Origin: Cyclobacteriaceae bacterium | GTDB lineage: Bacteria > Bacteroidota > Bacteroidia > Cytophagales > Cyclobacteriaceae | Length of the DNA: 43,892 nucleotides | Reading direction: 5' to 3' | NCBI GenBank assembly: GCA_020436085.1 | Contig: JAGQYM010000039.1 | Location: 1-43,892 of the forward strand | In this document: in pieces, positions 1-43,892 of the stretch | How the letters are laid out: each line of letters begins with the position of its first letter | Numbering within the stretch: position 1 is the stretch's first letter | Notes under the pieces: generated by a model | The model's database searches: none | Seen by the model: only the letters and a program-made list of their open reading frames with translations | Told to the model about the DNA's origin: nothing | Translations under genes and position numbers: made by a program

Positions 1-378
1 AAGCTCGCAAACGAACTGACTGAATCAGGTAGTCGCTATTTTATTGCTGAAGAAGGGACCGAACCGGTAGGCTATGCCCGGGTTCGGCTCAGTGACGAGG
101 TCAAAGATCATTTGACTGAGAGTGCTTTGGAGCTCCAGCGGATTTATGTTGATGGTGCACATCAGGGCAAAAAAATTGGAGTGAACTTAATGAAAGCGTG
201 CCTGGACTATGCACGTCAACACAAATTCCGCTGGCTTTGGCTGGGGGTGTGGGAGAAAAACTTCAAAGCTCAAAAATTTTATCGCCAATGGGGGTTTGAA
301 AAATTTGGTGAACATATTTTCCAAATGGGAGACGACCCACAAACGGACTGGCTGATGAAAAAACGTATCGATACGTGA
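1..378 (+). CDS. GNAT family N-acetyltransferase, 5' truncated
   Basis: This is the C-terminal 125 residues of a GNAT acetyltransferase; the frame is open from base 1, so the start lies outside the window. The acetyl-CoA pyrophosphate loop is visible as LELQRIYVDGAHQGKKIG, matching motif A (Q-x-x-G-x-G/A). It is followed by the helix NLMKACLDYARQ and the motif B region LWLGVWEKNFKAQKFYRQWGF, in which the N..A..FY..GF pattern is typical of GNATs that acetylate small amines or peptides. The substrate cannot be told from this fragment. It ends 47 bases before the next gene on the same strand, so co-transcription is possible but nothing links the functions. Family assignment is secure and specificity is unknown. 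Confidence 0.85.
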   Translation, partial: KLANELTESGSRYFIAEEGTEPVGYARVRLSDEVKDHLTESALELQRIYVDGAHQGKKIGVNLMKACLDYARQHKFRWLWLGVWEKNFKAQKFYRQWGFEKFGEHIFQMGDDPQTDWLMKKRIDT

Positions 379-425
379 GGACAAAGGTTGCCTTGGAATT
401 TGTAATTTGAGCCAATCATAATAGT

Positions 426-1952
426 ATGAAGCAGCAGTTTATTGACGCCATCACAGGCTCGTATTCTCCAAAGGGTTCCTTTATTTATTTAGGGGCTGGC
501 ATTTTCGAAAACCAGATTTTATCAGAGGCAAAAGTGAAGTTGCCACTTAAGATGATGAACCGTCATGGTTTGGTGACGGGAGCAACAGGCTCGGGAAAGA
601 CGAGAACATTGCAACTGCTTGCTGAGCAGTTGTCGGCTGAGGGCGTGTCGGTGTTTATGCCCGACATGAAGGGAGATTTGTCTGGGATGGGAGCTGCCGG
701 TGCGGTCAATGATCGGCTCATTGAGCGGGCAAATGCACTTGGAATTGATTTTAAACCAGATGCATTTCCATTGGAGATTTACTCATTGAGTGGAAAGCTG
801 GGTGCGCCCATGCGCGCCACTGTTACTGAGTTTGGCCCGGTGCTGTTGGGCAAGATCATGGAGTTGAATGAGGTACAGAGTGGAGTGTTAGCTGTGTTGT
901 TCAAATATGCTGATGACAAAAATCTGCCAATTGTTGATCTCAACGATCTAAAGAAAGTGCTAACCTATCTTTCAGAAGGAGAGGGTGCGAAGGAAATAAA
1001 AGCTGACTATGGAAAGATATCGTCATCAACAGCTGGAACAATTTTGAGAAAAATCGTGGTGCTGGAGCAACAGGGTCTAAGTCAACTTTTTGGTGAGAAG
1101 TCCTTTGATATCGAAGACCTTTTTGAACGAGTAGATGGACGAGGGGTGATCAGTTTGCTCAATATCTCGGACGTTCAAAACCAGCCTGCACTGTTTTCCA
1201 CATTTATGCTGTCGCTGTTGGCGGAAATCTATCAGAAACTTCCTGAGGCTGGAGATCTTGATAAGCCCAAGTTGATTTTCTTTCTGGACGAGGCGCACCT
1301 GCTATTTAAAGATGCGCCAAAAGCATTCTTGGATCAAATAGATCAGGTCATTAGATTGATTCGTTCAAAAGGTGTTGGAATCTTCTTCTGCACCCAGCTC
1401 GCGCAGGATGTGCCCCCCAACGTGCTATCACAATTGGGTAATCGTATTCATCATGTCATTCGTGCTTTTACTCCCAATGATGTTAAGGCACTCAAGGAAA
1501 CTGTGAAGTCATTTCCTCACTCAAGTTTTTATGATATTGAAAAACAATTCACCCAACTTGGTACAGGGCAGGCCTTCATCACTGTGCTGAATGAAAAAGG
1601 AATACCAACCGAAACTGTGGTAACTCATCTGGCGCCTCCGGCATCGGTAATGGGTCCATTGGATCAGAGCGAGTATAAAAAACTTCTCGACAATTCTGAT
1701 CTCAACAAAAAGTACCAGGAAGCAATTGATCCGGAGAGTGCTTACGAGATGCTGACGGAGAAGATGGAGGTACAGCAAGAGAAAGCACAAGAATCTAAAA
1801 GCTCATCAAGAACTTCAGGGAGAAAAGAGAAAAGTACATTTGATGAAGTACTTTCATCCCCAGTAGCCAAGCAAGTTGGTCGCGAGGTGGTAAGAGGGAT
1901 ATTTGGAATGTTGTTTGGCTCCACGCCAAGAAGATCATACCGCAGGAGGTAA
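426..1952 (+). CDS. HerA/YjgR-like (DUF853) P-loop ATPase
   Basis: A 508-residue cytosolic ATPase of the HerA-FtsK class, in the DUF853 family of Escherichia coli YjgR, whose length (about 500) it matches. Walker A is GATGSGKT at residues 52-59. Walker B is IFFLDEAH around 284-291, with D288 and E289 as magnesium and catalytic acids. A sensor-like stretch GVGIFFCTQ follows near 318-326. The MPDMKGDLSGM segment (78-88) is characteristic of the DUF853 group. The C-terminal 60 residues are charged and low in complexity (SKSSSRTSGRKEK) before a conserved-looking tail. The family resembles archaeal HerA DNA translocases, but its cellular role is unproven, and no NurA-like nuclease lies next to it. 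It converges with the AraC-type regulator, leaving 2 bases between stops. Confidence 0.88.
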   Translation: MKQQFIDAITGSYSPKGSFIYLGAGIFENQILSEAKVKLPLKMMNRHGLVTGATGSGKTRTLQLLAEQLSAEGVSVFMPDMKGDLSGMGAAGAVNDRLIERANALGIDFKPDAFPLEIYSLSGKLGAPMRATVTEFGPVLLGKIMELNEVQSGVLAVLFKYADDKNLPIVDLNDLKKVLTYLSEGEGAKEIKADYGKISSSTAGTILRKIVVLEQQGLSQLFGEKSFDIEDLFERVDGRGVISLLNISDVQNQPALFSTFMLSLLAEIYQKLPEAGDLDKPKLIFFLDEAHLLFKDAPKAFLDQIDQVIRLIRSKGVGIFFCTQLAQDVPPNVLSQLGNRIHHVIRAFTPNDVKALKETVKSFPHSSFYDIEKQFTQLGTGQAFITVLNEKGIPTETVVTHLAPPASVMGPLDQSEYKKLLDNSDLNKKYQEAIDPESAYEMLTEKMEVQQEKAQESKSSSRTSGRKEKSTFDEVLSSPVAKQVGREVVRGIFGMLFGSTPRRSYRRR

Positions 1953-1954
1953 GG

Positions 1955-2833
1955 CTATCGGTTCATCAAATACTTTTTTGGAGTCACACCAAATTTTTTC
2001 TTAAAGGCCGCGATGAAGTGACTTGGGTTGGTGTAGCCAATCTGATACGCAACTTCATTCACTTTGTATTTTCCAGAGTCGAGAAGCAGTTGAGCGTTGT
2101 CAAGTTTGTGATCCAGTAAAAATCCAAAAACCGTGTTTCCGTATATCTGCTTGAAGCCGACTTTAAGTTGATATTCGTTAAGCCCTGTTTTGCGAGCCAG
2201 TTCTTTTAAGCTTGGAGGAGTATCGCTGTTTTTCAGCAGATATTCTTTTGCATGTTTAATTTTTCTTACCACTTCCTCGTCATTTAGAAATGGACAGCTC
2301 TCTGTGTCAGCTTTCTTTTCTGAGAAATACAGGCTGATCAGCTCCAGCACCTTCCCTTGATAATAGAGTTTTTCGGAAGACTCACTCAGGTTGACTGTCA
2401 ACAGTTGATTTAGTACCACCATTAGTGAAGCCGGTATCTCCCTTTCATCGTAAAACTTCCTGTTGATGTTTTCAGGTTTTAAAAACGGAAGCGTGTCCAC
2501 AAACAAATGATGAAGGTGTTCAAGGGAGATAGTCAAAAAGACCATTTTGGTTCCGGGCGTTAGGTTGATGCGAAACGGCAGGTCTTTCTCGGGGTTGTAG
2601 AAAAAGTAATTCCTCCTCTTTTGGATTTCACGGGAATAATGTGGCCCGAATTCGAAAAGAGCGCTGCCTTCCATACAGAAGTAGAAGTGGATAAGGTTCT
2701 TTTTCAACTCCGTGTCGTAGCTTATTGACTCATCGGTCGTGTTCAAAGCGGTTTTTAGGGTGATTTCCTCGCGGTGATATAGTTCCCGTGTTATCCCTTC
2801 TTGGGTATTTTTATCTACCTGCAGTGCTTCCAT
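1955..2833 (-). CDS. AraC-family regulator beside the heme uptake genes
   Basis: A 292-residue cytosolic transcription regulator. The C-terminal 100 residues hold two helix-turn-helix units of the AraC/XylS class: SLKELARKTGLNEYQLKVGFKQIYG and VNEVAYQIGYTNPSHFIAAFKKKFGVTPKKY, the second close to the family signature. The N-terminal 180 residues form a probable sensory domain with no recognised ligand signature. It is transcribed away from the TonB receptor, with about 170 bases between the starts. PchR-type AraC regulators adjacent to siderophore or heme receptors commonly activate them when the iron source is present; by analogy this one may activate the 3006-6474 genes. That role is inference. 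The intergenic region holds a short inverted repeat AGGTT-N7-AACCT near 2868-2884 that could be a binding site, though this is weak. Confidence 0.85.
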   Translation of the reverse strand: MEALQVDKNTQEGITRELYHREEITLKTALNTTDESISYDTELKKNLIHFYFCMEGSALFEFGPHYSREIQKRRNYFFYNPEKDLPFRINLTPGTKMVFLTISLEHLHHLFVDTLPFLKPENINRKFYDEREIPASLMVVLNQLLTVNLSESSEKLYYQGKVLELISLYFSEKKADTESCPFLNDEEVVRKIKHAKEYLLKNSDTPPSLKELARKTGLNEYQLKVGFKQIYGNTVFGFLLDHKLDNAQLLLDSGKYKVNEVAYQIGYTNPSHFIAAFKKKFGVTPKKYLMNR

Positions 2834-2979
2834 AGTTTATTCCAGAATTAAAAATGACAATTATCAGGTTCGATTATAACCTAATTCATGCATTTGCGTT
2901 CCAAAAATACCAAATTTTGTTGCTTCGGATTATTAAAAAACCATTTGATACTAATTATACCTATTCAGGTATTTTTTAT

Positions 2980-2994
2980 TTAGAATGATTCTAA
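2980..2994. promoter_or_regulatory. 7-1-7 palindromic operator, Fur-family type (copy 1)
   Basis: TTAGAATGATTCTAA is a perfect 7-1-7 inverted repeat, 11 bases upstream of the preferred TonB receptor start. The architecture equals that of Fur (TGATAATNATTATCA) and PerR (TTATAATNATTATAA) boxes. The same sequence recurs at 6933-6947, with a one-mismatch copy at 6875-6889. Iron-dependent repression by a Fur-like protein is the simplest reading; the regulator is not in this window. A possible promoter (TTG at 2945-2947, TATTTTTT at 2970-2977) would place the box over the transcription start. Confidence 0.75.
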
Positions 2995-3005
2995 CCTTTG
3001 CCAGG

Positions 3006-5048
3006 ATGAAAAAATTAGCTCTTGTAGTATTGAATCTGGCTGTAGTAGTCGCGCCTCTTTTGGCTCAAGGTCAGACGGATACTTTGGCCACGCGCTTTCT
3101 CGAAGAGATTGTGGTAACAGGGCAGTTTGAACCTCAGTCAGCTAAGAAATCAGTTTACAATGTTCGAACAATTCCGATGGAGGTGATTCAGGCACGTGGA
3201 GCGACAAAGCTTGAAGATGTGCTCAACACGGAATTGAATATTCGCTTTACCCAAGATCAGGCATTGGGTGGATCCAACCTGTCCCTTCAAGGACTGGCAG
3301 GTCAGAACGTAAAGGTACTTGTAGATGGTGTTCCGATGGTTGGGAGACAAGGAACCACAAACGAGATCAATATCAATCAAATCAATCCACAGGCAGTGGA
3401 GAGAATTGAAATCGTAGAGGGACCTATGTCAGTCGTTTACGGGGCCGATGCGCTGGCAGGCGTTATCAACATCATTACTAAAAAGAATGTGGATGGAAAC
3501 TGGAGCATCAACGCCAGGGTTCAGGAAGAGACAGCCGGTGATGAATACAGTCTGGAAGAGGGTGTACACAATAAAAGCATTGGAGGAGGTTACTCCTGGG
3601 ATAAACTCTACACTCATCTGGATTTGACACGCAATGCTTTTGGCGGCTGGCAGGGAAATGCTCCAGAACGTGACAAGCAATGGCAACCAAAGAAACAGTG
3701 GTTAGGCAGTGGTGTGATCGGGTACAGGTTTGGTAAGAGTAATGTCTACTACCGGTTGGATTACCTCAACGAGAATATCTACAATCCAGGAATTTTTGAA
3801 GGCAATGAGGCACTCGATCAGGATTATATCACCAATCGATTCATGCACCAGGTTCAGGGAAATCATGAATTTTCAGATCGATTTGATTTCAATGGGGCAA
3901 TTGCACTTACAGACTATGAGCGGAAAACACAATCAAGCACGGTAAACCGGACAACCGGAGAAAGACGCTTGGCACTTGGCGCAGGTCTCCAGGATATTAC
4001 AAGATTTACGGGCGTCACTTTGCGTGGTACTTTTCAATATCGGTTAAATGACAAAGTAACAGTCCAACCAGGCTACGATATAAATCTTGAGAGCGGTGAG
4101 GGTGGAAGGATTGCCGATGGTGTTCAATCAATAAGTGACCTTGCTTTTTTTGGATCGGTAGAATGGGAGATTGCAAAGGGTTTTCAAATTAGACCAGGTA
4201 TTCGGGTGGTTCATAATTCTGTGTACACAGCCCCGCCAGTCATCCCTTCATTCAATTCAAAAATTATTTTGGGCAAGAATCATGACTTGCGCCTATCCTA
4301 TGGTAGGGGCTTCAGAGCACCCTCACTTCGTGAACTCTATTTTGACTTTTTTGACGCAAGCCACTCAGTTGAGGGGAATCAAAACCTTGAGGCTGAGCTG
4401 TCACACAGCTACAACGCAAACTGGAACTGGCAAATTAGCGACAACGGAACGTGGAAAATTAGTACCACGCTCGGGGGGTTCTACAACACAGTCACTAATA
4501 TGATTGGCTTTGGCCAAAAGCCAGGTAACACGTTGATCACCACCTATCTCAACATTGATAAATTTAAAACCGAGGGCGTGACACTTCGCGGAAATTTCAA
4601 AGCGCATAAGTTCACAGGCTCGCTTGGCTTCTCTTACATAGGCCGCTTCAACCAATATTCTGAAAGTGCAAATGACCTTGACGCATTTGTGTGGTCTCCG
4701 GAAGTTGTGTCGACACTTAGCTATAGACTTCCTGACGCAGGCTTGATTTTTTCTCTCTATCATAAATATACAGGAGTCACACCTTTCTATGAGATTGTAA
4801 ATGAAAATGGTCAGGACGAAGTGAGACTGGCTAAGATCAGCAGCTACCAATGGGCAGACTTCACAGTGCAGAAAGATCTATTAAAGAATTTCATCCTTTC
4901 CGGAGGAGTAAAAAATCTTTTTGATGTTCAGAATATTAACAATAGTTCGATATCGGGAAGTACACATAGTGCAGGCGGCAGCAGGCCAATAGGGTATGGC
5001 CGCTCGTATTTTCTAAGCTTAGCGTATTCAATAAGTAGTTCTAACTAA
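3006..5048 (+). CDS. TonB-dependent outer membrane receptor, heme type
   Basis: A 680-residue outer membrane receptor. The preferred start is 3006, because MKKLALVVLNLAVVVAPLLAQG is a clean signal peptide; the frame extends upstream to an ATG at 2985, but that codon lies inside the operator. A TonB-box-like EEIVVTGQ follows the signal, then the plug domain (about 35-150) and a 22-stranded barrel ending in an aromatic-rich strand. The barrel carries FRAPSLRELYF followed by GNQNLEAE, matching the FRAP/NPNL signature of heme receptors such as HemR and HmuR, with a histidine (DASHSVEG) between. The role would be TonB-driven import of heme or heme released from hemoproteins. The HmuY-like lipoprotein gene begins 7 bases after the stop, so the two form an operon. 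No hmuSTUV-like inner membrane transporter is nearby. The heme specificity rests on motifs and neighbours. Confidence 0.9.
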   Translation: MKKLALVVLNLAVVVAPLLAQGQTDTLATRFLEEIVVTGQFEPQSAKKSVYNVRTIPMEVIQARGATKLEDVLNTELNIRFTQDQALGGSNLSLQGLAGQNVKVLVDGVPMVGRQGTTNEININQINPQAVERIEIVEGPMSVVYGADALAGVINIITKKNVDGNWSINARVQEETAGDEYSLEEGVHNKSIGGGYSWDKLYTHLDLTRNAFGGWQGNAPERDKQWQPKKQWLGSGVIGYRFGKSNVYYRLDYLNENIYNPGIFEGNEALDQDYITNRFMHQVQGNHEFSDRFDFNGAIALTDYERKTQSSTVNRTTGERRLALGAGLQDITRFTGVTLRGTFQYRLNDKVTVQPGYDINLESGEGGRIADGVQSISDLAFFGSVEWEIAKGFQIRPGIRVVHNSVYTAPPVIPSFNSKIILGKNHDLRLSYGRGFRAPSLRELYFDFFDASHSVEGNQNLEAELSHSYNANWNWQISDNGTWKISTTLGGFYNTVTNMIGFGQKPGNTLITTYLNIDKFKTEGVTLRGNFKAHKFTGSLGFSYIGRFNQYSESANDLDAFVWSPEVVSTLSYRLPDAGLIFSLYHKYTGVTPFYEIVNENGQDEVRLAKISSYQWADFTVQKDLLKNFILSGGVKNLFDVQNINNSSISGSTHSAGGSRPIGYGRSYFLSLAYSISSSN

Positions 5049-5055
5049 TATAATC

Positions 5056-6474
5056 ATGACCAATTTCTTTAAGTATCTTTTTATTGTGATCCTCTTCGTG
5101 GGATTTACATCCTGTGAAGATGATTTGCAACTTCCGGATAATGTAATCGAATTTGAATCGAGCCAGCTAGGTTTTGTATCGACAGAGTCGGAGCTCGTCA
5201 TTAATATCAATTTTTCTCGCGAGGCCACAGAGGCCGGAAGTATTGAGCTAACAGCCACACTCACTGGATTAGATTACGGTGTTCAGTTTACAACTGATCC
5301 AGCGATGGAAGCTGGCAAATTAACAATACCTGTGGTGGTTGGAGCCACGAATGCTTCTTTTAAGGTAATTAAAGCGGAAGGCGTTGCCCTCCTTGGCGAT
5401 GAAACGATCAAGTTTACGATTTCATCTTCTGTTGATGCTTTAGTACTGGGAGAAAATGCAGAGCTGACGTTGAGCTTTGCTGAGATCGTGGCAACACTGG
5501 GAAATTTCGAGCCTAATGTGGGCGGAGATCTGCAACCGAATAAAGTGTTTATAGACCTTAGCGGCAGCCGTCAGTATTTCTTGTCGCGATCAGATTGGGA
5601 TCTTGGTTTCTATGCCGCTGACGACAAGTTTGTTGTGATCCTAAATAGCTCAACGGGCATGATGGCTCGACAACTGGATAAAAATAACCTGAATGATGTA
5701 ACTGCCTCTGACACGACTGGTTTCGGTCAGCAACTTTCCCTTGCTGCGGTTTTTGCAGCTGTGATGGGACCACCTCCGGGTTGGATATCAGAAACCATTA
5801 ACTGGATTGACGATCCAACGGGTAATCTTGACGCTACCGCTATTGCGGCTGTTTCTGCGACTGAAGACGATAACAAGGTATACATCGTCAACAGAGGAAA
5901 AAATGCAGATGGTAGCGAGCGTGGTTGGAAGAAAGTTAGGATCATCAGAAATGGAACTGGGTACACCGTTCAACATGCTGATATCAGTGCTACATCATTT
6001 GAGTCAATCAATGTAGCCAAAGATGACGACTATGTTTTCAATTACGTTCACTTCACCAATGGACTTGTAGAAGCTGAACCTAAGAAGGAAGCATGGGATA
6101 TCGCATTTACAGTGTTTACAAATTCTTTTCCACTAGATGCTTCGACCTTCATTCCGTTTGAATTCAAAGATTTTGTTATTCAAAACAGGACAGCGGCTAC
6201 ATTGCAGATTATGACATCCACCAAAAGTTTTGAATCCTTTGCTGAAGCAGATTTGACAGGACTTACCTTGTCAACTTCTCAAAAAGGAATTGGCTCTTCA
6301 TGGAGATCAATACCAAGTAACAGCTCAACACCTCCAAGTGTGAATAGCGATCGTTTTTATGTCGTGAAAGACGCTGCTGATAATTACTACAAAATAAAAT
6401 TCACTGCCCTAACCAAGTCAGGCGAAAGAGGCCATCCGGCATTCGACTTTGAGCTGGTAAAAAAAGGTAGTTAA
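5056..6474 (+). CDS. HmuY-like heme-binding lipoprotein with N-terminal Ig/Calx-like domain
   Basis: A 472-residue surface lipoprotein. The signal peptide ends in the lipobox FTSC with the lipidated cysteine at residue 20, followed by EDD. Residues about 25-165 resemble a Calx-beta or Ig-like beta sandwich (SELVININFSREATEAGSIE). From about 175 the HmuY pattern starts: KVFIDLSGSRQYFLSRSDWDLGFY, then WDIAFTVFTN near 350, both hallmarks of HmuY-family proteins. Porphyromonas HmuY (about 216 residues) is a hemophore passing heme to HmuR; this protein is twice as long because of the extra N-terminal domain and an extended C-terminal half. It is 7 bases downstream of the receptor gene and ends before a strong terminator. 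I did not identify heme ligands with certainty, so family membership is firmer than the exact ligand. Confidence 0.82.
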   Translation: MTNFFKYLFIVILFVGFTSCEDDLQLPDNVIEFESSQLGFVSTESELVININFSREATEAGSIELTATLTGLDYGVQFTTDPAMEAGKLTIPVVVGATNASFKVIKAEGVALLGDETIKFTISSSVDALVLGENAELTLSFAEIVATLGNFEPNVGGDLQPNKVFIDLSGSRQYFLSRSDWDLGFYAADDKFVVILNSSTGMMARQLDKNNLNDVTASDTTGFGQQLSLAAVFAAVMGPPPGWISETINWIDDPTGNLDATAIAAVSATEDDNKVYIVNRGKNADGSERGWKKVRIIRNGTGYTVQHADISATSFESINVAKDDDYVFNYVHFTNGLVEAEPKKEAWDIAFTVFTNSFPLDASTFIPFEFKDFVIQNRTAATLQIMTSTKSFESFAEADLTGLTLSTSQKGIGSSWRSIPSNSSTPPSVNSDRFYVVKDAADNYYKIKFTALTKSGERGHPAFDFELVKKGS

Positions 6475-6485
6475 GAGAGACTTAG

Positions 6486-6513
6486 AAAAAGCCGGAGATC
6501 CTCCGGCTTTTTT
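6486..6513. terminator. Bidirectional Rho-independent terminator
   Basis: A perfect hairpin with arms AAAAAGCCGGAG and CTCCGGCTTTTT around the loop ATC. It has A and T runs on both sides, so it can stop transcription from the HmuY-like gene (stop at 6474) and from the convergent IsdG-like gene (stop at 6543). Confidence 0.92.
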
Positions 6514-6542
6514 GTCAGAACGAGATCGTCAAAGGCGCAAAA

Positions 6543-6869
6543 TCATCTAGCGATCACATCATAGGTCTTAAACGTAGAAGACATTGGCGGCTTCTCCCCG
6601 CGTTCTTTTGCGATCCTAATGTCTTCGAAGCCACGCTTATGTCCCTCAAGAAATTCCGGAGACTTTGTCCACGCTTTAAAGTCTTCCTCAGACTTCCAGT
6701 GACTCACAATCAGATACTCATCACCTTTATTGGAAGGCTTTAATACCTGCATATTCACAAACCCGGGAAGACGGTCGATGGCGTGTGCCCTGGTGGCAAA
6801 TAGTTCTTCAAATCTGGCGGCATAGGCCTCATCACACTGGATGTAGTTGATTGCTACAAAATCATTCAT
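6543..6869 (-). CDS. IsdG/HmoB-type heme-degrading monooxygenase
   Basis: A 108-residue cytosolic protein of the antibiotic biosynthesis monooxygenase fold (dimeric alpha/beta barrel). I start it at 6869 (MNDFVAINY); the ATG five codons upstream lies within a degenerate operator. Numbered from this start, the IsdG catalytic triad is present: N8, W67 (KAW) and H77 (GHKRG), nearly identical in position to Staphylococcus aureus IsdG N7, W67 and H77. The segment SHWKSEEDFKAWTKSPEF also matches IsdG (VWKSKQAFTDWLKSDVF). The predicted reaction is oxidative opening of the heme ring to release iron. It converges on the receptor-HmuY operon and shares an intergenic region with two 7-1-7 boxes. Many proteins of this fold are not heme enzymes; the conserved triad and the neighbours make heme degradation likely here. 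Confidence 0.85.
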   Translation of the reverse strand: MNDFVAINYIQCDEAYAARFEELFATRAHAIDRLPGFVNMQVLKPSNKGDEYLIVSHWKSEEDFKAWTKSPEFLEGHKRGFEDIRIAKERGEKPPMSSTFKTYDVIAR

Positions 6870-6874
6870 ATTAT

Positions 6875-6889
6875 TTGGAATCATTCTAA
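6875..6889. promoter_or_regulatory. 7-1-7 operator, one mismatch (copy 2)
   Basis: TTGGAATCATTCTAA matches the palindrome TTAGAATNATTCTAA with a single mismatch. It lies 6 bases 5' of the preferred IsdG-like start and close to the transcription start predicted from the promoter at 6896-6925. Binding there would block initiation. It contains the upstream ATG of the longest frame of that gene. Confidence 0.6.
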
Positions 6890-6895
6890 AGAAGG

Positions 6896-6925
6896 CAAAG
6901 ATGCTACGAAATAGCCTTAATGCAA
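6896..6925 (-). promoter_or_regulatory. Probable Bacteroidota promoter of the IsdG-like gene
   Basis: Read on the minus strand, TTG (6923-6925) is followed after exactly 19 bases by CATCTTTG (6896-6903). This is one base from the Bacteroidota -33 TTG and -7 TAnnTTTG consensus. The predicted transcription start would fall in or just before the operator at 6875-6889. Confidence 0.5.
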
Positions 6926-6928
6926 GAC

Positions 6929-6956
6929 TTGTTTAGAATTATTCTAAATTATTTTG
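6929..6956 (+). promoter_or_regulatory. Possible promoter of the NagX-like gene
   Basis: TTG at 6929-6931, a 17-base spacer and TTATTTTG at 6949-6956 resemble the Bacteroidota promoter with one mismatch in the -7 element and a slightly short spacer. The spacer contains operator copy 3 in full. The predicted leader is about 30 bases. Confidence 0.35.
6933..6947. promoter_or_regulatory. 7-1-7 palindromic operator, Fur-family type (copy 3)
   Basis: TTAGAATTATTCTAA is a perfect 7-1-7 inverted repeat identical to copy 1 except for the central base. It lies between divergent genes: 63 bases from the IsdG-like start and 45 from the NagX-like start. On the plus strand it fills the spacer between a TTG at 6929-6931 and TTATTTTG at 6949-6956, so a bound repressor could shut the NagX-like gene as well. 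Confidence 0.75.
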
Positions 6957-6992
6957 TTTGAATGGTGCTAAAACCTCGGTTAAATTTCGAGA

Positions 6993-8102
6993 ATGCAGTC
7001 TAATAGAAGCCTGTCAATTGACGTGCTACGCGGTCTTACTGTAGCGGTCATGATTGTGGTGAATTCACCTGGTAGCTGGGAATATGTTTACAGTCCTTTA
7101 TTGCACGCCCAATGGAATGGATTTACGCTCACCGATTGGGTGTTTCCGTCATTTCTTTTCGTAGTGGGTAATTCAATGAGCTTTAGTCTGGACAGGTACC
7201 GGCAAATGGGCACATCGGCATTTTTTACTAAAGTGATTAAGCGGACTGTATTGATTTTTTTGATAGGCTACTTGCTCATCTGGTTTCCGTTTTTCAGACA
7301 CAACGCTGAAGGTGAAATTTATTTGAAGTCTATTGAGTCGACAAGAATTTTTGGGGTACTGCAAAGAATTGCCTTGTGCTACTTCTTTGCATCCATTATG
7401 ATCTACTATTTAAGCGAACGCGCTACTTTAATTCTGTCAATGGCCATGCTTGTAGCTTATCACCTCGTGCTTGTCATATTTGGTGACTTGACCTTGGCTG
7501 GTAATGCGGTCTTAAAGTTTGATTTATGGCTGGTAGGTGATGCGCACATGTATCATGGTGAAGGACTTGCGTTTGATCCGGAAGGATTTCTCAGCACACT
7601 TCCTGCGGTGGTCAATGTGATCGGAGGATACTGGGCAGGCGTCTTCTTACGAAAGAAAGGAGCGACCTACGAGACTATCGCAAAGATGATGGTGGTCGGT
7701 GTGATTTTTATAGTTGCAGGATTTGCCTGGGACATTCTCCTTCCATTCAACAAAAAAATATGGACCAGTAGTTATGTACTGTTAACGATTGGCATCAACC
7801 TTCACCTCTTGGCTCTTCTTACCTTCGTTATCGACCTAAGGCAAAATAGGAAGTGGACATATTTTTTTGATGTTTTTGGAAAAAATACGTTGTTCATTTA
7901 TGTGGCCTCTTCTTTGATTACTGACATTATACTTTTCCTTAGCATCGGAGATCACAACATATACGATTGGTTTTATGTGATGGTGTTTCAGTCCATCTTT
8001 GGAAACTACCTTGGATCTTTTCTTTTTGCGCTCGCCTTCTTGATGGTGTGTTGGCTTATAGGCTTGTGGATGGACAAGAAGAAAATCTATATCAAAATTT
8101 AG
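6993..8102 (+). CDS. NagX/HGSNAT-like membrane acyltransferase (DUF5009 group)
   Basis: A 369-residue polytopic inner membrane protein with about ten hydrophobic segments. The N-terminus SLSIDVLRGLTVAVMIVVN, then SPLLHAQWNGFTLTDWVFPSFLFVVG, is the signature of the family of human heparan-alpha-glucosaminide N-acetyltransferase and bacterial NagX. The histidine in LLHAQW corresponds to the proposed acyl-carrying residue; the next position, often WHG, is WNG here. The family is thought to move an acyl group across the membrane onto a sugar, often in N-acetylglucosamine use, but no sugar genes lie nearby. It is divergent from the IsdG-like gene and has an operator copy inside its likely promoter, hinting at iron control. 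Its stop overlaps the dnaX stop by 4 bases (convergent). Confidence 0.85.
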   Translation: MQSNRSLSIDVLRGLTVAVMIVVNSPGSWEYVYSPLLHAQWNGFTLTDWVFPSFLFVVGNSMSFSLDRYRQMGTSAFFTKVIKRTVLIFLIGYLLIWFPFFRHNAEGEIYLKSIESTRIFGVLQRIALCYFFASIMIYYLSERATLILSMAMLVAYHLVLVIFGDLTLAGNAVLKFDLWLVGDAHMYHGEGLAFDPEGFLSTLPAVVNVIGGYWAGVFLRKKGATYETIAKMMVVGVIFIVAGFAWDILLPFNKKIWTSSYVLLTIGINLHLLALLTFVIDLRQNRKWTYFFDVFGKNTLFIYVASSLITDIILFLSIGDHNIYDWFYVMVFQSIFGNYLGSFLFALAFLMVCWLIGLWMDKKKIYIKI

Positions 8103-9783
8103 AAGTCGGTATCAAGACCAAGCCTGTCTTTGAGTTCCTTCAGAATGGGATTTTTTTCTGCAAGGTGATCGAACTTTTCTTTGTTCGTGTAAGCGATTTT
8201 TTGGCTTTGTACTTCTTTGACGATACTGATCACATTCAGTCTCTTGTTTGATAAACGTTCCCTTAGAAATTCAGTGAGTGGAGTTCTTATGGCCTGCAAC
8301 AATGGTTCCTCCACTGCATTGGAAAGCCGGACGGTGACTACGTCATTATTAAACTCAAATTCCTGTCTCAGAATGTGATACTCGCCAACTTGTGTCTTGC
8401 GTTGTTCTGCAAATTCATCCCATGCCAGTTTCAATTCTTCAAGTGTAACCGCTCTATCTGGCGACTGAGAATGTTCCTCAGCCTTCGGCTTGTCTTCGAT
8501 GACTTCGTCTTTTTTTCCATTCGCGAGATCAGTCAAGTTTAGTGTAAGCTTTTTCCTTGTCGATGGGGAAGGGGAAGACGTTGCGGGCTGTGATCTGGCT
8601 TCAATTTTTTCGACCGGGGCAGGATCAGGAGGGGGAGCGGGCTTGCTCTCAACTGGAGGAGGAGTCTCCTCCGTTTTTAATTCACTTTTTTTTTTACTGC
8701 CTCTGCTGAGGATGATCCATTTGAGCTGAATACAGCGTTGACATGTGCCATTTTCATCAGCGCCAGCTCCACGAGAAGTCGTTGGTTTTTGGCCGCCTTA
8801 TAATTAAGATCGCACTGATTGGCGATGTTAAGCCATGAAAGTAGCAGCGATGGGCTGGCTGCTTTTGCCTGCTCCAGATACTTCTGACGTGTAGCATCAG
8901 GTACCTCCATAAGTTCTTCGGTGCGAGCATCCTGCGATACCAAAAGATTTCTTAGGTGCTCACTAAAGCCCACGATGAAATTATGTGCGTCAAAACCCTT
9001 TTTTAGAATTTCATCAAGAAGCAGTAGAGGTTGGGTTGGGTTTTCTGTGAGAAGCCCATCAGCGACCTGGAAGTAATAATCGTAATCAAGAATATGCAGG
9101 TTGCTGAGAACGTCCTTGAAGGTCACTTCACTGCCCGAAGAGAATGTAACCATCAAATCAAAAATCGACAGCGCATCGCGAAGGGCGCCATCCGCTTTTT
9201 GTGCGATTAGATGCAGAGCTTCATCCTCAGCTTTGATTTTTTCCCGGTCAGCGATTTTTTTCAGCTGCCTGCTAATGTCAGACACCTGAATTCTGTTGAA
9301 ATCAAAAATCTGGCATCGAGATAGAATAGTCGGAATTACCTTGTGCTTCTCCGTGGTAGCCAAAATAAAAATGGCATAGCTGGGCGGCTCCTCCAGCGTT
9401 TTCAAAAACGCATTGAAGGCTGCGTTGGAGAGCATGTGAACCTCGTCTATGATATAGACTTTGTATTTACCGAACTGAGGTGGGTATCTCACCTGATCGA
9501 TCAGATTCCTGATGTCCTCAACTGAGTTGTTTGAGGCAGCATCAAGTTCAAATATGTTGAGAGTGTTTGTTTCAGCTTTTTCTTCAAAGCCGTTGATCAT
9601 TCGGGCAACGATCCTCGCGCATGTTGTTTTACCTACTCCACGAGGTCCACAAAACAAGAGCGCCTGAGCAAGCTTGTTGTTGTCGATGGCATTTTTAAGT
9701 GTGGTGGTGATGTGATCCTGACCAACAACTTCATCAAATCCGAGCGGACGGTACTTTCTGGCCGATACAACAAAACTATCCAT
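8099..9783 (-). CDS. dnaX: DNA polymerase III subunit gamma/tau, with internal -1 shift at an A10 tract
   Basis: This is the clamp-loader ATPase of the replicative polymerase. The initial frame (9783 to 8677) gives 368 residues: Walker A GPRGVGKT at 46-53, Walker B IIDEVHML, and the sensor and arginine-finger region ATTEKHKVIPTILSRCQIFDF. The four-cysteine zinc module of E. coli DnaX after Walker A is absent, as is usual in Bacteroidota. This frame ends AVKKKVN and stop, just after ten A residues (plus-strand T run 8686-8695). Re-reading one A continues into SELKTEETPPP, a proline-rich linker and a C-terminal domain ending at 8099, giving a 561-residue tau. A shift on the tract would thus yield both gamma and tau. 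Alternatively the base count in the homopolymer is wrong. The C-terminal frame has no convincing start of its own; its first TTG is mid-linker. Confidence 0.88.
8658..8695 (-). promoter_or_regulatory. dnaX recoding element: A10 slippery tract plus hairpin
   Basis: On the minus strand ten A residues (8686-8695) contain the heptamer A AAA AAA in the -1 slippage register. After a 13-base spacer comes the perfect GC-rich inverted repeat GGAGGAGACTCCTCC (8658-8672), a possible stimulatory hairpin. An AGAGG lies just upstream of the tract. Slippery site plus downstream hairpin resembles E. coli dnaX; a run this long could also slip during transcription, as in Thermus. Confidence 0.65.
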
Positions 9784-9856
9784 CTGACAGCAAATTAATA
9801 CCTATTGACTAATGGCCATAGTACCAGAGAACATTTTACCCAGAATCTTGCTTTGA

Positions 9857-11128
9857 CTAGAAAAACTTGAGAGGTACTTGCAATTCCTCGTTACCGCGCT
9901 TCACTACTACTGTCGTCTCATTACCTTTTTCAAACGCGGAAAGGGCCTTCATGTAGCTCATCATGTCTACTACCTCGTTATCTCCCAGTTTCACAACAAT
10001 GTCGCCTTTCTGGAGACCGGCAGCCTGGGCTGGTTTGCCTTCACTAATGCCATCTATTCGCATGCCTTTGCCGCTAAAGAGATAGTCAGGAACTACACCC
10101 AGTGACACCGTAAATCTGGGGGTGTCGCTTGATTCGTCTTTAGTTTTTGTGAAAGCCAATTTGTCGCCTTCATCAAGGCTGGTAGCAATTCGCTCAATCA
10201 TTTCGGCCACTTTTACCATCCCATCGTAATTGAGCTTCTCTGCATCATCGCTCGGTTTGTGATAGTCGGAATGTTGGCCAGTGAAGAAATGAAGCACAGG
10301 CAGGTCTTGCAAATAAAAAGAAGTGTGATCAGACGGCCCTACTCCCGATTCACGGAATACTAGCTGCAGGCTATCAGTATTTGCTTTGTTGATCATGTCA
10401 GGCCAGGAAGGTGACGTGCCAACGCCATGGATGGCCAAGCCTCGTTGTTCGTCAAGTCTGCCCACCATATCAAGGTTGATCATGGCAGTAACCTTGCCAA
10501 GGTCTACTGTTGAATTCTTGGCGAAGTAATTCGAACCCCACAGTCCTTCTTCTTCACCGCTGAACGCAATAAATAAAACGTCTTTGTTCATCTTTTTTGC
10601 CTTCAGCCTTTCTGCCAACTGCATCATCACTGCCACGCCACTCGCATTGTCATCAGCACCATTATGTACCTGTGCCGTATCACTGCGGAATAATGAGCTC
10701 ACGCCTCCATAACCAAGGTGGTCATAGTGTGCCCCGATAATGATCATTTCTTCTCCCGGGTTGTCGATGTAGCCGATTACATTTTTTGATTTGATTGTGA
10801 GTGAATCACCGCCTTTACCGACCTTGGGCATCTCGTGCGGATTCTGAGATGGTGTTACCTCATACTGTTGATAGAATTCTTCTGTTCCTGCGGGTTTAAG
10901 TCCGATGTTGGTGAATCGGTTGACAATATATTGAGCGGCCTTTTTTTCACCTTCTGTGCCGGTCTTGCGTCCTTCAAGATCGTCACTTGCCAAAAAAGTA
11001 ACGTCATCTTTCAAGGAAATACTCCAATCCGCTGCTGACTTTTCCTTTGGCTGACATGCAAATGCTGTTACAAGAAAAATGAGAGGTATAAATCGTGTGT
11101 GAAGGGGTTTTGAACTTGAGTATTGCAA
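9857..11128 (-). CDS. M28 family zinc aminopeptidase with C-terminal PDZ domain, lipoprotein
   Basis: A 423-residue exported peptidase. The N-terminal hydrophobic segment ends in the lipobox AFAC (C25). The frame opens at a TTG, and no ATG or GTG precedes the signal peptide, so the start is TTG or uncertain. The M28 metal set is complete: H134 and D136 in AHYDHLG, D159 in NGADDNASG, E192/E193 in GEEEG, D220 in NLDMVG and H290 in DYHKPSD. Residues about 335-420 form a PDZ domain (GMRIDGISEGKPAQAAGLQKGD). Similar PDZ-bearing M28 enzymes remove N-terminal residues from peptides in the periplasm or at the cell surface. It lies 73 bases upstream of dnaX on the same strand and is divergent from the TolB-like gene. 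Catalytic assignment is strong and specificity is unknown. Confidence 0.9.
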   Translation of the reverse strand: MQYSSSKPLHTRFIPLIFLVTAFACQPKEKSAADWSISLKDDVTFLASDDLEGRKTGTEGEKKAAQYIVNRFTNIGLKPAGTEEFYQQYEVTPSQNPHEMPKVGKGGDSLTIKSKNVIGYIDNPGEEMIIIGAHYDHLGYGGVSSLFRSDTAQVHNGADDNASGVAVMMQLAERLKAKKMNKDVLFIAFSGEEEGLWGSNYFAKNSTVDLGKVTAMINLDMVGRLDEQRGLAIHGVGTSPSWPDMINKANTDSLQLVFRESGVGPSDHTSFYLQDLPVLHFFTGQHSDYHKPSDDAEKLNYDGMVKVAEMIERIATSLDEGDKLAFTKTKDESSDTPRFTVSLGVVPDYLFSGKGMRIDGISEGKPAQAAGLQKGDIVVKLGDNEVVDMMSYMKALSAFEKGNETTVVVKRGNEELQVPLKFF

Positions 11129-11193
11129 GGCTTTAATGTTAAATTTGGCGCTCGAAATTGAGCAGACAAAATTACTACTTCAAGCAATACCAC

Positions 11194-12273
11194 ATGAGAT
11201 TTTTGATCATAATTCTGGCCTTCATTTTAGCGGTTTCATGCACGCAAAAGACTACACAAGAAACTAACGAGTCGACTACAGTTGACACGCTTCGTTACCA
11301 GGATGAGAAGCATTTAAAAAATATTAAGAAGCTCACTTTTGGTGGCGACAATGCTGAAGCTTATTGGAGTTTTGATGGTTCCATGCTCACGTTCCAATCG
11401 ACTAGTGAACAGCTGGGAACTGAATGTGATCAGATATTTTATATGGATCCTTTTCAAGGATCAGCGCCAAAATTGATAAGCACCGGGAAAGGAAGAACCA
11501 CATGTTCTTATTTTCTACCGGGTGACACAACAGTTGTGTATGCTTCAACTCATCTTGGCAATGAAGCTTGCCCTCCCGTACCTGAAAGAAGGTCAGATGG
11601 TAAATATGTGTGGCCCATCTATCCTGACTTTGACATTTTCGTTACAGACCTTAATGGAAACATTGTTAAACAATTGACTAATGAGCCGGGATATGATGCT
11701 GAGGCAACAGTATCCCCAAAGGGCGATAAAATTGTTTTCACCTCTCTTCGTACTGGCGATCTTGAGTTATACACGATGAACCTTGATGGTTCTGATGTAA
11801 AACAGGTAACGAACGCGTTAGGTTATGATGGAGGAGCCTTCTTTTCTCCCGATGGTACAAAACTTATTTTTCGCGCTTCACGCCCTAAAACAGAAGAAGA
11901 GATTAAGGTGTATAAGGAATTACTCAGCGAAGGTCTTGTGATGCCAACGCAGATGGAGCTCTTCATTTGTAATGTTGATGGAAGTGATCTTCGTCAGATT
12001 ACCAACCTTGGTAAAGCCAACTGGTGCCCATTCTTTCATCCGTCAGGTGATAAGGTCATCTTCGCGTCAAATCATGAGACTGAGCGGGGTTTTCCATTCA
12101 ATCTTTACATGATAAATGTAGATGGCACCGGTCTTGAGCGCATTACGCACGATGATACCTTCGATGCGTTTCCAATGTTTTCGCAGGATGGAAAATATCT
12201 TGTCTTCAGCTCAAACAGAAATAACGGAGGTGGACGTGATACAAATCTTTTCTTCGCGGAGTGGGTTGAGTAA
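11194..12273 (+). CDS. TolB-like PD40 beta-propeller lipoprotein
   Basis: A 359-residue lipoprotein when started at 11194 (MRFLIIILAFILAVSC), with the lipidated cysteine at residue 16. The frame reaches back to a TTG at 11158, but that would put 12 polar residues before the signal peptide. The rest is a TolB/PD40-type propeller with repeated strands such as VSPKGDKIVFTSLRTGDLELY, FSPDGTKLIF, FHPSGDKVIFASN and FSQDGKYLVFSSNR. Such proteins usually bind other proteins or act as propeller modules of secreted peptidases. No peptidase domain is present, so the role is unknown. Its stop is 4 bases from the stop of the convergent M20 gene, with no terminator seen. Confidence 0.83.
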   Translation: MRFLIIILAFILAVSCTQKTTQETNESTTVDTLRYQDEKHLKNIKKLTFGGDNAEAYWSFDGSMLTFQSTSEQLGTECDQIFYMDPFQGSAPKLISTGKGRTTCSYFLPGDTTVVYASTHLGNEACPPVPERRSDGKYVWPIYPDFDIFVTDLNGNIVKQLTNEPGYDAEATVSPKGDKIVFTSLRTGDLELYTMNLDGSDVKQVTNALGYDGGAFFSPDGTKLIFRASRPKTEEEIKVYKELLSEGLVMPTQMELFICNVDGSDLRQITNLGKANWCPFFHPSGDKVIFASNHETERGFPFNLYMINVDGTGLERITHDDTFDAFPMFSQDGKYLVFSSNRNNGGGRDTNLFFAEWVE

Positions 12274-12277
12274 AACC

Positions 12278-13786
12278 TTAAAGCTTCTCCTTTAAAATAT
12301 AATAGAAGGTTTTTACACCATCAATGTAGTTTCCGACCCTGATATTTTCATTGGGCGCATGTTGATTATTGTCAGCATTTACGATAGGAACGCCTACAGC
12401 CGGTACACCAAGTGTGATCACAAACGGTGAGATGGGAATTGAACCTCCGGCAGTTCTAATTCGAATAGGTTCTTTTCCAAAGGCGTTGGTCATGGCACGA
12501 TTCAGCCATAAGCCAACTTCGGAGTCAAACGGAGTTTGAAAAGCCAAATAAGAAACGCTGGACTGAAATGAAGCCAATCGCGGATATTTCATTCGCTCCT
12601 CTTCGGTTGGCTCTTTGTCCAGAATATGATACCCCTGCTTTTCAATGTGACTTCTTACCAACCCAATCAGTTTGTCAGGATCGCTTGTAGGCACCAGCCT
12701 AATGTCAAGTTCAGCTACTGCCTCAGCAGGGATCAATGTTCTGGCTTTTGCTCCTACATAAAGGGAATTCAATCCGCGGATATTTAGCGTGGGGTATTGA
12801 AGTGATTCCTGGAAAGAACCTCCAACTTTATCGGGTTCTGCGATACCGAGAAATTTATTGATTTCATTTTCGTCATCAGGTACTTGTTTCAGAATCTCTT
12901 TTTCCTTTTCGGTAAGCGTGGTGCCGTCATAAAAGCCGGGAATTGTTACGCGGCCGTCTTCGTCCTTCATTGAAGCGAGCAATTGTGAGAGACGCATCGC
13001 AGGATTGGGCGTGTAGTTACCATAGTTCCCACTATGCACAGGCTGGCGAGGGCCGTATGTAGTAATAGTAATATCACAGATGCCCCGTGCACCAAAACTT
13101 AGTGTGGGTTGGTTGCTTACGTGTCGCGGTCCGTCAAAAATGATAAACATATCTGATGCCAGATCGGTTTGATATTTCTTTACGGCTTCTAGTAGTCGTG
13201 GTGATCCGAGTTCTTCCTCAAAATCCATTATCACTTTGATGTTGTAATTCGGTTCTATCTTCGCCTCCTGCATAGCGTCAAGAGCGGCAAGGAATGCTAT
13301 TGCTGCACCTTTGGAATCGGAGGTTGATCGCGCAAAAATTCGCCAGTCGGGATTGATGTTTTCATAAAGTTGACCATAGTTGATGGCCTTCCATGCGCCA
13401 TCGGCACTCTGCTCCTTTAGGGTGGGCGTCCACGGACTCTCTTGAAACCATTTGCTGGAGTCAACCGGCTGACCGTCTATTTGAAGGTATACCAAAACTG
13501 TTTTGACAGGTTTCTTTGCCTTTCTCTCTGCCATCAGCAAGGGCACGGTTGGTGTTTCCAATCGCTTGGTTGCGAAACCTCGCTTTGCAAATGCGGACTC
13601 GCACCACCGGATATTTTTCTCTATGTCCTTAGGAAAATGAGCATCATTAGGAATTCTTAGTATCTCCTCAAGGTCGTGAAATGACTGGACTGCGTGCTTT
13701 CTGATAATTGCATCCTCCTTGTCATTTTTCTTTTGAGCGACAGCTACCGTTGTGACACAGGCCAATAAAAAAAGTATTCTTTTCAT
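12278..13786 (-). CDS. Exported M20 family metallopeptidase-like protein with Gln in place of a metal His
   Basis: A 502-residue exported protein with the signal peptide MKRILFLLACVTTVAVAQ. It has the full M20 layout: a split catalytic domain and a dimerisation insert. Recognisable ligand regions are STSDSKGA (D157), DFEEELGS (E190-E192), a dimerisation-domain histidine in PVHSGNYG, and a C-terminal H476 in NQHAPNEN. The first motif, normally HxD, reads LQIDGQPVD: glutamine 102 (codon CAA at 13481-13483) stands where a metal-binding histidine is expected, while D104 is kept. Activity may be altered or lost, or the site may work with other ligands. The NTF2-like gene ends 6 bases upstream on the same strand, so they form an operon. 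Dipeptidase or carboxypeptidase specificity cannot be assigned. Confidence 0.85.
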   Translation of the reverse strand: MKRILFLLACVTTVAVAQKKNDKEDAIIRKHAVQSFHDLEEILRIPNDAHFPKDIEKNIRWCESAFAKRGFATKRLETPTVPLLMAERKAKKPVKTVLVYLQIDGQPVDSSKWFQESPWTPTLKEQSADGAWKAINYGQLYENINPDWRIFARSTSDSKGAAIAFLAALDAMQEAKIEPNYNIKVIMDFEEELGSPRLLEAVKKYQTDLASDMFIIFDGPRHVSNQPTLSFGARGICDITITTYGPRQPVHSGNYGNYTPNPAMRLSQLLASMKDEDGRVTIPGFYDGTTLTEKEKEILKQVPDDENEINKFLGIAEPDKVGGSFQESLQYPTLNIRGLNSLYVGAKARTLIPAEAVAELDIRLVPTSDPDKLIGLVRSHIEKQGYHILDKEPTEEERMKYPRLASFQSSVSYLAFQTPFDSEVGLWLNRAMTNAFGKEPIRIRTAGGSIPISPFVITLGVPAVGVPIVNADNNQHAPNENIRVGNYIDGVKTFYYILKEKL

Positions 13787-13792
13787 AGTATC

Positions 13793-14305
13793 TTATTTCA
13801 AATATTTATCTGGAATGGGAAAGCCCATGCTTTCGGCACACCAAAAGATGGAGACAACATAGTATCGGTCTTTGTCTTTGAAAAGCTGAATACTGTTAAT
13901 TCCTCGATTCGCCACCGGACCAGTTTTTGTTTCTCTCGTTTCGTAAGTACTGAATACGTGCGCAATCGTTCCGTATTCTTCCAGTGTGTGACTCAGTTCC
14001 ACCTCAAAGAAGCCAGTTTTAATATTGTTCGTGAACATTTGCACATACTCCTCTGGAGAGATTGATCTTAGTCCAAAGTTTCCATCTTTAGTTTTGCTTG
14101 TGGGGATTAACCTGGTTTCAGGCTTGAAAAGATTTCTAAACCTATCCCAATCCCGTGGAGCACTGGCGTCACCGGATATTACCTCATAAAGAGCAGTTAT
14201 TATGCCATCAATTGATGAGACGTCTTTGTTATAGTCCTTTGATTGGGCATTTGACTGACTTGCAATCAAAATGGTGAGCAGGGCAGTGAGTTGAAATATT
14301 TTCAT
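13793..14305 (-). CDS. Exported NTF2/SnoaL-like protein
   Basis: A 170-residue protein with a cleavable signal peptide (MKIFQLTALLTILIASQSNAQ). The mature part has the cone-shaped NTF2-like pattern: a helix (VSSIDGIITALYEVIS), WDRFRNLFKPETRLIPT, and then long beta strands ending GINSIQLFKDKDRYYVVSIFWCAE. The fold is used by both enzymes and binding proteins, and I see no catalytic signature, so the function is unknown. It is the first gene of a two-gene unit with the M20 protein that starts 6 bases after its stop, which suggests a role tied to that exported protein. About 105 bases separate it from the divergent glycosyltransferase gene. Confidence 0.72.
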   Translation of the reverse strand: MKIFQLTALLTILIASQSNAQSKDYNKDVSSIDGIITALYEVISGDASAPRDWDRFRNLFKPETRLIPTSKTKDGNFGLRSISPEEYVQMFTNNIKTGFFEVELSHTLEEYGTIAHVFSTYETRETKTGPVANRGINSIQLFKDKDRYYVVSIFWCAESMGFPIPDKYLK

Positions 14306-14411
14306 CGAATAAAATTATTAAATGTGGTTATCGACTTGTGTAATCATTTGTGCCTGTGGTGCCTGATCGATGTGGAAGGCGAATGTAATCAAATGACTAA
14401 ATTTATGGCGA

Positions 14412-15371
14412 ATGGCCAGTCTTGTTAAGTACTCAATTATTGTTCCGGTTTTCAATCGGCCGCACGAAATTGATGAGTTGCTCCAAAGCCTTACTCACCA
14501 GTCTTACGGTAATTTTGAGGTGTTGATTATAGAAGACGGATCTACTGAAACTTGTGAATCGGTCTATGAACGATACACTCAGCAACTACAAATCAGGTAT
14601 TTCTTTAAACCAAACTCTGGCCCGGGACCGAGTCGTAACTTCGGATACCAACATGCACGTGGCGACTACTTTATTGTGTTTGACTCTGATTGCATCGTTC
14701 CACCAGAATATTTGAGTGTGGTTGACAAATCTTTGCAAAGCAAGCCACTGGATGCATGGGGAGGACCTGACAGGGGACACAAGGACTTTACTCTGTTACA
14801 ACAGGCAATGGCATTTACAATGTCTTCAGTAATCACGACCGGAGGTATTCGCGGAGGAAGCAAGGCCAACGAAAGTTTTCAACCTCGCAGTTTCAACATG
14901 GGGATCAGCCAGGAAGTATATTCTAAAACTGACGGATTTAAATTTGATCGATTCGCTGAAGACATTGAGTTCAGCATCCGAATAAAAAAAGCTGGCTTTC
15001 GAATTGGATTGATACCCGAAGCTTATGTCTTTCACAAAAGGCGAACCTCATTACAACAGTTTTACAGACAGGTTTTCAATTTTGGACGAGGTAGAGTGCT
15101 GGTGGGGCGAGCGCATTCAGATGCAATAAGGATTACGCATTGGTTCCCTGCTTTTTTTGTACTCGGACTATTTTTCATGTTGCCTATGTTGCTATTCTGG
15201 CCTCCAATCGGACTCTTACTAGGTGGGGGCTATGTAATATATGCTATTGTATTAGCAATTTTTGCTTTTCGAACTACTCAGTCACTAAGGGTAACCTTAC
15301 TGGCTATTCCCTCAGCATTTGTACAATTGATCGGCTATGGCTTCGGATTCCTTAAACAAATTCTGAGTTAA
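14412..15371 (+). CDS. Family 2 glycosyltransferase, membrane anchored
   Basis: A 319-residue GT-A fold transferase. It opens with YSIIVPVFNRPHEIDELLQSL, a typical GT2 nucleotide-binding start. The metal-binding DxD region is FDSDCIVP near residues 93-100, and the acceptor region EDIEFSIRIKKAG lies near 180. Two or three hydrophobic segments from about 245 to 315 anchor it in the inner membrane, as in polyprenyl-phosphate or exopolysaccharide transferases. It is single: no other polysaccharide genes are near, and the OmpA-like gene follows after about 95 bases. Its sugar and acceptor are unknown. The ATG at 14412 places the first beta strand at residues 7-12, as usual for the family. Confidence 0.88.
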   Translation: MASLVKYSIIVPVFNRPHEIDELLQSLTHQSYGNFEVLIIEDGSTETCESVYERYTQQLQIRYFFKPNSGPGPSRNFGYQHARGDYFIVFDSDCIVPPEYLSVVDKSLQSKPLDAWGGPDRGHKDFTLLQQAMAFTMSSVITTGGIRGGSKANESFQPRSFNMGISQEVYSKTDGFKFDRFAEDIEFSIRIKKAGFRIGLIPEAYVFHKRRTSLQQFYRQVFNFGRGRVLVGRAHSDAIRITHWFPAFFVLGLFFMLPMLLFWPPIGLLLGGGYVIYAIVLAIFAFRTTQSLRVTLLAIPSAFVQLIGYGFGFLKQILS

Positions 15372-15465
15372 AAGTATCTATCGACTCCAAAACGGTGATT
15401 ATTGATGAAATTAGTTGACTATGTGGAACAATTGCGCCAAATTGAAAAGGCACAAAATATTGTCC

Positions 15466-16755
15466 ATGAAGTGCTTTAATCTAGTCGCAACAGCAGGCGC
15501 TATCTTTCTATGCAGCGCACTCACTTTCAATAGTAACGCTCAAAGTACATCAAATCCTCTCGACCCCGGTTACTATATAGTAGTGGCGGCCTACCGTCTC
15601 GGTCAGGACTCGTACGCAGAGAATTACATCAAACGAATTAACAACAACGAGATCAGTGCAAAGTATGGTGCAGATCTTGGTCGGAAATATCTTTACGTGT
15701 ATCTGGATTATTTTACTGACTACGATCAGTCGATAAAGGAGATGTTGGCAGCTAGGAAAAAGGCGGGGTTTGAGCAAGCCTGGGTGAGAATCATGAAGGG
15801 CGAGATGACTGGGAAAGTGAATTTAGTACAACAGGAAAAACAAGAGTCCAAGCCTTCCGAACCCCAAACAGCGGCAGCAGCTACTCCCACAACGCCACCA
15901 CCTGCTACCAATGGTGAGGCTGATGACGAAGACGATGTCGTGGTGGAGGAGGAAACAAAAATGGAAGAAACGGCTGCTCCAAAAGAGGAGGAGCAAATTA
16001 AAGAGCCAGAGAAGGAGCCTGTTACTGAGCCTACCGTTCTGGGTGAGTCTTCCGTATTTCTTAGTTTGTATAACGCCACGAATAATGCGCAGGTAGAAGG
16101 AGAGGTAGAAGTGGTGGATACTGAGAGGGCAAGGCTAATTTCGAAAGTAAAGGGAAACGAAAATTTGAATCTTCCAGATCCCAAGAGCAGCAGTGGAAGA
16201 CTTACGCTGCTTGCGAATGTTTTTGGATACAGACCATTGCAGCACGAAGTAAATTATGTTCAGATCCCGGGTGATACAATGTTACACTATGTCGAGTGGG
16301 CAGGGAATCATTACATCGTTAAGTTTGACCTGGTCAGATATCATAAGGGGGATATCAATACACTCTTCAATGTATATTTCTACAATGATGCTGCTATAAT
16401 GTTGCCTGAATCAAGGTATCAACTGAACAACCTTTTGGCAATGATGAAAGAGAACCCTAATTACAGAATAATGTTGCATGGCCACACCAATGGTAATTCG
16501 CGTGGTAGAATCATCACCATGGGACCTAGCAAATCATTTTTTGCTCTTGCCGATGATGTGAAAGAGGGTAGTGGATCTGCCAAGGATCTATCGAGGGAAC
16601 GCGCAAACACTATCAAAGAGTGGTTGGTAGCGCAAGGAATTAATGCCGACAGAATTGAGACGAAAGGCTGGGGCGGAGGACGCATGCTTCACGATAAGCA
16701 CAGTGTAAATGCCAAAAAGAATGTGAGAGTCGATGTTGAAATTCTGGCCGAGTGA
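15466..16755 (+). CDS. SPOR-like and OmpA-domain outer membrane protein
   Basis: A 429-residue exported protein if started at 15466 (MKCFNLVATAGAIFLCSALTFNSNAQ, a signal peptide). The frame also has an ATG at 15421 and a TTG at 15415, which would prepend a charged stretch. After the signal, YYIVVAAYRLGQDSYAENYIKRIN resembles a SPOR-type peptidoglycan-binding domain. A linker of about 70 residues rich in Pro, Glu, Thr and Ala follows, then a beta-rich segment, then a C-terminal OmpA domain (IMLHGHTNGNSRGR, LSRERANTIKEWLVAQGINADRIETKGWG, NVRVDVEI). It probably ties the outer membrane to peptidoglycan. It ends just before a strong bidirectional terminator. Confidence 0.85.
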   Translation: MKCFNLVATAGAIFLCSALTFNSNAQSTSNPLDPGYYIVVAAYRLGQDSYAENYIKRINNNEISAKYGADLGRKYLYVYLDYFTDYDQSIKEMLAARKKAGFEQAWVRIMKGEMTGKVNLVQQEKQESKPSEPQTAAAATPTTPPPATNGEADDEDDVVVEEETKMEETAAPKEEEQIKEPEKEPVTEPTVLGESSVFLSLYNATNNAQVEGEVEVVDTERARLISKVKGNENLNLPDPKSSSGRLTLLANVFGYRPLQHEVNYVQIPGDTMLHYVEWAGNHYIVKFDLVRYHKGDINTLFNVYFYNDAAIMLPESRYQLNNLLAMMKENPNYRIMLHGHTNGNSRGRIITMGPSKSFFALADDVKEGSGSAKDLSRERANTIKEWLVAQGINADRIETKGWGGGRMLHDKHSVNAKKNVRVDVEILAE

Positions 16756-16768
16756 TTTTATAAAGAAC

Positions 16769-16804
16769 AAAAAAAATACCCCGACTTGTCGGGGTATTTT
16801 TTTT
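16769..16804. terminator. Bidirectional terminator between the OmpA-domain and HU genes
   Basis: A perfect stem TACCCCGAC / GTCGGGGTA (16777-16796) with loop TT is flanked by eight A on the left and eight T on the right. It is therefore an intrinsic terminator in both directions, serving the OmpA-domain gene (stop 16755) and HU (stop 16819). Confidence 0.95.
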
Positions 16805-16818
16805 GATGAAAACTGAAA

Positions 16819-17088
16819 TTATAATTTTCCAGAGAACTCTTTGCTAGCCTTGAAGCGAGCAACTTTCTTTGCTTTGATTTTAATTTCTTCACCGGTGAAT
16901 GGATTGCGGCCTTTTCTTGCAGCTCTTTTGCTAACAGAGAAAGTTCCGAAACCAACCAGTGTCAGTTTATCACCACTCTTCAATGTTTTAGTAACACCTT
17001 CAATGAAAGAGTTGAGGGCAGTTCCCGCAGCGGCTTTAGTAATACCTGCGTCTTCTGCAATCTTGCTAATGAGTTCAGCTTTAGTCAT
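16819..17088 (-). CDS. HU family nucleoid DNA-binding protein
   Basis: An 89-residue protein matching HU in length and sequence: [45 protein letters not shown], and [17 protein letters not shown]. The RNPFTGEEI loop is the tip of the DNA-binding arm, with the intercalating proline. It bends and compacts DNA as a dimer. It has its own probable promoter (17130-17158) overlapping an inverted repeat, and a strong terminator after the stop. The SET-domain gene lies directly upstream on the same strand. There is no sign of the longer C-terminal tails found in some Bacteroidota HU paralogs. Confidence 0.97.
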
Positions 17089-17129
17089 AGATTAAGTACG
17101 GTAATTGTTTATAGTGTGCTAATGGGTCG

Positions 17130-17158
17130 CAAATATATACCCTTTTTGCATTCCGCAA
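17130..17158 (-). promoter_or_regulatory. Probable HU promoter
   Basis: On the minus strand TTG (17156-17158), an 18-base spacer and TATATTTG (17130-17137) match the Bacteroidota consensus TTG-N19-TAnnTTTG with a full -7 element. The expected leader to the ATG at 17088 is about 35 bases. Confidence 0.65.
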
Positions 17159-17164
17159 TGCAAA
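17145..17164. repeat. Inverted repeat over the HU promoter
   Basis: Two perfect 8-base arms, TTTGCATT and AATGCAAA, are separated by CCGC. They cover the -33 element of the HU promoter, and there is no T run for a terminator, so an operator is more likely than a transcription stop for the upstream SET gene. No regulator is known to me for this sequence. Confidence 0.55.
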
Positions 17165-17200
17165 TTGCGCAAAACTGAGGTGTACAAACCCCTGTCTTTA

Positions 17201-17617
17201 TTAGAGCTTTAGCTTTTTGATCTTTTTGATCAAATTCCAATAGTCTCGGCCATAGCTAACCAAAATCTCCTCACCGGGTTGAATCGTCTTGGTGGCATAG
17301 ATGAAGCACTTTGTGCCATGTAGCAGATACTCAGCGTTGTTAACAAGTCCGGATAAGCGTTGCAAACCGGAAGCGTCATTGGCAAACCGTCCGAGTGCCT
17401 TCTTGTAGGGTAGCGCGTCAATAGCCCACTGGCTGTTTACTCTTAACAGATACCCGTTGTGGCCGTCCTGATCCTTGACATCTTTCCATCGGGACAGTCG
17501 ACCTTTATACTCAACTATACATGCGCCTTTGTCAATTCGCTCTTTAGTAAATAGTCCTTTTCCAGAGTGAGGAATTTTTGATCGTTTGATAACAAGAAAT
17601 TTTTCAAGCCAGGCCAT
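17201..17617 (-). CDS. SET-domain protein, putative lysine methyltransferase
   Basis: A 138-residue protein that is almost only a SET domain. The S-adenosylmethionine-binding start is HSGKGLFTKERIDKGACIVEYKG (17-39). The pseudoknot strand RFANDAS (77-83) replaces the common RFxNHS, and NNAEY follows at 93-97. The final motif GEEILVSYG (115-123) supplies the catalytic tyrosine Y122. The C-terminus is lysine rich (LIKKIKKLKL). No pre-SET or post-SET cysteines are present. Bacterial SET proteins methylate lysines of proteins; in Chlamydia the target includes a histone-like protein. The gene sits directly upstream of HU on the same strand (112-base gap with its own promoter), which makes HU an attractive but unproven substrate. 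Confidence 0.87.
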   Translation of the reverse strand: MAWLEKFLVIKRSKIPHSGKGLFTKERIDKGACIVEYKGRLSRWKDVKDQDGHNGYLLRVNSQWAIDALPYKKALGRFANDASGLQRLSGLVNNAEYLLHGTKCFIYATKTIQPGEEILVSYGRDYWNLIKKIKKLKL

Positions 17618-17762
17618 AGATATTGAAATCCATCAAACTGCGTCACGCAAGATAAGGTATTCTCATTTTATGGGATGGAAAATGGAATAATGAATAATAA
17701 TTTGGAACAACAAAATGTGGTTAACCGTTTTGACATAGAGAAGATTTCTAATCTATTGACTT

Positions 17763-18200
17763 ATGAGAAGTGTTTTAATAGTTATAGCCGTTACTTTTTT
17801 GGTTAGCTGTGGTGGAGATGATGACCCTGGGTTCACATCATTGTTAGGTTCATGGACATACACCACGCCCGATGGTAAGATCAAAACTACATTTGATATA
17901 GTGGGTGGCGATACCGAAATTCTCAAATTCGAAAATCAAACGATAGAAGTGGACGGTTCCGATGGACGTGCTGAAATCCAGGTTGAGAATATTGCAGAGT
18001 TATCCATTGGTAAAGTACGGGTAAATGCCAATGATGTGGATTTGGTTTACTCGTTTGATATTACTTTCAATGATCTTACCGCTAGTGACGACTTCACGGT
18101 TATCAATGTTGTTACGGCTTCCTACACCTGGCCATGGTCGGCTACCAGCGGCCCAACCACAAATCAATTGGAGAACATTCAAATTCTGAGGAAAGAATAG
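17763..18200 (+). CDS. Small lipoprotein, lipocalin-like size, function unknown
   Basis: A 145-residue lipoprotein: MRSVLIVIAVTFLVSCGGDDD has the lipobox VSC with cysteine 16 followed by GGDDD, a surface-export-like acidic patch common in Bacteroidota lipoproteins. The mature part begins LLGSWTYTTPDGK, the typical start of small lipocalin-like or META-like barrels, and is predicted mostly beta. I do not recognise a specific family. About 145 AT-rich bases separate it from the divergent SET gene, with no clear promoter. The DUF6702-like gene follows after 34 bases on the same strand, so they may be co-transcribed. Confidence 0.7.
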   Translation: MRSVLIVIAVTFLVSCGGDDDPGFTSLLGSWTYTTPDGKIKTTFDIVGGDTEILKFENQTIEVDGSDGRAEIQVENIAELSIGKVRVNANDVDLVYSFDITFNDLTASDDFTVINVVTASYTWPWSATSGPTTNQLENIQILRKE

Positions 18201-18234
18201 ATTGTGTTAACTTGAATGAATTAAGAGATTCATC

Positions 18235-18747
18235 GTGGTTAATATCCTCTTTGCAGGGCTATTGTTGTTTTACAACACATTATCAGCCGCTTCGCCATTA
18301 GCTCAAGATCACGCGATTTATCTTTCAGTCGTAGAGGTAGCTCATGAGACCAACTCTGCTACTGCTTCGGTAAAAGTGAAAGTGTTCACCGATGATATAT
18401 CTGATGCTGTTAGCAGCATGTATGGTGAGCGAGTAAATCTTGTTGCCAATGTCAGCCTTGATCAAGTTTCGCAGAAGGTCGCTGGGTACTTTGGAGAGCA
18501 TTTGCAGCTTTCTTTGAATGGTCGGCCAGTTGCTTTAAAATTGACGCAACTTGAGCCAATGTCAGATGCGATCTGGTTTCACTTTGAGATCAGCTGCCCG
18601 CAGCGATGGGACGAACTTACTGTAAAGGCAGATTACCTCATGGAGTTATTCCCAACTCAATCAAACGTCCTTTCTATTACTCAGGGTGAGCAGAAGAGGT
18701 TTGCTAACATTGTCAAATCCAAACCTGTCGAGACAATTAAATTTTAG
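18235..18747 (+). CDS. DUF6702-like exported protein
   Basis: A 170-residue protein starting with GTG at 18235; the signal peptide is NILFAGLLLFYNTLSAASPLA. The pattern HAIYLSVVEVAHETNSATASVKVKVFTDDISDAV, then LQLSLNGRPVALKL and DAIWFHFEI, matches the DUF6702 group found in Cytophagia and relatives, which often sits near metallopeptidases. The function is unknown. The last 11 bases overlap the 3' end of the convergent M20D gene. Its own family assignment is from memory of the pattern and is moderately certain. Confidence 0.68.
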   Translation: MVNILFAGLLLFYNTLSAASPLAQDHAIYLSVVEVAHETNSATASVKVKVFTDDISDAVSSMYGERVNLVANVSLDQVSQKVAGYFGEHLQLSLNGRPVALKLTQLEPMSDAIWFHFEISCPQRWDELTVKADYLMELFPTQSNVLSITQGEQKRFANIVKSKPVETIKF

Positions 18748-20035
18748 TGTTATAGAGATCCAGTAGCGCTTGGGTAGTCACTGTCACTCCAGTCTCGATC
18801 GATTTTTCTGGGTTAGGATAGTAGAATGGAGAATGTAATCCTGGAAGGAAGTTGGATTTAATTCTTTCATCAGGAACAGTGCCCAGCCAGAAGAAAACAG
18901 TGGGCACTTTGTGTTCAGTTTGCCCATAATACGAAAAATCCTCGGACAACATTACGGGCTCTTCATCAGCAACATTTTCTTTTCCGATTCCTGAAATGGC
19001 GGAGGCAATAATCCGATCTGTCATCGCGGGGTTATTATAGTTTGCGGGTCCTGCTCCTTTAATAATGACCTCTGGAAGTCGATCTTCCGGGAGGCCGGCA
19101 GCAATCCCAACACCTCGGGCAATCTCCTTGATTCTAGTGTTTACCAAATCAAGCACATCTTTTTTAAATGTTCTCACGGTGAGTTTTAGCGTCACCATAT
19201 CTGGAATAACATTTCCGACAGTTCCTCCTTTAATTGTTCCCACAGTGACAACAGCTGACTCGGTGGGTTTCACATTTCTGCTTACAATGGTTTGTAGTTC
19301 CATTACCAACATACTCGTAACTACTATCGGGTCGATCGACATGTGCGGTGACGCACCATGAGAGCCAACACCATATACGTTGATGTCTACCGATTGTGAA
19401 CTTGCCATCACAAACCCTTTGCCAATACCTACCTTTCCGGCAGGGATCGTTGGGCTGGCATGAAGTCCGATGCCATAGTTTGGTACGCCAAATTTTTCAT
19501 AGAGACCGGCCTCAAGCATCAGCTTGGCTCCAGCACCAATCTCTTCTGCTGGTTGCCCAATAAGCAGTAACGTTCCTTTCCATTTGTCTTTCATGGCTAC
19601 CATAGCGCGTGCTGTGCCGAGCCACGTTGTCATATGTATGTCGTGACCACAGGCATGCATCGTTCCTACTTGTTCTCCATTCAAGTCAGTTTTTAGTTGG
19701 CTTTGATAGGGCAGCTCAGTCTTTTCATAAATAGGCAATGCGTCCATGTCGGTGCGATATAGGATAGTGGGTCCATTTCCATTTTTGAAAACACCTACGA
19801 CACCATATCCACCAAAATTTTCCGTTACCGAGAAACCAGCCTTACTCAGTTCTGCTGCAAGCACTTTTGCAGTTTCTTTTTCTTGCAGAGAGATTTCAGG
19901 ATTCATATGTCTGGTCTTGTAGAAGTCGACCAGAAAGGGTAAGTCATTTTTTATGAGTTTTTTATCAGTTAGTTGCGGCCCTACAATGAATGACATGGTC
20001 ACAACAGCAATGATCAGGATAACGAATGGTCTCAC
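18737..20035 (-). CDS. M20D amidohydrolase/carboxypeptidase, exported
   Basis: A 432-residue enzyme when started at the GTG at 20035, giving the signal or anchor segment RPFVILIIAVVTMSFIVGPQ. The open frame reaches back to a TTG at 20095, which gives a less typical start, so the start is uncertain. M20D metal-binding motifs are intact: HACGHDIH, QPAEEIGAGA, GLHASP and the C-terminal LHSPFYY. The lid-domain motif GSHGASPH is also present. Relatives hydrolyse N-acyl amino acids, hippurate or amidated amino acids. It lies downstream of the amidase lipoprotein gene on the same strand (72 bases from this start, 12 from the TTG), so the two probably act together on extracellular or periplasmic amides. 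Confidence 0.88.
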   Translation of the reverse strand: MRPFVILIIAVVTMSFIVGPQLTDKKLIKNDLPFLVDFYKTRHMNPEISLQEKETAKVLAAELSKAGFSVTENFGGYGVVGVFKNGNGPTILYRTDMDALPIYEKTELPYQSQLKTDLNGEQVGTMHACGHDIHMTTWLGTARAMVAMKDKWKGTLLLIGQPAEEIGAGAKLMLEAGLYEKFGVPNYGIGLHASPTIPAGKVGIGKGFVMASSQSVDINVYGVGSHGASPHMSIDPIVVTSMLVMELQTIVSRNVKPTESAVVTVGTIKGGTVGNVIPDMVTLKLTVRTFKKDVLDLVNTRIKEIARGVGIAAGLPEDRLPEVIIKGAGPANYNNPAMTDRIIASAISGIGKENVADEEPVMLSEDFSYYGQTEHKVPTVFFWLGTVPDERIKSNFLPGLHSPFYYPNPEKSIETGVTVTTQALLDLYNTKI

Positions 20036-20107
20036 GGTAACTTGATTTTTATGGTTCACTAATGTAATCAAAAGGCATAAACTCAGAGATGCCAAATACC
20101 TGAATGG

Positions 20108-21787
20108 TCAGTTCTTGCCTAAAAACCTCTTTGGATGCATTTCATCGTAGTCTGAGGCTTCCTGAAAAAGAAATGCTGCTTCCACTAATGGCTTTTCATC
20201 ATACAGGTTGCCCAGAAGAGTAATTGATGTTGGATGTCCAAGTGAATCTAATCCGGTTGGCAGCGAGATGGCCGGATTTCCGGTAAGGTTGGTGATTAAT
20301 GACTGTCGTGATCCAAAAGTCGGTGATACCAGGATGTCATAATCTTTGGTGACAGCGTAGAAGTCATCAATGAGTTTTGTTCTGAACCGATTAGCCTGCA
20401 AATATTCCACTGCGGATATAAATCTCGATTGCCTCAGTGAGTTTGCTCGCGAGCGTTTGTCTTGCTCCACCATTTCCCGATCGCCATGGGCTCTTACCAA
20501 CTCGTCAAAGAAAGCGCCTGCCTCTGCCCTAAGTATGATGTCAAATGCATCATAGGGCAAATCCTTAGGAATTGACAGTTCTTCCATACTTGCGCCTAAT
20601 TGTCGAAGCAATGCTAGTGCGGCTTCGTTGTTCGAGCCAACTTTGGTAGTATCCTTGTCAAACAATTCTTTGAAGTAGCCGATTTTGTATCCAGTTAAAT
20701 CAACCGGTGGATCAAAGCTATAGCCGTAGTCAACGGTTGATCGATCAGTATCGGAGTTGTTTTTACCTTTTATAATGTTGAAGACAATTGCGCAGTCCTG
20801 AGCCGAGCGGCATATCGGACCAGCTTTATCCATCGACCAGCTTAGACTCATACCTCCTGCACGACTTACTGCACCGAACGTAGGTCGGAGTCCTGTAACT
20901 CCACATCTTGTCGAAGGTGAAATAATTGAACCTAATGTCTCAGTTCCGATTGAGAAGGCAACCAGGCCCGCTGATGTAGCTGATCCCGATCCCGCGGAAG
21001 AACCACTTGCGCCCTGCTTTAGGTCCCAAGGATTTTTGGTTTTACCTCCGAACCACACATCGCCTCTTGCCAATGCTCCCGAAGTCAGTTTGGCAATTAG
21101 TACAGCACCAGCTTCTTCGAGTCTGCTCACAATAGCAGCCTTCTCATTTAACTCTTGATTTTTGTAAGGTGCTGCGCCCCACGTTGTTTTGTAACCAGGC
21201 ACAGAAAAAAGATCCTTGATTCCGTAAGGAATGCCATGCACCAAACTTCTGTAACGACCTGCTTTTATTTCCTGATCAGCTTTTTCAGCTTGTGCCAGCG
21301 CGAGGTCTTCAGTAATGGTGATAACCGCTTGCAATGAGTCATCAAACTGACGAATGCGCTCCAGATAAATTTTGGTCAATTCAGTTGACGTGATTTGTCC
21401 GCTGCGCAATAGAGCAGCCAAATCCGGAATGGTCATAAACGCGAGAGCCGCGTCATTTTCCGGTCGCGTCACATTTGAGGGTAGTTTCCAATCGGAATGT
21501 TCCGACCTAAGTTTTTGTTCGAAACCTTGGGGTCGCGGATCAAAGTTTAGAGCAGGAGCTGTTTTGTAGTGAAGTTGGAACATGCGCATGCTGTCATAAC
21601 CAGCACGGTTTTCTTCGATGTAGCTCAGCATGGTATCGATCTCGGCATCGTTAAATTCAATACCAATAAGCTTTTCTGACCCCCTAACATCATCGGCAGA
21701 AATACCTTCTTTTTTGGATTCACATGCGCTGATCGCTAAGGTTAGAATCATGCAGACTACCACTATCAACGTGATTGATCGTTTCAT
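20108..21787 (-). CDS. Amidase-signature family lipoprotein
   Basis: A 559-residue amidase. The signal peptide ends in the lipobox AISAC with cysteine 22. The amidase-signature catalytic triad is visible: K191 in GIPYGIKDLF, the cis-serine S264 in GASGSSAGSGS, and the nucleophile S287 in IGTETLGSI. Such enzymes hydrolyse C-N bonds of amides; as a lipoprotein it should act in the periplasm or at the surface. About 110 residues before the domain form an extra helical region (ADDVRGSEKLIGIEFNDAEID), also seen in other Bacteroidota amidases. The M20D gene follows on the same strand. The substrate is not known. About 245 bases before the next gene upstream hold no feature I can name. Confidence 0.9.
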   Translation of the reverse strand: MKRSITLIVVVCMILTLAISACESKKEGISADDVRGSEKLIGIEFNDAEIDTMLSYIEENRAGYDSMRMFQLHYKTAPALNFDPRPQGFEQKLRSEHSDWKLPSNVTRPENDAALAFMTIPDLAALLRSGQITSTELTKIYLERIRQFDDSLQAVITITEDLALAQAEKADQEIKAGRYRSLVHGIPYGIKDLFSVPGYKTTWGAAPYKNQELNEKAAIVSRLEEAGAVLIAKLTSGALARGDVWFGGKTKNPWDLKQGASGSSAGSGSATSAGLVAFSIGTETLGSIISPSTRCGVTGLRPTFGAVSRAGGMSLSWSMDKAGPICRSAQDCAIVFNIIKGKNNSDTDRSTVDYGYSFDPPVDLTGYKIGYFKELFDKDTTKVGSNNEAALALLRQLGASMEELSIPKDLPYDAFDIILRAEAGAFFDELVRAHGDREMVEQDKRSRANSLRQSRFISAVEYLQANRFRTKLIDDFYAVTKDYDILVSPTFGSRQSLITNLTGNPAISLPTGLDSLGHPTSITLLGNLYDEKPLVEAAFLFQEASDYDEMHPKRFLGKN

Positions 21788-22033
21788 TTTGGAAATATTT
21801 TATAATGAAGTACCCACCTCTTTTAAAGAAAAATGTCGTCTACTACCGATTGGGTTAATATTTTAATGAAACTTACACCGGGGCGGTGGGTATTCCAATC
21901 TTATTTTATTTGTCAGCGTATAACTGTAGACGAAAGGAATATTGACATCAAAAAGTGACTTACCTGCCAGCGATCCCCCGTTTTTTATGTCTAAAATTGC
22001 CGGTCAATTTTTTGACTGTGATTATTGTAGCTG

Positions 22034-22987
22034 ATGGACCTTCGGTTTTCTGAACACATTCTTAATGTATTAAGTGAATCAATATCGGGTTCACTTTTCG
22101 ACTTCCAGTTGTTGGGTATTCTGCAGGTTGCCATTGAAAATACCTTTATGAGGTGGGAAATAATCTTATCTCTTGTTCTGTTTATTCTGTTTGTGTCTCT
22201 GGGTTCGTACGGGCTTGGTATGAACATTCGTGACAAACGCAAAAAAGAACTGGAAAGACAAGTGAGGGAACGAACCGAGGAATTAGAGAAGGCCAATTAT
22301 GAATTGCAGCAAAGAAACTCTGAGCTGGACCGATTTGTCTATAGTGCATCCCACGATCTGAGCGCACCCCTAAAGTCTATTTTGGGTCTGATTAACGTTG
22401 CGCGACTTGAAAAGCCAGATTTAGAAATGGCCAAATACCTGGAGATGATGGAGGGTAGTGTTGTGAAATTGGAGTCTTTCATCGATGAGGTAATCCAATA
22501 CTCCCGGAATTCTCGTGTTCCGATTCAGAACGAGGAGATTGATTTCAAAAAACTGATTTCGGATGTCCTAAACGATTACCGTTACGCACCTAATTTCGAT
22601 AAGATTAATTTCAAGATAGAATGCCACAATGAGATGAAGATGATTTCAGATCCGATGCGTTTGAAGATCATTCTCAACAACCTGATATCGAATGCGATAA
22701 AATTCCATCGTTTTGGCAATGGGATTCAACCAGAAGTAGTGATTTCTGCTGAGACGGACGGAGATAACTATCGAATTGCGGTTCAGGACAATGGCCGGGG
22801 AATACAATCCGAGTATGTCGAGAAGATTTTTGAAATGTTTTTCAGGGCTACCGAGGAAGTAGCCGGCTCGGGACTTGGTCTTTACATTCTTAAAGAAACG
22901 GTAAGTCGCCTTAATGGAAAGATTGAAGTAAAGTCACAGCTTGACGTTGGAACACTTTTCATCATTCTAATCCCGATCCCAACTTAA
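22034..22987 (+). CDS. Membrane sensor histidine kinase without receiver partner
   Basis: A 317-residue kinase. One membrane segment (about 42-63) is followed by a coiled-coil-like stretch (ELERQVRERTEELEKANYELQQRNSELD). The HisKA phospho-acceptor is H107 in SASHDLSAPL. The ATP-binding domain shows NNLISNAIKFH (N box), DNGRG (G1), FRATEEVAGSGLGLYI (G2) and a short ending. There is almost no extracytoplasmic sensory part: only about 40 residues precede the membrane segment. No response regulator gene lies within the window, so it is an orphan kinase. Its end overlaps the convergent helicase gene by 4 bases. Confidence 0.92.
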   Translation: MDLRFSEHILNVLSESISGSLFDFQLLGILQVAIENTFMRWEIILSLVLFILFVSLGSYGLGMNIRDKRKKELERQVRERTEELEKANYELQQRNSELDRFVYSASHDLSAPLKSILGLINVARLEKPDLEMAKYLEMMEGSVVKLESFIDEVIQYSRNSRVPIQNEEIDFKKLISDVLNDYRYAPNFDKINFKIECHNEMKMISDPMRLKIILNNLISNAIKFHRFGNGIQPEVVISAETDGDNYRIAVQDNGRGIQSEYVEKIFEMFFRATEEVAGSGLGLYILKETVSRLNGKIEVKSQLDVGTLFIILIPIPT

Positions 22988-24897
22988 TTAAGTTCAAAGG
23001 CGCTCGTGTAGTAATTATTTTGTTGAACGTACTCAATCAATGAGTTGTAAAATGGATTGGTGGTTAGTGTGCCACTGTCCGCCACAAGAATCAATTTTTT
23101 TCTGGCACGAGTAATAGCTACGTTAGTTCTTCTGATATCACTCAAAAAACCAATCTCTCCTTTTTCATTCGATCGCACCAGGCTGATGGCGATTACATCT
23201 CTTTCTTGCCCTTGAAACGCATCAACTGTATTGACCGAGATCAGGGGCTTTATAGACGTTAGAACGGAAGATTGATCAACCAATTTATTCAACACTTCAA
23301 CTTGCGCGCTGTAAGGCGTAATTACTCCGACTGTAAAATTGTTTTTGATCCAAGAGTCTTCACTAATTGAATTCACTAAGAACTCAAGTGCTTTAATAAG
23401 CACCTGCGCCTCTTCTTCATTGTACCTACTGAGTGTTTCAGAATCTTGCACTTCAAAAAAACCACATCCAGCAGTGTCAATAAAGGTTATAGGTGGTTCT
23501 CCATCTAGTTGATGTTTCCTGATGGATGGGTGTGCGATGAGTTGATTTTGGTAAAAATACGATGAAGAGAATTTCATTATGTCCTCATGCATTCGGTATT
23601 GAATTTTCAACATCCTGGCTGTATCGGGATGCGATTCGATGCCCTTTTCGAACAGAGTTTTTGCAAGGCCTGTGGCTGCGGCCTCCCGTGATCGAATGGT
23701 CGGAGGTAATTGAAAGTGATCTCCTGCCAGAATTACGCGCTGAGCTTTCGTGATGGGTATCCAGCAGGCCGGTTCAAGTGCTTGTGCGGCTTCGTCTATA
23801 AATACTGTTTGAAATTTTTTACCCCGAAGTGTAGGGTGTGAGGCGCCTACCAATGTACAACAAACGACATGGCTTTTTTGGAGGATATCATTGATGATAT
23901 AAAATTCCAGTACGTCAGCATCCGCCTTGAGCATATTGGCCTCCTGTCTCAATAGTCGCCTCTCCTCTTTTTCTTTGTAGCCAAAGTTGCGCTTGAATTT
24001 TCCTGCTTGCCCCCGAAGCTGTTCCATTTTCTTTCGCATCATTCTCAGCTCCTTATAGTTCGCGTGATTCGCTATTTGGGCATCAAGTGTTTTGCTCAAA
24101 GTTTGTTCCGTCACGCGCGCGGGATGTCCAATCCTGACAACTGATAAATTCTGTTCAGAAAGTTTCTCCACCAATAAATCAATGGAGGCATTGCTAGGCG
24201 TACAAACGAGCACTTGTCTTTCAGATTCCACGGTGTGCTTGATGGCTTGCACCAATGTTGTCGTCTTTCCGGTACCGGGAGGGCCATGTATGATTCCCAG
24301 GTCTGAGCACCCGAGTATGTGATTCAAAGTTTTGTTCTGACTTTCGTTTAGAGAGTCTTCATGTGCCGCTTGATTTGAAGATGAGAAAGACGGCTTTTCT
24401 CCTCCAAGGAAAATTTCTTTAAGCTCTGAGAGCCTGTTATCCTCTGCCTTCATCACCTTCTTGAGCGTGTACTCCATTTCGCGATAGCTCATTTCATCAA
24501 ACATCACATCAACGCCTAGTAAACCATGATCAATCCAATCCGGAAGTTCGTCATGATTTAGTGTGATGATCATTTGATTATCTCTTACGTAGTTAATAAC
24601 CCCACCAATATTTTCTTTCTCAGGTTTTTGATTGGCGTTGCAAAATACACTCACCACTTTCCCACTCTGAAACACGTGCTTTTGATCTAACTCCGATATT
24701 CGCTCCACTTCTATGATCAATCTTTCACCCGTTCCGATATAGTCTCGCCTTAGCTTCACGGGATACCAACAGATTCCTTCTTTTGTTTTGCGATGAAGAG
24801 GAGTAAGGAGTACTTTTTGTCGATATTGTTCCAGATCCGCTGCACGCTCCATTTGGATCAGGCGAAGGGTTTGTTGAAGTTGTTGATCTGAATTCAT
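22984..24897 (-). CDS. UPF1/IGHMBP2-like superfamily 1B helicase
   Basis: A 637-residue helicase. The N-terminal 180 residues contain a beta-barrel-like region resembling the 1B insert of SMUBP2. Walker A is GPPGTGKT at 205-212, motif II is FIDEAAQALEP, motif III is LAGDHFQLPPT, motif V is VNTVDAFQGQERDVI and motif VI is VAITRARKKLILV. This set identifies the AAA_11/AAA_12 helicase type of the UPF1-like group, which unwinds RNA or DNA 5' to 3'. A helical insertion with charged residues (KKMEQLRGQAGKFKRNFGYK) follows motif Ia, like the stalk of UPF1. It stands alone on its strand and its physiological role in bacteria is unclear. Confidence 0.92.
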   Translation of the reverse strand: MNSDQQLQQTLRLIQMERAADLEQYRQKVLLTPLHRKTKEGICWYPVKLRRDYIGTGERLIIEVERISELDQKHVFQSGKVVSVFCNANQKPEKENIGGVINYVRDNQMIITLNHDELPDWIDHGLLGVDVMFDEMSYREMEYTLKKVMKAEDNRLSELKEIFLGGEKPSFSSSNQAAHEDSLNESQNKTLNHILGCSDLGIIHGPPGTGKTTTLVQAIKHTVESERQVLVCTPSNASIDLLVEKLSEQNLSVVRIGHPARVTEQTLSKTLDAQIANHANYKELRMMRKKMEQLRGQAGKFKRNFGYKEKEERRLLRQEANMLKADADVLEFYIINDILQKSHVVCCTLVGASHPTLRGKKFQTVFIDEAAQALEPACWIPITKAQRVILAGDHFQLPPTIRSREAAATGLAKTLFEKGIESHPDTARMLKIQYRMHEDIMKFSSSYFYQNQLIAHPSIRKHQLDGEPPITFIDTAGCGFFEVQDSETLSRYNEEEAQVLIKALEFLVNSISEDSWIKNNFTVGVITPYSAQVEVLNKLVDQSSVLTSIKPLISVNTVDAFQGQERDVIAISLVRSNEKGEIGFLSDIRRTNVAITRARKKLILVADSGTLTTNPFYNSLIEYVQQNNYYTSAFELN

Positions 24898-25061
24898 AAA
24901 GTGCGCAAAGATAAGGAATCGAACGCTTGAGTGTCCGAATGCGGATATTGTGCTATTACAAATTGAATGTTCAAAATCCGATATTGACCAATCAAAAAAA
25001 TACTTCGCTCCAGCGAAACCTTTGGCAAAAAAAAGAGTCTTGGTAGAAAACCCTCCAACCT

Positions 25062-27536
25062 ATGATTAAGAACCTGATCCTCACTTCCTTCAGGAGTTTA
25101 GGAAAAAATAAATTCTTCTCCACGCTGAATATCCTCGGCCTGGCAATCGGAATGAGTGTTTTTCTGCTGATTGCTCAATACGTAAAATTCGAAACCAGCT
25201 ACGAAGACTTTATCACCAATGCGGACAACATCTACCGCGTTCGCCTGGACACTTATATTAATAATGAACTTATCATCTCAAGCGCGGAGAATTACCCTGG
25301 TGCAGGTCCCGCAATGAAGGATGAATTTCCAGAGGTTCAGTCCTATGCGCGACTTTATAACATGGGGTACAAAAACAACCTGATTGTTACATATGAAGAT
25401 AGCAAGCCCGATCCCATTGCCTTCAAGCATCGGAGGTTTTTGTATGCTGATTCCGCATTCCTTCCAATGATGAAATTTGAGATGGAGTCAGGTGATGCCA
25501 CACATGCTCTGGCCGAACCTAACACCTGCGTGTTATCATCAAGCTATGCGCGTAGATATTTTGGTGATGAGAACCCAATTGGTAAAATCCTTCATATGCA
25601 GGATGATGATGGCAATAATGAACTTGCTACCGTCACAGGAGTTTTTCGTGATATTCCAACAAATACACATCTGAAGTTTGACCTACTATATTCTTACAAA
25701 ACATTATTCGGTAGGTATAAAAATGCTGAAAGGGCTATCGCGCGGTATGATCAAAGTTGGCAGCGCAGTGACATGTACACGTTTATTCAACTCCGAGATG
25801 GAACGAATCCAATCGATGTTGAACGCAAAATTCCAGACTTGATCAATAAGTACAGTCCGGGTTTGGCTGAAAAGAATCAGCGTGATGAAATGAGCCTCCA
25901 GCCAATAAAGTCAATACACCTGACATCGAACCTTGCTAATGAGCCTGAGACGAATGGTAATGAGCGCATCGTTGCTTTTCTCGGTATCATTGGAATTTTT
26001 GTACTGATCATAGCGTGGATTAATTATATCAATTTGTCCACCGCCAAAGCGATGGAGCGAGCGAAAGAAGTTGGCGTGAGGAAAGTGATGGGTGCGTTCA
26101 AACAGCAGTTGGTCAACCAATTTTTAATGGAAGCAGGGGTTGTGAACCTTGTTGCGTTGCTAATCTCCATACTGCTCGTCATTTTGGCGTTGCCATACTT
26201 CAATCAATTAGCAGGTTTGTCCTTGGAAATTTCGTATCTCTTACAATCATGGTTTGTCTTATTAGTAGCAGCACTATGGATAATTGGAACCATGCTTTCA
26301 GGCTTCTATCCTTCATTGGTTCTTTCATCATTCAAACCGGTGACAGTGTTGAAGGGTAAAATAAAAAATAGCGTTAGTGGAATACTTTTAAGAAAATCTC
26401 TTGTCGTTCTTCAGTTCACGGCATCCATTGCACTTATCGCGGGCACGTTTATCGTTTACAACCAACTAAATTTTATGATGAACCAGGATCTGGGATTTAA
26501 CATTGATCAGGTCTTAGTTTTGGATCGGCCAGGAATAGCACCAAGAGAATCTGAAGCCTTTAACTCATCGATTGATGTGTTTAGAAATGAACTCAAAAGT
26601 GAGCCTTCTATTGTAAGTGTCAGCACGTCTATTACCGTGCCGGGAAAACAACGCGAGTACAAGACACAAATTAAGAAACATGGTGCTCCTGATGATCAAT
26701 TGGTCACCGTGCGTGTCAATAGCATGGATGATGATTTTGTCGATGTGTTCAAAATGGATTTGCTGGCCGGAAGAGCTTTTTCACAAAATTATCCCAATGA
26801 TCCTGACACATCAGCTATACTCACTGAGTCAGCAGTGAAACTTTTGGGTTTTGAGAAACCAGAAGACGCGATAGGGCAGACGGTTGCCATCCCCGGATTT
26901 TTTGGTAGTCTTATCGTTGTAGGTGTTGTTAATGATTATCATCAGGTTTCTTTAAAGACCTCGCTTGATCCTACGTTGTTCTTTTGCTCCAGATACTTTG
27001 GTGAGTTTTATTCTATCCGTATGAAGACCAATAATCTGACATCGACAATTAATCATGTCAAAGCCTCGTGGGAAAAAGCATTTCCTGGAAATCCATTTGA
27101 CTACTTTTTTCTTGACGATTTCTTCAACCGTCAATATCAGAATGAGAAAACCTTCGGAGAACTCTTCGGAACTTTTGCAACTTTGGCAGTCGTAGTGGGA
27201 TGTCTGGGTTTGTTTGGTTTGTCAGCTTATACTGCGTCACAAAGGACAAAGGAAATTGGCGTAAGAAAAGTACTTGGTTCTTCGGAGCAAGGAATATTTT
27301 TCTTGTTATCCAAAGAATACCTGAAGCTCATTGGCATTGCGATCGTGCTGGCCGTTCCGTCTATTTATTGGGTGATGAATAATTGGTTGCAAACCTTTCC
27401 TTATCAAAGTTCAATTTCGGTTTGGGTATTCTTCCTGGCTGGCGGTATCGTATTAACTGTGGCATTGCTCACGGTCAGCTTCCAAACACTGAAAGCATCG
27501 AGAACCAATCCTGTAGTCGCGTTGAGGTACGAGTAG
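25062..27536 (+). CDS. FtsX/MacB-type ABC transporter permease, orphan
   Basis: An 824-residue membrane protein of the MacB-PCD/FtsX type that is abundant in Bacteroidota. It has an N-terminal segment (SLGKNKFFSTLNILGLAIGMSVFLLIAQYV), a MacB-PCD periplasmic domain, an FtsX block with three membrane segments at about 305-420, a second PCD domain, and a final FtsX block with three segments. The duplicated conserved motif EVGVRKVMGAF and EIGVRKVLGSS marks both cytoplasmic couplings. No ATPase gene is adjacent, so it must work with a remote ATPase, as these orphans usually do. The substrate is unknown. The 5' region has a small hairpin TTCGCTCCAGCGAA (25004-25017). Confidence 0.92.
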   Translation: MIKNLILTSFRSLGKNKFFSTLNILGLAIGMSVFLLIAQYVKFETSYEDFITNADNIYRVRLDTYINNELIISSAENYPGAGPAMKDEFPEVQSYARLYNMGYKNNLIVTYEDSKPDPIAFKHRRFLYADSAFLPMMKFEMESGDATHALAEPNTCVLSSSYARRYFGDENPIGKILHMQDDDGNNELATVTGVFRDIPTNTHLKFDLLYSYKTLFGRYKNAERAIARYDQSWQRSDMYTFIQLRDGTNPIDVERKIPDLINKYSPGLAEKNQRDEMSLQPIKSIHLTSNLANEPETNGNERIVAFLGIIGIFVLIIAWINYINLSTAKAMERAKEVGVRKVMGAFKQQLVNQFLMEAGVVNLVALLISILLVILALPYFNQLAGLSLEISYLLQSWFVLLVAALWIIGTMLSGFYPSLVLSSFKPVTVLKGKIKNSVSGILLRKSLVVLQFTASIALIAGTFIVYNQLNFMMNQDLGFNIDQVLVLDRPGIAPRESEAFNSSIDVFRNELKSEPSIVSVSTSITVPGKQREYKTQIKKHGAPDDQLVTVRVNSMDDDFVDVFKMDLLAGRAFSQNYPNDPDTSAILTESAVKLLGFEKPEDAIGQTVAIPGFFGSLIVVGVVNDYHQVSLKTSLDPTLFFCSRYFGEFYSIRMKTNNLTSTINHVKASWEKAFPGNPFDYFFLDDFFNRQYQNEKTFGELFGTFATLAVVVGCLGLFGLSAYTASQRTKEIGVRKVLGSSEQGIFFLLSKEYLKLIGIAIVLAVPSIYWVMNNWLQTFPYQSSISVWVFFLAGGIVLTVALLTVSFQTLKASRTNPVVALRYE

Positions 27537-27538
27537 CT

Positions 27539-28204
27539 CTATTTCAAAGTATTGACAAAACTATTGAGATAGTCGTCAACCTTTTTCCGTTTGTACTGCA
27601 TTATAAATCTTGGATGAGGTAATGGCACGATTGTGTCAAACAGCTTTTCTTTCTCATTCAGAGTAGAGAGAAATTTAAAATTTTTTCCCTCACCGAGACA
27701 GTAGGCGACACGGGTGTTGATACCAAATGCAATTTGGGTATGCAGTGTGTCTAAGATAAATGGATACACAGCTTTGCTCAGTGCAGGTGTATCATAGTAG
27801 TTAAAGTTCTTCCCTTGTGAAGTAAAGCCTAGTGGGCAAACGGAACTGAAATAAAATTTTTGATAGAATTTCTCTTTTCCTCCGTAAGCATTGATAAGCT
27901 GATAAATAAAATCAGCGGACAGTTCAGATTTTTTGGGAAGATCGTTGGTGATGCCGCATTCTTGTTCCAATTTGATGGGATCGGTAAATGGTATTCCCGT
28001 AAGGCCTCCACCAAATCTGCCAGGATTGATGCCTACAATGAGTGTTCGAGGCTTAGAATCATCGTAGTACTTATGATAAAATTTTTTGCAGTAGGAGAAT
28101 ATCAATTTGTCCTTGTAGGGATTGAGGACTGATACGCCTTTTGGCAATCGCTGTTTGATTTCAAGTTTGCCAAGAAATGATAGTATTTTCGATGCGTAGC
28201 TCAT
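27539..28204 (-). CDS. SMUG2-like uracil-DNA glycosylase
   Basis: A 221-residue DNA repair enzyme of the uracil-DNA glycosylase superfamily. Motif 1 is GINPGRFGGG at residues 58-67, followed by TGIPFTDP. Motif 2 lies at the C-terminus as PHPRF (196-200). The combination of GINPGRFG with HPR fits the SMUG2 family described from Pedobacter heparinus rather than classical Ung (GQDPYH). It would remove uracil or oxidised pyrimidines from DNA. It converges on the permease gene (2-base gap). The N-terminal 50 residues carry no distinct motif. Family membership is likely and substrate range is unknown. Confidence 0.85.
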   Translation of the reverse strand: MSYASKILSFLGKLEIKQRLPKGVSVLNPYKDKLIFSYCKKFYHKYYDDSKPRTLIVGINPGRFGGGLTGIPFTDPIKLEQECGITNDLPKKSELSADFIYQLINAYGGKEKFYQKFYFSSVCPLGFTSQGKNFNYYDTPALSKAVYPFILDTLHTQIAFGINTRVAYCLGEGKNFKFLSTLNEKEKLFDTIVPLPHPRFIMQYKRKKVDDYLNSFVNTLK

Positions 28205-28279
28205 ATTGGTTGCTAATAATAATATATCATTGAATCAAGTCCGCGGGTTTGGACGTTAATATTGTGCTGAAGCGTAAGA

Positions 28280-29389
28280 ATGACTGAAGTATCTGTTTTG
28301 CTGAATTATTTTGTTTTGTCGGGTGTGCTGCACGGATTTTACCTCGCAGCTATTCTCGCATTTACGCGATCTGGCAACAGAATAGGAAAGAGTTGGCTGA
28401 TGTCCATTGTGTTAGGCGCTTTTTCACTTTATCTATTCAACACCTGGATTTCAAATGAGAGGCTCGATAATCTCAACGCCTATCTCTCAGGCACTTCAAT
28501 GCCCTTCCTTTACCTGGTGGGGCCAGCATTTTGGCTCTATCTTCAGTTTGTTACTGGCAACAAATCCAGGTGGCACAAGCTAGATGTCATTCATCTATTG
28601 CCAATGGTAGTTTGTTTTGTGGCGGCCTCACCTTACTATTTCATGGACTGCCAGGTCAAACTTCGGCAAATCGCCATGTTGCAAAATAATGACGCGAACC
28701 TTCCTTATCAGCGCGGATTTTATTTTGCAGGACAGATCATTCAAACGCTAATTTATCTCTACTTGAGTTTTCTGACCGTAAGTTCATTTCAAAAATCTGC
28801 GCAAAGACAGACGAGGGAGATAAGATTACTAAAGGACTGGACAACTAAGACTTGTACTTTCATGGTTGTATTAACCACTATCTACATAGTGTCCTTCGTT
28901 GGATTCGTATTCTTTAAAAGTGGACGAACATTTTTTGATACCCTATTTGACCTTTCAATCACCTGCTTCATTCATCTAATTGGATTTTGGATGATTAAAG
29001 AATCGCCAGTTCTATCGTCCGTGCGATCGGGTAATGAGTTGACAAGCGACTTTATGGATGATAGTGTAAAACAAAAAATCCTTGAACTGATGCGATCCAA
29101 ACCCTACCTGGATCCAGATTATTCATTAAAACAATTGAGTGATCAACTGGGTACCAATACCGTCTACGCTTCCCGTATGATCAATGAGTACTTTCAACAA
29201 AGCTTTACGGATTTCATTAACCAGTTTAGGGTAGAGGAGGTGAAACAGAGGCTGGGTGAAGATAATGATGACAAGCTGCTGGCTGTGGCACTCGAATCAG
29301 GGTTCTCAAATAAACATACATTCAACCGAGTGTTTAAGAAACATACCTCCCTTACTCCGTCTGCTTATCGTGATTCAGTAAAAAAGTAG
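28280..29389 (+). CDS. Membrane-bound AraC-family regulator
   Basis: A 369-residue protein with about seven hydrophobic segments in the first 240 residues, then a cytoplasmic AraC-type DNA-binding domain. The two helix-turn-helix units are YSLKQLSDQLGTNTVYASRMINEYF and LLAVALESGFSNKHTFNRVFKKHTSLTPSAY. This 7TM-AraC layout is common in Bacteroidota and links a membrane-sensed signal to transcription. It precedes the propeller-molybdoenzyme trio by 55 bases (to 29445) on the same strand and may control it; that is inference. No operator could be identified. Confidence 0.88.
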   Translation: MTEVSVLLNYFVLSGVLHGFYLAAILAFTRSGNRIGKSWLMSIVLGAFSLYLFNTWISNERLDNLNAYLSGTSMPFLYLVGPAFWLYLQFVTGNKSRWHKLDVIHLLPMVVCFVAASPYYFMDCQVKLRQIAMLQNNDANLPYQRGFYFAGQIIQTLIYLYLSFLTVSSFQKSAQRQTREIRLLKDWTTKTCTFMVVLTTIYIVSFVGFVFFKSGRTFFDTLFDLSITCFIHLIGFWMIKESPVLSSVRSGNELTSDFMDDSVKQKILELMRSKPYLDPDYSLKQLSDQLGTNTVYASRMINEYFQQSFTDFINQFRVEEVKQRLGEDNDDKLLAVALESGFSNKHTFNRVFKKHTSLTPSAYRDSVKK

Positions 29390-29444
29390 GGGTCAATAAA
29401 TTATTTGCGCCCCCTTGCTATCATCCTGGTGGTTAATTGGGGCA

Positions 29445-30929
29445 ATGTTACGCGGAACCCTTGCATTGCTACTAACAGCCTGGTATTTCTCGGCCACCTC
29501 TCAATCATTACAATTTTCAAGAATCACAGTTCCATCTGATTTTGAAGGTTCACGAGGTGTGGCATTTGGAGACGCAGATACGGATGGCGAGTGGGATATT
29601 GTGGTTGCGAATACACTTAGCGACCAATCTCCGCAAGCATCCCCCATTTACCTCAATGGTAAAAATTTTGAAAAGCAATTTATATCCGGTGATAAATCGT
29701 TTTGGAATGAAAGCGTCAACCTGATTGATGTAGACAATGACGGTGATCTGGATGCCTTTTTTGTCACTCAGTTCGATCAGGTCAATCCCCTGTACTTGAA
29801 TGACGGAAAAGGCGGATTCACCAAATCAGCTAAAGGTGATCTGTCAAAAAATCAAACCAATTCCCCCGGAGCATGTTGGTGCGATTTTGACCGTGATGGT
29901 GACTTGGATGTTTTTGTTGTCAATCGTGATGGCGCGGACGATCAATTGTATGTCAATGACAACAAAGGAAAATTAGATTTGATAACCAGCGGACCCTGGA
30001 TTGGAAACAAGGGTGACGGACGTTCATGTGCCTGGGGTGATCTTGACGGAGACGGATGGCCAGATCTGTATGTGACAAACTTCGTGGTGAAAGAAAATGG
30101 AGAGGTAGTAGATAGCCATCGAAATTATCTCTATCTCAACAAGGCCGGAAAATTCGAAGAGGTAAAGACTGGGATTCATGTAGAGGAGAAGAGCGCCACG
30201 TATGGCGTTGCATTTATCGACATTGATTATGATCGTGATATTGACATATACATTACCAACGTTTCATCGCGCACCGGCAATGCTTTATATGTGAACGATG
30301 GTTACGGAAATTTTGTAAAACCAGAGTCACCACTTACTGATTTTACAAATCGTCCATCCAAGGGTCAGACGTGGGGTGATTTCAACAACGATGGATTTCT
30401 CGATGTGTACATAGCCAATGGCACAGAAGGTTACCCGGAAATCCAAAACTATCTCTTCTTAAGTGAAGCTAGCGGAAGTTTCAGGCGAATTTATGATTTG
30501 CTTTCCGTTGTCGATGCGCACATCTCTGCGGGCACTGCATCTGCCGACATTGATCAAGATGGCGATCTGGATATATATGTTTGCAACTGGGGTGGTGACG
30601 GAGAACAGAATGATCTATATCGCAACGAAACAAATCCAGGCAATTGGATCAAGTTTCGATTGAGGGGTTCTAAAGCCAACTCGTTTGGAATTGGCTGCTG
30701 GGTGATAATTGAAACTGACTTGGGAACACAAACACGATATCACTATCCACAAACTGGGTATGGAAGTCAGAATGGACCTGAAGTACACTTCGGATTGGGC
30801 TCGGCAACAAGCGCCATGAGTATTACCGTAATTTGGCCAAGTGGTGAAACGCAAAATTTTCAAAACATTTCTGGAAACAGAACTTATGAAGTGAAAGAAA
30901 ATAAAAACCAATTGTCCGTTGTAAAATGA
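29445..30929 (+). CDS. Secreted seven-repeat FG-GAP/ASPIC-UnbV protein
   Basis: A 494-residue exported protein. I start it at 29445 (MLRGTLALLLTAWYFSATSQ, a signal peptide); a TTG at 29415 would add ten residues. It has seven calcium-binding FG-GAP/VCBS loops of the DxDxDG type: DADTDGEWD, DVDNDGDLD, DFDRDGDLD, DLDGDGWPD, DIDYDRDID, DFNNDGFLD and DIDQDGDLD. That is exactly one per blade of a seven-bladed propeller. The C-terminal about 90 residues, from NWIKFRLRGSKANSFGIG, are an ASPIC/UnbV domain ending ITVIWPSGETQNF. Relatives (CRTAC1-like) are cell-surface or secreted adhesive proteins. It is translationally coupled (ATGA) to the next gene, an unusual partner for such a protein. Confidence 0.88.
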   Translation: MLRGTLALLLTAWYFSATSQSLQFSRITVPSDFEGSRGVAFGDADTDGEWDIVVANTLSDQSPQASPIYLNGKNFEKQFISGDKSFWNESVNLIDVDNDGDLDAFFVTQFDQVNPLYLNDGKGGFTKSAKGDLSKNQTNSPGACWCDFDRDGDLDVFVVNRDGADDQLYVNDNKGKLDLITSGPWIGNKGDGRSCAWGDLDGDGWPDLYVTNFVVKENGEVVDSHRNYLYLNKAGKFEEVKTGIHVEEKSATYGVAFIDIDYDRDIDIYITNVSSRTGNALYVNDGYGNFVKPESPLTDFTNRPSKGQTWGDFNNDGFLDVYIANGTEGYPEIQNYLFLSEASGSFRRIYDLLSVVDAHISAGTASADIDQDGDLDIYVCNWGGDGEQNDLYRNETNPGNWIKFRLRGSKANSFGIGCWVIIETDLGTQTRYHYPQTGYGSQNGPEVHFGLGSATSAMSITVIWPSGETQNFQNISGNRTYEVKENKNQLSVVK

Positions 30930-33106
30930 GAACTGTCTTGAAGCGAAGAGATTTTATCAAACTTTCACTTGCGGCCGGAAGTGGATTAATAGTGAGTATT
31001 AATCTTGGTGCCTGCTCTGGCAAACCGACTGTCAATCATGAGTTCTCACCTTTGATAAAAATTGATACTGACGGATGGGTAACGTTGATTGCAAAGAATC
31101 CAGAAATAGGACAAGGCATTAAAACTGCTCTGCCGATGATCATTGCAGAAGAGCTGGGAGCAGACTGGAGCAAGGTTCGAGTTGAGCAGGCTGATTTCGA
31201 TAAAAAGTATCAGGATCAATGGGCGGGTGGAAGTCTTGCTATTCGAATTAACTGGCAGGAAATGAGAACTGCTGGAGCGCTCGTACGCGAGATGTTAATT
31301 AGCGCGGCAGCTCAGCGCCTAAAGGTTGACAAATCATCCCTGAAAACTCGCGACAGTAAAGTCATCCAGGAAAGTAGCGGTGAACAGATTGGTTTTGGTG
31401 ATTTAGTTGAGGATGCGATAAAACAACCCATTCCAGAAAACGCAGAACTTAAATCAGTCGATGAGTTTACCATCATCGGAAATCGAATACCTCAGTCTGA
31501 TCTTGATAGTATCCTCAAAGGAAGTGTCAGATATGGCATAGACACAAGAATCCCTGGGATGGTTTATGCCACCGTGCTTCGATGTCCAATTTATGAAGGC
31601 AAAGCCCGAACAATCGATGATAGCGAGGCTCGAGATGTTGCCGGAGTTGTTGACATTTTTGCTTTAAATAATTCTGACTATCAAGGGCGGTTGTTGAAAG
31701 GCAACAGCCCTAATTTTCAAAACGGAGTGGCCGTGGTGGCGAAAGATACCTGGAGCGTGTTCAAGGCAGCTAAACTGTTAAAGGTCGAATGGGACAACTC
31801 AAATTCGAGAGGAGAGACAACGGAAGGCATTTTTCAGAATTCTAAAAAGGCGTTAGACGCAAAGGGAATGACCGTGCGAAGTGACGGGAAACTCAATTTA
31901 TCGTCTGGTGTTCATAAGCACGAAGCAGTTTACGAAGTGCCTTTCTTGGCTCACGCTCAAATGGAGCCGATGAATTGCACAGTCGATTTTCGTGAAGATG
32001 CTTGTGAAGTGTGGGCGCCAACACAAAACCCAGAAGCGCTGCAGGAAGGATTGACGAAGTTGTTTGGTCTGCCACCGGAAAAAATTATTATTCATCTTCC
32101 CAGGATTGGTGGTGCCTTCGGTCGAAGGTACTACGTGGACTACGCAATGGATGCTGCTGCGATTTCTAAGAAAGTCGGAAAGCCGGTAAAGTTGACATGG
32201 ACTCGCGAAGACGACATTCAGCATGGTTGGTATCGACCAGCCAGCGTTCAAAAAGTGTCGGCAGCAACTGATGCAAATGGAAATATCACCAGTTGGTATC
32301 ACAAGGTGGCTAATGCTTCACGAATGACATCACTTGGAAGGGAAGGTCCCGTGAATGACACCGAGATTGATGAATATGAGTTTCCCGCGGGATTCGTCTC
32401 CAATTTCACCATTGAGTATGGGTACGTGCTGAGTGATGTGCCGCTTGGTCAGTGGCGCGCTGTGTCAAACTCCGCCAATGTATATGTGGTGCAATGTTTT
32501 CTGGATGAGATGGCCATCAAACTAAAAAAAGACCCGATCGATTTTTATTTACAGTTGCTTGGGCCATCGCGTGAGGTTCCTATTGTTGGAGATTACAAAC
32601 TAAATATTTCCAGACTGATCGATGTGGTGAATCTAATCCGAACAAAATCAAACTGGGGTTCACCGTTGCCAAATGGGCAGGGAAGAGGGTTTGCAGCAAG
32701 CTATAATCAAGGCGCATTTGTGGCGGAGGTTGTGACAGTTGAGAAGATTAACAATCAACCGTTGAAGATCCTTCAAGTCGATGCTGTTGTCGATTGTGGA
32801 ATTGTAGTGAATTTGTCAGGCGCGGAGGCACAGGTGGAAGGCGCAATTATCGAAGGACTTTGCGCAGCAATGTATGGAGAGATTAATATACAAGATGGTA
32901 AAGCGGTGGAGTCAAACTTTCATGACTACCGGTGGATGAGGATGAATGAGGTACCAGTGATATCCATAGACTTTGTAAAGAATGACTTGCCACCACGCGG
33001 ACTTGGCGAACCGCCACTGCCGCCAGTTATTCCAGCACTCACAAATGCGATTTTTGCGGCAACCGGGCAACGCATACGTAAACTCCCTATCTATAAGCAA
33101 CTATGA
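30926..33106 (+). CDS. Xanthine dehydrogenase family molybdopterin-binding subunit (IorB-like), Tat-exported
   Basis: A 726-residue large subunit of a molybdenum hydroxylase. The N-terminus [18 protein letters not shown] is a twin-arginine signal, so the folded, cofactor-loaded enzyme is exported. The layout matches isoquinoline 1-oxidoreductase-type IorB: an N-terminal repeat of the molybdopterin domain, the aldehyde oxidase hammerhead (about 190-290), then [41 protein letters not shown], and the catalytic glutamate E695 in [10 protein letters not shown]. It would hydroxylate an N-heterocycle or aldehyde. The 2Fe-2S subunit (IorA) normally adjacent is absent on either side, as is a cytochrome. 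It overlaps the upstream and downstream genes by ATGA. Confidence 0.9.
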
Positions 33107-33519
33107 AAGTTCTTTTTGCACTTCTTTTTCTTCTGGCGAGTACTAGCCTCTTTGGTCAACAAACAAAGGTCATGTTGGTTGATGTAATTCGAATCGACAG
33201 AGCGCACAAAGCTGAAGCGACCTATTACTTTGAAAATAACTGGAAACTGTTTCGGGACGAAGCAATAAAACTGGGCGTGATAACCGGTTATCAGTTTTAT
33301 GAAACTGACAATGACGGACAGCTTGAATTTGTATTAATCACTGAATTCAAAAACGAAGAACAATATGCCCAGGTGGAAACCAACTTCGAGCCGATCTTGA
33401 AAAAACTAAGACCGAATGGCCCCGTGATGCTCAATGATATTAAGCCTGCTTCGTTCCGCGAGACTATTTCAACTAAAAAAGCAACAGTAGTCGCTATGCG
33501 GAGTTTCTCGCAGCGTTGA
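33103..33519 (+). CDS. Small exported dimeric alpha/beta-barrel-like protein
   Basis: A 138-residue exported protein with the signal peptide [19 protein letters not shown]. The mature part has the beta-alpha-beta-beta pattern of small ferredoxin-like barrels (VMLVDVIRIDRAHKAEATYYFENNWKLFRDEAIKLG, then GQLEFVLITEFKNEEQYAQVE), so it may be a periplasmic relative of antibiotic-monooxygenase-type proteins. I see no catalytic triad like that of the IsdG-like protein at 6543. Its ATG overlaps the stop of the molybdenum subunit by four bases, so it belongs to that operon and perhaps handles the same substrate. Its 3' end overlaps the convergent PEP carboxylase gene by 26 bases. Confidence 0.7.
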   Translation: MKVLFALLFLLASTSLFGQQTKVMLVDVIRIDRAHKAEATYYFENNWKLFRDEAIKLGVITGYQFYETDNDGQLEFVLITEFKNEEQYAQVETNFEPILKKLRPNGPVMLNDIKPASFRETISTKKATVVAMRSFSQR

Positions 33520-36061
33520 TAATACCAAACATGCATCTAATGACCAGCTTCCGGTAAGCGTCTTCGGTTGTTTTGTCGAGGCCGGACTCACGCAAGTGAA
33601 TAAGCGAGTACTGTTGAATAGCGATCAATGGAAGTACAATTCTTTCCCGCAGTCTCACTGAAGACTTGATGTTAGGATTGGCTTCCATCAGTTCTGTAGC
33701 TGATGACGCTTCCAACACCATTTTGGTAGAAAGTTCAAACTCCTTGTACATCATTTTCCAGAAGTCACCAAACTCTTTGTCCTCTGCCAGGTATGCAGTG
33801 GCAGGGTAGTAGCTCTTAGTTAGCGACATCATACTGTTGCCAAGTAGCGTTCTGAAGAAAAGAGAATTTTTGTACAAATCTTTGATGTCCTTCTCTTTGC
33901 CTTTTTCTTGCATGGAAAGGAGTGACGAGCCCACGCCATAAAAACCAGGAATGTTCTGTTTCATCATCGCCCATGAACCGACAAACGGAATGGCGCGCAA
34001 GTCTTCAAACTTCAGACCTTCTGATGAACTCCGTTTCACAGGCCTTGAGCCAATGTTGGTATCTCCAAAGAATGAAAGTGGAGTGATCTTTTCCAGATAG
34101 GGTACAAACTTCGGATGATGCTTCAACCCGAGATAAGATTGATACCCCTCTTCGGCTAGTTCATCTAGCAGTTTCTTATCATCTTCACTTAAGTGATTTT
34201 CTTTGCCCTCAAACACCGCACCTTCTAACCCGGCAGAAAGTAATTGCTCGAGATTGAAACGACACGAATTCACTTTCCCAAAATTCGAACTAATGGTTTG
34301 ACCCTGAATGGTGATCTGCACTTGCTCAGAGGCAATTGATTTACCTAATGAGGCATAGAAATCGTGAGTGTTGCCACCGCCACGCGCAGGAGGGCCGCCA
34401 CGCCCATCAAAGAAGATGGGAGCAATGCCATACTCACTGGAGATGGCCGTCAGGTTTTCTTTGGCGCGGAAGATTGACCAATTGGCTCGCAAGTATCCAC
34501 CGTCCTTCGTGCCGTCAGAGAAACCCAGCATGATTGTTTGTTGATTGCCTCGCCTTTTCAAGTGCTCCCGATATTCTTTAATTTCATAGAGTGTCTTCAT
34601 AATACCTGGGGCATTGGCCAGGTCGTCAATCGTTTCAAAAAGAGGAACGATATCTAGGGGAAGGAGGCCATCCTTGCCAATCAGTAATTTACATAGCGTA
34701 TACACCTCCATAACATGAAGTGCACTTTGGCAGTTGCTGATCACATAGCGGTGACAAGCTGGTTCTCCATTTTGCTTCTGTACTTCTTCAATGGCCTGAA
34801 TGGTCTTCACCACCTCTTCGGTGAACTCATCATTGATGGTAACAAAAACAAGATTGACAGTGAGACCAAGTAGTTTGGCAATCTTTTCTTCATCACTTAA
34901 TTTCTCGTAGTCGCTGAAGCTGATGAATTTCTTTTGTTCATGCAGTTGGTTGATTAACACCTTCCATGCAGCGTCATGTTTGCGACTATCCTGCCTGATA
35001 TCGAGACTGGCAAAGTGAAAACCAAACAAACGTACTTTAAGAATGAAAGTATCAAGCAGTTGGATAAACAAACCGTCATGCTCTGAGATGAGTAAATCTC
35101 TGACCTGAAACAGGTCTTGCAGAATTTCGTCAGGATGAGCGTAGCCCTCCTTTCGGGCGTAAGCCATGTTGTAAATCTTCCGCTCAATTTCTATTATGAG
35201 GGAATCAACTCCCTGAAACGTAAGCCTTCGTCTCAGGAGCCTGACGTCACGGTGATAGTTTTTCATCACGGTCTCTTTCAGGCGATGTGCCACTTTCAAC
35301 GTGGTTGAACTGGTAACGTGAGGATTTCCATCGCGATCTCCGCCCGGCCAAAATCCAATCATGATCAAACGGTTATTTCTCCAGTTCTTCACTTCTATCT
35401 GAAGTGTTTCCGTCAGCAGTGAGATGATTTGGGGAATGGCGTGATAAAAAATATTTTCGAGATACCAGCACAGACTTATTGCCTCATCATAAGGTGTTGG
35501 TTTGATTTTATTTATAAATGCAGTCTTACCAAGCTGCTGTAGCAATAAATCTATCTGAGGAATATTGTTGGCGCGAATTGCTTGTTCCAGATCATTGAGA
35601 ATGCCCAATACAAAGCCTGGATAAAATTGAGTAGGGTGAGCAGTAAGCACCACTCGTAGCCCGAATGTTTCGAGTTTCTTTTTCAGTTCCTCTTCCTTGC
35701 CTTCAAACTGTGCTCTCAAAAGCAATGAAGTGATCGTTCCTTTTCCCGTAAGGTCATTGATCTGCTCGAAGGACGCATCTTCTACTGAATCGAAAAGAGC
35801 AACTTGCCGCTCCACATATTGAATAAACTTAAACAGCAGATCGAATTGCTCCTGTTGGGTCGCTTCTGGTGCGAAGCTTGAAAAGAATTCAGGAATAATC
35901 AAGTCTGCAGATTTTCCGCTATCAAAACCTTTTTCGCAATAATCTTGCAGTAGAGGAAGAAGCGTACCAGTATGCGAAATGTTTCGAAAAGGTAGATTGA
36001 GAAACAGACTATTATAAATATGGTACTTGGACCCGACAACTTGTTCGTACCGCTTGTTCAT
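33494..36061 (-). CDS. ppc: Phosphoenolpyruvate carboxylase, divergent form
   Basis: An 855-residue enzyme when started at 36061 (MNKRYEQVVGSKY); the frame has an ATG 16 codons upstream that adds a poorly conserved leader. It converts phosphoenolpyruvate and bicarbonate to oxaloacetate, refilling the citric acid cycle. The catalytic histidine motif is AHPTQFYPG, and active-site loops are FSDGTKDGGYLRANW and DGRGGPPARGGGNTHDF. These differ from the E. coli forms (SDSAKDAG, GRGGSIGRGG), and the loop normally QGE reads QGQ. The C-terminus IINAARNSA is near the usual aspartate effector site. It is transcribed alone, divergent from the D-aminoacylase gene. Confidence 0.93.
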   Translation of the reverse strand: MNKRYEQVVGSKYHIYNSLFLNLPFRNISHTGTLLPLLQDYCEKGFDSGKSADLIIPEFFSSFAPEATQQEQFDLLFKFIQYVERQVALFDSVEDASFEQINDLTGKGTITSLLLRAQFEGKEEELKKKLETFGLRVVLTAHPTQFYPGFVLGILNDLEQAIRANNIPQIDLLLQQLGKTAFINKIKPTPYDEAISLCWYLENIFYHAIPQIISLLTETLQIEVKNWRNNRLIMIGFWPGGDRDGNPHVTSSTTLKVAHRLKETVMKNYHRDVRLLRRRLTFQGVDSLIIEIERKIYNMAYARKEGYAHPDEILQDLFQVRDLLISEHDGLFIQLLDTFILKVRLFGFHFASLDIRQDSRKHDAAWKVLINQLHEQKKFISFSDYEKLSDEEKIAKLLGLTVNLVFVTINDEFTEEVVKTIQAIEEVQKQNGEPACHRYVISNCQSALHVMEVYTLCKLLIGKDGLLPLDIVPLFETIDDLANAPGIMKTLYEIKEYREHLKRRGNQQTIMLGFSDGTKDGGYLRANWSIFRAKENLTAISSEYGIAPIFFDGRGGPPARGGGNTHDFYASLGKSIASEQVQITIQGQTISSNFGKVNSCRFNLEQLLSAGLEGAVFEGKENHLSEDDKKLLDELAEEGYQSYLGLKHHPKFVPYLEKITPLSFFGDTNIGSRPVKRSSSEGLKFEDLRAIPFVGSWAMMKQNIPGFYGVGSSLLSMQEKGKEKDIKDLYKNSLFFRTLLGNSMMSLTKSYYPATAYLAEDKEFGDFWKMMYKEFELSTKMVLEASSATELMEANPNIKSSVRLRERIVLPLIAIQQYSLIHLRESGLDKTTEDAYRKLVIRCMFGIINAARNSA

Positions 36062-36240
36062 AAAAGAAGGATTATGGTTTAAATTACCAGTAATGAGGCA
36101 GAAATGCATTTCTTTAATCGCTAATCAATTCAAAAAATGGTTGCAATCGTTTGTAATTCGATGTGAAATTTGAGCCACTCATCAATCAGGTGGTTGTTGT
36201 TGAATAATATTTTTTAAAACTTCCCTTCAAATCCATCCCT

Positions 36241-37812
36241 ATGAAACGATTTGCACTTCTTCTGCTTCTGGCCTTGCCGCTATGTTCATTCGCCCAGACC
36301 TATGATCTTCTGATTAAAAATGGCAAGATCATCGATGGTACAGGTAACTCGTGGTATTATGGTGACATCGGAATTTGGAGTGGGAAGATTTATGCCATTG
36401 GTGACCTTGCGAATGCCAAAGCGGTTCGCACACTTGATGCGAAAGGTCAAGTCGTTGCGCCAGGATTTATTGATGTACATGCACACATCGAAGGAGACGA
36501 GCTCGATGTTCCCACGGCTGACAATTTTATTTATGATGGAGTGACCACGGTGGTGACTGGAAATTGTGGAGGTTCAAATGTGGATATGAAATCTTATTTC
36601 CATCGTCTTGACAGCATAGGCATGTCGATTAATGTAGGGACCTTGATTGGCCACAATAGTGTGAGACGGGCTGTGATGGGCGATGCACAACGTGACCCTT
36701 CTGCCGAGGAACAAAAGCAAATGGAGCAATTGGTGGAGCAGGCCATGAAGGATGGAGCTGTTGGTTTGTCGACAGGACTGATTTACGTGCCTGGTACTTA
36801 TTCAAAAACGGCCGAAGTCATTGGCCTAGGTAAAGCTGCCTCAAAGTACAAAGGGGTTTACGCATCACACATCCGTGACGAAGGTGACAATGTAAACGAT
36901 GCGATTGAGGAGGCGGTGAATATCGGAAGACAAGCAAACATGCCCGTGGAGATATCTCACTTCAAGGTGACCTATAAGCCCAACTTTGGAAAATCGGTGA
37001 GCACGATTGCCCAAGTGGAAAAGGCCAGACAAGAAGGCATTGATGTAACCGTTGACCAATATCCTTATGTGGCAAGTAGTACCACACTTGACATGGTAGT
37101 TCCGGATTGGGCATTTGCGGGTGGTCGTGATTCACTTTACCTAAGATTGGACGACCCAGCGACCCGAGTTAGAATAAAAAAAGAAATGCTGGAAGGATTG
37201 AAGAAGAACGAAATGAAGGACTACAGCTATGCAGTTGTTGCGCGCTATGCTCCCGATGAGTCATATAATGGTAAAAACATTTCTGAGATTAATAAGCTAA
37301 AAGGAAGAAAGGCAAAAGCAGAAGAGGAAACGGAAACGATTCTTGAGATGATTAAAAGTGGGCGCGTGCAAATGGTATATTTCAGTATGAATGAAGATGA
37401 CCTTCAGCGCATCATGAAATATCCTTTTAGCATGACTGCCTCTGATGCTGGTATTGCAGAGTTTGGAAAGAATATGCCGCACCCCAGAGCTTACGGTACA
37501 AACGCGAGAGTACTTGGCGTTTATGTGCGTGAGAAGAAAGTTATCGGATTGGAGGAAGCAATTCGAAGGATGACATCGCTGCCAGCTCAAAAATTTAAGT
37601 TTAATGATCGAGGATTATTACGCGAAAGTATGAAAGCTGATATTGTTGTCTTTGATCCTAATACAGTTAGTGATCAGGCTACATTTCAAAAACCACATGC
37701 GTATTCAACTGGTTTTAAGTATGTACTAGTGAATGGCCAGGTGGTGATTGATGAAGGGAAGCATAATGGTGCGAGAAGTGGGGAGGTGTTGCTTGGACCT
37801 GGGGTTAATTAG
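36241..37812 (+). CDS. D-aminoacylase/N-acyl-D-amino-acid deacylase family protein, exported
   Basis: A 523-residue amidohydrolase with the signal peptide MKRFALLLLLALPLCSFAQ. The beta sandwich begins YDLLIKNGKIIDGTG. Metal ligands fit D-aminoacylase: H80 and H82 in DVHAHIEGD and C109 in TGNCGGS. Downstream are IGHNSVR, SHIRDEG, ISHFK, and SDAGIAEFGKNMPHPRAYGT carrying the conserved aspartate. It should remove acyl groups from N-acyl-D-amino acids, or a related amide, in the periplasm. It fits with the exported M20D, amidase and M28 enzymes, although it is not in an operon with them. An intergenic stretch of about 70 bases with heptad repeats separates its stop from the convergent patatin gene. 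Confidence 0.9.
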   Translation: MKRFALLLLLALPLCSFAQTYDLLIKNGKIIDGTGNSWYYGDIGIWSGKIYAIGDLANAKAVRTLDAKGQVVAPGFIDVHAHIEGDELDVPTADNFIYDGVTTVVTGNCGGSNVDMKSYFHRLDSIGMSINVGTLIGHNSVRRAVMGDAQRDPSAEEQKQMEQLVEQAMKDGAVGLSTGLIYVPGTYSKTAEVIGLGKAASKYKGVYASHIRDEGDNVNDAIEEAVNIGRQANMPVEISHFKVTYKPNFGKSVSTIAQVEKARQEGIDVTVDQYPYVASSTTLDMVVPDWAFAGGRDSLYLRLDDPATRVRIKKEMLEGLKKNEMKDYSYAVVARYAPDESYNGKNISEINKLKGRKAKAEEETETILEMIKSGRVQMVYFSMNEDDLQRIMKYPFSMTASDAGIAEFGKNMPHPRAYGTNARVLGVYVREKKVIGLEEAIRRMTSLPAQKFKFNDRGLLRESMKADIVVFDPNTVSDQATFQKPHAYSTGFKYVLVNGQVVIDEGKHNGARSGEVLLGPGVN

Positions 37813-37848
37813 TTGATTAGCTGATGTGCTAATTAGCTAATTGATGAT

Positions 37849-37891
37849 CTGACCACTGCCAACTGCCCACTGCTTACTGACTTACTGATTC
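37849..37891 (-). repeat. Degenerate heptad repeat, copy A
   Basis: Read on the plus strand the units are CTGACCA, CTGCCAA, CTGCCCA, CTGCTTA, CTGACTTA and CTGATTC: five of 7 bases and one of 8, all opening with CTG. On the minus strand they read CAGT-rich and lie directly after the patatin stop codon, starting in its last codons. Copy B has the same period at 43480. Confidence 0.7.
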
Positions 37892-40194
37892 AAGAGCCTG
37901 AGTAGTTTCTCTAACTCAACCTTATTGTGTAGTTGATGGATATTGTTCATCACACTTTGTTTTTCGCGTTGGGTGAGGCGCCAACTGAGGGAGGCGCGGG
38001 CATTGTTCTGTCGTATGCTGTCCATCTTTTGCAGAATAGGAACATAGCTTTCATCCGACTTGTATTGCAATTCAATTCTATACATGGGGCAGCCTAGCCA
38101 TGAGGTTGCCTGGTTAATCAATACATCGTTATTGATATCCTGAAAGTTTTCAAGATTGTTATACACGTTGCTGATCGGCTGAGTAATATTATCCAAAATC
38201 GTTTGGCTCTGTTGTGGAGGGATGGCGCCCAGCTTTGGTGAATCTCGAATAGATAGGATAATGATACCCGAGGTATTCTCACCAATCCATTCACGGAATG
38301 AATAGATAAATCGAATGGCAGTAGACAGGCCAAAATTATCGGAGACTCCAGCGTCCATTATCTGGATGGACGGGGTGGTAGGTAATGTTGTATTCGGAGT
38401 TATATAAGGAAACGTGGCACTCATTCTCAGAGCCGAGAGAAAACGCAAACTGTCTCCGCTGTGGTCATCGAAAAGTTTGCTGAAGTCAACCCCGCCAATT
38501 TTATTATCAGTGTAGCCTGGAATAGCAAGAATTTCTGAATTGAGATAACTAACTGGTTGAGCGGAGATGTAGAGCTTGCGACCATCGTTGGTAATGATCG
38601 GAGACAAAATCATCATGGGAATTGTGGCGTTAGTCTCGGGTTCCCGATAGGCGGTGATGGTTTTATCCATCATCTGACTTGTGATCTCGTTTAGTTCGTT
38701 TTCGAAAGTGAAGGCTCGGTCTTTTACATAAGCGAAACCACCATATTCAAACTTCGTGAAGCCAACAAAAAGGCCATTGGCGAGGAAGCTAAAGATCAAA
38801 GGATTAAGGTTGTCTGTTGAAATGCTGACGCGATGCGACACATCTCTTGGTTTCACCGGCTCACCATTGTGCTGTCGAAGTTTTAATTCTCGGAAGTAGC
38901 TCGCCCCAATGAGCCCACCAGACGCACCGGTAATCAATGCGGTGTTATCGAAAAACCTTCCGTTAGTGAGACTGTCGGTAGTTTGAAGAGCAGTCATCGT
39001 CCACAGTGCAGCACGCTTACCACCGCCACTCACGGTCACGAATATCATTTTTGGTTTCTTGTCTTCCGGAAACTTGGCTCTCCAGTTGTCAAGTATATGA
39101 AGGGTATTTTGTTCGTCCTTCTTTATTGAGTCCGGAGCAGCAAGTGTTTGAAGATTCCTTACTGAATACTCTGCTGGTGCGGTCGAGTAGTCCAGGCCGA
39201 AAGCTTTTTCAGGTTTTGAAAAGAAGTCCTCGCCAGTAAGGTAGTTAATGGAAAGAAAGACAATGAGACTGGCCGTGCCTGACCATGATCCAAACCAATA
39301 CGAGAACGCGCCTGCAAGCATCACCAGAATAGTCAACAGGATGATAAAACTCGCAGCTGCGGGTAACTGGAATACAGGCTGATCTTTGAAAACTCCCAAC
39401 ACAAGCACTAACGCGAAGATGAATAACTCGATGATGACGAGGTTAAAATGATTTTGATCAAATACCTGAATGATGGTTTGCCTATCATAGAAGTCTTTGT
39501 TGTCATCGACATGCTTAAACTTCATGTTGTAGTCCAAATAGTTGTCTACCCGAACCTGTTTCTTGCGTGCGATGTCTAGCTTCTTCATGGCGCTGGCACG
39601 CGTAACGCGCACATTTTGCTTCAACTTCTCATCGAGACGACACACGACATATTTGAAAATGTCCTTATTGGTAAACCAGAAGTAGAGGAAATAGATGAAG
39701 GTCATCAGGCCAAAGCCGCTGAGCAACCCCACCATGTTCCAAAACAAGTCGCTGGGAGTACAGTACTGATTGGTAATCTGGAAACTGATGATCTGTTGCG
39801 AATAAATGATGAGGAATAGAATGGGCAGTATACTATTGTTGAGGGCAAACTTGGTGAACGGCTTGCGCAAAGCACCAACAAACGAGAACCGGTGTCCGTC
39901 TGAGATGTAGCAAGTAATTTGAAACGCTACAGTAAAGCCAGAGAGCACGGCTCCAATGATGAAAAAGCTTCTATAATTGACTTTGTTGAGGTACTCAGGG
40001 TCCAGGAAGAGATAAGGAATACCTAAGTATTTGCCAAAGTTGCCCGTGATCATGGCGATCAACAAGATCCAGCACAACAAAAGCACATGATTGCGCTTAA
40101 TGTTGTTTAGCAGCAACTGCACCGGAAAGGAATAAGCAAAACTGTTCCAGATCTTCTCGAATTTCACCATAGGCAATACGTTAAATTTATGCAT
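37882..40194 (-). CDS. Patatin-like acyl hydrolase with N-terminal membrane domain
   Basis: A 770-residue protein. I start it at the ATG 40194; a TTG at 40206 and another ATG at 40170 are possible. The first 320 residues hold about seven hydrophobic segments in two groups, with a charged cytoplasmic stretch of about 75 residues between them. The C-terminal half is a patatin domain: oxyanion loop VSGGGKRAA near 393, nucleophile elbow TGASGG near 427 and the dyad aspartate in MDAGVSDNFG near 625. Numbers are counted from the TTG. Patatins release fatty acids from membrane lipids. The large membrane domain fused in front is unusual; its function is unknown. It is divergent from the RecB/AddA-like gene. 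Confidence 0.85.
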   Translation of the reverse strand: MHKFNVLPMVKFEKIWNSFAYSFPVQLLLNNIKRNHVLLLCWILLIAMITGNFGKYLGIPYLFLDPEYLNKVNYRSFFIIGAVLSGFTVAFQITCYISDGHRFSFVGALRKPFTKFALNNSILPILFLIIYSQQIISFQITNQYCTPSDLFWNMVGLLSGFGLMTFIYFLYFWFTNKDIFKYVVCRLDEKLKQNVRVTRASAMKKLDIARKKQVRVDNYLDYNMKFKHVDDNKDFYDRQTIIQVFDQNHFNLVIIELFIFALVLVLGVFKDQPVFQLPAAASFIILLTILVMLAGAFSYWFGSWSGTASLIVFLSINYLTGEDFFSKPEKAFGLDYSTAPAEYSVRNLQTLAAPDSIKKDEQNTLHILDNWRAKFPEDKKPKMIFVTVSGGGKRAALWTMTALQTTDSLTNGRFFDNTALITGASGGLIGASYFRELKLRQHNGEPVKPRDVSHRVSISTDNLNPLIFSFLANGLFVGFTKFEYGGFAYVKDRAFTFENELNEITSQMMDKTITAYREPETNATIPMMILSPIITNDGRKLYISAQPVSYLNSEILAIPGYTDNKIGGVDFSKLFDDHSGDSLRFLSALRMSATFPYITPNTTLPTTPSIQIMDAGVSDNFGLSTAIRFIYSFREWIGENTSGIIILSIRDSPKLGAIPPQQSQTILDNITQPISNVYNNLENFQDINNDVLINQATSWLGCPMYRIELQYKSDESYVPILQKMDSIRQNNARASLSWRLTQREKQSVMNNIHQLHNKVELEKLLRLLNQ

Positions 40195-40292
40195 TTCACA
40201 GGACAATTAATTCAGCCTGCATTTATATCGCCATTGTCTTTCTTCGTCCTTATATTTCAGGATTATAATCGGCAATTAAAATAACCACTGTT

Positions 40293-43200
40293 CTGAGTAA
40301 ACCTTTTCATATTTATCGGTCGTCTGCGGGGTCCGGCAAGACCCGAACGCTGGCCAAGGAATACCTCAAGCTGGCACTGCAAAACCGCACCGACTACTTC
40401 CGCCATATCCTCGCGGTCACCTTTACCAACAAAGCCACGCAGGAGATGAAGGAACGTATCCTTTTCTACCTTAATGACTTTGCCAAGGGAAAGGAAAACA
40501 ACCTATCGAAGGAGATATGTAGTGAGCTAAACTATAATGCCGAAGAACTGAAGGTGCGCAGCCGCAATGTATTGCGGTCGATTCTTCACCAATACTCCCT
40601 TTTTGCCATCAGCACGATTGACGCTTTTTTCCAGAAAGTGATTCGATCTTTTACCAGGGAGGCGGGATTGCTGGGCAACTTCCGGTTAGAGGTGGAGAAC
40701 GAGCTTGTGTTGCGAGAGGTGGTAGACGAGCTGATGGATGAGTTGGGTACCAACAAACAGTTGACGGATTGGGTGGTGGAGTTTTCGCGTGACCGGTTGC
40801 TGGAGGGAGAGAACTGGAATATTGTCGCAGCGTTGAATGGTTTTGCCAGAGAGATATTCAACGAAGAGTTTCAGGCGATTGAGGATCAGCTTGAGAAACC
40901 AACAGGCGATACCAATCCCTACAAAGAGACCATGAACGCCCTCCGTAAGGAGATGGCAGTTTATGAAAATGTGATGAAGGGAAAGGCGCAGGAGGCGTTG
41001 TCCATCATTGATGACAATGGGATTACCGTTGACGACTTTAACTATAAAGACCAGGGTACTGCGCTGAAATATTTTATGGAGTTTGCCAGGGGCAAGCATT
41101 ATCCTTCGACAGGTTCACGGATTCAGTCTGCCTTGACTAATGGAGCCAACTGGCCAGCCAAGAAAAGCAGAAACTATCCAGAGTTGGTAGCGCTGGCCAA
41201 CAATCAACTCATTCCCATCCTTCGCGACATGGTGAAGTATGATGATGAGAATGGCCCTAAATACAACTCTGCCTTTCAGGTGTTACAAAACTTTTACGCT
41301 TTTGGGTTGATCGCTGACATCACCCGCAAGATGAAGCACTACAAGCAGGAGAATAATCTCATGCTGCTGTCGGATGCGCCCAAGTTTCTTAATGGTGTGA
41401 TCAATGACAGTGACACACCATTTATCTATGAGAAGGTGGGCTCTTACTTCCGCCATTATCTTATTGACGAGTTTCAGGATACGTCAGGGTTTCAATGGAA
41501 GAACTTTAAGCCCTTGCTGAAAGACGCGCTTGATCAATTTCAGGCCAGTATGGTAGTGGGGGATGTGAAGCAGTCGATTTATAGGTGGCGGGGTGGTGAT
41601 CAGCAATTACTACAACTCGAAGTGGGCAAGGCGATGGGACCCGAGGCGACAGAGATAAAGGAGTTGAATGTAAACTACCGCAGTGCAGAGAAGCTGGTGC
41701 AGTTCAACAATATACTCTTTCACAAAGCATCAGAGATTGTATCTGAAATGGCGGGGCAGCCCCGGGCGGTGGATGCCTATCATGATGTGGATCAGCAAAG
41801 CCAGCGGTTTGCTGGACAGGGCTATGTGCAAATCACTTTTTTGGAGAAGCAGGAAGGAGAGGAGGACTGGACCTCGGAGTCGATGAAGCTGCTGCCTCAG
41901 GTCATTGAAGATTTGCAAGACCAGAAAGTGAAGCTGAAAGACATTGCTATACTGGTGCGTAAAAACGAGGAGGGGCAACGCATCGCGACAGAATTATTAC
42001 AATACAAAAATGCCCAGGCCAAACCCGGCTATCGATATGATGTAGTATCCAACGAGTCATTGCGACTGGATACTGCCAGTTCAGTAAAACTTATACTATC
42101 TGCATTGCGCTATCTGCACAACCCTAACGATGCGATCGTGCGAGGTGAGTTGGCATACGAAGTAGTGCGCGGCAAAAGACTTGAAACCATTTTCACACAA
42201 GCGGGAAAGAATGAAATGGAAGGTTTGCTTCCGGAAGAGTTTGTGAAACAGACCGCCTGGTTGAACAAGCTATCCGTGTTTGAATTGACAGAAGAGTTGA
42301 TCCGAATGTTTGGCCTCGGTGGCGATGATAGTGAGCTGGCCTACATTCAGGCGTTTCAGGATTTGGTGTTGGAGTTCTCCTCACTGGAAAAGAATGACCT
42401 CGCCTCCTTTTTAGAGTGGTGGGAAAACATGAAGAACAAGAAGTCCATACAGGTGGCGGGGAATGTGGATGCCATCAACATCCTCACTATCCACAAAGCC
42501 AAAGGACTTCAGTTTAAATATGTGATCATTCCCTTCCTTAACTGGAGACTCAATCATGAGATAGCACCGCTGCTATGGGTGCAGTCTGACAAGCCGCCAT
42601 TTGATAAGATGGGATACCTGGCGGTGCGATACACCAGTTCGTTGGAGAAAACATTTTTTGAAGAGGCCTACAAGACAGAACAAAGCAAAGCCTACATCGA
42701 CAACCTGAATTTGCTGTACGTATCGTTTACGCGAGCAGAAGAAGGGCTGATTGCATTTGCGAATAAACCGCGTCCCAACTTACAGAAACCGGGGACGGTA
42801 GGAGATTTGGTTCATGAAGGTATTACCCGTGATACTTCGCTTGCAGCTCAGTTCAAAGACGATCAGCTTGTCATCGGCACACTCAAAAAACTGAATGTAG
42901 AGGATGAAGGCGAAGAGTACCTACCGGCAACCTTAAATCACTATGCATCCTTTGACTGGCGACAGAAACTCGTGATCAAACGTGAAGGGATTGAGTTCTT
43001 TGAAGAATCGGTTTCTGAGAAGAGAGCAAAGATCAACTATGGCATATTGATGCACCGATTGTTGGCGCACATCCCACACAAACAAGAAGCTGAGGCGGTC
43101 CTTAATGAACTACATATTCAAAACCTGTTCACGGAAGAAGAAAAGAACATCCTGCTTCCACAGTTGAAAGCAATGATGGCACATCCTGTCATCGGCACGT

Positions 43201-43478
43201 GGTTCGATAAACAATGGGAAGTAAGAACAGAAGTACCGGTGCTCATTCCCGGTGGACGACAAAGTCGCATCGATAGGGTAATGATAGGGAGGAAGAACAC
43301 AGTAATTATAGATTATAAAACAGGAGAGAAAAAACAACAAGACAGAACACAAGTAGAAAGCTATACCGGTCTGCTTTCGCAAATGGGCTATCCAAACGTT
43401 GAGGGGTATCTACTTTATTTGGATGAGATGGAGGTGGTCACAGTTGTTAAAGGGTCGACACTTTCGTTGGAGTTTTGA
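40293..43478 (+). CDS. RecB/AddA-like UvrD-type helicase with C-terminal PD-(D/E)XK nuclease
   Basis: A 1061-residue helicase-nuclease if started at the CTG at 40293. The first ATG in frame (40446) lies after the Walker A motif, so starting there would remove the ATPase core. From CTG the protein reads SKPFHIYRSSAGSGKTRTL, with P-loop SAGSGKT at 11-17 and motif Ia AVTFTNKATQEM. Further on come motif II LIDEFQDTS, motif III VGDVKQSIYRWRGGD, motif V ILTIHKAKGLQFKYVI and motif VI LLYVSFTRAEEGL. The C-terminus is a RecB-type nuclease: RIDRVMIGRKNTVIIDYKTG carries the catalytic aspartates and lysine. It would resect double-strand breaks and load recombinase with a partner (AddB-like) not in the window. 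No ATG, GTG or TTG occurs in frame between the stop at 40266 and Walker A. Confidence 0.9.
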   Translation: MSKPFHIYRSSAGSGKTRTLAKEYLKLALQNRTDYFRHILAVTFTNKATQEMKERILFYLNDFAKGKENNLSKEICSELNYNAEELKVRSRNVLRSILHQYSLFAISTIDAFFQKVIRSFTREAGLLGNFRLEVENELVLREVVDELMDELGTNKQLTDWVVEFSRDRLLEGENWNIVAALNGFAREIFNEEFQAIEDQLEKPTGDTNPYKETMNALRKEMAVYENVMKGKAQEALSIIDDNGITVDDFNYKDQGTALKYFMEFARGKHYPSTGSRIQSALTNGANWPAKKSRNYPELVALANNQLIPILRDMVKYDDENGPKYNSAFQVLQNFYAFGLIADITRKMKHYKQENNLMLLSDAPKFLNGVINDSDTPFIYEKVGSYFRHYLIDEFQDTSGFQWKNFKPLLKDALDQFQASMVVGDVKQSIYRWRGGDQQLLQLEVGKAMGPEATEIKELNVNYRSAEKLVQFNNILFHKASEIVSEMAGQPRAVDAYHDVDQQSQRFAGQGYVQITFLEKQEGEEDWTSESMKLLPQVIEDLQDQKVKLKDIAILVRKNEEGQRIATELLQYKNAQAKPGYRYDVVSNESLRLDTASSVKLILSALRYLHNPNDAIVRGELAYEVVRGKRLETIFTQAGKNEMEGLLPEEFVKQTAWLNKLSVFELTEELIRMFGLGGDDSELAYIQAFQDLVLEFSSLEKNDLASFLEWWENMKNKKSIQVAGNVDAINILTIHKAKGLQFKYVIIPFLNWRLNHEIAPLLWVQSDKPPFDKMGYLAVRYTSSLEKTFFEEAYKTEQSKAYIDNLNLLYVSFTRAEEGLIAFANKPRPNLQKPGTVGDLVHEGITRDTSLAAQFKDDQLVIGTLKKLNVEDEGEEYLPATLNHYASFDWRQKLVIKREGIEFFEESVSEKRAKINYGILMHRLLAHIPHKQEAEAVLNELHIQNLFTEEEKNILLPQLKAMMAHPVIGTWFDKQWEVRTEVPVLIPGGRQSRIDRVMIGRKNTVIIDYKTGEKKQQDRTQVESYTGLLSQMGYPNVEGYLLYLDEMEVVTVVKGSTLSLEF

Positions 43479-43479
43479 G

Positions 43480-43549
43480 TTCTTAGTTTTTAGTGTTCAG
43501 TGTTTAGTGTTTAGTGCTTAGTGTTTAGTGTTCAGTTCTTAGTGTTTAG
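43480..43549 (+). repeat. Heptad tandem repeat, copy B
   Basis: Ten uninterrupted 7-base units: TTCTTAG, TTTTTAG, TGTTCAG, TGTTTAG, TGTTTAG, TGCTTAG, TGTTTAG, TGTTCAG, TTCTTAG and TGTTTAG. They start one base after the stop of the RecB/AddA-like gene and end 11 bases before the next start. The consensus is TGTTTAG, with YAGT recurring once per unit. Confidence 0.9.
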
Positions 43550-43560
43550 TTAATAATGAT

Positions 43561-43892
43561 ATGAAAGAGAGCATCGTTGCACAAAAAAGTTTCGATTTTG
43601 CAATAAGCATCATTCATCTATATAAGCAGTTGCTTAAAAGCAATGAATATGTTCTATCAAAACAATTACTTAGAAGTGCTACAAGTATTGGCGCCAATGT
43701 AAATGAAGCATTAGCTGGTAGTTCCAAGAAGGATTTCGCAAACAAAATGTCAATAGCCTCAAAAGAGGCAAGGGAAACGCAATACTGGTTGCTGCTACTT
43801 GATAAATCGCAGCTTATTAAAATGGACTATTCAAGTTACCTAGAAAACTCGAAGGAGTTGATAAGGATGCTAACGGCCATCGTTAAGACAAC
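43561..43892 (+). CDS. Four-helix-bundle protein of the S23 (23S rRNA intervening sequence) family, 3' truncated
   Basis: The first 110 residues of a small helical protein, cut by the window end. The sequence MKESIVAQKSFDFAISIIHLYKQLL, KQLLRSATSIGANVNEALAG and SIASKEARETQYWLLLLDKS follows the S23-family pattern (QLLRSATSIGANVNEA is the signature). Free-standing copies are frequent in Bacteroidota genomes, outside rRNA genes, and are of unknown role; full proteins have about 120 residues, so only the tail is missing. It starts with ATG 11 bases after the heptad repeat. Confidence 0.88.
   Translation, partial: MKESIVAQKSFDFAISIIHLYKQLLKSNEYVLSKQLLRSATSIGANVNEALAGSSKKDFANKMSIASKEARETQYWLLLLDKSQLIKMDYSSYLENSKELIRMLTAIVKT

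Follow-up and report, generated by a model that had tools for sequence, protein, structure and literature searches.

A Fur-box-like palindrome at a heme uptake locus of a Cyclobacteriaceae bacterium, probably read by Fur, and an AraC-linked element in the hmuR promoter

Introduction

The Fur and PerR boxes of E. coli and B. subtilis have a 7-1-7 form (TGATAATNATTATCA, TTATAATNATTATAA). Within the Bacteroidota, the available text of three reports on Riemerella anatipestifer describes Fur binding to ATTTAGAATTATTCTAAAT-type boxes in EMSA, Mn-dependent EMSA with the box ATTTAGAATTATCCTAAAT, derepression linked to fur and iron, and derepression upon mutation of the Fur box (PMC5609570, PMC10986502, PMC11967795). 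In the available parts of two reports on Porphyromonas gingivalis, PgFur/Har binds the hmu promoter but leaves the E. coli box unbound, and no consensus box is given there (PMC6613475, PMC4222909). Overall, Bacteroidota Fur boxes look poorly documented; our literature search found one explicit consensus, in the text available on Riemerella, which was reached with concrete sequences, and the exact degenerate string returned no paper.

Here, we describe a palindrome at a heme uptake locus of a Cyclobacteriaceae bacterium which, judged from sequence comparison, very probably serves the resident ferric uptake regulator (Fur) as its operator. Although genuine, the observation is for the most part unremarkable, as Fur boxes of the same kind have already been described in a related duck pathogen.

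Results

The window (the whole stretch of DNA analysed, 43.9 kb) carries an AraC-family regulator on the minus strand (1955..2833; PF12833, PF00165; best NCBIfam match Btr, far below cut-off), followed on the plus strand by an HmuR-like TonB-dependent heme receptor (3006..5048; PF07715 for the plug, PF00593 for the barrel; TIGR01785 TonB-hemin at 143.3 bits, below cut-off) and an HmuY-like lipoprotein (5056..6474; PF14064, 4.7e-20). The receptor and the HmuY-domain lipoprotein stand in tandem as an HmuR/HmuY pair, and an HmuY match lies 3' of the receptor in all 80 fetched receptor loci. Further downstream, an ABM protein on the minus strand (6543..6869; PF03992) is a putative heme-degrading monooxygenase of the HmuQ-IsdG type, whose best NCBIfam model is HmuQ (54.5 bits against a cut-off of 130) and whose PDB relatives include HmoB, Rv3592, IsdI and IsdG; divergent from it is a NagX-like membrane acyltransferase on the plus strand (6993..8102; NF046061 at 175.8 bits, below cut-off). 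The Pfam matches thus agree with the receptor, HmuY and ABM calls of an earlier note made on this DNA, of whose two receptor motifs FRAP was found, while the supposed NPNL reads NQNL in the translation. That note also spoke of a complete heme acquisition locus, which does not hold, since HmuTUV and HemS gave no match within the window and HemS none in the whole genome. The longest hmuR reading frame begins at an ATG at 2985, inside the first palindrome; the start was placed at the ATG at 3006 because a -7-like TTTG ends at 3000.

The palindrome TTAGAATNATTCTAA occurs in the window in two perfect copies (2980-2994 and 6933-6947) and one copy with a single mismatch (6875-6889), just as had been reported, and its geometry at the promoters is 7-1-7, as for the Fur box. 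The hmuR copy (2978..2996, no strand assigned to this or the other two) lies 11 bp upstream of the likely hmuR ATG, flanked by an AraC-linked element and the -7-like box; the mismatched copy (6873..6891) comes immediately before the ABM start, 5 bp upstream of the minus-strand ATG at 6869; and the remaining copy (6931..6949), in the divergent ABM/NagX-like promoter region, lies 45 bp upstream of the NagX-like ATG at 6993, so that all three sit at gene starts, as the earlier note had said. It had found no further full copy, and the seven additional matches in the window indeed have three mismatches each; the resulting total of 10 was reached in none of 100 shuffled windows (mean 3.49). An Rfam scan of the window gave no element at the gathering threshold.

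Across the whole genome (4.42 Mb), 7 sites were found at up to one mismatch versus 4 for a reversed control, so some of the sites at that threshold are noise, and three of the seven show no iron gene (C147:65797, C147:110716 and C159:9519). Searching with the extended pattern ATTTAGAATNATTCTAAAT and up to three mismatches gave 16 sites versus 3 for the control. Sites in the genome lie at hmuR-hmuY, at the ABM/NagX-like pair, at CbiX-PepSY, at sufB and, less close, at a multiheme cytochrome c gene; the remaining matches are inside genes or at unrelated genes, and among 11 further loci of the extended pattern the site is intragenic in 6. The 9-kb stretch around the resident fur contains no site at up to two mismatches and thus gives no sign of fur autoregulation.

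The search at up to one mismatch was extended to a set of 39 genomes, this one included, where 112 of the 113 listed sites were examined, all but one in G035. Gene starts hold 85 of these 112 sites, while 23 lie inside genes and 4 have no nearby gene start. In the 24 genomes for which the reversed control was also searched, 55 of 71 sites were at gene starts compared with 8 of 48 control sites (Fisher p ~4e-11). By manual assignment, with Pfam support for most, 62 of the 85 gene-start sites belong to genes of iron, heme or Fe-S function, TonB receptors accounting for 33, and 23 have no visible iron link; among the 8 promoter sites of the control, a single one, next to a feoB-like gene, would qualify as iron-linked. 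Targets in relatives include TonB receptors, heme oxygenase, hemA, feoB, Fe-S assembly and aconitase, and the non-heme iron genes among the targets (feoB, sufB, nfu, aconitase, Mrp-type) point to iron rather than heme alone, so that the regulon looks like one of general iron homeostasis. Bases outside the search pattern are also conserved and symmetric, extending the palindrome to TTAT-TTAGAATNATTCTAA-ATAA. Moreover, a survey of 395 genomes of the class Bacteroidia found the exact 17-mer core in 89 and the reversed control in 1; in a class-wide sample of 30 fetched loci, 28 have a gene start nearby, and a family could be assigned to 9 of 10 genes scanned, with heme oxygenase, hemA, Fe-S_biosyn and TonB plug represented. 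The genome-wide search proposed earlier, in which hits could fall at iron and heme genes or be scattered, thus came out mostly in favour of the former, given the strong enrichment of the relatives' sites at gene starts, including those of iron genes.

The genome encodes a single full-scoring Fur-like protein (C160:1921-2391, 156 aa; 100 bits), two other matches reaching 50 and 26 bits. This protein keeps the Fur metal-site residues (QHDH, CxxC and the Glu in VTEF), its closest solved relatives are Fur proteins, and the helix VSRATVYNTLD occurs in 29 of 30 aligned Fur sequences. One relative (G001) has the same helix and yet no site at up to one mismatch, and it also has no clear AraC ortholog. 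A clear Fur match was missing in seven site-bearing relatives: G004, G013, G014, G017 (Zur-like match only), G020, G029 and G033. In G014, G017 and G020, relA, the neighbour of fur, was likewise not found (E 1e-100), which makes assembly gaps likely; G004 has only a piece of relA, at a contig end, the fetched DNA of two more of the seven is partly N, and the sole site of G029 is intragenic. The missing Fur in G013 and G017, which first looked contrary to a Fur operator, is now treated as uninformative.

Upstream of hmuR, a conserved asymmetric element, G..A.TAAT.AT.C.T....GGGTATTTT (here AGGTATTTT; 2947..2975, plus strand, coordinates read from the sequence), is a probable AraC-type activator site, and a reverse-complement copy (GGTATTTTTG; 2902..2911, minus strand), 88 bases from the araC start, may serve in autoregulation. 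The alignment of 26 AraC-adjacent loci also gave the hmuR box AACCTTTG (2993..3000, plus strand), which we take to be the promoter box from its likeness to the Bacteroidota -7 consensus; its TTG is invariant, a T precedes it in 88% of the loci, and the distance from the element to TTTG is constant. A sigma-70 promoter scan found no excess (7 matches against a shuffle mean of 9.2), as expected for Bacteroidota promoters. At up to one mismatch, GGGTATTTT is present in 26 of 27 AraC-adjacent receptor loci (the window included) versus 3 of 54 others, a comparison that is descriptive and not blind because the motif was picked after viewing the alignment; the better check is its presence in 7/7 AraC/hmuR palindrome promoters versus 1/78 other palindrome promoters. 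A first pattern for the element, of 24 letters and with wrong spacing, had separated poorly (4-7 versus 5-9 mismatches) and was replaced by GGGTATTTT. hmuR is therefore probably under two controls: the palindrome that the earlier note saw as controlling the locus is present, but it is probably not the sole control, as this second element tracks the neighbouring AraC gene.

Could the adjacent AraC-family regulator itself read the palindrome? Among the 80 fetched receptor loci, 26 have its gene beside hmuR, and AraC orthologs and sites often co-occur across the genus, G001 having neither and G018, whose AraC match is split in two pieces with a stop, having no site. However, it is the different element GGGTATTTT that follows the AraC gene in both comparisons above, and 15 of the 26 named AraC-adjacent relatives have no palindrome at the receptor at up to two mismatches, five of which (L069, L070, L078, L082 and L138) keep one at ABM or CbiX. 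In addition, four genomes in which AraC has no clear ortholog (G025, G027, G035 and G036) carry sites at iron, heme or receptor genes; with its own element and such genomes against it, the AraC protein was rejected as the reader and is a very improbable candidate. A DtxR/MntR-family repressor or a Zur-like paralogue is the least credible reader of all. DtxR boxes share TTAG..CTAA with the palindrome, and DtxR-family genes occur widely in the order (33 of 39 genomes), but none was matched in this genome itself (98.9% complete) or in G027, and no second, Zur-like Fur paralogue was found in G002 and G019, both 100% complete. Both kinds of reader were discarded on their absence from these genomes. 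In every one of them, and likewise in the four where AraC has no clear ortholog, one or more sites are retained at iron, heme or receptor genes; zinc or manganese genes did not stand out in the annotation of the targets.

A peroxide- or heme-sensing member of the Fur family, of PerR or Irr type, seems unlikely as well, though somewhat less so. The box starts with TTA as PerR boxes do, the palindrome resembles the Irr/ICE box TTTAGAA-NNN-TTCTAAA, and the motif in the resident Fur is ATVYN, shared with PerR, instead of the ATVYR of E. coli Fur. On the other hand, there is only one full-scoring Fur-like protein to do the reading, and its VTEFCDP motif retains Glu in place of the Asp of PerR. Its NCBIfam scores are far below cut-off for PerR and Irr, though for Fur too, and the annotated targets are iron, heme and Fe-S genes, among which no catalase or alkyl hydroperoxide reductase was noticed during annotation. 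As each of the AraC, DtxR and Zur-like candidates is absent from some site-bearing genomes, and as the AraC gene has a conserved element of its own, the resident Fur is the likely reader.

Discussion

The palindrome combines a 7-1-7 form at promoters, association with iron genes across genomes, a resident Fur with metal-site residues, and a match to a box bound in the same phylum. The proposal of the earlier note that it is the Fur-type operator of this organism gains support from the gene-start enrichment, the iron targets and the box in the available Riemerella anatipestifer text (PMC5609570, PMC10986502). When iron is sufficient, Fe(II)-loaded Fur dimers would occupy the TTAT-TTAGAATNATTCTAA-ATAA sites, which partly coincide with the promoter or the start region at hmuR-hmuY, at ABM and probably at the NagX-like gene, as well as at CbiX-PepSY and sufB elsewhere, and RNA polymerase would be kept off; when iron drops, Fur would leave, and heme uptake and breakdown would be switched on. 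At hmuR, a substrate or status signal is probably added through the AraC-type activator element immediately upstream, and together with repression by Fur this element may yield a promoter that fires only at low iron with the AraC signal. What the sequences show is where the sites lie, how enriched and conserved they are, and that a Fur is present; binding by Fur, its metal dependence, repression and the activator role of the AraC-family protein are predictions.

The evidence leans towards a wider reading in which hmuR promoters of a Cyclobacteriaceae-related clade work as gates with two inputs. A dedicated AraC-family activator would act on the conserved 29-bp element, which keeps a constant spacing to the -7 box and often recurs in the promoter of the activator gene itself, and Fur would repress through the palindrome set between element and -7 box; the Fur input would be missing in part of the clade, with the AraC input kept, and the same Fur operator would be a general iron box of much of the class Bacteroidia. 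With its core in 89 genomes of the class and with Fe-S, heme-synthesis and receptor targets, the motif can be used for iron-regulon searches in a phylum one of whose members, P. gingivalis, has a PgFur that failed to bind the E. coli box (PMC6613475). A heme-receptor activator that lends itself to testing is suggested by the separate AraC-linked element.

Compared with the E. coli and B. subtilis Fur and PerR boxes, the palindrome shares the 7-1-7 geometry and the AATNATT core; at heptamer position 2 it carries T and at position 4 it carries G, where the E. coli Fur box has other bases, and position 4 also sets it apart from the PerR box. The alphaproteobacterial Irr/ICE box is nearly the same palindrome, serves heme and iron genes and belongs to the Fur superfamily, but neither of the two Fur-family proteins scanned here reaches the NCBIfam Irr cut-off. 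In addition, according to the text available, Irr represses under iron depletion, the opposite of our proposal (PMC3413700). PgFur/Har of P. gingivalis is, like the proposed case, a Bacteroidota Fur homologue at an hmu promoter; in the accessible part of the report Har is without the usual HxH metal site (PMC4222909), whereas the Fur here keeps QHDH. The closest likeness is to Riemerella anatipestifer, a member of another order (Flavobacteriales): as far as the available text goes, the box ATTTAGAATTATTCTAAAT and the palindrome have the same 19-bp core, the targets are of the same type (hmuR/rhuR, rhuB and other TonB receptors), and predicted sites lie less than 100 bp from the start codon in both. 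Set against that text, the present case differs in the AraC-linked element of the hmuR promoter and in the predicted Fe-S (sufB) and CbiX targets.

Palindrome Distribution and Target Genes

The palindrome TTAGAATNATTCTAA occurs perfectly at 2980-2994 and 6933-6947 of the window and with one mismatch at 6875-6889, just as the earlier note had described. With at most one mismatch allowed, 113 sites were found in 39 genomes (its own included), of which 112 were fetched and examined, and the reversed pattern, searched as a control, gave 48 fetched sites in 24 of the 39 genomes. The gene-start class took in sites up to 125 bp within an over-long ORF and sites whose gene start was at most 200 bp downstream; by this definition, 85 palindrome sites were located at gene starts, 23 inside genes and 4 elsewhere, compared with 8, 32 and 8 of the control sites, respectively. 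Within the 24 control-searched genomes, gene starts accounted for 55 of 71 palindrome sites, and the remaining 16 were intragenic. One of the eight control promoter sites was at a feoB-like gene. The logo of the 85 gene-start sites also displays conserved TTAT before and ATAA after the 15 searched bases.

By our own count, 62 of these 85 sites precede iron, heme or Fe-S genes, including two at solute-binding proteins for which iron is not established as the substrate, and no such link was seen for the other 23. TonB receptors are the most frequent targets (33/85); a Plug domain was present in all 17 scanned receptor proteins, and the unscanned ones were assigned via BLAST cluster or the window receptor. 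The putative heme-degrading monooxygenase gene ABM follows six sites, multiheme cytochrome five, CbiX four and DUF6686 three, one DUF6686 gene lying upstream of a Peripla_BP_2/FecCD/ABC_tran set (locus L055), and single sites precede heme oxygenase, PepSY, Nfu, hemA, aconitase, Mrp-type, NifS-like aminotransferase, SufB and FeoB genes. The positions and targets of these sites thus support the main point of the earlier note, that the palindrome is probably a Fur-type operator.

Across the class, the exact 17-mer TTTAGAATNATTCTAAA was detected in 89 of 395 sampled genomes, versus one for the control, and 28 of 30 fetched matches had a gene start nearby. Ten genes at such matches were scanned and comprised ScdA/hemerythrin, DUF6686, cytochrome c, two Fe-S_biosyn, hemA, heme oxygenase, two TonB receptors and one without family.

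In the 4.42-Mb genome holding the window, the one-mismatch search proposed earlier gave 7 sites against 4 for the control; it added CbiX-PepSY together with some noise. The extended pattern ATTTAGAATNATTCTAAAT (≤3 mismatches) gave 16 sites against 3, four of which are the window sites and CbiX-PepSY (contig C121). Of the remaining 12, 11 were inspected. Six of these are intragenic (L384, L386-L390), and the other five are 9 bp upstream of a SufB gene (C11), 19 bp upstream of a gene for a 191-aa protein without family (C122), with a multiheme cytochrome c 175 bp downstream of the same site, at the start of a [2Fe-2S] protein gene (C44), upstream of a rhomboid protein gene (C125), and 122 bp upstream of a gene for a protein without family (C22). 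Judging by these genes, the sites look more like an iron regulon, some noise included, than a single heme locus.

Heme Locus and AraC-Linked Element

The window carries, in order, an AraC regulator (minus strand), the TonB receptor hmuR, an HmuY-domain lipoprotein, ABM (minus strand) and a NagX-like acyltransferase; the nearest named receptor relatives are from Cyclobacteriaceae/Flammeovirgaceae metagenome assemblies. Calling this heme locus complete went too far, as HmuTUV had no match in the window and HemS none in the window or genome. Of 80 receptor loci (L060-L139), five have ABM in their flanks, 32 have HemS and none has both; the two are perhaps alternative heme-degrading partners. Paired sites spaced about 57-63 bp or 37-38 bp occur in the window (6875/6933) and in several relatives (e.g., 4805/4843 in L047). 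Between hmuY and ABM (6488-6510), a hairpin AAAGCCGGAG-ATC-CTCCGGCTTT with T runs, absent from the listing of the window scan, resembles by eye a two-way terminator.

Sole control by the palindrome was likewise overstated, since a separate conserved AraC-linked element lies upstream of hmuR at 2947-2975. Its GGGTATTTT part (≤1 mismatch) was found in 26 of 27 AraC-hmuR intergenic regions (the window and 26 relatives) versus 3 of 54 loci whose receptor has no AraC neighbour, and the palindrome (≤1 mismatch) in 12 of the 27. In these 26 loci, G..A.TAAT.AT.C.T....GGGTATTTT and the -7-like box (2993-3000) with its TTTG are separated by a constant distance, even without the palindrome. In 17 of the 26, a reverse copy GGTATTTT (≤1 mismatch) is found at 81-96 bases from the araC start; three have it at 36-59 bases, and for six the best copy is located elsewhere. 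Among palindrome promoters, the element was present in 7/7 at AraC/hmuR versus 1/78 others. This AraC linkage and constant spacing suggest that AraC would occupy the upstream element as an activator site, and Fur would block the spacer and -7 region. Only 5 bases separate the TTTG from the likely hmuR ATG (2997-3006), and the transcript may therefore be leaderless. Upstream of four receptors without adjacent AraC (L128, L130, L133 and L135), TATTNAGTCTAAATA-like palindromes share the CTAAATA half-site at shorter spacing and are perhaps a variant Fur box.

Candidate Regulators

Three Fur-type matches are present in the genome holding the window (G000): a full Fur (C160, 100 bits), a weaker Fur-like protein (50 bits) and a marginal hit (26 bits). 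All but one of the 30 aligned Fur sequences share the helix stretch VSRATVYNTLD, the exception being G037. E. coli Fur has ATVYR where the resident Fur has ATVYN, which we take to be a PerR-like feature fitting a box that starts with TTA. As for other readers, the DtxR family had no match in G000 or G027, no Zur-like paralogue was found in G002 or G019, and no clear AraC ortholog in G025, G027, G035 or G036; every one of these genomes retains one or more sites at iron, heme or receptor genes. A clear Fur was not found in seven site-bearing genomes, in two of which part of the fetched sequence reads N; the fur neighbour relA was not found in three of the seven, in G004 relA is represented by just a fragment that reaches a contig end, and the sole site of G029 is inside a gene. 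In several assemblies, as at L044 (G000:C160), the distance from fur to the contig end is about 2 kb, and some of the missing genes may therefore reflect assembly gaps. Genome G001 has Fur and no site.

Comparison with Known Fur Boxes

In Porphyromonas gingivalis, PgFur was reported to bind the hmu promoter, its non-binding to the E. coli box being given as "data not shown" (PMC6613475). For Riemerella, the results of PMC5609570 give a predicted Fur box ATTTAGAATTATTCTAAAT, with the abstract inconsistently printing the E. coli box, list hmuR with ATTTAAAATTATTCTAAAT and report EMSA on four promoters. Mn-dependent Fur binding was described at rhuB (site ATTTAGAATTATCCTAAAT), with derepression in low iron and in the fur mutant (PMC10986502), and rhuH was derepressed upon Fur box mutation (PMC11967795). 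Given these Riemerella reports, the operator is already known; its occurrence in this genome and its wider distribution extend that knowledge.
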